A program made the translations under genes and the position numbers. From Candidatus Neomarinimicrobiota bacterium (GTDB taxonomy: Bacteria > Fidelibacterota > UBA2242 > B5-G15): a DNA stretch of 50,143 nucleotides. This document shows positions 1 through 50,143 of this stretch, in pieces. Below the pieces are notes generated by a model. The model was not told the origin of the DNA, made no database searches, and saw nothing but the letters and a program-made list of their open reading frames with translations. Numbering within the stretch: position 1 is the stretch's first letter; each line of letters opens with the position of its first letter. Where the stretch lies: assembly GCA_017656425.1 (NCBI GenBank), contig JACDNV010000015.1, positions 1-50,143 on the forward strand. Direction: 5' to 3'.

Positions 1-53
1 CCCTGGAGGCAACAGAAAAAAAGTATATTAACAAATAGAAGCATCTTCTTCAT
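1..53 (-). CDS. Possible start of a secreted protein (partial, runs off window)
   Basis: On the minus strand an ATG at 53-51 opens a frame reading MKKMLLFVNILFFCCLQG before the window ends. It has two lysines, then a hydrophobic stretch and cysteines, as in a signal or lipoprotein leader. No clear ribosome binding site precedes it and only 17-18 codons are visible, so this is a weak call that could be chance. Confidence 0.25.
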   Translation of the reverse strand, partial: MKKMLLFVNILFFCCLQ

Positions 54-995
54 GTCGTTATTTTGGGTCTGTTAAATTTTCTGTTGAAATTTTGAATAAA
101 AATAAGAAAGGTACCCCCAATCAACTATTGAAAGGAGGTACCCATGAACCCTAAATTTCTAAAAGAAAATCTAACATTAAGTCATTTCATTATGCAAGTA
201 TTTTCTAAGATCAAGCCAAAATTAATCTCAATCCTCAAAGATAATCTTGAGAAGGCTCTCATTGAGCAGAGGGACAGAATTATCGGTAATAAACCTTACC
301 AGAGGTTTTCTAGGATCAAACGCTGGGGGTATACTATCAGGAAGTATATTACAACTCCTCTGGGTAATATAAGTAATGTAAGGATACCCAGGATGCGAGA
401 TAAGGATAAAGAGATACGACTGTTTATAGATAGGTATGTTCATTACACAACTGATTTCATTAATGATGTTATTCTCGCTCATGCCTTAAACATGAGTACT
501 CGTAAGATAACTGTTTGGTTTAAATCAAGGTTAAAGGATGTGGTTAGTTATGCTACCTTTTCCAGGTTCATAAAAGTTGTTGAGGAAGAGATAGATAAGA
601 TACGTAATGGTCCTCTTCCTCCTGACATTGAAGGTCTGATTCTGGATGGTATCTGGGGTCATATCAGGATAAAGAAGAAAAAGGGAGTTATACTGGTAGC
701 TCTTGGTGTTGATAGAGAGGGTAAGATTCATCTATTGGATTGGGAATTAGCTGAGAAGGAATCATTTAATAGTTATGGAGTATTACTAAGCCGCTTAAAG
801 AAGCGAGGACTGGAGAAAGTAAAGATAATAGTAGGAGATGGAGCTAGAGGCCTTCCAGAAGCAGGAAAATTTGTTTATCCCGGTTCTAACTTTCAATACT
901 GCCTCTGGCATCTATCTCAGACATTGATGAAACAGGTCTCTCATCTACCACCTAAGATTAAAGATTGTTTCTATAACCAGTTTTGGGAAATTTTC

Positions 996-1015
996 GTCTA
1001 AGACTCCCTTTGGGA
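996..1015 (+). repeat. Micro-hairpin insert 1 (20 nt)
   Basis: Arms GTC / GAC around loop TAA, then TCCC / GGGA around loop TTT. It lies between codons TTC and AAT of the Mutator transposase. The TAA of the first loop is in frame and ends the 285-residue frame. The GTC/GAC arm pair is unique in the window and keeps pairing, which is strong covariation. Confidence 0.75.
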
Positions 1016-1034
1016 AATGCTTATGATCTGGATG

Positions 1035-1055
1035 TCCGAAGGATCTCTCTTGAGA
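1035..1055 (+). repeat. Micro-hairpin insert 2 (21 nt)
   Basis: Arms TCC / GGA with loop GAA, then TCTC / GAGA with loop TCTT. It splits a GAG codon (G then AG) of the Mutator transposase. On its own it would add seven in-frame residues without a stop. Confidence 0.85.
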
Positions 1056-1116
1056 AGTGCTATGATAGATATCTCGAGTTTTTGAAGAAATGGGGAAAGA
1101 TGGTGCCATTCATAAG

Positions 1117-1137
1117 TCCGAAGGATCTCTTTTGAGA
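1117..1137 (+). repeat. Micro-hairpin insert 3 (21 nt)
   Basis: Arms TCC / GGA with loop GAA, then TCTC / GAGA with loop TTTT. It splits an AGT codon (AG then T). Removal rejoins PFIS to KTFALHEENL in one frame. In frame the insert introduces a TGA. Confidence 0.85.
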
Positions 1138-1443
1138 TAAAACATTCGCTTTACATGAAGAAAATCTCTTCCATTACTATGATTTCCCTTTCGAGTATCG
1201 ACATAGGTTAAGAACTGTTAATATGGCGGAAGGGTTTTTCAGACATTTACGCGAATTTCTAAGGAGATACCCCGGTTGGATTGATGAAAAACAGGTGGAT
1301 AAAATCTTGCTTCTATTCCTTAAGGGAATGAATGCATATAGAGAAGTTTTTGCAAAACCATACCATAAAACAGAACTAAACAGGGGTACCTTTATCTATG
1401 TTTGCTAATTTCAACAGAATTCTATTGCATTGCCATTTTTTTC

Positions 1444-1471
1444 TTGACGAAGTAGGTTTTTTTTGTATATT
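1444..1471 (+). promoter_or_regulatory. Candidate sigma70-type promoter for the S74-chaperone protein
   Basis: TTGACG (1444-1449), a 16-nt spacer and TATATT (1466-1471) lie just outside the IS right end and about 220 nt before the next gene. Both hexamers are close to consensus. Assignment to the gene at 1695 rests on position only. Confidence 0.45.
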
Positions 1472-1694
1472 TAAATTGAAAATAGTATCAAGATGTTGAT
1501 TGAAAATTACTGGAACAATTTTCCCTACAAATCATAATAATAACCTCAGGAAAGGGGATAGCATCATGAAGCCAGTAATCCTTCGTCTCCCAGGTACTTA
1601 TGGATGACGATCTTAACCATTCCTGAAATTGGTGATTGGTGAGTGGCGTTACACAAAAGCAATATTTCAAAACTAAACCATAGGGGGCAGAACC

Positions 1695-2387
1695 ATGAAA
1701 GGTAAACTTTTTTTAGGCGTGCTGATAATCGCAGCACTGACAGCCCAAATATCCTTGGCCCAACTGAAGATAATTACAAATGGAAATGTTGGTATTGGAA
1801 CAGAAAATATCTTATTACCGGCCAAGCTTCATATTAAAAATAACTATGCTGGTTACGGAAGTTTTGGAATATATGCATGTGGAATTGGATATAACGCTTA
1901 CTATAATTATGGAATATATACTAATGCTATTTATGGCAATTCCGCTTATGGTATATATGCTACTGCAAGGTATGCAAGCAACAAAAATTATGCTGGATAT
2001 TTCGTTGGAAATGTTTATGTCACTGGAGAATTAATAGAAGGTGGATCTGATTTTGGTATTAAAGAAGATGTGAAAGTTTTAGATTCTGTTCTTCCTAATG
2101 TAATGAAATTAAAGGCTAAAACTTTTAAATATAAAAAGGTTAAAGATATAAATTTTGCTAAAGGGAAACGATACGGCTTTATCGCTCAAGAGTTAGAAGA
2201 AGTATTCCCTGATCTTGTTGTAGAACATCAACATGTTGTTATTGATCCAGAAAAAAAGGATGAAGGTGAGCCAGAAGTAGTGACTTATAAAGTAATTAAA
2301 TATTCTCAATTAATTCCTATTTTGGTGCATGCAATCCAAGAACAGCAGCAACAGATTGAGGAATTGAAAAAGGAGATGGGGAAGTAA
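1695..2387 (+). CDS. Secreted protein with C-terminal S74-type intramolecular chaperone domain
   Basis: 230 residues. An N-terminal signal peptide ends near ISLAQ. Residues 25-115 are low-complexity and rich in Gly, Tyr and Asn, with repeated YGIY/YAGYF motifs. The C-terminal half matches peptidase S74 / endosialidase-chaperone domains: IKEDVKVLDSVL, KAKTFKYKK, then KRYGFIAQELEEVFPDLV, and a final coiled coil (IQEQQQQIEELKKEMGK). Such domains trimerise fibre-like proteins and often release themselves by cleavage. The usual leading DERLK motif is weak here (IKEDVK), so self-cleavage is uncertain. The product is probably a small exported trimeric adhesin or fibre. A paralogue lies at 7823-8581. 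Confidence 0.7.
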   Translation: MKGKLFLGVLIIAALTAQISLAQLKIITNGNVGIGTENILLPAKLHIKNNYAGYGSFGIYACGIGYNAYYNYGIYTNAIYGNSAYGIYATARYASNKNYAGYFVGNVYVTGELIEGGSDFGIKEDVKVLDSVLPNVMKLKAKTFKYKKVKDINFAKGKRYGFIAQELEEVFPDLVVEHQHVVIDPEKKDEGEPEVVTYKVIKYSQLIPILVHAIQEQQQQIEELKKEMGK

Positions 2388-2505
2388 GGTGTGTTGATTT
2401 AGGGCCTGCAATTTTTATAAGGGGTAGGGTGTGACAAAAGGTCAGTTTATAGAATTAGAGTTTGACATTGAAGATTTTCCTTAATAAGTAGAGTAGGAGG
2501 TAACC

Positions 2506-2922
2506 ATGATGATAAAAACACTGAAATTGTTTACGCTACTACTTTTAGCACTATATTTTTATTTAAGCTGCGAACGACCAACCAATACTGAAGATGAAAT
2601 AACGAAAGATAGAAAATTAGCAGAGAAATTCGAAATTCATCTTCAACATCATTTCAATGATACTCATATCTATTTTGAAATTGATGAAAAACGGGTTTTT
2701 GATGGAACAGTCACTACAAATTATATTACTAGTCTGGCAGCAATCATTGCTCCAGAAATATTGGCTGGTAGTCACCACCTACGTGTTCTTATTGACGTAA
2801 CTGAAGCGGACACTACATTTACCGTGCAGGACACGCTCATTATCGGCGTCACTTATGACTCAAGTGCGGCAAAAATAAAATACAAATTTTATAAACCTCC
2901 AAATCTTCCTCAGTATGATTGA
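2506..2922 (+). CDS. Hypothetical lipoprotein
   Basis: 138 residues after a clear AGGAGG site. The leader MMIKTLKLFTLLLLALYFYL is followed by a lipobox ending LSC at about residue 22, so membrane anchoring by a lipidated cysteine is likely. The mature part is acidic and soluble, with no recognised domain; its beta-strand-like alternation (THIYFEIDEKRVFDG, HHLRVLIDVTEAD) suggests a small beta-sandwich. It sits between two transposons beside an exported fibre-like protein. Confidence 0.65.
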   Translation: MMIKTLKLFTLLLLALYFYLSCERPTNTEDEITKDRKLAEKFEIHLQHHFNDTHIYFEIDEKRVFDGTVTTNYITSLAAIIAPEILAGSHHLRVLIDVTEADTTFTVQDTLIIGVTYDSSAAKIKYKFYKPPNLPQYD

Positions 2923-3390
2923 TAAACCAGTCTGCAATTCTATTGTTTTCTTCTCTCCTGCTGTTTCTTATTGCACCTGGCTTCTATACGCAGCTTCTGG
3001 TCTTTTGAAGATTTTGGGGTTTAAAAAATTGTAAGTGGATTCTTTTATGCTTAATAACAAGGAACGATGCAATTGATGGGGTGCGGACAATACCTTTAAA
3101 ATGCTCGAGGGATTCAATGTTATATTTAGTAAAATAAAGGACGTTAAATTGATTATAAGTAATGGGGTAATATGTCAATGAGAAAGATCACAGTTTTAGG
3201 TATAGAGAGTTTGATAAAGGATTTTCTTTGTAAGGAGAGAGAAAATAACCCTAACCAATTTTCTAGCGGTGAGGATGAGAGCACGTTTGTGTTTGTTGGT
3301 AGAGGTTTCGGTAAATTTTCTTCTGTAGTATCTACCGAAGACGGGATCAAAACGTCTTACGGAGTTAGCAGCTTCAATAAGCCAAGTTCT

Positions 3391-3410
3391 TCCGAAGGAT
3401 CTCTTTGAGA
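3391..3410 (+). repeat. Micro-hairpin insert 4 (20 nt), opposite to the host gene
   Basis: Arms TCC / GGA with loop GAA, then TCTC / GAGA with loop TTT, on the plus strand, while the IS110 gene is on the minus strand. It lies between codons CTC and AGA, splitting NKYL from RTWLIEAANSV and shifting the frame. Confidence 0.85.
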
Positions 3411-3449
3411 GAGGTACTTATTGGAACTCCTAAGGAATCTGGTTTCCTC

Positions 3450-3470
3450 TCCCGAAAGGGATTCTTCGAA
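3450..3470 (-). repeat. Micro-hairpin insert 5 (21 nt), codon-aligned in IS110
   Basis: Read on the minus strand: arms TTC / GAA with loop GAA, then TCCC / GGGA with loop TTTC. It falls exactly between codons and encodes FEESLSG. The surrounding HQSASFKK and EETRFLRSSNKYL are normally adjacent in IS110 proteins. Confidence 0.85.
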
Positions 3471-4287
3471 TTTTTTGAAGGAAGCGGATTGATGTTCAGG
3501 CCAGACAAGCCCAGCAAGTTTAGCAATCTGGTCGTTAGAGGAGAAAGAAGAGATATCGCCAATTTCAGAGATGATACCAGCGGCATAGATTTCACCGATA
3601 CCTGGGATGGAGGTAAGGGGTATTAGGGAAAGCTTTAAGTTCTTCTTTTATAGCCTTATTAACCTGTTTAAGAGATTGTTTAAGTGTTCTGATGTTGTGG
3701 ATAAGTTGAGCAATAATAAAATGGTTAGAAGAAGCGAGTTCGGGTCTAATGCGGTAAGATTCTCTGGAAACAGCTTTAAGAGTTTGAGCAATTTTATGAG
3801 GGTCTGGGAATCTGTTTTTGCTGTTTTTAACCAGGAAAGATACAAGTTCTTCTGGAGTAGTAGAAGCCACATCTTCAGGGGTAAGGAATTCTTCGAAGAA
3901 GGAGAAGGATGTAGCGGAGGTAAGAGGTTTGAAAGCTTTGTTCTGGACAAGAGCTAAATGTTGGAGGAAGAGGTGATTAAGAAGGACATTGGTTTGAGAG
4001 GCGATAGTATTAACGAGATGGCAATGATATCTACAGAGTTGTCTGAGAGGCATATAGGGGTCAGCGGGGACATGTGGATGAGGCAGGGAGCGATCAAGTC
4101 TGAGATAGTCAGCGATAGAGATAGCATCATTAGAATCGTTTTTATTGACCTCTCTGGTAGATTTTCTGAAGCGATAGATTTTGTATGGAGAAAGTCGGAA
4201 TACACGAATAGAGAATTGAGAGAGGGTAGAAGAAGAAGCGATGGAATTGGCGATATGCCAGTCATAGAAGGAAGTAGATTCTATACC

Positions 4288-4307
4288 TATCAAAGAGATC
4301 CTACGGA
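4288..4307 (-). repeat. Micro-hairpin insert 6 (about 20 nt, degenerate 3' arm)
   Basis: Read on the minus strand: arms TCC / GGA with loop GTA, then TCTC, loop TTT and GATA, so the last arm has one mismatch. Excising 18 nt (4290-4307) rejoins SEIL to VGIEST in frame, so the true 3' boundary is ambiguous. The insert adds no stop. Confidence 0.65.
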
Positions 4308-4509
4308 CAAGAATCTCAGAGGCATTGAAGGAAGAGCAAAGAGAGGGAAGGGTATTTTCAATTTCATCAGCACCGGAGGGAGAGTTAGAGAAGTTTTTTG
4401 GTTTAAAGATAATTTCACCTTTAGAGTCAACGACAGCGAGAGTGAGAGATCTGGAAGAGGGATCGATACCGGCATAAAGGATCATAATACACCTCCGGAA
4501 AAAATATTA

Positions 4510-4650
4510 AAGATTAGGGGCTCTGGTTGTCTCCATCCAGAGCAGCCTCGCATAATGAGCAGACATCCCAAGAAAGGAGCTGCAAAATGGGGTAAGCAGT
4601 TTGGATGGAGACCAGAGCTGCAAACTTTATCAAGCGGACAAAGCCGCAAG
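4510..4650 (-). ncRNA. Candidate IS110 bridge RNA region (structured 5' flank of the transposase)
   Basis: The roughly 250 bp upstream of the IS110 start has no gene but dense inverted repeats. A long-range pair joins 4603-4618 with 4519-4540 (arms near TGGATGGAGACCAGAG and GCTCTGG..GTCTCCATCCA, one 2-nt bulge). Inside it is a CTGC/GCAG hairpin near 4580-4599, and outside it a GCGG/CCGC hairpin near 4634-4647. IS110 recombinases are known to use a structured RNA from a non-coding end that base-pairs with target and donor. Position and fold fit; transcription and guide loops are inferred. Confidence 0.45.
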
Positions 4651-4712
4651 GAGGAAAAGCATAACATCTATCAACTCCTCCTATCTAATCTCACCAGAAC
4701 CCCTATATTTTT

Positions 4713-4733
4713 TTCGAAGAATCCCTTTTGGGA
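4713..4733 (+). repeat. Micro-hairpin unit 7 (21 nt), non-coding
   Basis: Arms TTC / GAA with loop GAA, then TCCC / GGGA with loop TTTT. It lies just outside or at the 5' edge of the IS110 element, about 60 nt before the next gene. It is the only copy not inside a transposase reading frame. Confidence 0.8.
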
Positions 4734-4794
4734 CAAGTACTTTCCTGGTTCTTTCTATAAAATATCAAACATAATATACGAGGGAGGTAAAAAA

Positions 4795-5262
4795 ATGACT
4801 TCTTTTAAAAAAAGCAAAAATTTGCGAAGGTTTGGAATATTCGCAAGGTTGATATTCATATGTCTAATTATAATTTTAAGTATTTTAAATTGTAAAAATA
4901 ACGAAAGCACTATTATTTCTCCAGGTAATAGCAATTTAATTTTTAATGATACTTTAACGATTATGTATAAAGATACTTTGTTTAATTATGATGAAAATAT
5001 TTGGATTACTTTTGACTCATTGATGACAGATTCTCGATGCCCTATAGGCTACTGGTGCAAATGGGAAGGAAATGCTGAACTGTTATTTATTTTTAAAATA
5101 ATAGAAAAAATTGGATTTACATTAAATACACATTATAGTTTTAGAAAAGATACAACAATTAATAATTACACCATATCATTAATAAATGTATTACCATATC
5201 CACATAAGGATAGTTTGTACACTGCAAGTGATTATTCGGCAGAGATAATTATTTATAAATAA
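4795..5262 (+). CDS. Lipoprotein with a DSRCP motif
   Basis: 155 residues from the ATG at 4795, which has GGGAGGT 7 nt upstream; the open frame extends further upstream only as a shadow of the IS110 element. A hydrophobic leader (FGIFARLIFICLIIILSIL) ends at a lipobox cysteine (LNC). The mature part contains DSRCPIGYWCKWEGNAEL, a Cys-containing motif seen in many small uncharacterised bacterial lipoproteins. Probably periplasmic or surface anchored; no enzymatic role is evident. Confidence 0.65.
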   Translation: MTSFKKSKNLRRFGIFARLIFICLIIILSILNCKNNESTIISPGNSNLIFNDTLTIMYKDTLFNYDENIWITFDSLMTDSRCPIGYWCKWEGNAELLFIFKIIEKIGFTLNTHYSFRKDTTINNYTISLINVLPYPHKDSLYTASDYSAEIIIYK

Positions 5263-5264
5263 TA

Positions 5265-5359
5265 CCCAATTAACGGATAAGAGCTCATTTGATACTTAAT
5301 TCTCATAATTTAAAAAATATAATTTTCCAGCTTAAAGACTGCTTATCCGTTAATTTGGG
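5265..5359. repeat. 95-bp inverted-repeat unit (MITE-like or large hairpin)
   Basis: The left arm at 5265-5281 (CCCAATTAACGGATAAG) is the inverse of the right arm at 5342-5359 apart from one extra T. About 60 AT-rich bases lie between. It sits alone between two lipoprotein genes. It could be a short non-autonomous element or a transcription barrier; no second copy was seen in the window. Confidence 0.55.
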
Positions 5360-5428
5360 ATATCTAAAAAAACGGACAAATTCAGAATTGTAATATTTTA
5401 CCATTATTCTAAGAAAGGAGCTAGACAT

Positions 5429-5908
5429 ATGTACTCTCTAAAAATTATAAAATTGTATCCAATTCCTTTTGTGCCCAATAGGTATTATGTAGCAACGAAG
5501 ATAAAAATTGCTTTTTTATTAATTATTTTCTCTATTTTTTTGCTTGCCAGTTGTTCCAGTCCCTCTGAGACTAATGAGAAAAAAAAGGACCTAATAATTG
5601 GTAGTTGGGAATGGTGCTATAGTAAGCTCTATTGGCCTTCAGATTCAATTTTTTCTCCCGAATCGGTGGGTTATACTGAGAAAAGAGTTTTCTTAGAAGA
5701 GAAGATTGTAAAGATTTTTCGGAATGATTCATTAATATATATGTATCCTTATGAAGTTCAGTATTTTCAAATTGATAGCAATGAAGCTGAAGGCCAGCTA
5801 ACTATTGATGATTGGACAACAGCTTTCTTCCATGTAAATAGCGATACTCTTATCATTAGTACATCTCATGTAGACGGTCCAATTGAATATTTTTATCGAG
5901 TAGAATAG
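5429..5908 (+). CDS. Lipoprotein, lipocalin-like small domain
   Basis: 159 residues after AAAGGAG. About 26 residues precede the hydrophobic leader (IKIAFLLIIFSIFLLASC), giving an unusually long N-region, but no later ATG exists and the ribosome site supports this start. The lipobox is LASC. The mature protein begins IIGSWEW, the GxW opening typical of lipocalin-like or META-type beta-barrels, and ends in short beta-strands. Ligand unknown. Confidence 0.6.
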   Translation: MYSLKIIKLYPIPFVPNRYYVATKIKIAFLLIIFSIFLLASCSSPSETNEKKKDLIIGSWEWCYSKLYWPSDSIFSPESVGYTEKRVFLEEKIVKIFRNDSLIYMYPYEVQYFQIDSNEAEGQLTIDDWTTAFFHVNSDTLIISTSHVDGPIEYFYRVE

Positions 5909-5970
5909 AATTAATTAAAGACTACTTTTTTAGAAATTCATAACTAATATGATTAGAGGAGGAATAGAAA

Positions 5971-7575
5971 ATGTTTCTAAAAAACTTTATCACAATAGTT
6001 ATACTTATTTTTCCGACTCTGATAAATCAACGAGTATTGGCTCAAGAAGAATGGGTTTGTGAAACTGTTGCACCTGATGTGGATATTTTGACTAAACTTG
6101 GAATCACATCATATCAACCAACAATTGATAGTGTTACGATCAATATTTATGTACATGTTATTTTTCGTTCTGACAGCACCGGAGGATTAACTGATCAGCA
6201 AATAGAAAATTCATTATGTGTAATGAAAGGGGATTTTATGGTAGGTAACATCTATTTTTATAAAATGTGACAAGATTCGATCTTTAATGATAGGTATTAC
6301 AACTTTACTAATGAATTGTTTGACAATCTTATCCAAGAGAATGCTCATTCTAATGCAATAGATATTTACTTTTTAAGAAGCGGTATATCTTACGGTAGAG
6401 CTTCAGGAATTCCTGGTCTGGCATTGGTTATTGGGGGGAATTATGCAGGAACATCAGTTTTGTCTCACGAAATGGGACATTGTTTAGGTTTGTATCATAC
6501 TCATAGCGGTCGAGGATGCGGAGATTTTGCTAATTGTGCTGAAGAAATCGATGGGTCTAATTGCGATATTTGTGGTGACCTAGTTTGTGATACCCCTGCT
6601 GACCCATGTTTATCTGGTAATGTTAATGCTTCCTGTCAATATACAGGGCCATCTCAATTTAATCCAGATGTTGGAAATATAATGTCATATACACCTCCCT
6701 ATTGTATGACACATTTTACTAATGAACAATTCGATCGGGCATTCACAATCGTCGAAAACGATCCAATGCTAAGTTCACTTATTACTATGATACAAATAAT
6801 TTCAGATTCCATTATTTGTGATGAAGTATGGGCTACAGATGTATTAGTTGTTGGCAATGTAACTGTAAATTCAGGTATTACTTTAACCATTTTACCTGAC
6901 ATTGTAGTCAATTTTAATCCCACAATAAAACTTACTGTCAATGGTGTGCTTAACGCAAAAGGTACTTCTTTAAATCCTATCATTTTTAAACCTGATTCAG
7001 TTAAATGGTATGGTATTGTATTCGAGAACGGAAGCAGTGGATATTTACAATGCTGCGAAATCAAAAACAGTAAAAACATGATCATTATCAAAAGTGGTGC
7101 TGATGTTAAAATGTGCGATGATAATGAAATAACCTTACAGCCTGGTTTTACAGTTGAATTAGGTGGTAAATTCTATGCATACGTTGATCCGTCACTCGGG
7201 GATGGATTAGCAAAGTTCGCCTCATATCCCAATAAAAGTAATGGTAATGAAGAAACAAATAAGGACAGTGCCCAAACTTTTCAAAATAATCTACCGGCAT
7301 ACTATATCCTATCTAAAAATTATCCAAATCCATTTAATTCAACTACTACTTTAAAATATACGTTGAAAGAGAAAACAAAAGTTACCATAAAGATTTATGA
7401 TATTTTAGGCAAAGAAATAATAACTATTGTAAATGAAACTCAACCAGCAGGATATCAATCGGTTACTTGGAATGGTACCGATAGTTACGGTAATCCTGTT
7501 CCGAGTGGTATCTATATCTACAGAATGGTTGCTGGTAACTTTACCAAATCATATAAAATGGTTTTAATAAAATGA
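5971..7575 (+). pseudogene. Pappalysin-like (M43) secreted metalloprotease with sorting domain, interrupted by an in-frame TGA
   Basis: A signal peptide ends near VLAQ. The reading frame is continuous from 5971 to 7575 (534 codons) except for a TGA at 6268-6270; the residues on both sides (GNIYFYKM, then QDSIFNDRYYNFTNELFDNL) belong to one M43-type domain. The zinc site SHEMGHCLGLYHTH gives HExxHxxGxxH and the Met-turn is NIMSYTPP, with several Cys in between. After the protease comes a beta-rich stretch and a C-terminal sorting/FlgD-like domain (NYPNPFNSTTTLKYTL, ending SYKMVLIK). A single base change from an arginine or tryptophan codon would explain the stop. TGA is the normal stop of neighbouring genes, so readthrough is possible but not the default. 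Confidence 0.75.
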
Positions 7576-7822
7576 GTAGATTTTTATTATTTGTTTGAAT
7601 CGGAATGACTCTAACTATCGATTACAATTAACCTAGGAAGATGTTATTTAATTGGTAGTTTTACCAGTTTGCTTAGGATTTTCGAGATGTTTAAAAATTG
7701 GTTAGGTATAAGTCTGGTCATAGATAAAGATATTATTATGGATTATAGGAATGAGTAAATATTGCAAATATGTTTATTAAGGTGTTCTAATTTTAATTTT
7801 CAATAAATATGAGGAGGTTACG

Positions 7823-8581
7823 ATGTTTAAGAAAATTATTCTTTGTTTTGCATTTTTCTTCTCTTCGTTTGCTTTAGCACAAATTACAATTAATAGTTCC
7901 GGTCATGCAACTTTTGGTGGAAATGTAACTGTTAACGGGTTTGCTGCAATAGGCACTTCTCCTTCCTTATCATATCGACTACGTATCAATAATTATAATG
8001 GAGCTAGCTCTATTGCGGGTCTATATGTCCTTAGTGTTGGAGAATCGGGAACGATTGTAAATCGAGGAGTATATGGTAAAGCTACTTGCTCTAATGGATA
8101 TATTAATTATGGAATATACGGCTATGCGTCGGGAGGTGCAATTAATTGGGCTGGTTATTTTGCAGGAAATGTCTATACCACCGGTTCTTATCAATCCTCT
8201 GATGAGCGAATGAAGAAAAATATAAAACCACTGAATAAGAAAGAAATACTTTCTAAGATTGAACAATTAAAACCTGTACGTTTTCAGTTTTTGAGTGAAT
8301 CGGAACTACGTGAAAAAGGTCTCCCGGCTTTAAATGCAAAAAGAGGATATCATATGGGGCTCATAGCCCATGAAGTGGAAAAGATATTTCCTGAAGTTGT
8401 GATTGACGTTCCACAACCCATCGAAGATGAGAATGGAGAGGTAAATGAAGAGTCGGAAATTGTAAATACCAAAGCAATTAATTACCAGGAATTAACGGTA
8501 GCCTTATTGGCTGCATTACAAGAATTGCAGAAAAGGATTGAAAAGCTGGAAAAACAAATGTCAACGGGAGGTAATTACTAA
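7823..8581 (+). CDS. Secreted protein with S74-type chaperone domain (paralogue)
   Basis: 252 residues after GAGGAGG. A signal peptide ends at FALAQ. The middle is rich in Gly, Tyr and Asn (NYGIYGYASGG, WAGYFAGNVYTTG). The C-terminal domain begins with a good S74 signature, SSDERMKKNIKPL, followed by YHMGLIAHEVEKIFPEVV and a terminal coiled coil (LQELQKRIEKLEKQM). The DERMK motif is better preserved than in the paralogue at 1695. It may form trimeric fibres on the cell surface; these domains are best known from phage tail fibres but are common in secreted proteins of this type of bacterium. Confidence 0.72.
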   Translation: MFKKIILCFAFFFSSFALAQITINSSGHATFGGNVTVNGFAAIGTSPSLSYRLRINNYNGASSIAGLYVLSVGESGTIVNRGVYGKATCSNGYINYGIYGYASGGAINWAGYFAGNVYTTGSYQSSDERMKKNIKPLNKKEILSKIEQLKPVRFQFLSESELREKGLPALNAKRGYHMGLIAHEVEKIFPEVVIDVPQPIEDENGEVNEESEIVNTKAINYQELTVALLAALQELQKRIEKLEKQMSTGGNY

Positions 8582-8729
8582 AACTGTTTTGTAATACTAA
8601 GGAAGTTCATGTACGAAAATTCTTATAATTCTTTTATATCGGGATGTTCAGGCACATTATGGTACGGACCAAATTTAAGGTTAATTGGGGAGGATAATGG
8701 ATTTTTGCCGAATAATTTATCGACTATTA

Positions 8730-8751
8730 TTCGTAGAATCCCTATTCGGGA
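8730..8751 (+). repeat. Micro-hairpin insert 8 (22 nt)
   Basis: Arms TTC / GAA with loop GTA, then TCCC / GGGA with loop TATTC. It splits a CTA codon near the 3' end of the minus-strand rve transposase, shifting its frame. Confidence 0.85.
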
Positions 8752-8979
8752 GAGGAGACATAAATGCGATACTTTGGGATATTTTATAATCTTTCAGGAT
8801 ATTTACCGGGGTTTTAAATTTTTTATATGAATTTTTTCTCAGGAAATCGAAATATAATTGGTAGGATGAAGCTTTAACAAGGAAATCTTTTACTGAGCTG
8901 AATGATTCTATGCAGTAGAATTCGTCTTCGATTAATCTGTGAGAGGATTCTACATCGACATTAGTATTGGGGTAATATG

Positions 8980-9001
8980 TCCGTAGGATCCCTAATCGGG
9001 A
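8980..9001 (+). repeat. Micro-hairpin insert 9 (22 nt)
   Basis: Arms TCC / GGA with loop GTA, then TCCC / GGGA with loop TAATC. It lies just before the SPYYPNTNVDVE segment of the rve remnant; excision restores RSP to YYPNT. Confidence 0.85.
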
Positions 9002-9096
9002 GAGATCTGTATTACCTCTAAAGGTTTTAATCTTATTTCCTTTAGAAATCGTATAATGTTATTCTGTCTTTTAGGTTGTTATTTGCTATGATACTA

Positions 9097-9118
9097 TCCG
9101 TAGGATCCCTAATCGGGA
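9097..9118 (+). repeat. Micro-hairpin insert 10 (22 nt)
   Basis: Identical in sequence to the copy at 8980-9001 (loops GTA and TAATC). The host frame around it is too decayed to prove restoration, although the flanks join into an open minus-strand frame. Confidence 0.8.
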
Positions 9119-9168
9119 TAGGTTATGTCTTTTCTACTTATCTTTGATTCTCTTTCCAAAAATCTCAC

Positions 9169-9198
9169 AGAGCATAGCCTTTCCTCGGGCTATGCTCT
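9169..9198. other. Strong hairpin upstream of pgk
   Basis: A perfect 11-bp stem (AGAGCATAGCC at 9169-9179 with GGCTATGCTCT at 9188-9198) and an 8-nt loop. No T-run follows on the plus strand. It may be a terminator or insulator between the transposon relic and the glycolysis operon, or part of the mobile relic. Confidence 0.5.
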
Positions 9199-9278
9199 CA
9201 TCACTCATTACCCTTAATTTAATCAATCCTATTGTACCACCATGTGCATGAACTTTCCCATTTGCTCTAAATTTTGGC

Positions 9279-9307
9279 TTGTAAAAATATTGAATAGTAT
9301 TTAAAAT
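9279..9307 (+). promoter_or_regulatory. Candidate promoter of the pgk operon
   Basis: TTGTAA (9279-9284), a 17-nt spacer and TAAAAT (9302-9307), 24 nt before the pgk start. Moderate match, supported by position. Confidence 0.4.
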
Positions 9308-9331
9308 TGTGGGCTAAATAAGGAGTGTGTT

Positions 9332-10531
9332 ATGGCGAGGTTAACAGTAGATGATATTAGTGTAAAAGACAAGAGAGTTTTGGTCAGAGTTGACTTTAAT
9401 GTACCACTTGATGAAAAACAAAATATAACTGATGATTACCGTATCAGAGCTGCTTTGCCCACAATTAAAAAGCTGATTAGTGACGGTGGAAAAGTAATTT
9501 TAATGTCTCATCTTGGTAGACCTAAAGGAGAAAGAAAACCTGAATTGAGCTTAAAACCAGTTGCAAAAAGATTGCAGGAATTGTTACAGGGAACAAAAGT
9601 TTATTTTGTCGAAGATTGCATTGGTGATGAAGTTAAAAAGGCTGTAGATACTCTTAAACCTGGTGAGGTTTTACTATTAGAAAATGTGAGGTTTTACAAA
9701 GGGGAAGAGAAGAATGATCCAGAGTTTGCAAAAAAACTTGCTGAACTGGGTGATGTCTATGTAAATGATGCTTTTGCTACTGCTCATAGAGCTCATGCTT
9801 CTACAGCGGGTGTTGCAGAGTTGTTGGAAGTAAAAGCCGCAGGTTACTTACTGGAAAAAGAGTTAAAATATCTAAAAGATTATCTTGAAAATCCTGAGCA
9901 ACCATACACAGCCATACTCGGTGGCGCAAAGGTATCAGGTAAGATAGAGATAATTGAAAGACTTATTGGAAAGGTAAAGTATTTATTGATCGGCGGTGGA
10001 ATGAGCTATACATTTTTAAAAGCATTGGGATATGAAATTGGAAAATCACTTCTTGAAGAGGATAAAATTGATTTAGCAAAAAGCACAATGGAAAAAGCTA
10101 AGAACTTAGGATGTGAATTGATATTACCGACGGATGTAGTTGTAGTTTCTGAAATGTCTTCGGATGCTGATATCGAAGTTATTAATTTTAAAAATATTCC
10201 TTCTGATAAAATGGGTGTAGATATTGGTCCAGAGACAGTTGCTACTTTTAATGAGATTATTGAAAAGAGTAAAACTATTCTTTGGAATGGTCCATTGGGC
10301 GTATTCGAAATTGAAAAATTCTCTACAGGTACAGAATCGGTAGCAAGGAAGGTTGCTGAGGTTACAGAAAAGGGAGTAATTACAATTCTTGGTGGGGGAG
10401 ATACTGCTTCTGCAGTTAAAAAATTTGGACTTGCTGATAAATTCACGCATGTTTCAACAGGTGGTGGAGCATCACTTGAGTTATTAGCTGGAGAGGAGTT
10501 AATTCCAATCAAATTATTAGAAAGGGAATGA
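9332..10531 (+). CDS. pgk: Phosphoglycerate kinase
   Basis: 399 residues, the usual length for the bacterial enzyme. It interconverts 1,3-bisphosphoglycerate plus ADP and 3-phosphoglycerate plus ATP in cytosolic glycolysis/gluconeogenesis. Family landmarks are all present: RVDFNVPLD near the N-terminus, SHLGRPKGERK for substrate binding, ENVRFYKGEEKND, LGGAKVSGKI starting the nucleotide domain, LWNGPLGVFE, and ILGGGDTASAVKKFG near the C-terminus. AAGGAG lies just upstream of the ATG. tpiA follows after 3 nt and secG 7 nt later, indicating one transcript. Confidence 0.97.
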   Translation: MARLTVDDISVKDKRVLVRVDFNVPLDEKQNITDDYRIRAALPTIKKLISDGGKVILMSHLGRPKGERKPELSLKPVAKRLQELLQGTKVYFVEDCIGDEVKKAVDTLKPGEVLLLENVRFYKGEEKNDPEFAKKLAELGDVYVNDAFATAHRAHASTAGVAELLEVKAAGYLLEKELKYLKDYLENPEQPYTAILGGAKVSGKIEIIERLIGKVKYLLIGGGMSYTFLKALGYEIGKSLLEEDKIDLAKSTMEKAKNLGCELILPTDVVVVSEMSSDADIEVINFKNIPSDKMGVDIGPETVATFNEIIEKSKTILWNGPLGVFEIEKFSTGTESVARKVAEVTEKGVITILGGGDTASAVKKFGLADKFTHVSTGGGASLELLAGEELIPIKLLERE

Positions 10532-10534
10532 GAC

Positions 10535-11302
10535 ATGAGGAATATAATTGTTGCCGGGAACTGGAAAATGAATAAAACAATAGATGAATCTGTCGATTTT
10601 GTCAAAACTTTACAGGAGAAAATTTCCACGCAGATTAAACCTGAAGTGCTCATTTTTCCGCCATTCACTTCCCTATATGCTGTTAATGTGAACATTGACA
10701 AGAATAAAATAAAACATGGAGCCCAGAACATGCATTTTGAAAAATCTGGAGCTTTTACAGGTGAAATCTCTGCAGATATGATTAAATCTTGTGGTTGTGA
10801 GTATGTTATATTAGGTCATTCAGAAAGAAGACATATTTTTATGGAATCTGATGGAATTATTTCCAAAAAAGTTGCTACTGCTCTTGAAAATGGGTTAAAG
10901 CCAGTTATTTGTATAGGAGAGAAGCTTGAAGAGAGGCAGGCAGGTAAGACTGAAGAAGTGTTAAAAAGACAATTTGAATCCGCCTTTTCAAATGTTTCTG
11001 ATGAGCAGGTAAAGGACTGTATAATTGCTTATGAGCCTGTTTGGGCAATTGGCACTGGTATAAATGCCACCCCTGAGCAGGCATCTGATGCCCATATTTT
11101 TGTAAGATCATTATTAAAAGAAAATTATACTGATGAAGTCGCTGAATCAACACCGATACTATATGGCGGCAGTGTGAAACCTGAAAATTGTAGGGAACTT
11201 TTTGAAAAAGATGATGTAGATGGTTTTTTGATAGGTGGTGCTAGTTTGAAAATCGATTCATTTTTAAGTATAATTTTAACAGTAAATGAAATGATATCTT
11301 GA
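10535..11302 (+). CDS. tpiA: Triosephosphate isomerase
   Basis: 255 residues. It converts dihydroxyacetone phosphate to glyceraldehyde 3-phosphate. Active-site landmarks: NWKMN with the catalytic Lys near residue 11, the histidine in ILGHSERR, the glutamate in AYEPVWAIGTG, and the phosphate-gripping ILYGGSVKPENC and FLIGGASL. It is encoded 3 nt after pgk, a common glycolytic pairing. Confidence 0.97.
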   Translation: MRNIIVAGNWKMNKTIDESVDFVKTLQEKISTQIKPEVLIFPPFTSLYAVNVNIDKNKIKHGAQNMHFEKSGAFTGEISADMIKSCGCEYVILGHSERRHIFMESDGIISKKVATALENGLKPVICIGEKLEERQAGKTEEVLKRQFESAFSNVSDEQVKDCIIAYEPVWAIGTGINATPEQASDAHIFVRSLLKENYTDEVAESTPILYGGSVKPENCRELFEKDDVDGFLIGGASLKIDSFLSIILTVNEMIS

Positions 11303-11309
11303 GGTAGGT

Positions 11310-11663
11310 ATGTATACATTTTTAATAATTTTACACGTTCTTATTTGTATACTATTGGTAATCTCAGTGTTAATGCAAGCAAGTAAGGGTGGTGGTCTTT
11401 CAGGAACTTTTGGTGGTCTGGGTTCAAGTGCAATTTTTGGAGGTAGAGAGGCAGCAACGTTCCTATCAAAGGTTACGACAAGTTTAACAGTTGCATTTTT
11501 TATTGTAACGATAATTATTGCACTACTTTCCGCTCCCAGGGGTCAAGCCGAGAGTATAATAAAAAAACAGGCTGAGAAAGGAGCTATCCCAAGTGCTACT
11601 CTTCCTGTTCCAGAGGGTAGTTTACCACAGGTGCAAACACCAATACAGGATAATGAGAAGTAA
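11310..11663 (+). CDS. secG: Preprotein translocase subunit SecG
   Basis: 117 residues with two membrane helices ([18 protein letters not shown] and [17 protein letters not shown]) around the hallmark glycine-rich segment [14 protein letters not shown]. It is an accessory subunit of the SecYEG channel. The tail is polar and proline/glutamine-rich. Its place after tpiA and just before a tRNA-Leu is a widespread bacterial arrangement. Confidence 0.93.
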
Positions 11664-11683
11664 TAAATTATATAACAAAATTT

Positions 11684-11765
11684 GCCGAAGTGGTGGAACT
11701 GGTAGACACGCACGTTTGAGGGGCGTGTGGGGAAACCCGTGCGGGTTCGAGTCCCGCCTTCGGCA
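11684..11765 (+). tRNA. tRNA-Leu (anticodon GAG)
   Basis: Acceptor arms GCCGAAG / CTTCGGC, D-arm with GGTAGAC, anticodon stem CACGT/GCGTG around loop TTGAGGG (anticodon GAG), a long class II variable arm (GGG AAA CCC) and T-arm GCGGG TTCGAGT CCCGC. Discriminator base A; CCA is not encoded. It lies between secG and the TPR gene, likely co-transcribed. Confidence 0.95.
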
Positions 11766-11793
11766 CAAAGTATTTAAATTAAAGGGGAAAGAT

Positions 11794-13092
11794 ATGATTT
11801 CTAGGAGTTTTAAATTTTTAATAATTATATCTTTTATTTTAATGATTACAAATTTATTTGCTCAGGTATCTTCTGACCCGTTGATGGAAGCATATGATCT
11901 TTATAAAGCGGGGAAATATGCAGAGTCTCTTGAAAAATGTCGGGCGTTAATTAAATTAGAGCCAGATTATCCTGCAGCTATCTTTCTTTTAAGTAAGATA
12001 TATTTTAATCTGGGAGAATTGGATAGTGCCAGAAATTATATAGATAAAGCAATCTCCCTAGATCCGGCAAATCAGGAATTCCGTAAGGAAAGAGAGAATA
12101 TGTCAAATTTTATTTCAAAACTTGCAGAAGCATCCAGGTTATATAATAATGCCAAATATGAGGAAGCAGAGAAAATTTATTTAGAGATAATAAAGTTAAA
12201 TCCAAATTTTGCTGATTCATATTATTTACTGGCAAGAGTTTATGTTAAACTTGGTAAGTATAAGGAAGCAAAAGTCTACTTTACGAAAGCTCTTGAGCTC
12301 AAGCCTGACGAAAAAAAATATCTTGATAACTACAATGCAATAGTAAAGCAATTACTATACGAAGGTAATCAGCTGCAAAAAAGTAGGGATTACAGAGGTG
12401 CGATAGAGAAGTTTAAAAATGCAATTAGTCTAAAACCTGACGATTATCTTGCATATTATTTAACCAGTGTCGTTTATTTGTTAATAAAAGATTATGACTC
12501 CACCTTTAAATACATCCATAAAGCAATTGAGCTAAACAAAGAGTATCCAAAGGCTTACTTGGTAAAAGGTAAAGCACATTATTATAAAGGTGAGTATCAA
12601 AAAGCAATAGAGTCTTTTAAAATGGCTTTGGAAATCGATCCGGAATATGTGGATGCATTAAAAAATCTGGGAATTGTATATTATAAAATGAGGAATTTAG
12701 ATGAAGCATTGAAATATTATTTTGAAGCATTAAAACATGAAAAAAATGATGCAAATATATATGAGAATATTGGAGCTATACTAAATGAACAGAAGAAGTA
12801 TGAAGAATCAATAAAATATTTAAAAAAAGCTGTTGAACTTGATCCAAGAGATAATGGTAGCTGGCTTAGATTAGCTCAGGCTTACAATTTCTTAGGCTTA
12901 CCTGAGAAAGCAAAGGAAACTGTAAATAGAGCTTTACAGATAAAACCACGATGGGCTCCAGCACTAATCGAGCTTGGATTAGCGGAGAAGGCGCTAGGGA
13001 ATAAAAGCGCAGCAAAGCAGGCATTTCTGATGGCTGCAAGAGATCCAAGATACAAAAAATACGCCGAGTACGAACTGCAAAGGCTGAAGTGA
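11794..13092 (+). CDS. Exported tetratricopeptide-repeat protein
   Basis: 432 residues from the ATG at 11794 (GGGGAAAG upstream); the open frame further upstream would run through the tRNA and is not used. A signal peptide ends near NLFAQ. The rest is a chain of about ten TPR units, visible in recurring patterns such as [34 protein letters not shown] and [15 protein letters not shown]. Likely a periplasmic scaffold for protein assembly; the partner is unknown. A terminator follows. Confidence 0.85.
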
Positions 13093-13125
13093 TTAAACTA
13101 ACTTTTGAATAAAATTATTACTAGG

Positions 13126-13152
13126 AGGGGCGATTAAATTCGTCCCTTTTTC
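13126..13152 (+). terminator. Rho-independent terminator after the pgk-TPR operon
   Basis: AGGGGCGA pairs with TCGTCCCT (one G-U) around a 6-nt AT loop, followed by a T-run. It lies 33 nt after the TPR stop. Confidence 0.8.
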
Positions 13153-13195
13153 ATTTAAGAATATAATTTTTAATAGTTTTTATTAAATTAAATGT

Positions 13196-13882
13196 ATGAT
13201 AAAAGCTGTGATTTTCGATCTGGATAATACTTTAATAGATTTTATGAAAATGAAGGAGGCAAGTATATCTGCAGCTATTGATGCAATGCTTGATGCAGGG
13301 CTAGATAGGTCTCCAGATAAAATTAGAGAAGGTATAAATAAAATATATAATGAAAAAGGCATTGAATATCAATACGTTTTTGATGATTACTTAAAGAATG
13401 AGTTAGGAAAGATTAATTATAAGATTTTAGCTTCGGCTATAGTTGCATATAGGAAGGCAAAAGAGGGAAATCTTCAGACCTACCCCCATGTTCATAATAC
13501 ATTGATAAGTTTAATAAAAATGGGGATTCGACTGGCAGTTGTTTCCGATGCTCCAAGAAGGGAAGCTTGGTTGAGAATTTGTTCTTGTAACCTCCAGAAT
13601 TATTTTGATGTCGTTATGACATTTGAGGATACCAACTTAAGAAAACCTAACCCAAAGCCATTTCAGCTAACATTGGAAAGATTAGAGATAAAGCCTGAAG
13701 AGGCTATCATGGTTGGTGATTGGGTTGAAAGGGATTTGATTGGAGCAAAAAAGGTTGGAATGAAAACAGTATTTGCCCGTTATGGTGATACTTTTGGGAC
13801 AGCATTTTCAGGAGCAGATTATGAAATCGATTATGTAGATGAAATAATAGAAATTGTAAAAAAAGAAAACGGATATCGATGA
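13196..13882 (+). CDS. HAD-superfamily hydrolase (phosphatase-like)
   Basis: 228 residues. Motif I is FDLDNTLID (nucleophile and acid Asp), motif II is AVVSDA with the conserved Ser, motif III is the Lys in RKPNPKPF and motif IV is MVGDWVERDLIGAKKVG. A helical cap lies between motifs I and II, as in subfamily IA (YjjG-like or related). The substrate cannot be told from sequence. No strong ribosome site is seen before the ATG; acpS overlaps its stop by 4 nt. Confidence 0.85.
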   Translation: MIKAVIFDLDNTLIDFMKMKEASISAAIDAMLDAGLDRSPDKIREGINKIYNEKGIEYQYVFDDYLKNELGKINYKILASAIVAYRKAKEGNLQTYPHVHNTLISLIKMGIRLAVVSDAPRREAWLRICSCNLQNYFDVVMTFEDTNLRKPNPKPFQLTLERLEIKPEEAIMVGDWVERDLIGAKKVGMKTVFARYGDTFGTAFSGADYEIDYVDEIIEIVKKENGYR

Positions 13883-14247
13883 AAATAGGCATTGATATAA
13901 TTAAAATAGATAGAATAGATAGACTGATCCAGAATTATGGGAATAAATTTTTAGATAAGTACTTTGATAAGGAAGAAATTAGATATTGTAAAAGTAAGGT
14001 TGTTCCACTTCAGCATTTTGCTGGAAAATTTGCAGCTAAAGAAGCAGTCAAAAAGGCACTTCTTTCCACCAATCCAACTTTAATTGTTCCCCTGAGCGAT
14101 ATTGTAATAAGGAATAATTCATTGGGGAAACCATATGTGAGATTACGTGGTAACGTTGGTGAAATTTGTAAGAACTATATTATTGAGGTCTCAATATCCC
14201 ATGAAAAAAACGACTATGCTATAGCAATAGCTCTGGTGGCGATATGA
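13879..14247 (+). CDS. acpS: Holo-[acyl-carrier-protein] synthase
   Basis: 122 residues, standard length. It transfers phosphopantetheine from CoA to apo-ACP. Landmarks: MKIGIDIIKIDRI with the metal-binding Asp, the segment HFAGKFAAKEAVKKAL, and EVSISHEKNDYAIAIAL. Start and stop both overlap neighbours by 4 nt (ATGA junctions), so it is translationally coupled with the HAD gene and nnr. Confidence 0.93.
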   Translation: MKIGIDIIKIDRIDRLIQNYGNKFLDKYFDKEEIRYCKSKVVPLQHFAGKFAAKEAVKKALLSTNPTLIVPLSDIVIRNNSLGKPYVRLRGNVGEICKNYIIEVSISHEKNDYAIAIALVAI

Positions 14248-15803
14248 GAGAGTATGTTTTAAGTAATGAAGAAGCAAAAATTGTAGACAGTTTTACTATA
14301 GAAAAACTTGGTATTTCCGGGAAAAAGTTAATGAATAGAGCTGGTAAGGCGGTTGCCACAAAGGTAAAGGAAATATTAAAGGATATTCCTGGAAGTAGAG
14401 TGGACATCTTTTGTGGTACCGGAAATAACGGAGGAGATGGGTTCGTATGTGGACTGAATCTATATGATTGGGGAGCTATTGTATATATCTGGGTTGTTGG
14501 AAATAAAGAAAAAATAAAAGGCGATGCAAAGTATTACTTTGACAAATGTTTAGAAAGTGGATTAAATATAAACTATATAGAAAAAGTCGAAGATGTTGGG
14601 AAAATTCATAATATAATCGAGACGGATTTAATAGTAGATGCTATTTTCGGAACTGGATTTAAAGGTAACGTTAAGCCTCCGATTGACAGAATTATTGAGA
14701 TTATTAATAATTCCACTAGACCGGTTATATCTGTTGATATACCATCAGGTGTTAATGGTGATTCAGGTATAGTTCATGATATAGCTGTGAAAGCGAATGC
14801 AACTGTCACTATGGGATTTTTAAAAAGGGGTTTGCTACTTTATCCAGGCAAAAGGTATGCAGGTGAAGTAACTGTAGCGGATATAGGTTACAATGAGCAA
14901 TCATTTAATGTTCTAAAAAATAAAACTTATCTTATACACAAAGAAGAGATTGTTGATTTAATCCCACCGCTATATTGGGATACATATAAGCACAGACAGG
15001 GGAAAGTGCTGGTATTTGCTGGATCTGTTGGAATGACTGGTGCTGCTGTATTAACCTGTGAAGCTGCGATGAGGACTGGTGCAGGTCTTGTTGTACTATC
15101 TATCCCTAAATCATTGAATGATATAGTCGAAATAAAGTTAACTGAGGTATTGAGTATGCCAGTAAATGAATCTGAGAAACAAACTTTTACTGTAGATTCA
15201 CTTACAGATAATGTTAGGGAGAGGATAAAGTGGAGCGATGTTATTGTATTTGGCCCAGGAGTATCTTACTGTGAACATGTGATTGTTTTTGGAGAAAACT
15301 TGTTAAAAAGTGTTAATAAACCTGTTGTTATTGATGCTGATGGGCTAAAAATTTTCAAGAATAATACTGAGTTAATCAAGAAAGTAAAAGAAATAGTGTT
15401 GACACCTCATTATGGGGAATTTTCATTGATTACAGGTATTCCCTTAGATGAAATAAAAATGAATGTTGTTGATATAGGCAGAGAATTTGCAATATCAAAT
15501 GGGTGTGTATTAGTATTGAAGGGAGCACCGACGCTTGTATTTAATCAGGAGGGTGATGTCGTGTTTAATTCAACAGGTAATCCCGGGCTTGCAACAGGTG
15601 GTACAGGTGATGTACTGACTGGAATGATAGCTTCTTTAATCGCTCAAGGAATGAGTGTATGGGATGCAGCTATTTCTGCTGTTTTTATACATGGATATAC
15701 AGCTGATATTATTGCGATGGAATCAAGCATGAGAGGCTTGGTGGCGGGTGATATTATAAAGAAGTTACCAGTTATACTCAAAGAGTTTGAAAGAGTTGAA
15801 TAA
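14244..15803 (+). CDS. nnr: Bifunctional NAD(P)HX epimerase / ADP-dependent dehydratase
   Basis: 519 residues. It repairs hydrated NADH/NADPH. The N-terminal YjeF_N epimerase domain (about 1-215) contains FCGTGNNGGDGFVCGLNL and AIFGTGFKG. The C-terminal ribokinase-like dehydratase domain (about 225-515) contains VFAGSVGMTGAAVLTCEAA, VIDADGLKIF, LTPHYGEF and the catalytic NPGLATGGTGDVLTGMIA. Coupled to acpS, which is also its neighbour in many bacteria. Confidence 0.95.
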   Translation: MREYVLSNEEAKIVDSFTIEKLGISGKKLMNRAGKAVATKVKEILKDIPGSRVDIFCGTGNNGGDGFVCGLNLYDWGAIVYIWVVGNKEKIKGDAKYYFDKCLESGLNINYIEKVEDVGKIHNIIETDLIVDAIFGTGFKGNVKPPIDRIIEIINNSTRPVISVDIPSGVNGDSGIVHDIAVKANATVTMGFLKRGLLLYPGKRYAGEVTVADIGYNEQSFNVLKNKTYLIHKEEIVDLIPPLYWDTYKHRQGKVLVFAGSVGMTGAAVLTCEAAMRTGAGLVVLSIPKSLNDIVEIKLTEVLSMPVNESEKQTFTVDSLTDNVRERIKWSDVIVFGPGVSYCEHVIVFGENLLKSVNKPVVIDADGLKIFKNNTELIKKVKEIVLTPHYGEFSLITGIPLDEIKMNVVDIGREFAISNGCVLVLKGAPTLVFNQEGDVVFNSTGNPGLATGGTGDVLTGMIASLIAQGMSVWDAAISAVFIHGYTADIIAMESSMRGLVAGDIIKKLPVILKEFERVE

Positions 15804-15805
15804 TA

Positions 15806-16204
15806 ATGTATAGGGGACATTTCACAAAGATACCGATTATAGTTTATACAATCATTATTTTCGTACTATCATCTATGGAGAGTGGTGGAGCATTTAATGT
15901 ATTAGGAGTGGATAAAATTTTACATTTAATAGAATTTGGTTTATACGCGGTGTTAATGAATATAGCAATTATAAGTTCATCGAATAAGTATTTAATTATG
16001 AATAATTGCTATTATACTGTTTTACTTTCGATGGTTTACGCTGCTTCTGATGAAATACATCAGTTTTTTGTTCCAACAAGAGATTGTTCAATTTATGATT
16101 TTATGGCTGATGTAATAGGAATTTTGATTTTTTTGGGCATTTTTAAAATTTTTTTAAGAGTAGTGAAAAGTTCATATGTATTTGGCAAGGTTAAAAATAG
16201 TTAA
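15806..16204 (+). CDS. VanZ-family membrane protein
   Basis: 132 residues with about four hydrophobic segments. The family signature is visible: DKILHLIEFGLYAVLM, then SDEIHQFFVPTRDCSIYDFMADVIGILI. VanZ-like proteins are small membrane proteins of unclear biochemical function; glycopeptide resistance should not be inferred. It overlaps recN by 29 nt. Confidence 0.8.
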   Translation: MYRGHFTKIPIIVYTIIIFVLSSMESGGAFNVLGVDKILHLIEFGLYAVLMNIAIISSSNKYLIMNNCYYTVLLSMVYAASDEIHQFFVPTRDCSIYDFMADVIGILIFLGIFKIFLRVVKSSYVFGKVKNS

Positions 16205-17891
16205 TTTTGCAGTAATCAAAGAGATCAACGTAGATTTTAAAAAAGGCTTTAATGTTTTAACTGGGGAAACAGGGGCAGGGAAATCCATTATTGTTGATGC
16301 ACTCAGTCTGTCTCTTGGAGAGAAATTACCAACTGATGTAATAAGATCAGGTGAGGAATACACATCTGTTGAAGTTACTTTCAATGAATTAGATTCAAAT
16401 AAAAATGTGCGAGAATTTATGATTGAAAATGAGATACCTTTTATTAATTCCAATATAATATTAAAGAGGGAATTATATAGAAGTGGTAGAACCAAATCAT
16501 TCATAAACAACAAACAGGTGAATTTGTCTCTGTTAAAACGTGTAGGTGATATCATTGTTGACCTACATGGACAGCACGATCATCAAGCATTATTAAAAGA
16601 TGCGACGCATATTGATTATCTTGATCTATTTGCTAATACAAAGAGTGATATAATCAAATTAAAGGAAATTTATAACAGGATAAACAATATAAAAGAAAAA
16701 ATTTCAATTCTTGAAGAGAAGAAGAAGATATTTAATGAAAAGAAAGAGTTATGGGAGTTTCAGATTAATGAAATTGATAGAATTGACCCAAAGCCTGGTG
16801 AATATGACGAATTAATGGAAGAAAAAAGAGTACTTGAAAATTCTGAAAAAATATTTCAAATATCCAAAGAGATAAATTCAGCCATTTATGAATCTGAGAA
16901 TTCAATATTTGAGCAATTGCAAGCTGTTGAAAAAAAGTTAAGCCAGCTTTGCGATATATCCTCTGGTTTCAAAGAATATCATGAGCAAATATTCAATCTT
17001 AAATTTATATTGAGGGAGCTATCAGAAAGAATTGCAGATTTCGTTTCGTCGATTGATTTTAACCCTTCTAGACTTGACTATATAAATAATAGAATATTCA
17101 CTCTCCAACAATTAATGAAGAAATACAATAAAACAATAAATGAAATAATAGAGTACAGAAAAGAGCTTGATTGTAAAATGATCGAGGACGAAGATCTAGA
17201 TAAAAAAATATTGATATTAAGAGAAGATTTAGAAAAACTACAGGATCAATATTTAAAATTAGCTCTTGAAATATCTAGGAAAAGGAAAGAAAGTGCGTTA
17301 CAATTTCAGAGGGAAGTAGAAAATAAGCTTAATTTTCTCGGAATTAAAAAAGCAAAGTTTGTTATAAATATTAAATATATTGAAGATAAAGATGGTCCTT
17401 TCATTGTAGATGGTGTACCTGTGAGTGCTACATCCTCTGGGATAGATGAGGTAAAATTTAAAATTTCTACAAATCCGGGAGAGGATGTAAAGCCATTTTC
17501 ATTAATTGTTTCAGGTGGTGAAGTTTCTAGGATAATGCTGGCGATAAAAAGTATATTAGCAGGGAAAGATAATATTCCTGTACTTATATTTGATGAAATA
17601 GACACTGGTATATCGGGGAAAATTGCTCATGTAGTGGGAGAGGAATTGTTAAAATTGGGTAAATACCATCAGATAATATGTATTACTCATCTACCTCAGA
17701 TTGCATGTCTTGGGACATACCACTACAAAGTCTATAAAGAGATAAAGGACGGGAAAACTTACACTCTTATTAAAAGTTTGAATGAAGATGAAAGGATTAT
17801 GGAAATAGCGAGTCTGGTTAGTGGGAAAAATATAACTGATACTAGTATTATTCAGGCCAAAGAAATGCTTGGACAAAATAGGAAGAATTAA
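16176..17891 (+). CDS. recN: DNA repair protein RecN
   Basis: 571 residues, an SMC-like ATPase for double-strand-break repair. Walker A is GETGAGKSIIVDALSL near residue 30. Two coiled-coil arms flank the middle. The ABC-type signature is FSLIVSGGEVSRIMLAIKS, and Walker B is VLIFDEIDTGISGKIA followed by ICITHLPQIA. The start lies inside the vanZ-like gene with no intervening gap, so expression is coupled. Confidence 0.95.
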   Translation: MYLARLKIVNFAVIKEINVDFKKGFNVLTGETGAGKSIIVDALSLSLGEKLPTDVIRSGEEYTSVEVTFNELDSNKNVREFMIENEIPFINSNIILKRELYRSGRTKSFINNKQVNLSLLKRVGDIIVDLHGQHDHQALLKDATHIDYLDLFANTKSDIIKLKEIYNRINNIKEKISILEEKKKIFNEKKELWEFQINEIDRIDPKPGEYDELMEEKRVLENSEKIFQISKEINSAIYESENSIFEQLQAVEKKLSQLCDISSGFKEYHEQIFNLKFILRELSERIADFVSSIDFNPSRLDYINNRIFTLQQLMKKYNKTINEIIEYRKELDCKMIEDEDLDKKILILREDLEKLQDQYLKLALEISRKRKESALQFQREVENKLNFLGIKKAKFVINIKYIEDKDGPFIVDGVPVSATSSGIDEVKFKISTNPGEDVKPFSLIVSGGEVSRIMLAIKSILAGKDNIPVLIFDEIDTGISGKIAHVVGEELLKLGKYHQIICITHLPQIACLGTYHYKVYKEIKDGKTYTLIKSLNEDERIMEIASLVSGKNITDTSIIQAKEMLGQNRKN

Positions 17892-17894
17892 TAA

Positions 17895-19160
17895 ATGGAA
17901 AAATTTGTTATTTATGGTGGACATAAACTCTCAGGCAGAGTAAGAATTAGTGGAGCAAAAAATGCTGCATTACCTATCATGGCTGCTACAATACTTGCAC
18001 CTGGAAAATATGAAATAAGGAATGTACCGCATTTGAGAGATACATTTACTATGTTGGAAGTTTTAAAGGCTACGGGTGTAACTGGCGAATTAAAAAATAA
18101 TCAAGTAACACTTGACACAACTAAATGCGATGACCCTTTTGCACCCTACGAGCTGGTAAAACAAATGAGAGCTTCCTTTTATGTATTAGGTCCACTTTTG
18201 GCAAGATTTGGTGAAGCAAAGGTTTCATTACCTGGTGGCTGTGCGTGGGGACCAAGACCTGTTGATTTACATATTAAAGGTATGAAGTTGTTAGGAGCAG
18301 ATATTGGGTTAGACCATGGATATGTAATTTCAAAGTGTAGAAGATTAAAAGGTAACATAATCAATCTTGATATCACAAGTGTTGGTGCAACTGGTAATAT
18401 TATGATGGCAGCATCTCTTGCAAGAGGTGAAACGATAATAACTAATGCAGCAAGAGAGCCAGAAATAGTTCACCTTGCAATGTTTCTGAAAAGTATGGGT
18501 GCAAAAATTGATGGGGAAGGTACAGATGTTATCAAGATTAGAGGAGTAGATGAACTGCATCCAGCTAATATAGAAATTATCCCTGATAGGATAGAGGCTG
18601 GAACTTTTCTATTAGCAGGCGCTATGATTGGGGACGATGTAACTATCGAAAATGTTAATATAAATCATATCACATCAATACTTGCTAAATTAAAAGAAGC
18701 AAAAATCAAATTTAAGATTGTAGAAGATGGAAAAATTATAATCTCTCGCCCAGCAAAAATAAAGTCCGTTAATATTACAACAACACCTTACCCTGGGTTT
18801 CCAACTGATATGCAGGCACAATGGATGGCTATGATGGCAATTGCTGATGGTAGTTCTGTTATTGTTGAAGAAATATATAAAGATAGGTTTACACATGTAC
18901 CTGAATTGCAAAGACTTGGGGCAGATATACAGCTCGATAATAACGTTGCAATTGTAAAGGGTGTTAAAGAATTGATTGGTGCACAGGTAATGTCCACAGA
19001 CATTAGAGCAAGTGCTTCATTGATCCTTGCAGGTTTAGTGGCAAAAGGCAGAACCGATATTTACAGAATTTATCACATTGAAAGAGGATATGAAAATATA
19101 GATATAAAACTTAGAAAACTTGGTGCAAAGATAGAACGTGAAAAGACAGATATTATTTAA
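17895..19160 (+). CDS. murA: UDP-N-acetylglucosamine 1-carboxyvinyltransferase (MurA)
   Basis: 421 residues. It carries out the first committed step of peptidoglycan synthesis, adding enolpyruvate from PEP to UDP-GlcNAc. Landmarks: ISGAKNAALPIMAA at the N-terminus, and LPGGCAWGPRPVDLHIKG holding the PEP-reactive cysteine (fosfomycin-sensitive type). Also AREPEIVHLAMFLKSMG, PYPGFPTDMQAQWMAM and DIRASASLILAGLVAKG. It lies 3 nt after recN. Confidence 0.96.
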   Translation: MEKFVIYGGHKLSGRVRISGAKNAALPIMAATILAPGKYEIRNVPHLRDTFTMLEVLKATGVTGELKNNQVTLDTTKCDDPFAPYELVKQMRASFYVLGPLLARFGEAKVSLPGGCAWGPRPVDLHIKGMKLLGADIGLDHGYVISKCRRLKGNIINLDITSVGATGNIMMAASLARGETIITNAAREPEIVHLAMFLKSMGAKIDGEGTDVIKIRGVDELHPANIEIIPDRIEAGTFLLAGAMIGDDVTIENVNINHITSILAKLKEAKIKFKIVEDGKIIISRPAKIKSVNITTTPYPGFPTDMQAQWMAMMAIADGSSVIVEEIYKDRFTHVPELQRLGADIQLDNNVAIVKGVKELIGAQVMSTDIRASASLILAGLVAKGRTDIYRIYHIERGYENIDIKLRKLGAKIEREKTDII

Positions 19161-19204
19161 TTTAAATTTAAGATTCTAAAGAATTTTATCTAAAAGAGGA
19201 ATTG

Positions 19205-20245
19205 ATGGAAATTAGAATTGATTTAAGAAGCGATACGGTAACAAAACCAACCCCGGAGATGAGGAAGGTGATTTGTGAAGCGGAGGTCGGAGATGATGTC
19301 CTAGGTGATGACCCTACTGTTAATAAACTACAGCGAATGATGGCTGAGCTTACAGGAAAAGAATCAGCTTTATATGTTCCAAGTGGCACTATGTCAAATC
19401 AAATTGCAATAAAGGTCAACACACAGCCCGGTGATGAGGTAATTTGTGAGGCAGGGTCACATATATTCAATTATGAAGCAAGTGCCCCCTCGTTTATATC
19501 GTCTGTTCAGATATATCCAATACAGGGTAACAAAGGGGTTATGAATATAGAAGAAGTGAAAAGAGCAATAAGACCTAAAAATATACATCATCCAGTTACT
19601 CGGTTAATTGTTGTTGAGAATACTCATAACAGAGCAGGGGGAACTATATATCCTTTAGAAGAGATTATTAAGCTGAGTGAGATTGCTAAAGAAAATGGGG
19701 TTAGAATGCATCTTGATGGTGCAAGGCTTTGGAATGCATCGATTGAAACTGGTATATCAATCAAAGAGTATTCAAAGTATTTTGATACTGTAAATCTATG
19801 TTTTTCAAAAGGTCTGGGTGCTCCTGTTGGTTCTATACTTGTAGGAGATAGCCAGACTATTGAGAAGGCAAGGAAAGTCAGAAAGATACTCGGTGGCGGA
19901 ATGAGACAGGCAGGATTACTGGCTGCAGCTTGTATTTATGCTGTGGAGAATAATTTTAAAAGGTTGAAGGAAGACCATGAAAATGCGAAGAGATTAGCAG
20001 AGGGAATAAACTCGATTGATGGTTTATCTGTGGACATGGACGCTGTTCATACAAATATTGTTATGATCGATATTATAAAGAAAGATGTAACAGCCTATAC
20101 GATTCAGGAAAAACTTTTGGAAAATGGTGTTGGAATGCTTGCAATTAGCGAGAGTAGACTAAGGGCAGTTACTCATCTTGGGGTAACAAAATTGGACATT
20201 GACGAAACAATTTCATTTATCAAAAAAATATTTGAAGGAGCATGA
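19205..20245 (+). CDS. ltaE: Low-specificity L-threonine aldolase
   Basis: 346 residues from the ATG at 19205 (AGAGG upstream; a TTG directly before it is a less likely start). A PLP fold-type I enzyme cleaving threonine/allo-threonine to glycine and acetaldehyde. Landmarks: [31 protein letters not shown], the PLP Asp in [13 protein letters not shown], the Lys in [14 protein letters not shown], and the glycine-rich [15 protein letters not shown]. Overlaps trkA by 4 nt. Confidence 0.93.
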
Positions 20246-21579
20246 AAGTAATTCTTATCGGTGCAGGGGAAGTAGGGTACTATTTAGCAAAAAAGCTGAT
20301 TCAGGAAAATCATGATTTGTATATAATTGATAATAATCCAGATAAAGTAGAAAGAGTATCTGAAACTCTTGATGCTATAGTTATTCATGGCAATGGCGCG
20401 AGTCAGAATGTACTTGAAAGTGTAGGTGCTAAAGATGCAGATATTTTGATTGCTGCTAGTTCTATAGATGAGGTTAATATTCTGTCCTGTTTAATTGGAA
20501 AAGAGGTAGGAGTTAAAAACACAGTTGCCAGAGTGAGAAGCAGGGAATTTCTAAAAGAGGGAAGTGTTATAAATAAAGAAAAGTATGGAATCGATCTAAT
20601 AGTACACCCTGAAAAGGTAACTGCTGATGAGATTATAAAATTGATATATTATCCATATACTTCCAAGATTGTTGATTTTGGTGGCGGAAAGTTGACTATT
20701 GCCGCTATAAAGATAAAAAATAATAGCAGAATAGTAGGTAAGTCGATAATAGAAGTTACCAGTCAAGCCAGTAATAACTTCCTCTGTCTCTGTATAGAAA
20801 GGGATGGGAAAACTATAATACCACATGGAGATGATGTTTTTATCGAAAACGATACAATTTATGTGATTTCGAATATAAAGGACTTAAAAGGGGTTTTGAA
20901 AACAATATTTCCTGAGTATAAAGAGCAGCAGAATATAATGATATATGGGGCAAGTAGCATAGGGAAGATGGTCGCAGAGAAGATTTCAGAAGATCTAAAT
21001 GTTAAGCTAATTGAGGGAAACAAAGAAGATGCAAAACAGGCTGCCGAGGAGTTACTTGATACCTTGATTTTGCTGGGAGAGGGGACAGATATAGAGCTTT
21101 TAACTTCAGAGCAGATAGAATTCATGGATAGTTTTATTGCAGTTTCGGATAATGAGGAGTCCAACCTTCTTGCAGCACTTTTGGCAAAGTATTTAGGAGT
21201 AAAAAGAACGATAGCGCATATTAATACAAATGACTATATACCAATTATAAGTAAACTTGGTATTGATTCTGTTATAAGTAAGAATATAGCTACGGCGAAT
21301 GCTATAATGAAATTTATGAGAAGAGGGAGAATAATCTCCGTATCGTTATTTGAGGGAATAGATGCAGAGGCAATAGAACTTGTCCCAAGAGAGAAGAGTT
21401 ACGCTACTAAAAAACCTATAAAAGATTTAGGCCTACATAGAGATATTTTAATTGGGGCTATAATAAGGAATAATGAAGTTATAATTCCTAAAGGCGATAC
21501 AATTATTGAACCTGATGATAACGTTGTTGTTTTTACAAAACCTTATTTGATTGGAAAAGTAGAAAAATATTTTAATTAA
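20242..21579 (+). CDS. trkA: Trk potassium uptake regulator TrkA
   Basis: 445 residues with two RCK halves. Each has a Rossmann TrkA_N domain ([13 protein letters not shown] at the start, and the more diverged [15 protein letters not shown] near residue 233) followed by a TrkA_C domain (GKSIIEV, and [19 protein letters not shown]). It gates TrkH/KtrB-type channels in response to nucleotides. No channel gene lies in the window, so the partner must be elsewhere. Confidence 0.93.
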
Positions 21580-21627
21580 ATGACAACTCTATAATATACA
21601 GAATAATCAAATAGAAGAGGCAATTAC

Positions 21628-23067
21628 ATGTTGAAGAGTAAAATTTTAGTTACAATAATGATATTTTTTATGACTATATCAGCACAGCAGGCTGATACAA
21701 CCGTTTCGGTTACTGAAGAAGTAGTTGAAAAGGAACAAAAAATACCAATAGCTGTCATGGATTTAGACGCTAATAACATTGATGAATCTGAAGCAAAAGC
21801 ACTCTCCGATAGGATGAGGGTAGAGATTGTCCAGATTGGTGTGTTTGATGTGATGGAAAGAAAGAGGATGGCAGATATTCTTAATGAAATGAAATTTCAG
21901 TTATCAGGGACTACAACTGATGCTAATGCAATTGAAATAGGAAAAATGGTTGGTGTTCGGAAAATTGTTGCTGGTTCTGTTGGTAAGATTGATAATATTT
22001 ATACAATAAGCGTTAGGTTGATAGATATTGAAACTGGAAGAATTGAAAGGACTGCTGTATATGACATTTATGGAACTTTAAGTACAGTTTTTAAGATAGG
22101 GATACCTACGGTAGCATCAGATCTGTGTAGTGTTAAGAAAATGAAGCCAAAAAGTATATTATATTTAGATTCTAGGCCATCACAAGCAGATGTTTATGTT
22201 GACGGAATTTATGAAGGTATGACGCCGATATTCCTTGAAATAGAACCACAGGTTGCACATAGGTTAGTTTTAAAAAAAGAAAGCTATGCTGATAGAGAAA
22301 AAATGATATTTTTAAACAAAAATCAGATAGTTGAAATGATATTAAATCTTGAAAAAATACCTGTCCCTGCGGTAGTAAAACCTGAGTTGATCAAAGAGGA
22401 AAAGAATAAAGTAAAAAGAAGTTATAACAATGGTTTTAAAGTGTCATATTCCTTTTCAAGGGATGTAACAGTAATTAATGATTTTATATCATCGATTAAT
22501 TATAAGATAAACAATGGAGTAAACCTTTTTAAAACGAAAATTGAAAATTATCAATTTCCTGAGATAACATCCTTTAATGGGATAGAATTCTGGAATACTG
22601 ATAGGAGTGATGAAGTCACTATTGATTTTGGAATAGCTATTTATAAATCCAATTTGGAAGAGTGGTTTGGTAATCTGGTAGGTGGTGAGAGCGAAAGTGA
22701 GCAGTACAGAATGGAAATCTGGAATCCTAGATTGACGTTTAATTTATGTATTACACCTGTTAAGTATTTTTTATTTTATCCATTTTTTAATATTGGATTT
22801 GGATACAATGTTTTGTTTTTAAATGTTTATCATGAGATTTTTTCAATTGGAGGTCCTACATACCATACCTGGGGATTCAACTATGGAGCTGGATTTGAGA
22901 TAAGACCGATAAAGCCAATAGGTATGAGTATAGAATGGAATAGAAGAAATATGAATTTAAAGTTAATGGATATCAATAAGATTACAAAAAAATTCGATGA
23001 GAATGGACTTGATAGATTTGATATCAGCGGTGAAAATATATCCTTTTCTATAACGTTCTATTATTAA
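21628..23067 (+). CDS. Envelope protein: CsgG/LpoB-like domain, PEGA domain and C-terminal barrel-like region
   Basis: 479 residues with a signal peptide ending near ISAQQ. Residues 35-175 resemble CsgG/LpoB-like domains (IPIAVMDLDANN, ALSDRMRVEIVQIGVFDVMER, AIEIGKMVGVRKIVAGSVG). Residues about 185-250 form a PEGA module (LDSRPSQADVYVDGIYEGMTP). The C-terminal 200 residues alternate aromatic and polar residues and end SFSITFYY, typical of an outer-membrane barrel strand. The role is unknown; this arrangement suggests a surface or assembly protein. Confidence 0.7.
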   Translation: MLKSKILVTIMIFFMTISAQQADTTVSVTEEVVEKEQKIPIAVMDLDANNIDESEAKALSDRMRVEIVQIGVFDVMERKRMADILNEMKFQLSGTTTDANAIEIGKMVGVRKIVAGSVGKIDNIYTISVRLIDIETGRIERTAVYDIYGTLSTVFKIGIPTVASDLCSVKKMKPKSILYLDSRPSQADVYVDGIYEGMTPIFLEIEPQVAHRLVLKKESYADREKMIFLNKNQIVEMILNLEKIPVPAVVKPELIKEEKNKVKRSYNNGFKVSYSFSRDVTVINDFISSINYKINNGVNLFKTKIENYQFPEITSFNGIEFWNTDRSDEVTIDFGIAIYKSNLEEWFGNLVGGESESEQYRMEIWNPRLTFNLCITPVKYFLFYPFFNIGFGYNVLFLNVYHEIFSIGGPTYHTWGFNYGAGFEIRPIKPIGMSIEWNRRNMNLKLMDINKITKKFDENGLDRFDISGENISFSITFYY

Positions 23068-23095
23068 AAAAAATTAAAAAATAAAATATGATATA

Positions 23096-23136
23096 TTGAT
23101 TTAATTAATAGCTTTCTTTAATTTACCGACCGGTAA
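23096..23136 (+). promoter_or_regulatory. Promoter and TetR-type operator for the efflux operon
   Basis: TTGATT (23096-23101), 17-nt spacer, TAATTT (23119-23124). The near-palindrome TTACCGACCGGTAA (23123-23136) overlaps the end of the -10 and the start region, the expected place for an autorepressing TetR operator. The ACCGACCGGT core is common for TetR regulators of efflux genes. Confidence 0.6.
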
Positions 23137-23152
23137 GTAAAATGGAGAAGTT

Positions 23153-23755
23153 ATGGATAATGTCTTTGATACCAAGGCAAAACTTATAGAAATCGCAACT
23201 GAAATGTTTGCCCAAAATGGATATGAAAATACCTCTATGAGGGAAATAGCAGAGAGAGCAGGTATATCTAAACCTGCAATTTATTACTATTTTAAAAGTA
23301 AAGAAGAACTATTCTTAGAGATGCTGAAAACAACGTTTCAGAAGTTTGTCAAAAGTATTGACGAAGTTTTTACTTCAGACTTGTCTCCTAAGGAAAAGCT
23401 TTTAAACTTTATTATTGCAATGTTTGAAAAAACGAAGGAAAAACCGGAGATCTTTAGGATTATCCATAGCATAAATCTCGAGGATATAAAAATAGATATC
23501 GCGTTGAACTTCAGAGAAAGATTTAAGTTTATACGGGATAATTTAAAAAAGATTTTTGATGATGGTGTGAAGAAAGGTTTATTTAGAAACGATATTGATA
23601 TGGATGTCTTCTTAGCATGTTTTAACGGTGCATTGAGTTTACATGTCTTAAGATTTATTAAAGTTGGAAATATTGAATTGAATAGAGAAAGAGCAGAAAA
23701 AATTTTGGACCTATTTCTTAATGGAATATCTAAAAAGTATGGAGGAAAAGAATGA
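23153..23755 (+). CDS. TetR-family transcriptional regulator
   Basis: 200 residues. The N-terminal helix-turn-helix is well conserved: IATEMFAQNGYENTSMREIA, then ERAGISKPAIYYYFKSKEELF. The C-terminal half is a helical ligand-binding domain. It overlaps the TolC-like gene by 4 nt and is preceded by its likely own operator, so it probably represses the downstream efflux operon until an inducer binds. Confidence 0.93.
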   Translation: MDNVFDTKAKLIEIATEMFAQNGYENTSMREIAERAGISKPAIYYYFKSKEELFLEMLKTTFQKFVKSIDEVFTSDLSPKEKLLNFIIAMFEKTKEKPEIFRIIHSINLEDIKIDIALNFRERFKFIRDNLKKIFDDGVKKGLFRNDIDMDVFLACFNGALSLHVLRFIKVGNIELNRERAEKILDLFLNGISKKYGGKE

Positions 23756-25098
23756 GATACAAAAACCTGTTTCCATGGATTTTAATGACAGTATTAAGTG
23801 TGACTATCCTATGGGGTAAAGAATTTGAGATTACACTTGAAACAGCGAAGAAAATTGCTTTAGAAAATAATCCTGATATTAGGGTAGCAAAAAAAGAACT
23901 TAAACAGGCAGAATTAAGACTTGTTGAAGCAAGAGCAAACTTTTTTCCGACTATATCAGCCTTCTCTCAATTACAGCATGCATGGGAGTTACCAACTGTT
24001 ATTATGAATAATCCCTTTTATGATCCCGTCTTAAATCCGAGGAAAAAATTGTATTTCAAAATGGGGACAGAAAATAATATTGCTTATGGATTGAATTTAC
24101 AACTACCTATTTTCACTGGAGGGTCAATCTACTATGGATATAAAATGGCTCTAATGAATAGAGAAATAGCTGAAGCTCAGTTAAAATCTAAGGAACAAGA
24201 AGTAATTTCCAATGTAATAAATGCCTATTATAATGTTTTATTCTTACAATCAATGTTAAAAGTTACAGAAGAAGCTCTTGAGGCTGCCACAGAAAATTTA
24301 AAGCAGGTAAAATATTATTATAATGAGGGAAAAGCATCTGAGTTTGATTTGATTAGAGCCGAAGTGCAGTTGGAAAATTACAAGCCACAGCTACTTTCTG
24401 TTAAAAATCAAATTAGAATTGCTAAAGATAGATTGAAGATGTTGTTAGGTATTGACGATAGCGTAGAAATTATATGCATTGATAGTTTGTATTATCAGGA
24501 AACAGAATTTTTAAAAAAACCGCTTGAGGAATTGATTGAAAATGCAATTGACAATAGAGCCGATATTAAAATTTTAAAGATTCAGAAAGACTTATTGAAA
24601 ACTCAGGTAAAATTAAACAGAGCATCATTAATGCCAACACTCGCCTTTTCGACAAATTACCAATATCAGGGGCAAAGAGATGATTTCAACTTTGAATCAG
24701 AAGATTTCTTCAGATCATCGAGTTCATCTTTAAGTCTGAGCATCCCATTATTCTCAGGTTTTAAAAATCATTCAAGAATTCAACAGAGTAAAATTGAGGT
24801 AAGGAAGTTTCAGGACAGATTTGATCATGCTATTAATGGTGTAAAAATTGAAGTTAAAAGTGCATGGCTCAAATTGAAAGAGGCTGCGCAGAACGTTCAA
24901 ACTCAGTTGAAAATAGTAGAGCAGTCAAAGGAATCAATGAGATTGGCAAACCTTATGTACAAGGAGGGTATGAATACGCAGCTTGATGTATTAAATGCTC
25001 AGGTAGCTTTAAATCAATCAAAGATGAATTACCAGAGGTATTTACTTGAGTATAATTTAGCTCTGGCTAGTCTATTAAAAGCTCTGAACCTGTTATAG
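23752..25098 (+). CDS. TolC-family outer-membrane efflux protein
   Basis: 448 residues with a leader ending near ILWG. Two OEP repeats are visible, each with long helices and a barrel segment: TLETAKKIALENNPDIRVAKK and ENAIDNRADIKILKIQKDLL as repeat starts, and LSIPLFSGFKN / LQLPIFTGGSIYYG as barrel strands. It would form the exit duct for the RND pump encoded next. Confidence 0.9.
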   Translation: MRYKNLFPWILMTVLSVTILWGKEFEITLETAKKIALENNPDIRVAKKELKQAELRLVEARANFFPTISAFSQLQHAWELPTVIMNNPFYDPVLNPRKKLYFKMGTENNIAYGLNLQLPIFTGGSIYYGYKMALMNREIAEAQLKSKEQEVISNVINAYYNVLFLQSMLKVTEEALEAATENLKQVKYYYNEGKASEFDLIRAEVQLENYKPQLLSVKNQIRIAKDRLKMLLGIDDSVEIICIDSLYYQETEFLKKPLEELIENAIDNRADIKILKIQKDLLKTQVKLNRASLMPTLAFSTNYQYQGQRDDFNFESEDFFRSSSSSLSLSIPLFSGFKNHSRIQQSKIEVRKFQDRFDHAINGVKIEVKSAWLKLKEAAQNVQTQLKIVEQSKESMRLANLMYKEGMNTQLDVLNAQVALNQSKMNYQRYLLEYNLALASLLKALNLL

Positions 25099-25116
25099 AG
25101 ATTAGAGGAGGTGATT

Positions 25117-26262
25117 ATGTCAAAAGGAAGAAATGATTCCAGATCTATGAAGTTAGCAATTTATTGGGTATTTATATTGACTGTAATTGCTATCTCAAAG
25201 TGTAGCGGACCTGGTAATGTTGGTAAAGAAACTGAAGTTACGTTTCCCGTCCAGGTGATGAAAGTTAAAAAGGGAGAAATAGTAAAAACAACAGATTATT
25301 TTGGAGATATAAAGGGACTAAAAGAGATACGTATATTCTCACCCCTATCGAGTAAACTTTTAAAGATAAACAAAGATGTAGGTGATTTTGTAAAAAAGGG
25401 AGATACATTGGGAATTGTAGACAATGAAAGAATCTATCAGATGGTAAGACAGGCTGAAGCATCCTATGCATCTGCCAGAGCGCAGTATCAAAATATTAAT
25501 ACAGAATATGAGCGAATTAAAAATTTATACCAGAACAATGCGGTTAGTAGATCACAGTATGATCAGATAAAAGCTCAAATGGAAACTGCTGAGGCAGGCG
25601 TCAAGCAAGCTGAAGCAAATTTAAAAACAGTTAAAAAACAGTTTTACGATAGTTACCTTATTACCCTTATAAATGGAATAGTTTCAAACAGAATGTATGA
25701 TGTTGGGGACATGTGTACTCCTCAGATGCCGATATTTACTGTTGTGGATATGGATACTGTTAAAATTGAGGTTCAAGTACCTGATAACGAAATATCAATG
25801 ATCAAAAAAGGGCAGCAGGCTATAATTACTGTTGATGCTTACCCAGATACAGAATTTATTGGTACTGTGTACAATGTCTACCCTACTATAAATCCAGCCA
25901 CTAGAACTACAACGGTTGAGATTCGTTTTCGTAATAAAGATTATTTATTGAAACCCGGGATGTTTGCACGGATAAAGATAATTGTACAAAAAAAGAATGA
26001 TGCGATCGTGATCCCAAGGAAAGCAGTATTGGAGAAAACAGAATTGGATGTATCATCTGGTGAGATAACTACAAGCAAAGTTAGAACAAAGCGATATGTA
26101 TATGTCGTAAATGGCAACCTAGCGTATAAAAGGGAAATTGAGACAGGAATCGAAAATGACTATTTCATTGAAGTTGTAAAAGGATTAAGAGAAAATGATT
26201 CGTTAGTAACTGTGGGTCAGCAATTTTTATCTGATTCAGCTAAGGTTGAAATCATAAGGTGA
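25117..26262 (+). CDS. RND efflux periplasmic adaptor (membrane fusion protein), lipoprotein
   Basis: 381 residues from the ATG at 25117 (GAGGAGG upstream; an in-frame GTG at 25111 lies within that site). The leader ends in the lipobox ISKC. HlyD/AcrA features follow: lipoyl halves (LLKINKDVGDFVKKGDTLG and LITLINGIVSNRMYDVGD), a helical hairpin between them, and a beta-barrel segment with PATRTTTVEIRF. It bridges the inner pump and the TolC-like duct. Confidence 0.92.
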   Translation: MSKGRNDSRSMKLAIYWVFILTVIAISKCSGPGNVGKETEVTFPVQVMKVKKGEIVKTTDYFGDIKGLKEIRIFSPLSSKLLKINKDVGDFVKKGDTLGIVDNERIYQMVRQAEASYASARAQYQNINTEYERIKNLYQNNAVSRSQYDQIKAQMETAEAGVKQAEANLKTVKKQFYDSYLITLINGIVSNRMYDVGDMCTPQMPIFTVVDMDTVKIEVQVPDNEISMIKKGQQAIITVDAYPDTEFIGTVYNVYPTINPATRTTTVEIRFRNKDYLLKPGMFARIKIIVQKKNDAIVIPRKAVLEKTELDVSSGEITTSKVRTKRYVYVVNGNLAYKREIETGIENDYFIEVVKGLRENDSLVTVGQQFLSDSAKVEIIR

Positions 26263-26270
26263 GGTGTAGT

Positions 26271-29200
26271 ATGTTTTTATCAAGGTTATCAATAAAAAGG
26301 GGAATAACATTTACGATGATCTATTTAATCCTTGTGGGATTTGGTATATTTGGTTTATCTCAATTAAAGCTTGATCTTTATCCAAATATTCAGTTTCCCG
26401 TTATAGCTGTATTTTCTAACTACCCAGGCGTCGGACCTGAGGATATAGAAAATTCAATAACAAAACCTCTTGAAAGGGCAGTGATATCAGTGGAAAATAT
26501 CAGGCATGTTACAAGTTATAGTTCATCAGGCAGTTCAGTTTTGCTACTGGAGTTTGACTGGGGAACTGACATGAAAAAAGCTGAAAATGATGTAAGGAAG
26601 AGTATTGATTTAATAAGAGATTATTTACCTGAAGAAGCAGCAGAGCCAGTTTCCTTTACATTTGATCCCAGTATGATGCCTATTCAATTTATAACACTAA
26701 GTTCGGATAGATTGGGTGAGGCAGAATTGAAGCAAGTAGCTGATGAGCAGATATCTCCGAGACTGGAAAGGATTCCTGGGGTTGCATCAGCTGATGTTCG
26801 CGGAGGATTAGAAAGAGAGATAAAAATACTCTTTAATCCCAATAAAATGGCGGCTATTGGAATATCGGTTCAGAACTTGATACAAAGATTGCAAATGGAA
26901 AATCTGCAAATTCCTGCGGGGATAATAGACAATGAAGAACTGGAGTATACAGTAAGAGCATACGGAGAATATACTGATATTAAGCAAATAGAAAATACCG
27001 TTATTGGTTACAAAGAAGGAAAGCCAATTTATCTTAAAGAAGTGGCTACAATTATCGATGGTTATAAAGAAAAAAGAGCTGTAGTTAGAAATAATGGAGT
27101 TAATGCGGTTACATTGATAATAAGAAAACAATCTGATGCTAATACAGTTCAAACAGCACGCCGTGTGCGGAAAGAATTGCCACAGATTATGTCTCTTGTG
27201 GGGGGTAATATAAAATACAGTATTATTTTTGATTCATCAAAATTTATAACCAGGTCCATAAGTAATCTTGCTTCTACCGCCATTCAAGCTTTTATTTTAG
27301 CATTTATTGTAATTCTATTCTTCTTGAGAAACGTCAGAAGTTCACTTATTGTATCGGTCAGTATTCCAATTTCCCTATTGGTTACTTTCTTCGTTATGAA
27401 CCAGGCTGGAATTACTCTTAATATAATTTCAATGGCAGGTCTTGCCCTTGCAATAGGTATGCTTGTGGATAATTCAATTGTTGTACTGGAGAATATTTTT
27501 AGGCATAGGGAGTACGGTAAAGACGCTTTTGTAGCAGCTGATGATGGAGCAAGTGAAGTAGCAAATGCAATTATAGCTTCAACGCTTACAACACTGGCTA
27601 TTTTTATCCCGATATTATTTGTGCCCGGTATTGCAGGTGTTATGTTCAAAGATATGGTGGTCACAATAGTTTTGTCATTGACTACCTCGCTATTAGTAGC
27701 CCTTACTCTTATTCCTCTTCTATCAAGTAGATTGCTTAGAGTTGGGATCAGGCAAGCAAGAGTTAAGACTATGAAGAAATTAAATAACTCTATCGAAAAT
27801 TTTCTTTCATTTATTGAGAGAAAAAATGTAGAGATTCTTGATTATTTCATGGTGAGAAAAAAAATATTTCTTGCGGGCATATTGGTTCTTTTTGTCGTAA
27901 CAATGTTTTTAACTCGCTTTCTGGGAGGTGAATTCTTACCGAAAACTGATCAATCCGAACTTGAGATTACTATCGAAAGAGAGCCGGGTGTATCTCTTAC
28001 ATCCATGGATAAAACGGTAAGAGAAATAGAAAAAATGATACGAGATGAGGTTCCTGAAGCTAAAAATATATATGTAAGTTTTGGATCTCGAGAGGGCATA
28101 GCGTCAGTCTTTGGTTCTAATTCATCAAATGAAGGTGAAATAAGAATTGACCTTCCAGACGTGAGAGAAAGAGATAGGTCTGTATTTGAAATAAGTAATG
28201 TTTTAAGAGAAAAACTTTCAAGATTCCCCGGGCTAAAATTTAATTTTTCTGAAGGAATGAATATGTTTGGGACAGCTGGTGATATCCAAGTCAAAATCTT
28301 TGGCTACAATCGGCGGATAGCAGAAGCATTGGCAAATAAAATTGAAGAGGAAATCAAAACTATTCCAGGGGTTGTTGATGTAACGAAGAGTTTCAAAATT
28401 CCAAAGCCTGAGTACAAAATTGTCTTCGATAGAGAAAAGATTTACTCAATGGGATTAAGTGTATTTCAGATTTCTTCGATCATAGAGGCGCAGCTTAAAG
28501 GAAAAGTTGCAACTCTTTATAGAGAAGGAGGTAGGGAATATGATGTTACCGTACAGGCAGATGAAAATTTTAGAAATACCAAAAGCGATATAGAGAATAT
28601 TTATATACCGACATTGACCGGAGCTCAAATTCCACTGAAAAGCGTGGCACGAGTTATACTTTCTGATGCTCCACAGCAAATTATAAGAGAGGACCAGGAA
28701 AGAATGGTTACTGTCAATTGTGACGTTTCTGGAAGAGACCTTCAGTCCGTTGTATCTGATATTAAAAAAGTATTGAGGAGGATACCTTTCCCAAGGGATT
28801 TTAGGTATGAAATTGGAGGTACAGCTAAAGATCAGCAAGAATCATTTTTCTATCTTGGCATAGCTCTTCTTGGTGCTATAATACTTGTTTATATGGTTAT
28901 GGCTTCTCAATTTGAATCATTAATCGATCCATTTATAATAATGTTTACAGTACCACTTGCAATGATGGGGGTTGTATGGTTTCTACTTATTACGGGTACT
29001 ACATTGAGTATAACCGCATTAATTGGATGTGTGCTTCTTGTAGGTATTGTTGTTAACAACGGTATAGTTTTAATTGATTATATAAATCAGCAAAGGGAAA
29101 AACATGGTAAAGGTCTCTGGGAAGCAGTGTTGATAGGTGCGAAAAGGAGAATGAGACCAATTCTTATGACTGCTATGACTACAATTCTTTCGATGATTCC

Positions 29201-29420
29201 TCTCTCTTTGAAACTGGGCTCAGGCGCAGAGATATGGGCACCGCTTGCAAGGGCAGTAATTGGTGGATTGACGGTTTCTACTTTTCTCACTTTGATAATG
29301 GTTCCACTTATTTATTTGTATTTTGAACAGATATCACTAAAAAGAAAAGTAAAAAAAGGATTAGCAGATCGTTCAGAACTTGAAAGACCAGAGAACCTTG
29401 ATATAGATATGATCAAATAA
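26271..29420 (+). CDS. RND efflux transporter, inner-membrane permease
   Basis: 1049 residues from the ATG at 26271 (GAGGTG upstream; overlapping upstream GTG is less likely). The AcrB-like fold has twelve membrane helices in two halves. Features: LKLDLYPNIQFPVIAVFSNY near the N-terminus, GLALAIGMLVDNSIVVLENI in helix 4 with one Asp of the usual Asp pair (the second is Asn), and MVMASQFESLIDPFIIMFT with GIVVNNGIVLIDYINQQR in the second half. It is driven by proton or ion gradient; the substrate is unknown. It is the last gene of the TetR-TolC-adaptor-pump operon. Confidence 0.95.
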   Translation: MFLSRLSIKRGITFTMIYLILVGFGIFGLSQLKLDLYPNIQFPVIAVFSNYPGVGPEDIENSITKPLERAVISVENIRHVTSYSSSGSSVLLLEFDWGTDMKKAENDVRKSIDLIRDYLPEEAAEPVSFTFDPSMMPIQFITLSSDRLGEAELKQVADEQISPRLERIPGVASADVRGGLEREIKILFNPNKMAAIGISVQNLIQRLQMENLQIPAGIIDNEELEYTVRAYGEYTDIKQIENTVIGYKEGKPIYLKEVATIIDGYKEKRAVVRNNGVNAVTLIIRKQSDANTVQTARRVRKELPQIMSLVGGNIKYSIIFDSSKFITRSISNLASTAIQAFILAFIVILFFLRNVRSSLIVSVSIPISLLVTFFVMNQAGITLNIISMAGLALAIGMLVDNSIVVLENIFRHREYGKDAFVAADDGASEVANAIIASTLTTLAIFIPILFVPGIAGVMFKDMVVTIVLSLTTSLLVALTLIPLLSSRLLRVGIRQARVKTMKKLNNSIENFLSFIERKNVEILDYFMVRKKIFLAGILVLFVVTMFLTRFLGGEFLPKTDQSELEITIEREPGVSLTSMDKTVREIEKMIRDEVPEAKNIYVSFGSREGIASVFGSNSSNEGEIRIDLPDVRERDRSVFEISNVLREKLSRFPGLKFNFSEGMNMFGTAGDIQVKIFGYNRRIAEALANKIEEEIKTIPGVVDVTKSFKIPKPEYKIVFDREKIYSMGLSVFQISSIIEAQLKGKVATLYREGGREYDVTVQADENFRNTKSDIENIYIPTLTGAQIPLKSVARVILSDAPQQIIREDQERMVTVNCDVSGRDLQSVVSDIKKVLRRIPFPRDFRYEIGGTAKDQQESFFYLGIALLGAIILVYMVMASQFESLIDPFIIMFTVPLAMMGVVWFLLITGTTLSITALIGCVLLVGIVVNNGIVLIDYINQQREKHGKGLWEAVLIGAKRRMRPILMTAMTTILSMIPLSLKLGSGAEIWAPLARAVIGGLTVSTFLTLIMVPLIYLYFEQISLKRKVKKGLADRSELERPENLDIDMIK

Positions 29421-29474
29421 ATGACAAATATTGCTTTAGTATTTAAGTATAGTTCTATTATTGAATAGTTTATT

Positions 29475-30335
29475 AAGAGTCTAATTCTTTTTTGTGTAAA
29501 AACTCTCATATCAGACATAAAAAATCAAACTTATTCAAAATGGATGGTTTATTATAATAAAATTTTAATCCAATCTCTTCCATTTTTAGCTACATCAACA
29601 TAAGCACGAAATAATATTATTTACAGAACTGCATACGAATGGAATATGGCTTTGGATCTGGTAACTTTGCGGAAAGCTTTATGGATAGCTTTTATGGAAT
29701 TGGTGATATAGATCAGTTTTCGAATATCAGGTGAATATTCAAAGCAGTTAGAAAGTTTCCACTTGCTTTTCCATGAATTAATAACTAATTGATATCGTTT
29801 TTCACCTCTGTTTTCCAGTTGCAAAAGGGCATCTTATGGCGCTGTAGGTGTAGATGTTTTATAAACTTTTCTTAAATCGTTTATAAATTCCTTTTGCTCT
29901 TTGTAGAAAATGTATATCAAACTATTTTGAATTAAGTATATAACATGAATCCCGACATGCATTTGTGGGAATATACTTTTAATTGCATCGGGGAAACCTT
30001 TTAGACCATCTATGCAGGATATAAGGATATCATCAACATCGTATTTCTATAATTCAGCAAGTGCTGATAGCCAGAAATGAATTCCTTCGCTTTCCCCTAT
30101 CTATTATCAGGCATATCCTTATAGCCATGACTATCAATACCCAAATGAGTAGAGACGGCACGAATCTGTACTTTCCCTTCATTACGAACTTTGTAATTAA
30201 TTGCATATAAATAGGTAATTACATATATTATCTCTAAAAGATAATCCTACCAATATTTAAATTCATGGATTACACCTTCTGTGAACCTTCTAATAAAGAT
30301 AGATGATATTTACAATCTGTAAAGCTTATGCAAAT
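29475..30335 (-). pseudogene. IS256-family transposase relic A (5' truncated, many stops)
   Basis: The minus strand reads as decayed IS256 transposase: ISSIFIRRFTEGVIHEFKYW, then VITYLYAINYKVRNEGKV, then DDILISCIDGLKGFPDAIKS, MHVGIHVIYLIQNSL, and WKSKWKLSNCFEYSPDIRKL. The end is IYITNSIKAIHKAFRKVTRS. Stops and shifts interrupt the frame. A terminal repeat-like sequence (GAGTCT..TTTTTTGTGTAAA) lies near 29475-29500, similar to the end at 49208. It has no micro-hairpin insert at the site corresponding to 49832 (junction 30258/30259). Confidence 0.85.
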
Positions 30336-31065
30336 ACTATTGTATATATAACGGTTATTTTTGAAAATAAAAACGTGCGTTCTGCAGTTTATGGGAATTT
30401 AAAAAATCTTTCTCGGCTATTTCATGCAGACTTCGTTGCATCTAGAGAGTAGGGTGGCTTTAATGATTTTCGAGGAGTAGGTTATTTTTCAAGCATGCTG
30501 AACGTTTGCCTTGTTGGAGCGGATGTAATTGTCAAGAAGATCACTACTCCATTGAGGTACTCGGGTAGGTTGTGGAGGTAGGAGGAAGCAGTGAAATAGG
30601 TAAGCTCATAAGAGAAGCAAGGAAAGATGTCGATTCTATTAGTGGAATTGTTGAATTTGAGATTGAAAATGTTCCTGTAGGTTTAGGTGAACCTTATTTT
30701 GATTCAGTAGTGTCTCTTCTGAACCAAACTGTTTTTGGTATTCCAGGGATTAAGGGAATTGAATTTGGAATCGGGTTCATGGCTGACTAGATAATGGGTA
30801 ATAAATATAATAAGGTGGGATAATAAATGGTAATTCAGTGTTCTTTTTAGTAGCTGTAAAACCGACAACGAGCATTTTAAAAAATCAGAAAGCGATAAAT
30901 CTGTAAACTGGTAAAGAGGAAGAAATTTCTGTTTAAGAGAGACAAGATTTATATATTGCATTTAGATTTCCTGTTATATTTGAGATTTTATCAGCAAACG
31001 TTTACACTTATTTGATGCTGATTGAACAGAGAATGGCGAGGGTATTTGGAAAAGGAGGCGTAGAT
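30336..31065 (+). pseudogene. aroC: Chorismate synthase relic (aroC)
   Basis: The plus strand carries a decayed chorismate synthase in several frames: FENKNVRSAVYG, then LFHADFVASRE, GGFNDFRGVGYFSSMLN, EVGGSSEIGKLIREARKD, VDSISGIVEFEIENVPVG and LGEPYFDSVVSLLNQTVFG. The rest is IPGIKGIEFGIGFMAD, then VAVKPTTSILKNQKAINL and FRFPVIFEILSANVYTYLML. These match consecutive family motifs in order. Several stops (for example TAG at about 30787) and shifts make it non-functional. The N-terminal quarter is missing, replaced by IS256 relic A. The function (last step to chorismate) must be supplied elsewhere or lost. Confidence 0.8.
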
Positions 31066-31449
31066 ATAGAAATTTTTGTGATTTGAAGCTTAATATTTAT
31101 GAGTAGTCATCCAGAGAGTATAATTAAATTGCTTATTACTCTTGGGGCACACTTTTTGTCTTGTCGCTCGTTTTTGCGGTCTGTATAAGGGGACAGGATA
31201 CTCCATGGACAACATTTAAAAAATTTTTACTATTTACTAATAATAAAAGGATTGTTGTCTTAGGATAATTATTTGATTGTGGAGGTTTTGCTCAATTCTC
31301 ATTTTTTAAAGCAGATCGAAAGAATAAATTCGCAACTGTTATACATTACCCACATTATCCGCGCTAAGAATCATGAAGAAATAAAACGATTTTTGAAAAG
31401 GTTGATTGAGAAAAATATGTGATTTCATAGAGATAATAATTTTATCTAA
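31066..31449. other. Decayed intergenic stretch, no gene supported
   Basis: 384 nt between the aroC and aroA-like relics. Short plus-strand open pieces exist (for example FLKQIERINSQLLYITHIIR and NHEEIKRFLKRLIEKNM) with interspersed stops, so this may be the relic of another aromatic-pathway gene. No family could be assigned. Confidence 0.4.
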
Positions 31450-31737
31450 ATGTATATATCTCTGTCACGGGGCATGTTATCGTGGTTTATAATCACTATC
31501 CGTTCCCAGGTACCTAAAATTAGCCTTTTATTTACGAAGGAAAAGTTGATTGATGGTCTAGTTTTTCGAGCAGTTCTCTCATGTCTTCTACAAGAGCGGA
31601 CTCGCATCGACAGTTTAATACTTGCGGTTGAGCCAATAGCGGAGATCCAAGTGAGACCACTGGTTATTTTGGAATTTGAGATGATATCTTACACTTTTTC
31701 TCTAATATCGATGTTATGGCTGAAACTTTTTGTTTAA
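31450..31737 (+). pseudogene. Possible relic of EPSP synthase (aroA) N-terminal region
   Basis: A 95-codon frame contains GLVFRAVLSCLLQERTRIDS followed by LILAVEPIAEIQVRPL. This resembles the EPSP synthase start (S-x-S-x-R-A-L-L-x-x-A-L-x-x-G-x-x-x-I, then a DP/EDP region), though key residues such as the Lys-Ser pair are changed. Its place after aroC favours a decayed aromatic-pathway cluster. The resemblance is weak. Confidence 0.35.
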
Positions 31738-31831
31738 AGGACTATTTCTTTACAATGTGTTGTCATACTTTTTGCTTCTTATCTAAGAATGGAGAAATAT
31801 GGAAAATTTTTTTAGAAAGGTAACAAAAGTA

Positions 31832-31886
31832 TTGACAAAGTTATATGCAAATTTTATATTTCATACGTTGTATGGAAACGTTTGCA
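31832..31886 (+). promoter_or_regulatory. Promoter with LacI-family-type operator
   Basis: TTGACA (31832-31837), exactly 17 nt, TATATT (31855-31860): a near-consensus promoter. The palindrome TGGAAACGTTTGCA (31873-31886) sits where transcription would start and fits the LacI/CcpA-type consensus TGNAAACGNTTNCA. No LacI gene lies in the window. The first downstream gene is the LamG protein at 32396, so sugar-responsive control of the carbohydrate locus is inferred. Confidence 0.6.
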
Positions 31887-32395
31887 ATTTAGAAGAAAAA
31901 AGTTATCGATTAGAGGGTTGAGCTACGCTAGGTTCTAATAATAACAAGAGTTCGTTGGTTTTTTGAGTTTTTTGATAAACTTTTGGTTGTAGTTTTTTCC
32001 ATGTCTTCCCGGACTAAGTAGACCAGAAGTCTATATAAAGCAAATAATGTGCAACTCTTTCATATGTTTTGACGGGAACCTTAGTAACAAATATGATGAT
32101 GCAGGTGGTAGCTATTTTGCTGGGGAGATGAGTTAAAATTTATTTTGGGATAGAGCATTAATTTCATTCAGTATTTAAGAGATGGTATTAATTTTAAATC
32201 AACTCTTTTCAATGCTGAATTCTGCGAAAGTTCGCTTTGTACTTTGGAATTGATAAAGAAAGTTTTATTTTATCTAATAAGTGTCTTTGGCATAGTGAGT
32301 TATGTTTTTTTAGTTAATGCTGACATTTGGATAAAGCATGTAAATCTATTGGGAAATAGATAATTGAATATTTAATTAAAAAAAAGGAGGTAATC
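31887..32395 (+). other. About 500-nt leader or decayed region before the carbohydrate locus
   Basis: No gene or convincing structure is visible between the operator and the LamG gene. There are stops in all frames, and a short open piece reads FDGNLSNKYDDAGGSYFAGE. It may be a long 5' leader or decayed coding DNA. The last bases hold a strong AAAGGAGG ribosome site. Confidence 0.4.
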
Positions 32396-35300
32396 ATGAA
32401 GGTGTTGGTTAGTTTTTCTAGGTGTTTTTTCCCAATCTTTTTCTTTGTTGTATTGGTGTCGACAAATGTTTTAATTGCTCAGGAGTCGTTCTTACAACCT
32501 TATACGGTTGATGAACATACTGTTGTGTTATTGCATTTTGATGGGAATTTAGTGAATGAGTCAGATAAGGCATCGGATGCAACCGGCTTCGGAAATTATA
32601 ACTTTATTCCTAATGATGAGCTATCAGGTTTTGGGCAATGCGTATGGTTTGACAATGATTCACGATCGGATTCTTCTTATATTATTATACCGGATACTGT
32701 AACTTTGGACTTAGATACTAGTTGGACAGTAGAATGCTGGGTTAAGGTTTTATCTTTTGGTACTCAAGCGGGCGATTGGCATATTTACCCTAAAGTAGTT
32801 AGTAAGCCCTCTAACTGGTGGTTAGGTATAAATGGTGCTTCAGGAACATTTAATGTACAATCAGGATATGAGACTGATATGACTGTTTGGCATGATGTTT
32901 TTACACAAAATGAAATTATTGAAACAGAGGTGTGGTATCATATCGCCGCTATATTGGACGTTGATAACAAAGTTTATACAGTTATAGTGCATGATAGGGA
33001 TGGTAATTTAGTTGCTTATAACTCTTCATACATACCTGAGGTAGCAATTATCCCCAGAACTACGAGTGATCCAGTCCAAATAGGTGTTTGTTTATGGTGG
33101 CCTGATACTTGGCTTAATGGATTAGTAGATGAAGTAAGAATTAGTAATTGTGTACGTAAATTTGACATCCCGCCAGAAATAGTATCATATCCTACCGTGA
33201 GACATGTTGATGAGAATGTCCCAATTGATATAACTATCCAATTGGCTTCCATATCATCATGGGAATATACGAATGTTGAATTACACTATGCTCCAGTTGC
33301 TGAAACTGATGTTGAAAATTTTAATGTAGTAGAAATGAGTTCGACAGATAATGTAAACTTTACTGGAACAATTCCAGCACAGGATGCTGGTACATCGCTT
33401 AAATATTTTATTACTGTTGAAAATACTGATGGTGAAGTTGCAAATAGTATGTTAATGGCTGAAGAGAGTGATACCGCATTTTTTGGAATAGCCGTTGGTT
33501 ATAAAAATTCTTTGGTTTTAGATATGGATTTTGAACAAAATTTAGAGGATGCTACCGGTTTAAATACTGTGGTAGCTACCGGACCGGCGGTCTACTCTGA
33601 TGATGCTAAAGTAGGAAATTACTCTATTCATTTTACTCCAGTTCCTGTTGGAGAAAATGATACATTAGTTTCCATGTTAAAAATTGAAAAGCCTGCTCCT
33701 TTTCTTGCATTTAGTGATGGCTATACAATGGAAATGTGGGTAAAGCCTGATACTGTTTTCCCTTGGGCCGCATTTCTGGGAAAATACCCTGAATACTATA
33801 ATGATGATAACGATTGGAAATTCAATTATCGCTTGTATTTTGATGGTAGACATCTGAATAAATTGAATATAGAAAATTATCATTGCAATACTGTTTGGCA
33901 TAGAGTATATATAGATGATTATGTTCTGGAACCTGACCAGTGGTACAAGATCGTGGCACAATACTCTGCTGAAAAGAAGATATTGATGATAGAATTGTAT
34001 GACGAAGAAGGAAATCTTATTTCAGAAAACTGGGAACCCACAGAAGAATATCCTCTGATGGTACGAGCGGGTGATTTTACTATTGGTGGTGATACATATG
34101 ATTATATGGCAGATGTGAGGTTTCAAGGTAAAATGGATGGGCTTAAGGTTTATAATTATGCAAAAGCTTTACCGCCGTCCTTGGTATCATCCCCTCCTCC
34201 GAGAATAGCAAAGGTTAGTCCGAACGAGAGTGAGGTAATTCAGGTTGATATCGACAATTCGATTAGTACGAAATTGTTTTATTCAGTTAATGGTGGCGAA
34301 GAAATTGTTATAAATATGGAGAAGACTGGTGACTTTACTTATTCTGGAACTATTCCAGGACAGTCTAAGGGTAGTATAGTGGAATATTATATAGTTGCTG
34401 AGAACGATGTAGGAAAAAAGATGAGGCTCCCTGGTTCTGGAAACTACATATTGAAATACATGGAAGATGAGGGTCTTGTCCTACACCTGGATTTTGAACA
34501 AGGGACTGGAACTCCATTAGATAATTCTGATTATAATAATGAGATTTCAGTTTTTGGGGATATTAGCTATTCTGAAGATGCTTTTTCAGGTAATTATTCT
34601 TTGTACTATGGTAGTGAAGGCGGCTATATAAGGATAAATCCTCCTGCCCCTTTTGTAATTAATAATGAGATGACACTTGAGATTAGTTTTAACGCTGATG
34701 AAATCCCGATAGGGGGTACAGATCTTATTGCAAAGTATCCTGATCCGCCAAGTTGGGAGTTTGGATTTAGGGTATCTTTTCAAGCTGATGGAAAATTATT
34801 CCCAGAAATATATCTGGTTGCAGATACTATAGGAGTAGCTGATAGAAGATGGACAAGTTTGTTTTTGAAAAATGATACCAGGATTGTTCCGGGGCAATGG
34901 TATACATTTATTATGGATGTCGGGAAAGATTCTGCATACGTAAGACTGTTAGATGATGCGGGTAATGTTATTGATCAGAGTGAGAAAATTAGTGTAGCTG
35001 GTCAACATTTGAATCCTGTTGCTGGCATGTTAGCAATAGGACGATCATGGGAAGAAAATCCTCCTCTTTTTAAAGGAAAAATTGATAATATTAAAATATA
35101 CAATTATTCAAAAGCAGAGAAATTAGGAATTGATTTTGAAAATAAAAATTTAATTACGAACTATTACTTGGCACAAAATTATCCGAACCCATTTAATCCG
35201 ACCACGAATATCGAATTTATGATACCCAACACAGAAAACGTTAAATTAGTTATATATAATATTCTTGGTCAGGAGGTGCGTACTTTAGTAAACTCAAAAC

Positions 35301-35434
35301 ATAATGCTGGTAGATATGTATATATTTGGGATGGAAAGGATAATTCTAATAGACCAGTTCCTAGTGGTATATATATTTATAAGTTGGAAACAGCGGCTTA
35401 TAGCAGAACACGTAAGATGGTGTTTATCCGGTAA
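32396..35434 (+). CDS. Secreted surface protein with three LamG/concanavalin-like domains and C-terminal sorting domain
   Basis: 1012 residues, signal peptide ending near VLIAQ. Three LamG-type jellyroll modules are visible at about 40-265, 375-600 and 680-930. Each starts with a VLxLDFEQ/VLLHFDGN strand and contains WTVECWVK, YTMEMWVK or MTLEISFN, and ends in a GKxDxxKxYNYxKA motif. Between them are Fn3/Ig-like spacers, including GTIPAQDAGTSLKYFI and the parallel GTIPGQSKGSIVEYYI. The C-terminus has NYPNPFNPTTNIEFMIP and ends TRKMVFIR, a T9SS/FlgD-like sorting domain. It probably binds extracellular polysaccharide at the cell surface. Confidence 0.82.
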   Translation: MKVLVSFSRCFFPIFFFVVLVSTNVLIAQESFLQPYTVDEHTVVLLHFDGNLVNESDKASDATGFGNYNFIPNDELSGFGQCVWFDNDSRSDSSYIIIPDTVTLDLDTSWTVECWVKVLSFGTQAGDWHIYPKVVSKPSNWWLGINGASGTFNVQSGYETDMTVWHDVFTQNEIIETEVWYHIAAILDVDNKVYTVIVHDRDGNLVAYNSSYIPEVAIIPRTTSDPVQIGVCLWWPDTWLNGLVDEVRISNCVRKFDIPPEIVSYPTVRHVDENVPIDITIQLASISSWEYTNVELHYAPVAETDVENFNVVEMSSTDNVNFTGTIPAQDAGTSLKYFITVENTDGEVANSMLMAEESDTAFFGIAVGYKNSLVLDMDFEQNLEDATGLNTVVATGPAVYSDDAKVGNYSIHFTPVPVGENDTLVSMLKIEKPAPFLAFSDGYTMEMWVKPDTVFPWAAFLGKYPEYYNDDNDWKFNYRLYFDGRHLNKLNIENYHCNTVWHRVYIDDYVLEPDQWYKIVAQYSAEKKILMIELYDEEGNLISENWEPTEEYPLMVRAGDFTIGGDTYDYMADVRFQGKMDGLKVYNYAKALPPSLVSSPPPRIAKVSPNESEVIQVDIDNSISTKLFYSVNGGEEIVINMEKTGDFTYSGTIPGQSKGSIVEYYIVAENDVGKKMRLPGSGNYILKYMEDEGLVLHLDFEQGTGTPLDNSDYNNEISVFGDISYSEDAFSGNYSLYYGSEGGYIRINPPAPFVINNEMTLEISFNADEIPIGGTDLIAKYPDPPSWEFGFRVSFQADGKLFPEIYLVADTIGVADRRWTSLFLKNDTRIVPGQWYTFIMDVGKDSAYVRLLDDAGNVIDQSEKISVAGQHLNPVAGMLAIGRSWEENPPLFKGKIDNIKIYNYSKAEKLGIDFENKNLITNYYLAQNYPNPFNPTTNIEFMIPNTENVKLVIYNILGQEVRTLVNSKHNAGRYVYIWDGKDNSNRPVPSGIYIYKLETAAYSRTRKMVFIR

Positions 35435-35443
35435 ATGAAAGAT

Positions 35444-35481
35444 AGGTGGGGATACTCTATAAAGTTAGAGTATCCCCACCT
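35444..35481. terminator. Perfect 16-bp hairpin between LamG protein and next gene
   Basis: AGGTGGGGATACTCTA (35444-35459), 6-nt loop, exact inverse (35466-35481), 10 nt after the LamG stop and 43 nt before the next start. No U-run follows, so it is more likely an mRNA-stabilising structure, a partial terminator or a protein-binding palindrome than a classical terminator. Confidence 0.6.
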
Positions 35482-35523
35482 GATTACTTATCTCAATTTA
35501 TGATAATAAATGAGGGGTTGAGA

Positions 35524-36987
35524 GTGAAATTAGAAAGGCGTAACGTAACAAATGTTAGTTTACTGTTTGGACTGTCGTTGCTGATTATTCTGGTTAGCTG
35601 TACCTTTACAACTGACCCACCTTTTGAAAAACAGCCTCCCGAGACAAGAATATCGAATGTTCCATTATACGGAGATACATTATTTCCAAGAGTGAAAATA
35701 ATCTGTGATGGCGGTGACTATGATGGTTATATAATAGGATATGAATATAGAGTAATAACATACCATTTAACAACTGGAGATTCAGTAATAACACCATGGG
35801 AATTCGTAGCAGAAGATTCTACTCATGGTGTTATAGAAATTATTTTTGAATCGAGTGATTCGTTAAACAAACAACTGATTCAAGTACGTAGTGTCGATAA
35901 TGATTCTTTGGTAGATCCAACCCCTGCTGAATTGGTGCTATATACTCCACGGACTATTTACCCAAGTGTTGAAATTACCAGCCCATCTAATAATAGTGTG
36001 TTATTCTTTCTCGATGAGACGAATGATTGGTGGCAGGGAATTAAAATAAATTATTCTGGTTTTGATGAAGATGGAGAGGTTATTGAATATGCTTGGTCTT
36101 TAGATAACGGCCCCTTTGTCTGGACAACTGATACAACAATAATGTTAAAACCAGAAGATTTTGTGAATGGATTAGAGGGTAAACATAATGTAAAAATTAT
36201 ATGTAAGGATAACACATTTTTGGTCGACTCAGTTGGTGCTACGGTAACTTTTACATTAGTCAGAGCTAAATTTGATAAGGGTATATTAATAATAGACGAT
36301 ACAGAGGAAAATAATTTCCCATCATCTGCTAGAAAAGTATTTAATGATATTGTTACAGATAGTATGTATAAAGAACTATTTTCCCCTGATACGATGGTTG
36401 ATTATGCGGAGGATGGATTACCGAGAAAAGAAGTGTTAGGGAGATATAGATTGATAATTTGGCATGCAGATAACCCAGGTACAAGGCATCATATATATCA
36501 ACATGAAGATATATTAAAGGATTATTTGAATGTTGGTGGCAAATTATTGGTGATTGGATGGGAAGTAATTAAATCTTTTGCTTATGAAAGTAATTTCCCG
36601 GTCACATTTGATAATGATTCATTTGTTAAAGAGTATTTACATATTTCGAAGGCAGATGCACATCAAGGCTTATATGGGGATTTTATTTCTGCGCGTGGTT
36701 TAAATAATTTCCCCAATGTCGTAGTTAATGATAGCTTGTTAACTTCTTTTCCATATAATGGAAAACTTAGAGGTATTGAAGTTATTACAGAAAAAGGTCC
36801 TTTTACAGAAACAATATATACATATTTGGGAGAGGATTTGAACTCCGAATTAATAGCTCAACCTTGTGGAATAAAGTATTTGGGTACGCAATTCAATGTT
36901 ATAGTGATAACATTTCCTATGACATTTTTAAAAGAGGATAATAAGAGGTTGCTGGCAAATGAGTTGCTTGAAGCTATAAGATATTAA
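35524..36987 (+). CDS. Large surface lipoprotein
   Basis: 487 residues from the GTG at 35524, which has GAGGGG at the proper distance; the open frame upstream passes through the hairpin and lacks a ribosome site. The leader ends in lipobox LVSC. After a Pro-rich start come two Ig/Fn3-like beta domains (ETRISNVPLYGDTLF; VEITSPSNNSVLFF). A C-terminal region (about 285-487: GILIIDDTEENNF, RYRLIIWHADNPG, YLNVGGKLLVIGWEV) resembles a Rossmann-like or glutamine-amidotransferase-like fold. Function unknown; the neighbours suggest a role in glycan capture. Confidence 0.65.
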   Translation: MKLERRNVTNVSLLFGLSLLIILVSCTFTTDPPFEKQPPETRISNVPLYGDTLFPRVKIICDGGDYDGYIIGYEYRVITYHLTTGDSVITPWEFVAEDSTHGVIEIIFESSDSLNKQLIQVRSVDNDSLVDPTPAELVLYTPRTIYPSVEITSPSNNSVLFFLDETNDWWQGIKINYSGFDEDGEVIEYAWSLDNGPFVWTTDTTIMLKPEDFVNGLEGKHNVKIICKDNTFLVDSVGATVTFTLVRAKFDKGILIIDDTEENNFPSSARKVFNDIVTDSMYKELFSPDTMVDYAEDGLPRKEVLGRYRLIIWHADNPGTRHHIYQHEDILKDYLNVGGKLLVIGWEVIKSFAYESNFPVTFDNDSFVKEYLHISKADAHQGLYGDFISARGLNNFPNVVVNDSLLTSFPYNGKLRGIEVITEKGPFTETIYTYLGEDLNSELIAQPCGIKYLGTQFNVIVITFPMTFLKEDNKRLLANELLEAIRY

Positions 36988-37003
36988 ATAAGAAAGGTGG
37001 CCG

Positions 37004-38830
37004 ATGAAAAGTAATATGAAATGTTTGGTTGTAGCATTTTTAATGATTACCATTTTTAGTAATATAGTGTGGTCACAATTTGTTACATTGGATTGGAAGA
37101 TGCAGGATATCGGAGCTGTTAGACAATGGATACCTAATAATGGTGGATTTTGGGCTATGCGCACTTATGATTGCCCCTTGTTAATTAATGTTGAATATCC
37201 TGTAGGGAGCTATATTGAACATATTGGAGAAGGGGGTATTTGGGTTGGGGCGATTACCCCAAATGGCGATACACTAGTTTCTGTTACGAATAGTTGGAAC
37301 CCATGGGGTGAGGGAGAATTTTGGCCACCAACGAATGAACCTTGGGATACTATATGGGTTGTGAATAGAAACGATACGGTTGATATTCCGTATTTTGAAA
37401 ATTATGTGGGTTTGTCGGACAGGGATTATGTTTTTAGGTATAACGATTATAATCCGTATAGTTTAACAAAGGCTAATCATGTTCCTCTTTATGTGGATGT
37501 GATAGAAATTGGTCATAACTGGTCAGCACCAGAATTTTTATCTAAAATTAAGTTGTATGAACATTACGTGATTTCTAAGGAATATGATTTGAAAAAGGTA
37601 TATATCAGCATGTGGGCAGATCCAAATGTAGGATTGAGGTCTGTAGACTTTCAGAGTATGCTTTCCGATGACTATACAAGATTTTTCCCAGAATTGCAAA
37701 TGGGAGTCGGTTTGGATGCTCCAGGAGGAGTAGATGATTTCGCTGATTATCCGATTGGGGTAAAATTATTCTCTCCTGATAATTATCCTGAAGAGACGCT
37801 GAATTGGACATTTATATGGGGTGGTAGTACAAATCCTCCCGGTATAACACCTAGTACGGATAAAGAAAAGTATGAGCAACTTATGATGTCAAGGAAAATT
37901 ATGGAGGATCAGCAAATTCCAACTGGTAGCCATTTTATCATATCGTGTGGACCTATGGAACTAAATAAAGGAGATACTTTGCATTTTTATGTTGCTTTAA
38001 TATTAGGTGATGGATTAGATGAAGTAATACGTAATGCAAAAACATTAGAAAAATTAAAAGATAATAATTTTAAAACTCCTGCCCCTCCCCCAAAACCATT
38101 GTTAAGAGCGTTTACTTATATTGGCAGGGTGAGATTAGTGTGGAGCCCTACAGAAGAAGTTAATCCAGAAAATTATTTTGACCCGTATAGAGCTGATGGT
38201 GATTCACTGCCTTTTGAGGGTTATAGATTATATAAGAGTACAATATCAGCAACAGGTCCATGGAAGTTACTGGCTGAATTTGATGTTCCTGATGACGGAG
38301 TAGGTAATGATATTGGATTGCAATATGAATATGTAGATGAGGGTTTGTTAAATAACGTTGAATATTATTATTCTGTTACAGCATTTTCGAAACCAGATAA
38401 AGTGTTAAATTGGCCATCTCTAGAAACTACAATTGAGGACAATGTTATAACGGTTGTACCAGGAGCAGCTCCACCAGAGACGGTTGGCAAGGTTGCTGTT
38501 GTACCAAATCCGTACCGTGGTGATATAGATTATAGTAGCTATAATCCTCCATGGGAAAAACCTCCAGCTACCCGAAATTTTTGGATGGAACAAGACAGAA
38601 GAATTCAGTTTATAAACCTTCCATTGAGATGTAAAATTAGGATATATACTGCTTCTGGTAAGTTAGTTACTACGTTAGATCATGATGCTACAGGTAGTGG
38701 TGTAGGATATCATGATTGGAATTTAACGTCATATGTAGGACAAGCTGTGTCCAGTGGAATATATTTGTTTACTGTTGAAGATTTGAATACGGGTAAAGTT
38801 CAAGTTGGTAAATTTGTTATTATAAAGTAG
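37004..38830 (+). CDS. Secreted protein with C-terminal sorting/FlgD-like domain
   Basis: 608 residues, signal peptide ending near IVWSQ. The N-terminal 350 residues are Trp/Tyr-rich with no recognised family (for example GGIWVGAITPNGDTLVS, WNPWGEGEFWPP). A fibronectin-like segment follows (RAFTYIGRVRLVWSPTEEVN to VEYYYSVTAFSKPDK), then VVPNPYRGDIDYSSYNPPWE and a FlgD-like end (SGIYLFTVEDLNTGKVQVG). This pattern is typical of T9SS-exported surface proteins in FCB-type bacteria. Confidence 0.72.
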   Translation: MKSNMKCLVVAFLMITIFSNIVWSQFVTLDWKMQDIGAVRQWIPNNGGFWAMRTYDCPLLINVEYPVGSYIEHIGEGGIWVGAITPNGDTLVSVTNSWNPWGEGEFWPPTNEPWDTIWVVNRNDTVDIPYFENYVGLSDRDYVFRYNDYNPYSLTKANHVPLYVDVIEIGHNWSAPEFLSKIKLYEHYVISKEYDLKKVYISMWADPNVGLRSVDFQSMLSDDYTRFFPELQMGVGLDAPGGVDDFADYPIGVKLFSPDNYPEETLNWTFIWGGSTNPPGITPSTDKEKYEQLMMSRKIMEDQQIPTGSHFIISCGPMELNKGDTLHFYVALILGDGLDEVIRNAKTLEKLKDNNFKTPAPPPKPLLRAFTYIGRVRLVWSPTEEVNPENYFDPYRADGDSLPFEGYRLYKSTISATGPWKLLAEFDVPDDGVGNDIGLQYEYVDEGLLNNVEYYYSVTAFSKPDKVLNWPSLETTIEDNVITVVPGAAPPETVGKVAVVPNPYRGDIDYSSYNPPWEKPPATRNFWMEQDRRIQFINLPLRCKIRIYTASGKLVTTLDHDATGSGVGYHDWNLTSYVGQAVSSGIYLFTVEDLNTGKVQVGKFVIIK

Positions 38831-38844
38831 TTATGGAGGGTATC

Positions 38845-40920
38845 ATGCGAAGAATGGTTGTTATGATATTAATATTGTTGTTGGTAGGTTTTATAAGAAA
38901 AGGTTTTTCCCAGTGGCAACCTGGGCAAATTCCTATAATGACAGTATGGGGTAGTATGGTAACTCCAGAAAATGTGCACAAAGAATATCCGAGACCACAA
39001 TTGCAGCGAAAAATGTGGAAAAGTCTTAACGGCTTGTGGCAATTTGAGTTTGCAAAAAGTGAAGATGTACCATGGGAACGTAATCTTGAAGGAGAAATTC
39101 TGGTGCCGTTTCCTGTAGAGTCAGCACTGTCTGGTGTTATGGAAAAAGCTACAAATAGAGGAATGTGGTATAAAAGATATTTTACTATTCCAAGTGAGTG
39201 GAACGGGAAAAGGGTATTGTTACATTTTGAAGCTGTGGATTGGTATTCGAAAGTGTATTTAAATGGTAATGAGTTAGGTGAACATAAGGGAGGTTATGAT
39301 TCTTTTTCATTTGATATTACTAGTTACATAAAAGATAATAATGAACTTATCTTATATGTTTACGATCCTTCAAATAACGGCAATCAACCCTGTGGAAAAC
39401 AATGGGAACATCCTGGAGGTATATGGTTTACTCCTTCCTCAGGTGTATGGCAAACTGTTTGGTTAGAGCCAGTAACAGATATTTATATTAAAGAAATCAA
39501 GATAACTCCAGATATAGATAAAAAAAGTGTAAAAATTGATATTATGTTGAATAAAGATGAAGATGTATCGGTTGAAGTTAAAGTTTGTGAGGATAGTAAG
39601 GTTATTGCGAGCAAGGGGAGAAGAGGCCTAGGAGAAATAGATTTGCAAATTCCAGATTCTAAGTTGTGGTCGCCAGATAATCCGTTTTTATATGGTTTGT
39701 TTGTGACTGTTAAGAATGAAAACGGAGATGTTGATTCTATAAGAAGTTACTTTGGTATGAGAAAAATAAATATACTAAAAGATGAGAATGGAATAGCAAG
39801 AATATTTCTAAACAATAGGCCAGTTTTCCTTATGGGAGTTCTTGATCAAGGATTTTGGCCAGAGGGGATTTATACAGCACCTAGTGACGAAGCTTTAAAA
39901 TATGATATAGAATACGCTAAAAAATTAGGTTTTAACATGATACGTAAACATGTTAAAGTGGAACCGGACCGTTGGTATTATTGGTGTGATAAATTGGGAA
40001 TGCTGGTATGGCAAGATATGCCCAATATAACACCCGGACATGTAATAAATGATTATGATAAAACTCAATTTAAAAATGAATTAATAGAAATGGTTAAAGA
40101 GCATTTTAATTATCCTTCGATAGTATGCTGGGTCATATTCAATGAAAATTGGGGTATTCATGATGTTGATAAATTGACAGATGTGGTAAAATCACTTGAT
40201 AAAACTAGATTAGTAAACTCCAATTCCGGCTGGAATGTAGGTGGTAAAGATCCAAAAGTCGGTGATATAAATGACATCCATAATTACCCATTGCCTAAAA
40301 TGCCAGAATTGGAATACGCAAGAGTTGCAGTCTGTGGAGAATTCGGAGGGTTATGGAGGTTAGTTAATGGACATATTTGGGGAGATTATGTTCCGAATAT
40401 TGGTTTTCAGAACAATGATGAAATAACAGATCATTATACAGGAGTACTCATGGATTCTATAAAACAACTGAAAATGAGAGGTTTAAGTGCAGTGGTGTAT
40501 ACAGAAATTACTGATGTGGAAAAAGAATATGCGGGTCTTTTAACATATGATAGAAAAGTAGAAAAATTTAATAAGTCGTCAGTTTATTTGAATCACAAAC
40601 TTTTAACAGAAGTGTCAAATGATATCTTTAATAAAAAGGATTGTGGGAAGTCTATAAAAAGTTGCATGTTGGAGCAGAATTATCCCAATCCATTTAATAC
40701 AAAAACTATTATAAGATATCACATTTTGAATAATAGCTATGTTGTTCTAAATATTTATAATATGTTAGGATATAGAGTTGCAAATCTTGTGAATAAAATG
40801 CAGCCAGCGGGTTATCATGTAGTATATTTCGATAGTAATAATTTAGATAGTGGAGTTTATTTTTATGAGTTATTAACGGAAAGTAATAGGCAAGTTAGGA
40901 AAATGGTTTTATTAAAATAA
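38845..40920 (+). CDS. Glycoside hydrolase family 2 enzyme, secreted, with sorting domain
   Basis: 691 residues from the ATG at 38845 (GGAGGG 4 nt upstream; an in-frame ATG at 38833 lies before that site). Signal peptide ends near GFSQ. The GH2 order is clear: sugar-binding jellyroll (LNGLWQFEF, VPFPVESALSG, GMWYKRYFTIP, LHFEAVDWYSKVYLNG), an Ig-like middle, then the TIM barrel. The acid/base Glu is in VIFNENWG (about residue 434) and the nucleophile Glu in VAVCGEFGGL (about 499). The C-terminus carries NYPNPFNTKTIIRYHI. It is beta-galactosidase/glucuronidase-like; exact linkage unknown. Confidence 0.9.
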   Translation: MRRMVVMILILLLVGFIRKGFSQWQPGQIPIMTVWGSMVTPENVHKEYPRPQLQRKMWKSLNGLWQFEFAKSEDVPWERNLEGEILVPFPVESALSGVMEKATNRGMWYKRYFTIPSEWNGKRVLLHFEAVDWYSKVYLNGNELGEHKGGYDSFSFDITSYIKDNNELILYVYDPSNNGNQPCGKQWEHPGGIWFTPSSGVWQTVWLEPVTDIYIKEIKITPDIDKKSVKIDIMLNKDEDVSVEVKVCEDSKVIASKGRRGLGEIDLQIPDSKLWSPDNPFLYGLFVTVKNENGDVDSIRSYFGMRKINILKDENGIARIFLNNRPVFLMGVLDQGFWPEGIYTAPSDEALKYDIEYAKKLGFNMIRKHVKVEPDRWYYWCDKLGMLVWQDMPNITPGHVINDYDKTQFKNELIEMVKEHFNYPSIVCWVIFNENWGIHDVDKLTDVVKSLDKTRLVNSNSGWNVGGKDPKVGDINDIHNYPLPKMPELEYARVAVCGEFGGLWRLVNGHIWGDYVPNIGFQNNDEITDHYTGVLMDSIKQLKMRGLSAVVYTEITDVEKEYAGLLTYDRKVEKFNKSSVYLNHKLLTEVSNDIFNKKDCGKSIKSCMLEQNYPNPFNTKTIIRYHILNNSYVVLNIYNMLGYRVANLVNKMQPAGYHVVYFDSNNLDSGVYFYELLTESNRQVRKMVLLK

Positions 40921-40936
40921 AAAAAGGAGTTTTAAA

Positions 40937-42292
40937 ATGAAGTCAATAAAATTTATTTTTATCATATACCTGATATTTTTATTTAATATAGTCTTGTTTT
41001 GTGAAGAAGAATATTATGTAAATCCTGTTGGTGATTTTGTCAAATATGGTGATGTTGCTGATCCTTGTGTTTTAAAATATGAAGATAAATACTATCTTTA
41101 TGCTACTTCTTGGGCATCCCATACGTGGGGTTTTAAAGTATGGGAATCTAAGGACCTAGTAAATTGGGTAGACAAGGGGAAAGCGTTCAGTAGATATGAT
41201 GAAGGTAATGATTGGGGTCAAAAGGATTTTTGGGCTCCAGAAGTTGTGTTTTATGAAGGGGACTTTTACATGGTTTATAGTGCCAGAGCTATTGATGGTA
41301 AATTAAGAATAGCACTGGCAAAATCTTCATCCCCGCTAGGACCCTTTAAAAATATTAAAGCACCTTTACTAGACGAAGATATAGTATGTATTGATGGACA
41401 TATATTTATAGACGATGATGGATCTACGTATTTGTTTTATGTGAAGGATTGTTCTGAAAATATAGTAGGTGGGCGCCATGTAAGCCAAATTTATGTCCAA
41501 GGGCTAAATCTGAGATACCGTTTAGTATATGGCGAACCAGTATTAGCAGCTACTCCAAGTCAGCCATGGGAGCTACAGTCAGGTGATTATATATGGAATG
41601 AAGGGCCATATGTAGTAAAGCATAATGGTATTTATTATTTAATGTATTCGGGAAATGCTTTTTTTATGGCTGAATATGCTATTGGTTATGCAACTGCTAC
41701 AAATCCATTAGGACCATATACTAAGTATGAAAAAAATCCTGTTCTTAAAGCGGATTTAGAAATAGGGGTCTCAGGTCCAGGCCACCATTGTGTTACGACT
41801 TCACCCGATGGGGCAGAGTTATTTATAGTATATCATTCCCATATTGACCCTAATTATCCAAGTAAAGGCAGAACAATAAATATAGATAGAATGTATTTTG
41901 ATGAAAAAGGTGTGTTAAATATAAAAGGACCCACTCGATCTCCCCAGCCAATGCCAAGTGGTGTTTCATCATCTTATATTGAAGGTGATGAAGAATTAGA
42001 AATGCAAGACATACGAGATATAAAAATCAATGGGGTATTCCCTAATCCTTTTAATGATGTGTTAAGAATTAATTATGAAATAATTAAAGATTCTTTTGTT
42101 AAAGTTCGAATATATGATAGCATTGGTAAGATAGTAAAGACGATTCAAGTAGGAAATTTAAGCCCAGGAAAGTATTGTATAAAATGGAATGGTTTTAATG
42201 ATGGTGGTAATAAGGTGTCATCGGGGGTGTATTTTTGTGAAGTATGTAGCGTTAGATATAAAGACATAGAAAAAATTGTGTACTTAAAATAA
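40937..42292 (+). CDS. Glycoside hydrolase family 43 enzyme, secreted, with sorting domain
   Basis: 451 residues after AAAAGGAG. Signal peptide ends near VLFCEE. The five-bladed GH43 propeller is recognisable, with the base Asp in VADPCVLKY (about 41), the pKa-modulating Asp in CIDGHIFIDDDG (about 152) and the acid Glu in IWNEGPYVVK (about 221). The final 90 residues are a sorting domain (GVFPNPFNDVLRINYE, ending IEKIVYLK). Such enzymes act on arabinose- or xylose-containing glycans. Confidence 0.9.
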   Translation: MKSIKFIFIIYLIFLFNIVLFCEEEYYVNPVGDFVKYGDVADPCVLKYEDKYYLYATSWASHTWGFKVWESKDLVNWVDKGKAFSRYDEGNDWGQKDFWAPEVVFYEGDFYMVYSARAIDGKLRIALAKSSSPLGPFKNIKAPLLDEDIVCIDGHIFIDDDGSTYLFYVKDCSENIVGGRHVSQIYVQGLNLRYRLVYGEPVLAATPSQPWELQSGDYIWNEGPYVVKHNGIYYLMYSGNAFFMAEYAIGYATATNPLGPYTKYEKNPVLKADLEIGVSGPGHHCVTTSPDGAELFIVYHSHIDPNYPSKGRTINIDRMYFDEKGVLNIKGPTRSPQPMPSGVSSSYIEGDEELEMQDIRDIKINGVFPNPFNDVLRINYEIIKDSFVKVRIYDSIGKIVKTIQVGNLSPGKYCIKWNGFNDGGNKVSSGVYFCEVCSVRYKDIEKIVYLK

Positions 42293-42322
42293 TAATGAAA
42301 TTGGGGAGGAGTTGTAAGAGTT

Positions 42323-42919
42323 ATGAAATGTTATTATTTGACTATAGTGATTTTAATTATGCTTATTAGTAAAGGATGCAATATTGAGGTAGAGAAGTCA
42401 GACTATCCCGGTGTCTTAAGATTGAATTTACAAGCAGATCCAACAGATACATCCATTACGATTCTAGATAAAACCTATATTCCGGATACTTCTAGCGTTA
42501 TGAAAGTTAAGGTTTTTGAGGCAAAAGCATATATAGATAGTTGCTATACAATATTGCTACCAACTTTGGATGCATTTATAGATGAAGGAAGAAGTTATGA
42601 TATTTTAAAAAAAGATGAGGGTAAATATAAGAGGTACAAAATATATGAATCATATGCTCCCCCTGGGATTTATAATCGGCTCCAATTTGGTATAATAATT
42701 AAAGAGCTTGAAATAGGTGGATACAAAATTCCTATAGAAGTTCCAGAAGGGGGAAGTTTGATTTATAATTTTGATATAGAATTTGCTGTTTATGAGGACG
42801 ATACGACGGAAATAAATATTCAAATAAAGCCTTTTGAGTCTCTTTATAGATATAGAGATTCTTATATATTTAATGGGAATTTAGAAATAACGAGCATTAA
42901 TGTATATCGGCAAAAGTAA
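42323..42919 (+). CDS. Lipoprotein of the carbohydrate locus
   Basis: 198 residues. The leader ends in ISKGC, a lipobox. Beta-rich mature protein with no assigned family (LRLNLQADPTDTSIT, YAPPGIYNRLQFGIII). Directly upstream of the TonB-dependent receptor, in the place where Bacteroidota encode SusD, but it is far smaller than SusD and shows no TPR pattern. It could be an unrelated ligand-binding partner. Confidence 0.6.
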   Translation: MKCYYLTIVILIMLISKGCNIEVEKSDYPGVLRLNLQADPTDTSITILDKTYIPDTSSVMKVKVFEAKAYIDSCYTILLPTLDAFIDEGRSYDILKKDEGKYKRYKIYESYAPPGIYNRLQFGIIIKELEIGGYKIPIEVPEGGSLIYNFDIEFAVYEDDTTEINIQIKPFESLYRYRDSYIFNGNLEITSINVYRQK

Positions 42920-42938
42920 AGCTTGTAAGGGGTGCAAT

Positions 42939-45779
42939 ATGTCATTTATTAACTTGTTGAAGCGATGCATATTAGTAGCATTTATTGTACAGGTGTTATT
43001 TGCAGGAAATACAGGAAAGATTGCCGGTGTTATTATAGATGTCGAAACAAAAGAACCTCTTGTAGGTGCTAATGTAGTAGTAAAAGGTACGAATTTAGGA
43101 GCAGCAACGGATGAAAAGGGTAGATATTATATTTTACAGGTCCCTCCGGGTGTATACACTATAGAGGTAAACTACATTGGATATACTAAATCGATAATTA
43201 AAAATGTGGAAGTTAGAGTTGATTTAACTACCCATATAGATGCTGAATTAAAGCGTTCGGTTATGAAAATGGAAGAAATAGTTGTAGTTGCAGAAAAGCC
43301 AATAGTTCAGCATGATGTTACATCAACAAGAAAAAGCATGACAAGAAATGAATTGGAAGATGTGCCCGGGATTGAAAATGCTCTTGATATGTTTAAATTG
43401 AGTGGAGGTACAGTACTGGGTGTTAGACAACCTGTTATAATGGTGGGTGAAGGAATACAGCTTCATGCAAGAGATGAAAGCCTGAAAGATGTTCATATTA
43501 GAGGAGGGCGTGGGGGGGAAATTCTATATATTGTTGATGGAATTCCAGTAACACATCCACTTTATGGAGGTAGAAGTGTTTTAGATTTGAATGTTAATGA
43601 TGTAGAAGAAATCGAACTCATAACGGGAGCATTTAATGCTGAGTATGGCCAGGCTCAATCAGGGGTTGTGAATATAACAACTAGATCTGGGAAAGATTAT
43701 TATTCAGGAAGCATAGAATATAAGACCGATAACATAATTAGTCCTTCAACTAATACAGATTATATAACTTTCAACGTGGGAGGTCCTGGGTTGCTTGATA
43801 AAATTATTTTACCATTATTGGGCAAGGATCTACCCGGGAAAACAAACTTTTTTATATCAGGTAATGCAAATTTAACTAATACTGAGTATAATAACCATCG
43901 CGAAAGGGAAAAAATAAATTTAATTGGAATTGAATTGAAAGAAAAACAAGATAATACTGGAAATATAAATATAAAGTTAGATTGGTATTCACCCAATTCA
44001 GCATTTCATTTAACCGGAAGCTATCATGGATCGTGGCATTCTTGGTCAAGGTTTGACTGGTTGTGGAAAAATTGTCCAGATAATACAGTAGATTATTATA
44101 GAGAAAATCATCAATTTAGTTTTAGATTTAATCATACACTTTCAAAATCTACGTTTTACAATATAAATTTTGGCTATTTAGGAATCAAATATAGGGAGTC
44201 ATTAAATGGTAACAAACCTGCAGATTTCTGGTATTTTGTACCTGATTCAATGTATCAGGATACTTTGGATTATTATATATGGGAAAAAGAATTTTTTGGA
44301 AAAAAACCATATAAAGTGTTTTCAACAATTTCAACGCCGGTTGTCGATGAAATAATAGGGTTTTTTACAATTGATTCCTACGAGTCAGTTTGGCGCGATG
44401 ATAATACAAAAACATATTCAATAATTGGTAGTATAACATCGCAGGTAAGTCATGAACATAAAATAAAATCTGGTTTTGAAATACAATTCCATAATCTTAG
44501 GTATATAGATATACAAGACGGTGGAGTAAAATTGTCTAATTATGGATTGTGGAAGTATGGGATAAGTAGTATAGCAGATTCTACTGCAAAGCCACCAGGC
44601 CCCTACCCTGAGTTCGGACAAACCAGATGGGCTTTTAATGTTAATCCGGCAGTAGGTGCTTTTTATATACAAGATAAATATGAAGTTGAAACATTAATTA
44701 TTAATGTTGGAGTGAGAGTCGATTGGTTTTGTTTAGGTGAAACGATATTTAAAAAGAAATATATAGAGCAATGGGAGGATGCAACAGGCTTCAAGTCGAA
44801 TTGGAAAAAATATAAATATTCTTTTAGTCCTAGATTGGGCATATCATTTCCTATTAATGTGAGAACAAATATGTTTTTTTCTTATGGACATTTTACACAA
44901 TTACCAGAGTTACAATTTATTTATCGTGATCCGTATTCAGGTGGTTTTACGGGTAATCCAGGATTGGATTATGAAAAAACAATATTATATGAATATGGTT
45001 TTATATACCAATTTTTTGAAGATTGGGCAATTGATATGAAAGTATATGCAAAAGATATTAATAATCAGGTTGGTACAACAAGGTTATTAGCGGCGAAGGG
45101 AATACCAGTATATATATATGACAACAAGGGGTATGGTAGAGCGAGAGGCATAGAATTAAGGTTAATAAAAAAATACCGTAAACATGTATCTGGTACCTTA
45201 ACATATACAATTCAGTGGGCGAAAGGATATTCATCTTCGGCATTTGAAGATTATATTCGATCTTTAAATAATTTTCCTAATCCCATAAGAGAGAGAAGAA
45301 CAAACTGGGACATAAGGCATCAACTTGTTTTTCAGGGTAATATTAGTGTTTCTAAGGCAGACCCTATAAGATTATTTGGCATAGAATTACCGGCAGATTG
45401 GAGTATTACTGTGTTATCGAATATATCGTCTGGATATCCATATACACCTGGATCGACAAATCTTTTGGAGCTTCAAGTGAAGGAAAATAGTGAAACTGGT
45501 CCTATGTTAATTAATGCGGATATAAAATTTAGAAAACGGATTAATGTTAGTGAGAAATTTAGAATTAATATAATATTAGACATTTTTAATATTTTTGATA
45601 TTAATAATGTTAATATTGGTTACGGCTTTAATCCTTGGACTGGATTGCCGTATAAATATGGTGATAAAGTTAATAATACTAAGGAGCTATATAGCTGGTA
45701 TAAGATGTATAATCTGTTAGACCCGAGGCAGTTTTTTTATGGACGTAACGTAAAGTTGGGATTAAAGCTAGAATGGTAA
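42939..45779 (+). CDS. TonB-dependent outer-membrane receptor with carboxypeptidase-like N-terminal domain
   Basis: 946 residues from the ATG at 42939 (AAGGGG upstream; the 13 codons before it lack a ribosome site). Signal peptide, then a CarboxypepD_reg-like domain (GKIAGVIIDVETKEPLVGAN, GRYYILQVPPGVYTIEV), a plug (HIRGGRGGEILYIVDGIPV, VEEIELITGAFNAEYGQAQS) and a long barrel (for example YSFSPRLGISFPIN, SYGHFTQLPELQFIYRDPYS), ending in a barrel strand (VKLGLKLEW). It imports large ligands, probably oligosaccharides released by the neighbouring hydrolases. Confidence 0.9.
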   Translation: MSFINLLKRCILVAFIVQVLFAGNTGKIAGVIIDVETKEPLVGANVVVKGTNLGAATDEKGRYYILQVPPGVYTIEVNYIGYTKSIIKNVEVRVDLTTHIDAELKRSVMKMEEIVVVAEKPIVQHDVTSTRKSMTRNELEDVPGIENALDMFKLSGGTVLGVRQPVIMVGEGIQLHARDESLKDVHIRGGRGGEILYIVDGIPVTHPLYGGRSVLDLNVNDVEEIELITGAFNAEYGQAQSGVVNITTRSGKDYYSGSIEYKTDNIISPSTNTDYITFNVGGPGLLDKIILPLLGKDLPGKTNFFISGNANLTNTEYNNHREREKINLIGIELKEKQDNTGNINIKLDWYSPNSAFHLTGSYHGSWHSWSRFDWLWKNCPDNTVDYYRENHQFSFRFNHTLSKSTFYNINFGYLGIKYRESLNGNKPADFWYFVPDSMYQDTLDYYIWEKEFFGKKPYKVFSTISTPVVDEIIGFFTIDSYESVWRDDNTKTYSIIGSITSQVSHEHKIKSGFEIQFHNLRYIDIQDGGVKLSNYGLWKYGISSIADSTAKPPGPYPEFGQTRWAFNVNPAVGAFYIQDKYEVETLIINVGVRVDWFCLGETIFKKKYIEQWEDATGFKSNWKKYKYSFSPRLGISFPINVRTNMFFSYGHFTQLPELQFIYRDPYSGGFTGNPGLDYEKTILYEYGFIYQFFEDWAIDMKVYAKDINNQVGTTRLLAAKGIPVYIYDNKGYGRARGIELRLIKKYRKHVSGTLTYTIQWAKGYSSSAFEDYIRSLNNFPNPIRERRTNWDIRHQLVFQGNISVSKADPIRLFGIELPADWSITVLSNISSGYPYTPGSTNLLELQVKENSETGPMLINADIKFRKRINVSEKFRINIILDIFNIFDINNVNIGYGFNPWTGLPYKYGDKVNNTKELYSWYKMYNLLDPRQFFYGRNVKLGLKLEW

Positions 45780-45797
45780 AAATGATGGGATGGTGAT

Positions 45798-46724
45798 ATG
45801 AAGAAACAATTATTAATTTTTATAATTGGTATTTTTGCAATTGTATTTAGTTCATATGGATATAATAGGCCTGGGAGTGCGGGAGCGCAATTTCTTTTGA
45901 TTGGTCCATCGCCTAGAGGTATGGCAATGAGTAATGCTATAATATCTTTTCCCAGTGGTGCTGAAGCTACATACTATAATCCCGCGGCAATTGCACTATT
46001 TACTAAAACTGAGTTTATGGTATCTTATATGAAATGGTTTGCAAACATAAATTATAATTACGCTTCTGTAGCACGTAATTTTGGGAGAATAGGTTCTCTA
46101 GGATTACTGATGACTAGTTTTATTACAGACGAGATGAAAGTTCGAACTCCTCTTCAACCAGATGGAACAGGAGAAACTTTCTATAGTGGAGATTATAGAT
46201 TTGGAATAATATATGGTTTGCGGTTGACTAATCATGTCTCTATGGGTATGTCATTTAATTATATATATAGTTTTTTATATAAAAATTTTACTAGCAATGC
46301 ATTTTCTATTGATATATCGGTTTTATATAGAACTAAAATAAATAATTTTAGCTTTGGTATGAAGATAGAAAATTTTGGCTCTGAGATGAAGTTTATTAAC
46401 GAGGCTTATCCACTACCTACCAATTTTCAATTTGGATTTTCATTTGATGTAATAGATTTAGAGGATTGTAGAATTACATTAGCTATGGGAGCTAATAAAC
46501 CCAATGAGGGGGATCCTTTAGGAAATGTTGGAATCGAAATGTCGTGGTTTGATATGTTTTTCATTAGAACTGGGTATTGTATTAATGATGAGGTAAGAAA
46601 TTATTCATTCGGTGGAGGTATATTATTTAAGTTAGCTGGTTGTAGCATACGTTTTGACTACTCATACAGTAATTATAAGAAACTTGGTGGTGTTCAAAGT
46701 ATAGGTGTTTCAACTGGTATATAA
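45798..46724 (+). CDS. PorV/PorQ-like outer-membrane protein
   Basis: 308 residues, signal peptide ending near SSYGYN. The start of the mature protein (GSAGAQFLLIGPSPRGMAMS, then EATYYNPAAIA) matches the PorV/PorQ family, which are FadL-like barrels; PorV is the type IX secretion shuttle protein. Barrel strands follow to the C-terminus. Its place among five genes whose products carry sorting domains suggests a role in their surface delivery or in glycan uptake. Confidence 0.8.
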   Translation: MKKQLLIFIIGIFAIVFSSYGYNRPGSAGAQFLLIGPSPRGMAMSNAIISFPSGAEATYYNPAAIALFTKTEFMVSYMKWFANINYNYASVARNFGRIGSLGLLMTSFITDEMKVRTPLQPDGTGETFYSGDYRFGIIYGLRLTNHVSMGMSFNYIYSFLYKNFTSNAFSIDISVLYRTKINNFSFGMKIENFGSEMKFINEAYPLPTNFQFGFSFDVIDLEDCRITLAMGANKPNEGDPLGNVGIEMSWFDMFFIRTGYCINDEVRNYSFGGGILFKLAGCSIRFDYSYSNYKKLGGVQSIGVSTGI

Positions 46725-46778
46725 TTTGCAGGTAATTATTTTTGTTTAACTAATAAGACAAAGTATGGGAGGTTAATT

Positions 46779-47855
46779 ATGAAGAGAGTTTATGTATACC
46801 TATTACTAATAGGAGGTATTTTTGTAGGTTTAAATTCAGGTGTTGCGAGAGAGAGGTGGAGTACTGAAAAAGCAAAAGAATGGTATTCGCGTCAACCTTG
46901 GATAGTCGGTTGTAACTTTATTCCAAGTACTGCTATTAATCAAATAGAAATGTGGCAAGAAAGCACTTTTGATCCAAAAACAATTGATAGAGAATTAGGG
47001 TATGCCGAAAAGATAGGTTTTAATGCTGTTAGAGTTTATTTACATTATTTAGTTTGGGTTCGAAATCCCGAGAGATTTAAGGGAAGGATAAATGAGTATT
47101 TAAAAATTGCAGATAAGCATAAAATTAAAACTATCTTTGTATTATTTGATGATTGTTGGAATGGATATCCAAATTTGGGTAAGCAACCTGATCCAAAACC
47201 TGGTGTGCATAATTCTGGTTGGGTGCAGTGCCCAGGTCAAGAACAGGTAACTCAGGTAGCACTTTTCCCTGTTTTAAGAGCTTATACCAAAGATATAATA
47301 GCAACTTTTAGAAGTGATAATAGAGTCTTGATGTGGGATCTCTATAATGAGCCAGGTAATTCCGGTCATGGTGATAAGACCTTACCTTTATTAAAGGGAG
47401 TTTTCCAATGGGCACTTGAAGAGAATCCTACTCAGCCAGTCACGGCTGGTGTTTGGGGCGGTTCTATAAACGATCGACCAAAACTAAATGAGTTTCAATT
47501 GAATAATTCTGATATTATTACATTTCATGCCTATGATGATGTAAAATCTACTATTGCGTTAATTGATACTTTAAAAAAGTATAATCGCCCAATGATATGT
47601 ACGGAATATATGAGAAGACCAATAAATACCTTTGAGGATCACATGCCCCTTTTTGCAAAAGAAAATATTGGATGTTTGAATTGGGGGTTGGTAAGTGGTA
47701 AAACACAGACAATTTATTCTTGGGAAACATGGAAAAAACCTTATGATCATGAACCGGAAATATGGTTTCATGATATTTTTAAGAAGGATGGTACTCCCTA
47801 CTCTAAGAAAGAGATAGATTTTATTAAAAGAGTGATTAAATCCAAAAATAGATAA
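46779..47855 (+). CDS. GH5-like (cellulase-family) glycoside hydrolase
   Basis: 358 residues after GGGAGG. Signal peptide ends near SGVAR. A TIM-barrel clan-A pattern: GFNAVRVYLHYLVWV, KIKTIFVLFDDCWNG, the acid/base Glu in MWDLYNEPGN (about 191) and a nucleophile Glu in MICTEYMRRP (about 275), then LNWGLVSGKTQTIYSW. No sorting domain, so it may be periplasmic. Substrate unknown. Last gene of the locus. Confidence 0.85.
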   Translation: MKRVYVYLLLIGGIFVGLNSGVARERWSTEKAKEWYSRQPWIVGCNFIPSTAINQIEMWQESTFDPKTIDRELGYAEKIGFNAVRVYLHYLVWVRNPERFKGRINEYLKIADKHKIKTIFVLFDDCWNGYPNLGKQPDPKPGVHNSGWVQCPGQEQVTQVALFPVLRAYTKDIIATFRSDNRVLMWDLYNEPGNSGHGDKTLPLLKGVFQWALEENPTQPVTAGVWGGSINDRPKLNEFQLNNSDIITFHAYDDVKSTIALIDTLKKYNRPMICTEYMRRPINTFEDHMPLFAKENIGCLNWGLVSGKTQTIYSWETWKKPYDHEPEIWFHDIFKKDGTPYSKKEIDFIKRVIKSKNR

Positions 47856-48298
47856 AAATTATATAGATTCAATTATGCAGTGTAAATTTGATTGAGGCTA
47901 TATAGGAAAAATAAGAAGATAGCCTGCTATGTAAATATAAATTTAAAAGTAAAAATAAAGACAAAATATGTTATCATGAGAATTTAGATAATTTTAGAAT
48001 CATTAAGAGGAATGGTCAAGGATGTATTGGAAGAGGTGATTGTATGTGGAGAGTAGAAAAGACGCGAGAGGTAATGGATATCACAGAAGGAATTAGAAGA
48101 CGAAGTTGGATGAGTTAAAAGAATTAGAGATGCCTTGGACAAGAAATGGATAATTTAGGAGTGAGATTCTACACTATAGATTACAAAGCTCACCTGAAAA
48201 AATGTGTATAAACTTAAGATTTATCATAGTTTTTAGAGAACTTTATATATAGATCTTTTTTAAGTTTATGGGCTTTACTTTAAAAATTGGGATAGGTT
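47856..48298. other. Intergenic region, no gene supported
   Basis: About 440 nt of AT-rich DNA after the GH5-like gene. A weak hairpin (AGGCTAT 47895-47901 with ATAGCCT 47919-47925) could slow transcription. A short stretch near 48000-48150 looks like decayed coding DNA (DELKELEMPWTRNG) but no family can be named. Confidence 0.4.
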
Positions 48299-49203
48299 TA
48301 AGGCTGTTTCATTTTTTTATATAAATACTCTCATGTCAGGAATTAAAAATTAATATTTTTTCAGAATGGATAGCCAAATTGTATAAGTATTTTACTCCAA
48401 TCTATTATAGTTGTTTTAAGCAGGATATAACATTTTCTGCAAAGATATATCTGTAGGGAATATAGTTTTGGATTTTTAACTTTGCGGAAAGCTCCATGGA
48501 GAGCATCTACAGAATTTGTGGTATAGATCAATTTTCGAATATCAGGTGAATAGCCAAAGTAGGTAGAAAGGTTTTTCCATTTACTTTTCCATGAATTAAT
48601 TACAACGTGGTATCGTTTTCTCTATTTTGTTTTCCAACTGCGAAAGAACATCTTCTGCAGCTATACGTGTAGGTGTTTTGTTAACTTTTCTTAAATCTTT
48701 CATAGATTCCTTATAACAATGGCTGTCAATCCCTAGACAAATATAAACAGCGAGAGTTTGTACCTTGCCATAACTACGAACTTTGTAATGAAATGCTTCA
48801 AAATAAACAATAACATATGCCGTCTCTAAAAGACAATTCTGCCAATCTTTTACTTGCAGCATTACCTGCTAATAAAGGCAGCTGATATTTCCAATCCATA
48901 CAACTCTTGCGAGTGATCCTGTATATCACAAACACCAATGCCTTTTTCATATTAAGAAATAATCTTGTAACCAAATTCTCGTTGATATTTGTGTATAAAA
49001 ACTGGTCCAAATTTTTTATACCTATCCCGTGGAACTTCGATATCAATAATGCCCAATTCACCTTTCAGCTGCCTACTCCTTTTGACATTACACCAATTAG
49101 TTGTTTTGTTATCACTATTCTTTAAGGTTCATGACCTAAATGATGTGTAAGCTTTTCAATAAGATTCTTGATAAATCTCTTAATAAGAAAGTTTTTACCT
49201 ACT
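48299..49203 (-). pseudogene. IS256-family transposase relic B (frameshifts and an internal deletion)
   Basis: The minus strand reads IKRFIKNLIEKLTHHLGHEP, then LKGELGIIDIEVPRD and GIGVCDIQDHSQELYGLEIS. It continues LQVKDWQNCLLETAYVIVYF, EAFHYKVRSYGKVQTLAVY, then jumps by deletion from GIDSHCYKE to LRKVNKTPTRIAAEDVLSQL. An end-like sequence (TTTTTTTATATAAATACTCTC) lies near 48310-48332. It has no micro-hairpin insert at the sites matching 49717 (junction 48930/48931) or 49832 (junction 48850/48851). Confidence 0.85.
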
Positions 49204-49455
49204 AGATAGGGAGTGTCCCAATTTTTGTGTAAATGGGATAAAGGAATATTTTTCTTACTGTTTCTGAGTTGTGTAAATACCTTCAGAGAGTTATGTTTAA
49301 CCGTTTAACAGACGGAGGTATTTGCCATGAAATTAGAAAAAGCCATCATTCAGAAACTGGAAAAGGATTTGGAGACCGTAAAAACAATGGATGATTTGCT
49401 TGGTAAGAACGGGGTTATCAAAAAGCTCGTCAAACACTTAACTGAGCGGCTGTTA

Positions 49456-49476
49456 TCCTAAGGATCTCTTTTGAGA
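49456..49476 (+). repeat. Micro-hairpin insert 11 (21 nt)
   Basis: Arms TCC / GGA with loop TAA, then TCTC / GAGA with loop TTTT. Exactly between codons TTA and CAG of the IS256 transposase. Length is a multiple of three, but the loop TAA is an in-frame stop. Confidence 0.9.
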
Positions 49477-49716
49477 CAGGAAGAGCTGACTCAGCATCTG
49501 GGATATGAACGTTATCAGAAGAGAGAGCATCATGGTAGCAACTCACGCAATGGTAGTAGCACCAAACATTTAAAAGGGGAGTTTGGTAGCATTGCAATAG
49601 ATGTGCCCCGAGACCGTGAAGGGGAATTTGAGCCATTGCTGATTGCCAGGCATCAACGTGAATTTGGCGATCTTGAGGGTAAGATTCTCTCTTTGTATGC
49701 CAGAGGAATGAGCGTA

Positions 49717-49738
49717 TCCGTAGGATCCCTATTCGGGA
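49717..49738 (+). repeat. Micro-hairpin insert 12 (22 nt)
   Basis: Arms TCC / GGA with loop GTA, then TCCC / GGGA with loop TATTC. Between codons GTA and CGG; splits GMSV from RDIREHLQDLYG and shifts the frame. Relic B has the uninterrupted version. Confidence 0.92.
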
Positions 49739-49831
49739 CGGGATATCCGTGAGCATTTACAAGATCTTTATGGGCTGGAATTATCCGCTGCCTTCATCAG
49801 TCGTCTTACCGACAGGGTGCTTCAAGAAGTC

Positions 49832-49853
49832 TCCGTAGGATCCCTATTCGGGA
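49832..49853 (+). repeat. Micro-hairpin insert 13 (22 nt)
   Basis: Same sequence as the copy at 49717-49738. Between codons GTC and AAA; splits VLQEV from KDWQQRPLE. Relics A and B both have the uninterrupted version. Confidence 0.93.
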
Positions 49854-50143
49854 AAAGACTGGCAACAGCGTCCGTTAGAGTCAGTTTATGTCATTGTATA
49901 TTTCGATGCTATTCACTACAAGATTCGCAGCGATGGGAAAGTTCAAACCAGGGCAGCCTATACCTGTCTGGGTATTGACGCTCAGGGGCAACGGGATTTA
50001 TTGGGTATCTGGGTTGGTGAGAGTGAAGGAGCACATTTCTGGTTATCGGTGTTAACTGAATTACAGAACCGTGGTGTAGAAGACATTCTAATTGCCTGTG
50101 TGGATGGTTTGAAGGGATTCCCGGAAGCCATCGAGAGTATTTT

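What the first reader, a model, noticed from the sequence alone, without database searches (positions are those of the whole stretch)
4486..4740. Candidate bridge RNA upstream of the IS110 transposase
The non-coding 5' flank on the transposase strand has an 18-nt long-range pairing around a central hairpin, plus a GCGG/CCGC hairpin, resembling the folded bridge RNA of IS110/IS621 elements. The unpaired stretches between stems could be target and donor loops. The micro-hairpin at 4713 lies at the outer edge of this flank.
Basis: partly seen in the sequence, partly recalled or inferred. Interest (0 to 1): 0.58.

Follow-up and report, generated by a model that had tools for sequence, protein, structure and literature searches.

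The report
Bridge RNA that targets Shine-Dalgarno sites
This stretch encodes the guide RNA of a decayed jumping gene (IS110 type), and in its relatives the guide resembles the tail of ribosomal RNA and steers insertion into the ribosome-binding sequence just in front of genes.

Summary
The finding holds. Minus strand 4526-4663 is recognised (E 1.6e-6) by a covariance model built only from 31 relatives' bridge RNAs. Both loops are assignable. Donor loop: LDG TTACCCCATT equals the element's right end (10 nt), RDG TATGCGAG complements its left tip CTCGTATA. Target loop: LTG TTTTCCTCCT and RTG TTGATAAAG flank the GCGG/CCGC hairpin.

Relatives, mostly Bacillota, show what the clade does. LTGs end in CTCCT (32 of 37), like the 16S rRNA tail (recalled). 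Insertions sit in Shine-Dalgarno sequences: a gene start lies within 21 nt in 67 of 85, against 10 of 74 on the other flank. LTG covaries with its own target (0 of 20,000 shuffles; 4 of 20,000 within subfamilies), LDG with its donor (0 of 20,000). Joined ends form TTGACA-17-TATANT in 34 of 34.

The window copy is probably dead: its transposase is frameshifted. The genome also holds short derivatives. Bridge RNAs are known; a Shine-Dalgarno-targeting clade appears undescribed in the papers searched.

The parts
3158..4782 (-). IS110-group element, core CT at both ends (4782-4781 and 3159-3158)
   Evidence: ends identical in kind to those of multi-copy relatives; right-end sequence found three times in the own genome
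4486..4782 (-). left non-coding end that holds the bridge RNA
   Evidence: from left tip to transposase start
4526..4663 (-). bridge RNA block homologous to relatives
   Evidence: model R1 built without the window: 26.9 bits, E 1.6e-6 in the window, 9e-5 in the genome
4649..4658 (-). left target guide LTG, TTTTCCTCCT
   Evidence: aligned position in relatives; covaries with the left flank across elements
4634..4647 (-). hairpin GCGG-CTTTGT-CCGC between the two target guides
4625..4633 (-). right target guide RTG, TTGATAAAG
   Evidence: position; weak covariation with the right flank across elements
4586..4595 (-). left donor guide LDG, TTACCCCATT, identical to 3170-3161
   Evidence: 10-nt run, reached by 17 of 5000 shuffles; covaries with the donor across elements
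4547..4556 (-). right donor guide RDG, ATTATGCGAG, complementary to the tip CTCGTATA over 8 nt with one G-T pair
   Evidence: only 8-of-8 site in the left end, but 255 of 5000 shuffles have one; GCGAGG-like motif conserved
4603..4613 (-). donor-loop helix, 5' strand (partner 4538-4529)
4529..4538 (-). donor-loop helix, 3' strand
4693..4704 (-). closing helix, 5' strand (partner 4527-4516)
4516..4527 (-). closing helix, 3' strand
4773..4778 (-). -10-like TATATT of the promoter that forms when the ends join
   Evidence: TTGACA-17-TATANT in 34 of 34 elements with both ends
3173..3178 (-). -35-like TTGACA in the right end
3592..4485 (-). transposase, N-terminal part (DEDD_Tnp_IS110, PF01548), frame broken after about 3610
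3399..3638 (-). transposase, Transposase_20 part (PF02371) in another frame, with micro-hairpin inserts
3211..3396 (-). transposase, last part, back in the first frame
   Evidence: no Pfam hit of its own
4781..4788 (+). Shine-Dalgarno sequence AGGGAGGT kept in front of the gene starting at 4795
   Evidence: ATG 14 nt from the core, ORF to 5262

Best explanation
The region encodes the bridge RNA of an IS110-group element. By analogy with IS621, the excised circle joins right and left ends, which builds a sigma70-type promoter that transcribes the left end. The RNA's donor loop pairs with the joined element ends (LDG with the right end, RDG with the left tip) and its target loop pairs with the insertion site. 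In this clade the left target guide ends in CCUCCU or similar, like the anti-Shine-Dalgarno sequence, so the element inserts at a CT core inside the Shine-Dalgarno sequence of genes and the gene keeps a usable AGG(G/A)GG next to its start codon. Shown here by sequence: element ends, RNA homology, guide matches, guide-target and guide-donor covariation, insertion next to gene starts. Inferred: transcription, recombinase binding, recombination. The window copy itself is probably inactive because its transposase is frameshifted.
For: Relatives-only model hits 4526-4663. Ends fixed by multi-copy relatives. LDG and RDG match the window's own ends; LDG hexamer found in the own RNA in 25 of 42 elements against 5.1 expected, 0 of 20,000 shuffles. 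LTG-target identity 172 of 320 against 141.6, 0 of 20,000; 4 of 20,000 within subfamilies. In one Paenibacillus genome an LTG letter (C or A at -4) predicts the target letter (21 of 27 C; 4 of 4 A). Gene start within 21 nt in 67 of 85 insertions, control flank 10 of 74. Joined ends give TTGACA-17-TATANT in 34 of 34.
Against: The window's own LTG matches its flank at only 4 of 10 in register and its RTG only at AAG. The RDG match alone is reached by 255 of 5000 shuffles. R1 has only 4 base pairs, so the hit is mainly sequence homology. The RNA core is shorter than in relatives (core to RDG 99 nt against 124-157). The transposase is broken. No expression data. Relatives and multi-copy insertions are not fully independent.
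Confidence: 0.9

Rival explanations
1. The element is a smaller IS110 of about 1.43 kb (3216-4650) inserted at TTTCCTC-CT-TTATCAA inside a pre-existing repeat; the short repeats elsewhere are its empty sites, and the flank beyond 4650 is not part of it.
For: The flanks are found joined without the block elsewhere in the genome, with a 5-nt overlap TCCTT, and the right flank CTTTATCAA is the exact complement of TTGATAAAG in the RNA.
Against: Relatives carry the same outer ends and have the transposase inside them. The donor guides match the outer ends, not the inner ones. The LTG would lie outside the element.
Confidence: 0.04
2. The structure is only a leader of the transposase mRNA or a terminator-like fold without guide function.
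For: Strong folding alone does not show a guide; the copy is decayed.
Against: Conserved motifs across distant relatives, and guides that covary with donor and target.
Confidence: 0.04
3. The Shine-Dalgarno pattern is a survivorship effect: insertions occur widely, but those just upstream of genes leave genes intact and persist.
For: Insertion there leaves the coding sequence and the AGGAGG intact.
Against: 80 of 85 flanks begin with an AGGA/AGGG/AGAG-like core; guide and target covary in single letters.
Confidence: 0.05

Closest known systems
IS621 bridge RNA, IS110 group (PMC11208160: abstract and passages read)
   Same: RNA upstream of the recombinase in the left end; target loop then donor loop; left guides pair with the bottom strand and right guides with the top strand; CT core; promoter formed by joined ends; DEDD plus Transposase_20 protein
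   Different: Target is the Shine-Dalgarno sequence of genes, where IS621 uses REP elements; longer left end with a closing helix around both loops; the window copy has a broken transposase
IS110 elements of Bacillota found here (Paenibacillus sp. 2.1, Bacillus methanolicus PB1, Alicyclobacillus, Anoxybacillus, Priestia plasmids)
   Same: Same kind of ends, RNA motifs and target; 34-41% transposase identity
   Different: Transposases mostly intact, often multi-copy; the window copy is broken and its donor loop is shorter
seekRNA of IS1111 and IS110 elements (PMC11187229: passages read)
   Same: Non-coding region guides target choice; upstream of the transposase in IS110 types
   Different: IS1111 types carry it downstream; other targets

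Membership tests
IS110 family element | DEDD_Tnp_IS110 domain (PF01548) | tested here: met
   69.1 bits, cut-off 29
IS110 family element | Transposase_20 domain (PF02371) | tested here: met
   55.2 bits, cut-off 21.3, but in a different frame
IS110 family element | intact recombinase reading frame | tested here: not met
   at least two frame changes and inserts; assembly error not excluded. This bears on activity, not on descent
IS110 group rather than IS1111 | long non-coding end upstream of the transposase, short one downstream | tested here: met
   297 nt upstream; the coding remnant runs to about 3211 and the element ends at 3158
Bridge RNA | two guide loops, target loop first | tested here: met
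   by homology and folding
Bridge RNA | donor guides match the element ends | tested here: met
   RDG weak on its own
Bridge RNA | target guides match the insertion site | tested here: inconclusive
   met across the clade; in the window copy only partial (LTG 4 of 10, RTG AAG)
Bridge RNA | promoter formed by joined ends | tested here: met
   TTGACA-17-TATATT in the window, 34 of 34 overall
Bridge RNA | expression, binding to the recombinase, recombination | not testable with these tools
   needs RNA data and assays
Described Rfam family | match at gathering score | tested here: not met
   only a tRNA in the window

The most novel reading that the evidence does not exclude
The element makes its own non-autonomous derivatives by bridge-RNA-guided self-targeting. 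The DNA that encodes the LTG (TTTTCCTC-CT) is always a perfect left half-target for its own RNA. Recombination of that half-site with CT-TTATCAA near the transposase's 3' end, the exact complement of the RTG, deletes the RNA core and the gene and leaves about 200-bp elements with both ends. These then moved in trans to other Shine-Dalgarno sites (C19:33750 is one). A second deletion type (C9:69684) also joins a Shine-Dalgarno CT core to an internal CTC-CT. Ordinary deletion at the short repeat TCCTT is not excluded.
Probability: 0.15. Interest if true: 0.75.

Novelty: new variant of a known kind. Interest (0 to 1): 0.6.

Why it matters
A mobile element with an anti-Shine-Dalgarno-like guide has a target in front of many genes of most bacteria, and it lands where the coding sequence and the ribosome site survive. 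That offers a reason why relatives occur in records as distant as Bacillota, Dehalococcoidia, Omnitrophota and Latescibacteria. The clade supplies natural guide-target pairs, including a single-letter switch inside one genome, for testing target rules of bridge recombinases, and a native system that inserts in front of genes. Short derivatives moved in trans would be a further class of bridge-RNA-dependent elements.

Tried and rejected
First reading: the short repeats looked like empty sites, which put the element at 3216-4650. Dropped when relatives showed the outer ends and the donor guides matched those ends.

Scans with the window protein alone found nothing in viral contigs and genome contigs; an alignment query was needed. 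In the window's phylum 20 of 245 genomes hold some IS110 match, but the element's right-end pattern occurs in only 2 of 245, the window's own genome and one with a remnant.

An ungapped LDG search failed for most elements because the guide omits a base next to the core; a hexamer search replaced it. The RNAalifold consensus over 31 relatives keeps only the target-loop hairpin. A 15-member subfamily folds further, but its donor stem is not aligned with the window's, so R1 is close to a sequence profile with 4 pairs. A2 holds 31 relatives; near-duplicates and elements whose guide positions could not be placed were left out.

Short derivatives elsewhere: none with both ends close together among 26 right ends in 12 Bacillota genomes. 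For six of these 26 fewer than 600 bases upstream were held, and three in one genome lacked an intact gene. One search was a faulty-strand version. In one search one LTG (L098) was mispicked and was corrected. Three promoter spacings were mis-scored and corrected. C1:298929 and C1:288558 share flanking sequence, so they count as one insertion that was later duplicated.

Novelty searches: no paper in the held library has IS110 + bridge RNA + Shine-Dalgarno, + MITE or + non-autonomous. IS110 + Shine-Dalgarno gives 7 papers; two were checked by passages, the rest by listing only. Further listings. PMC11208160 has no passage with Shine, start codon or MITE. Supplements could not be read, so such a target motif may sit in supplementary tables.

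Full report
OBSERVATION. Minus-strand 4486-4740 is strongly structured: z -5.5 for the whole stretch and -3.7 for 4486-4653. The long-range pairing is two nested helices, and the GCGG/CCGC hairpin is at 4647-4634. Directly downstream lies a DEDD_Tnp_IS110 gene. Its C-terminal part continues in other frames, so the copy is a pseudogene unless the assembly is wrong.

ELEMENT ENDS. Own-genome searches found the two flanks of a 1.43-kb block joined without it elsewhere. I first took these for empty sites. A profile search of genome contigs found 296 relatives and kept the best 80 loci, 32 of them from Paenibacillus sp. 2.1. Those copies diverge outside CT-CGTATAGTAT... and ...TTGACATCATACCGCTGGA-CT. 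Of seven further multi-copy sets looked at, five show the same kind of ends and two could not be placed by that method. The window has both ends: CTCGTATATTATG at 4782 and TTGACATATTACCCCATTACT at 3178-3158. So the element spans about 3158-4782, and the short repeats are internal-deletion derivatives.

RNA. Relatives share LTG, hairpin, RTG, LDG and RDG in that order between the left tip and the transposase. A model built from 31 of these, window excluded, finds window 4526-4663(-) at 26.9 bits, E 1.6e-6, next hit 0.014. In the whole genome it scores 9e-5, next 0.78. E-values are rough by the tool's own statement, and the model has only 4 base pairs, so this is mainly sequence homology. The hairpin between the two target guides is supported by double-sided changes in three of its four pairs.

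DONOR LOOP. The window's donor loop folds as a helix with an internal loop whose strands are ACCCCAUUUU and UCAUUAUGCG. The longest exact run shared by the last 20 nt of the right end and the left end is TTACCCCATT, at 4595-4586; 17 of 5000 dinucleotide shuffles reach 10 nt. TATGCGAG complements the tip CTCGTATA with one G-T pair; it is the only such site in the left end, but 255 of 5000 shuffles have one. Across elements, the donor hexamer occurs in the element's own RNA in 25 of 42 non-redundant cases against 5.1 expected (0 of 20,000 shuffles). The misses include all 12 elements of types CAGATT and CAAATT, which match at 5 of 6. L136 was left out because its right end was not securely placed.

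TARGET LOOP. 37 elements had a left end and a placed LTG; 32 of 37 LTGs end in CTCCT. Identity of LTG with the own left flank is 202 of 370 against 166.6 expected. With one per distinct LTG (n 32) it is 172 of 320 against 141.6 (0 of 20,000 shuffles), and against 146.1 when shuffled within donor-type subfamilies (4 of 20,000). The signal is at positions -5 and -4. In the Paenibacillus genome 31 of 32 loci were usable: LTG TTTCACTC goes with A at -4 in 4 of 4, LTG TCTCCCTC with C in 21 of 27, A in 4 and T in 2 (Fisher 0.002). Some of these loci share a site, so the p-value is optimistic. RTG against right flank: 197 of 370 against 180.2 (178 of 20,000; L136 and L137 left out). The window's own match is modest: LTG 4 of 10 in register, RTG only AAG.

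TARGET IDENTITY. Of 102 loci, 85 could be examined and 17 were skipped. In 67 of 85 an ORF of at least 50 codons (30 if cut by the contig end) starts within 21 nt of the core on the left-flank side, most often at 13-14 nt; on right flanks it is 10 of 74. 80 of 85 flanks begin with an AGGA/AGGG/AGAG-like core. Many of the 85 are copies within one genome. The window (ATG 14 nt away, ORF to 5262) and the derivative at C19:33750 (13 nt) follow the rule. That the guides resemble the 16S rRNA 3' end (CACCUCCU) is from recall.

PROMOTER. Joining right and left ends gives TTGACA-17-TATANT in 34 of 34 elements with both ends placed. In IS621 the joined ends form the promoter of the bridge RNA (PMC11208160, passages), and the pairing strands and loop order are as here (passages).

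DERIVATIVES. Three short copies share one deletion joint, TTTCCCTC-CT-TTATCAAACTC and variants. Two of them (C1:298929, C1:288558) share flanking sequence and are duplicates of one insertion, so there are two independent places. A fourth (C9:69684) joins a Shine-Dalgarno site to an internal CTC-CT. The joint's right half CTTTATCAA is the exact complement of the RTG. In IS621 a 22-bp donor moved with RNA supplied in trans (passages), so mobilisation in trans is plausible. That the joint arose by self-targeting is speculation, since the 5-nt repeat TCCTT suffices for an ordinary deletion. In 12 Bacillota genomes none of 26 right ends belonged to such a short element with both ends, with the gaps told in Tried and rejected.

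VERDICT. The RNA fits the bridge RNA family in the sequence features that could be tested; the target match of this very copy is only partial, its recombinase frame is broken, and there is no Rfam match. The clade's use of Shine-Dalgarno targets is the new part, as far as the searched papers show.

Noticed in passing
window 4713-4732, 3450-3471 and about 3400; C19:28467, C2:59870, C2:140031 (L009); L013 about 1740-1860: Small palindromic UUCG-type hairpins (AATCCCTTTCGGGA and relatives) recur, including inside reading frames: two seem inserted in the transposase C-terminus, one in an ORF at C2:140031, similar ones in a transposase remnant of another genome. The pattern occurs 7 times in the genome with up to 1 mismatch, against 1 for the reversed control.
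   Followed up: partly
C19:33750-33947, C1:298929-299055, C1:288558-288703, C9:69684-69745 of the same genome: Short internal-deletion derivatives of the element; the first keeps both ends and sits at a Shine-Dalgarno sequence 13 nt from an ATG.
   Followed up: yes
window 9213-9259: A 47-base stretch 96% identical to the sequence left of the derivative at C1:298929, so another repeat of unknown kind.
   Followed up: no
L099 and L134 (Paenibacillus sp. 2.1): Nearly the same insertion site carries copies with different LTGs in two contigs, as if one copy had replaced the other or the assembly mixes strains.
   Followed up: no
window 144-1001: An ORF that looks like part of another transposase (my reading of the translation, not searched).
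   Followed up: no
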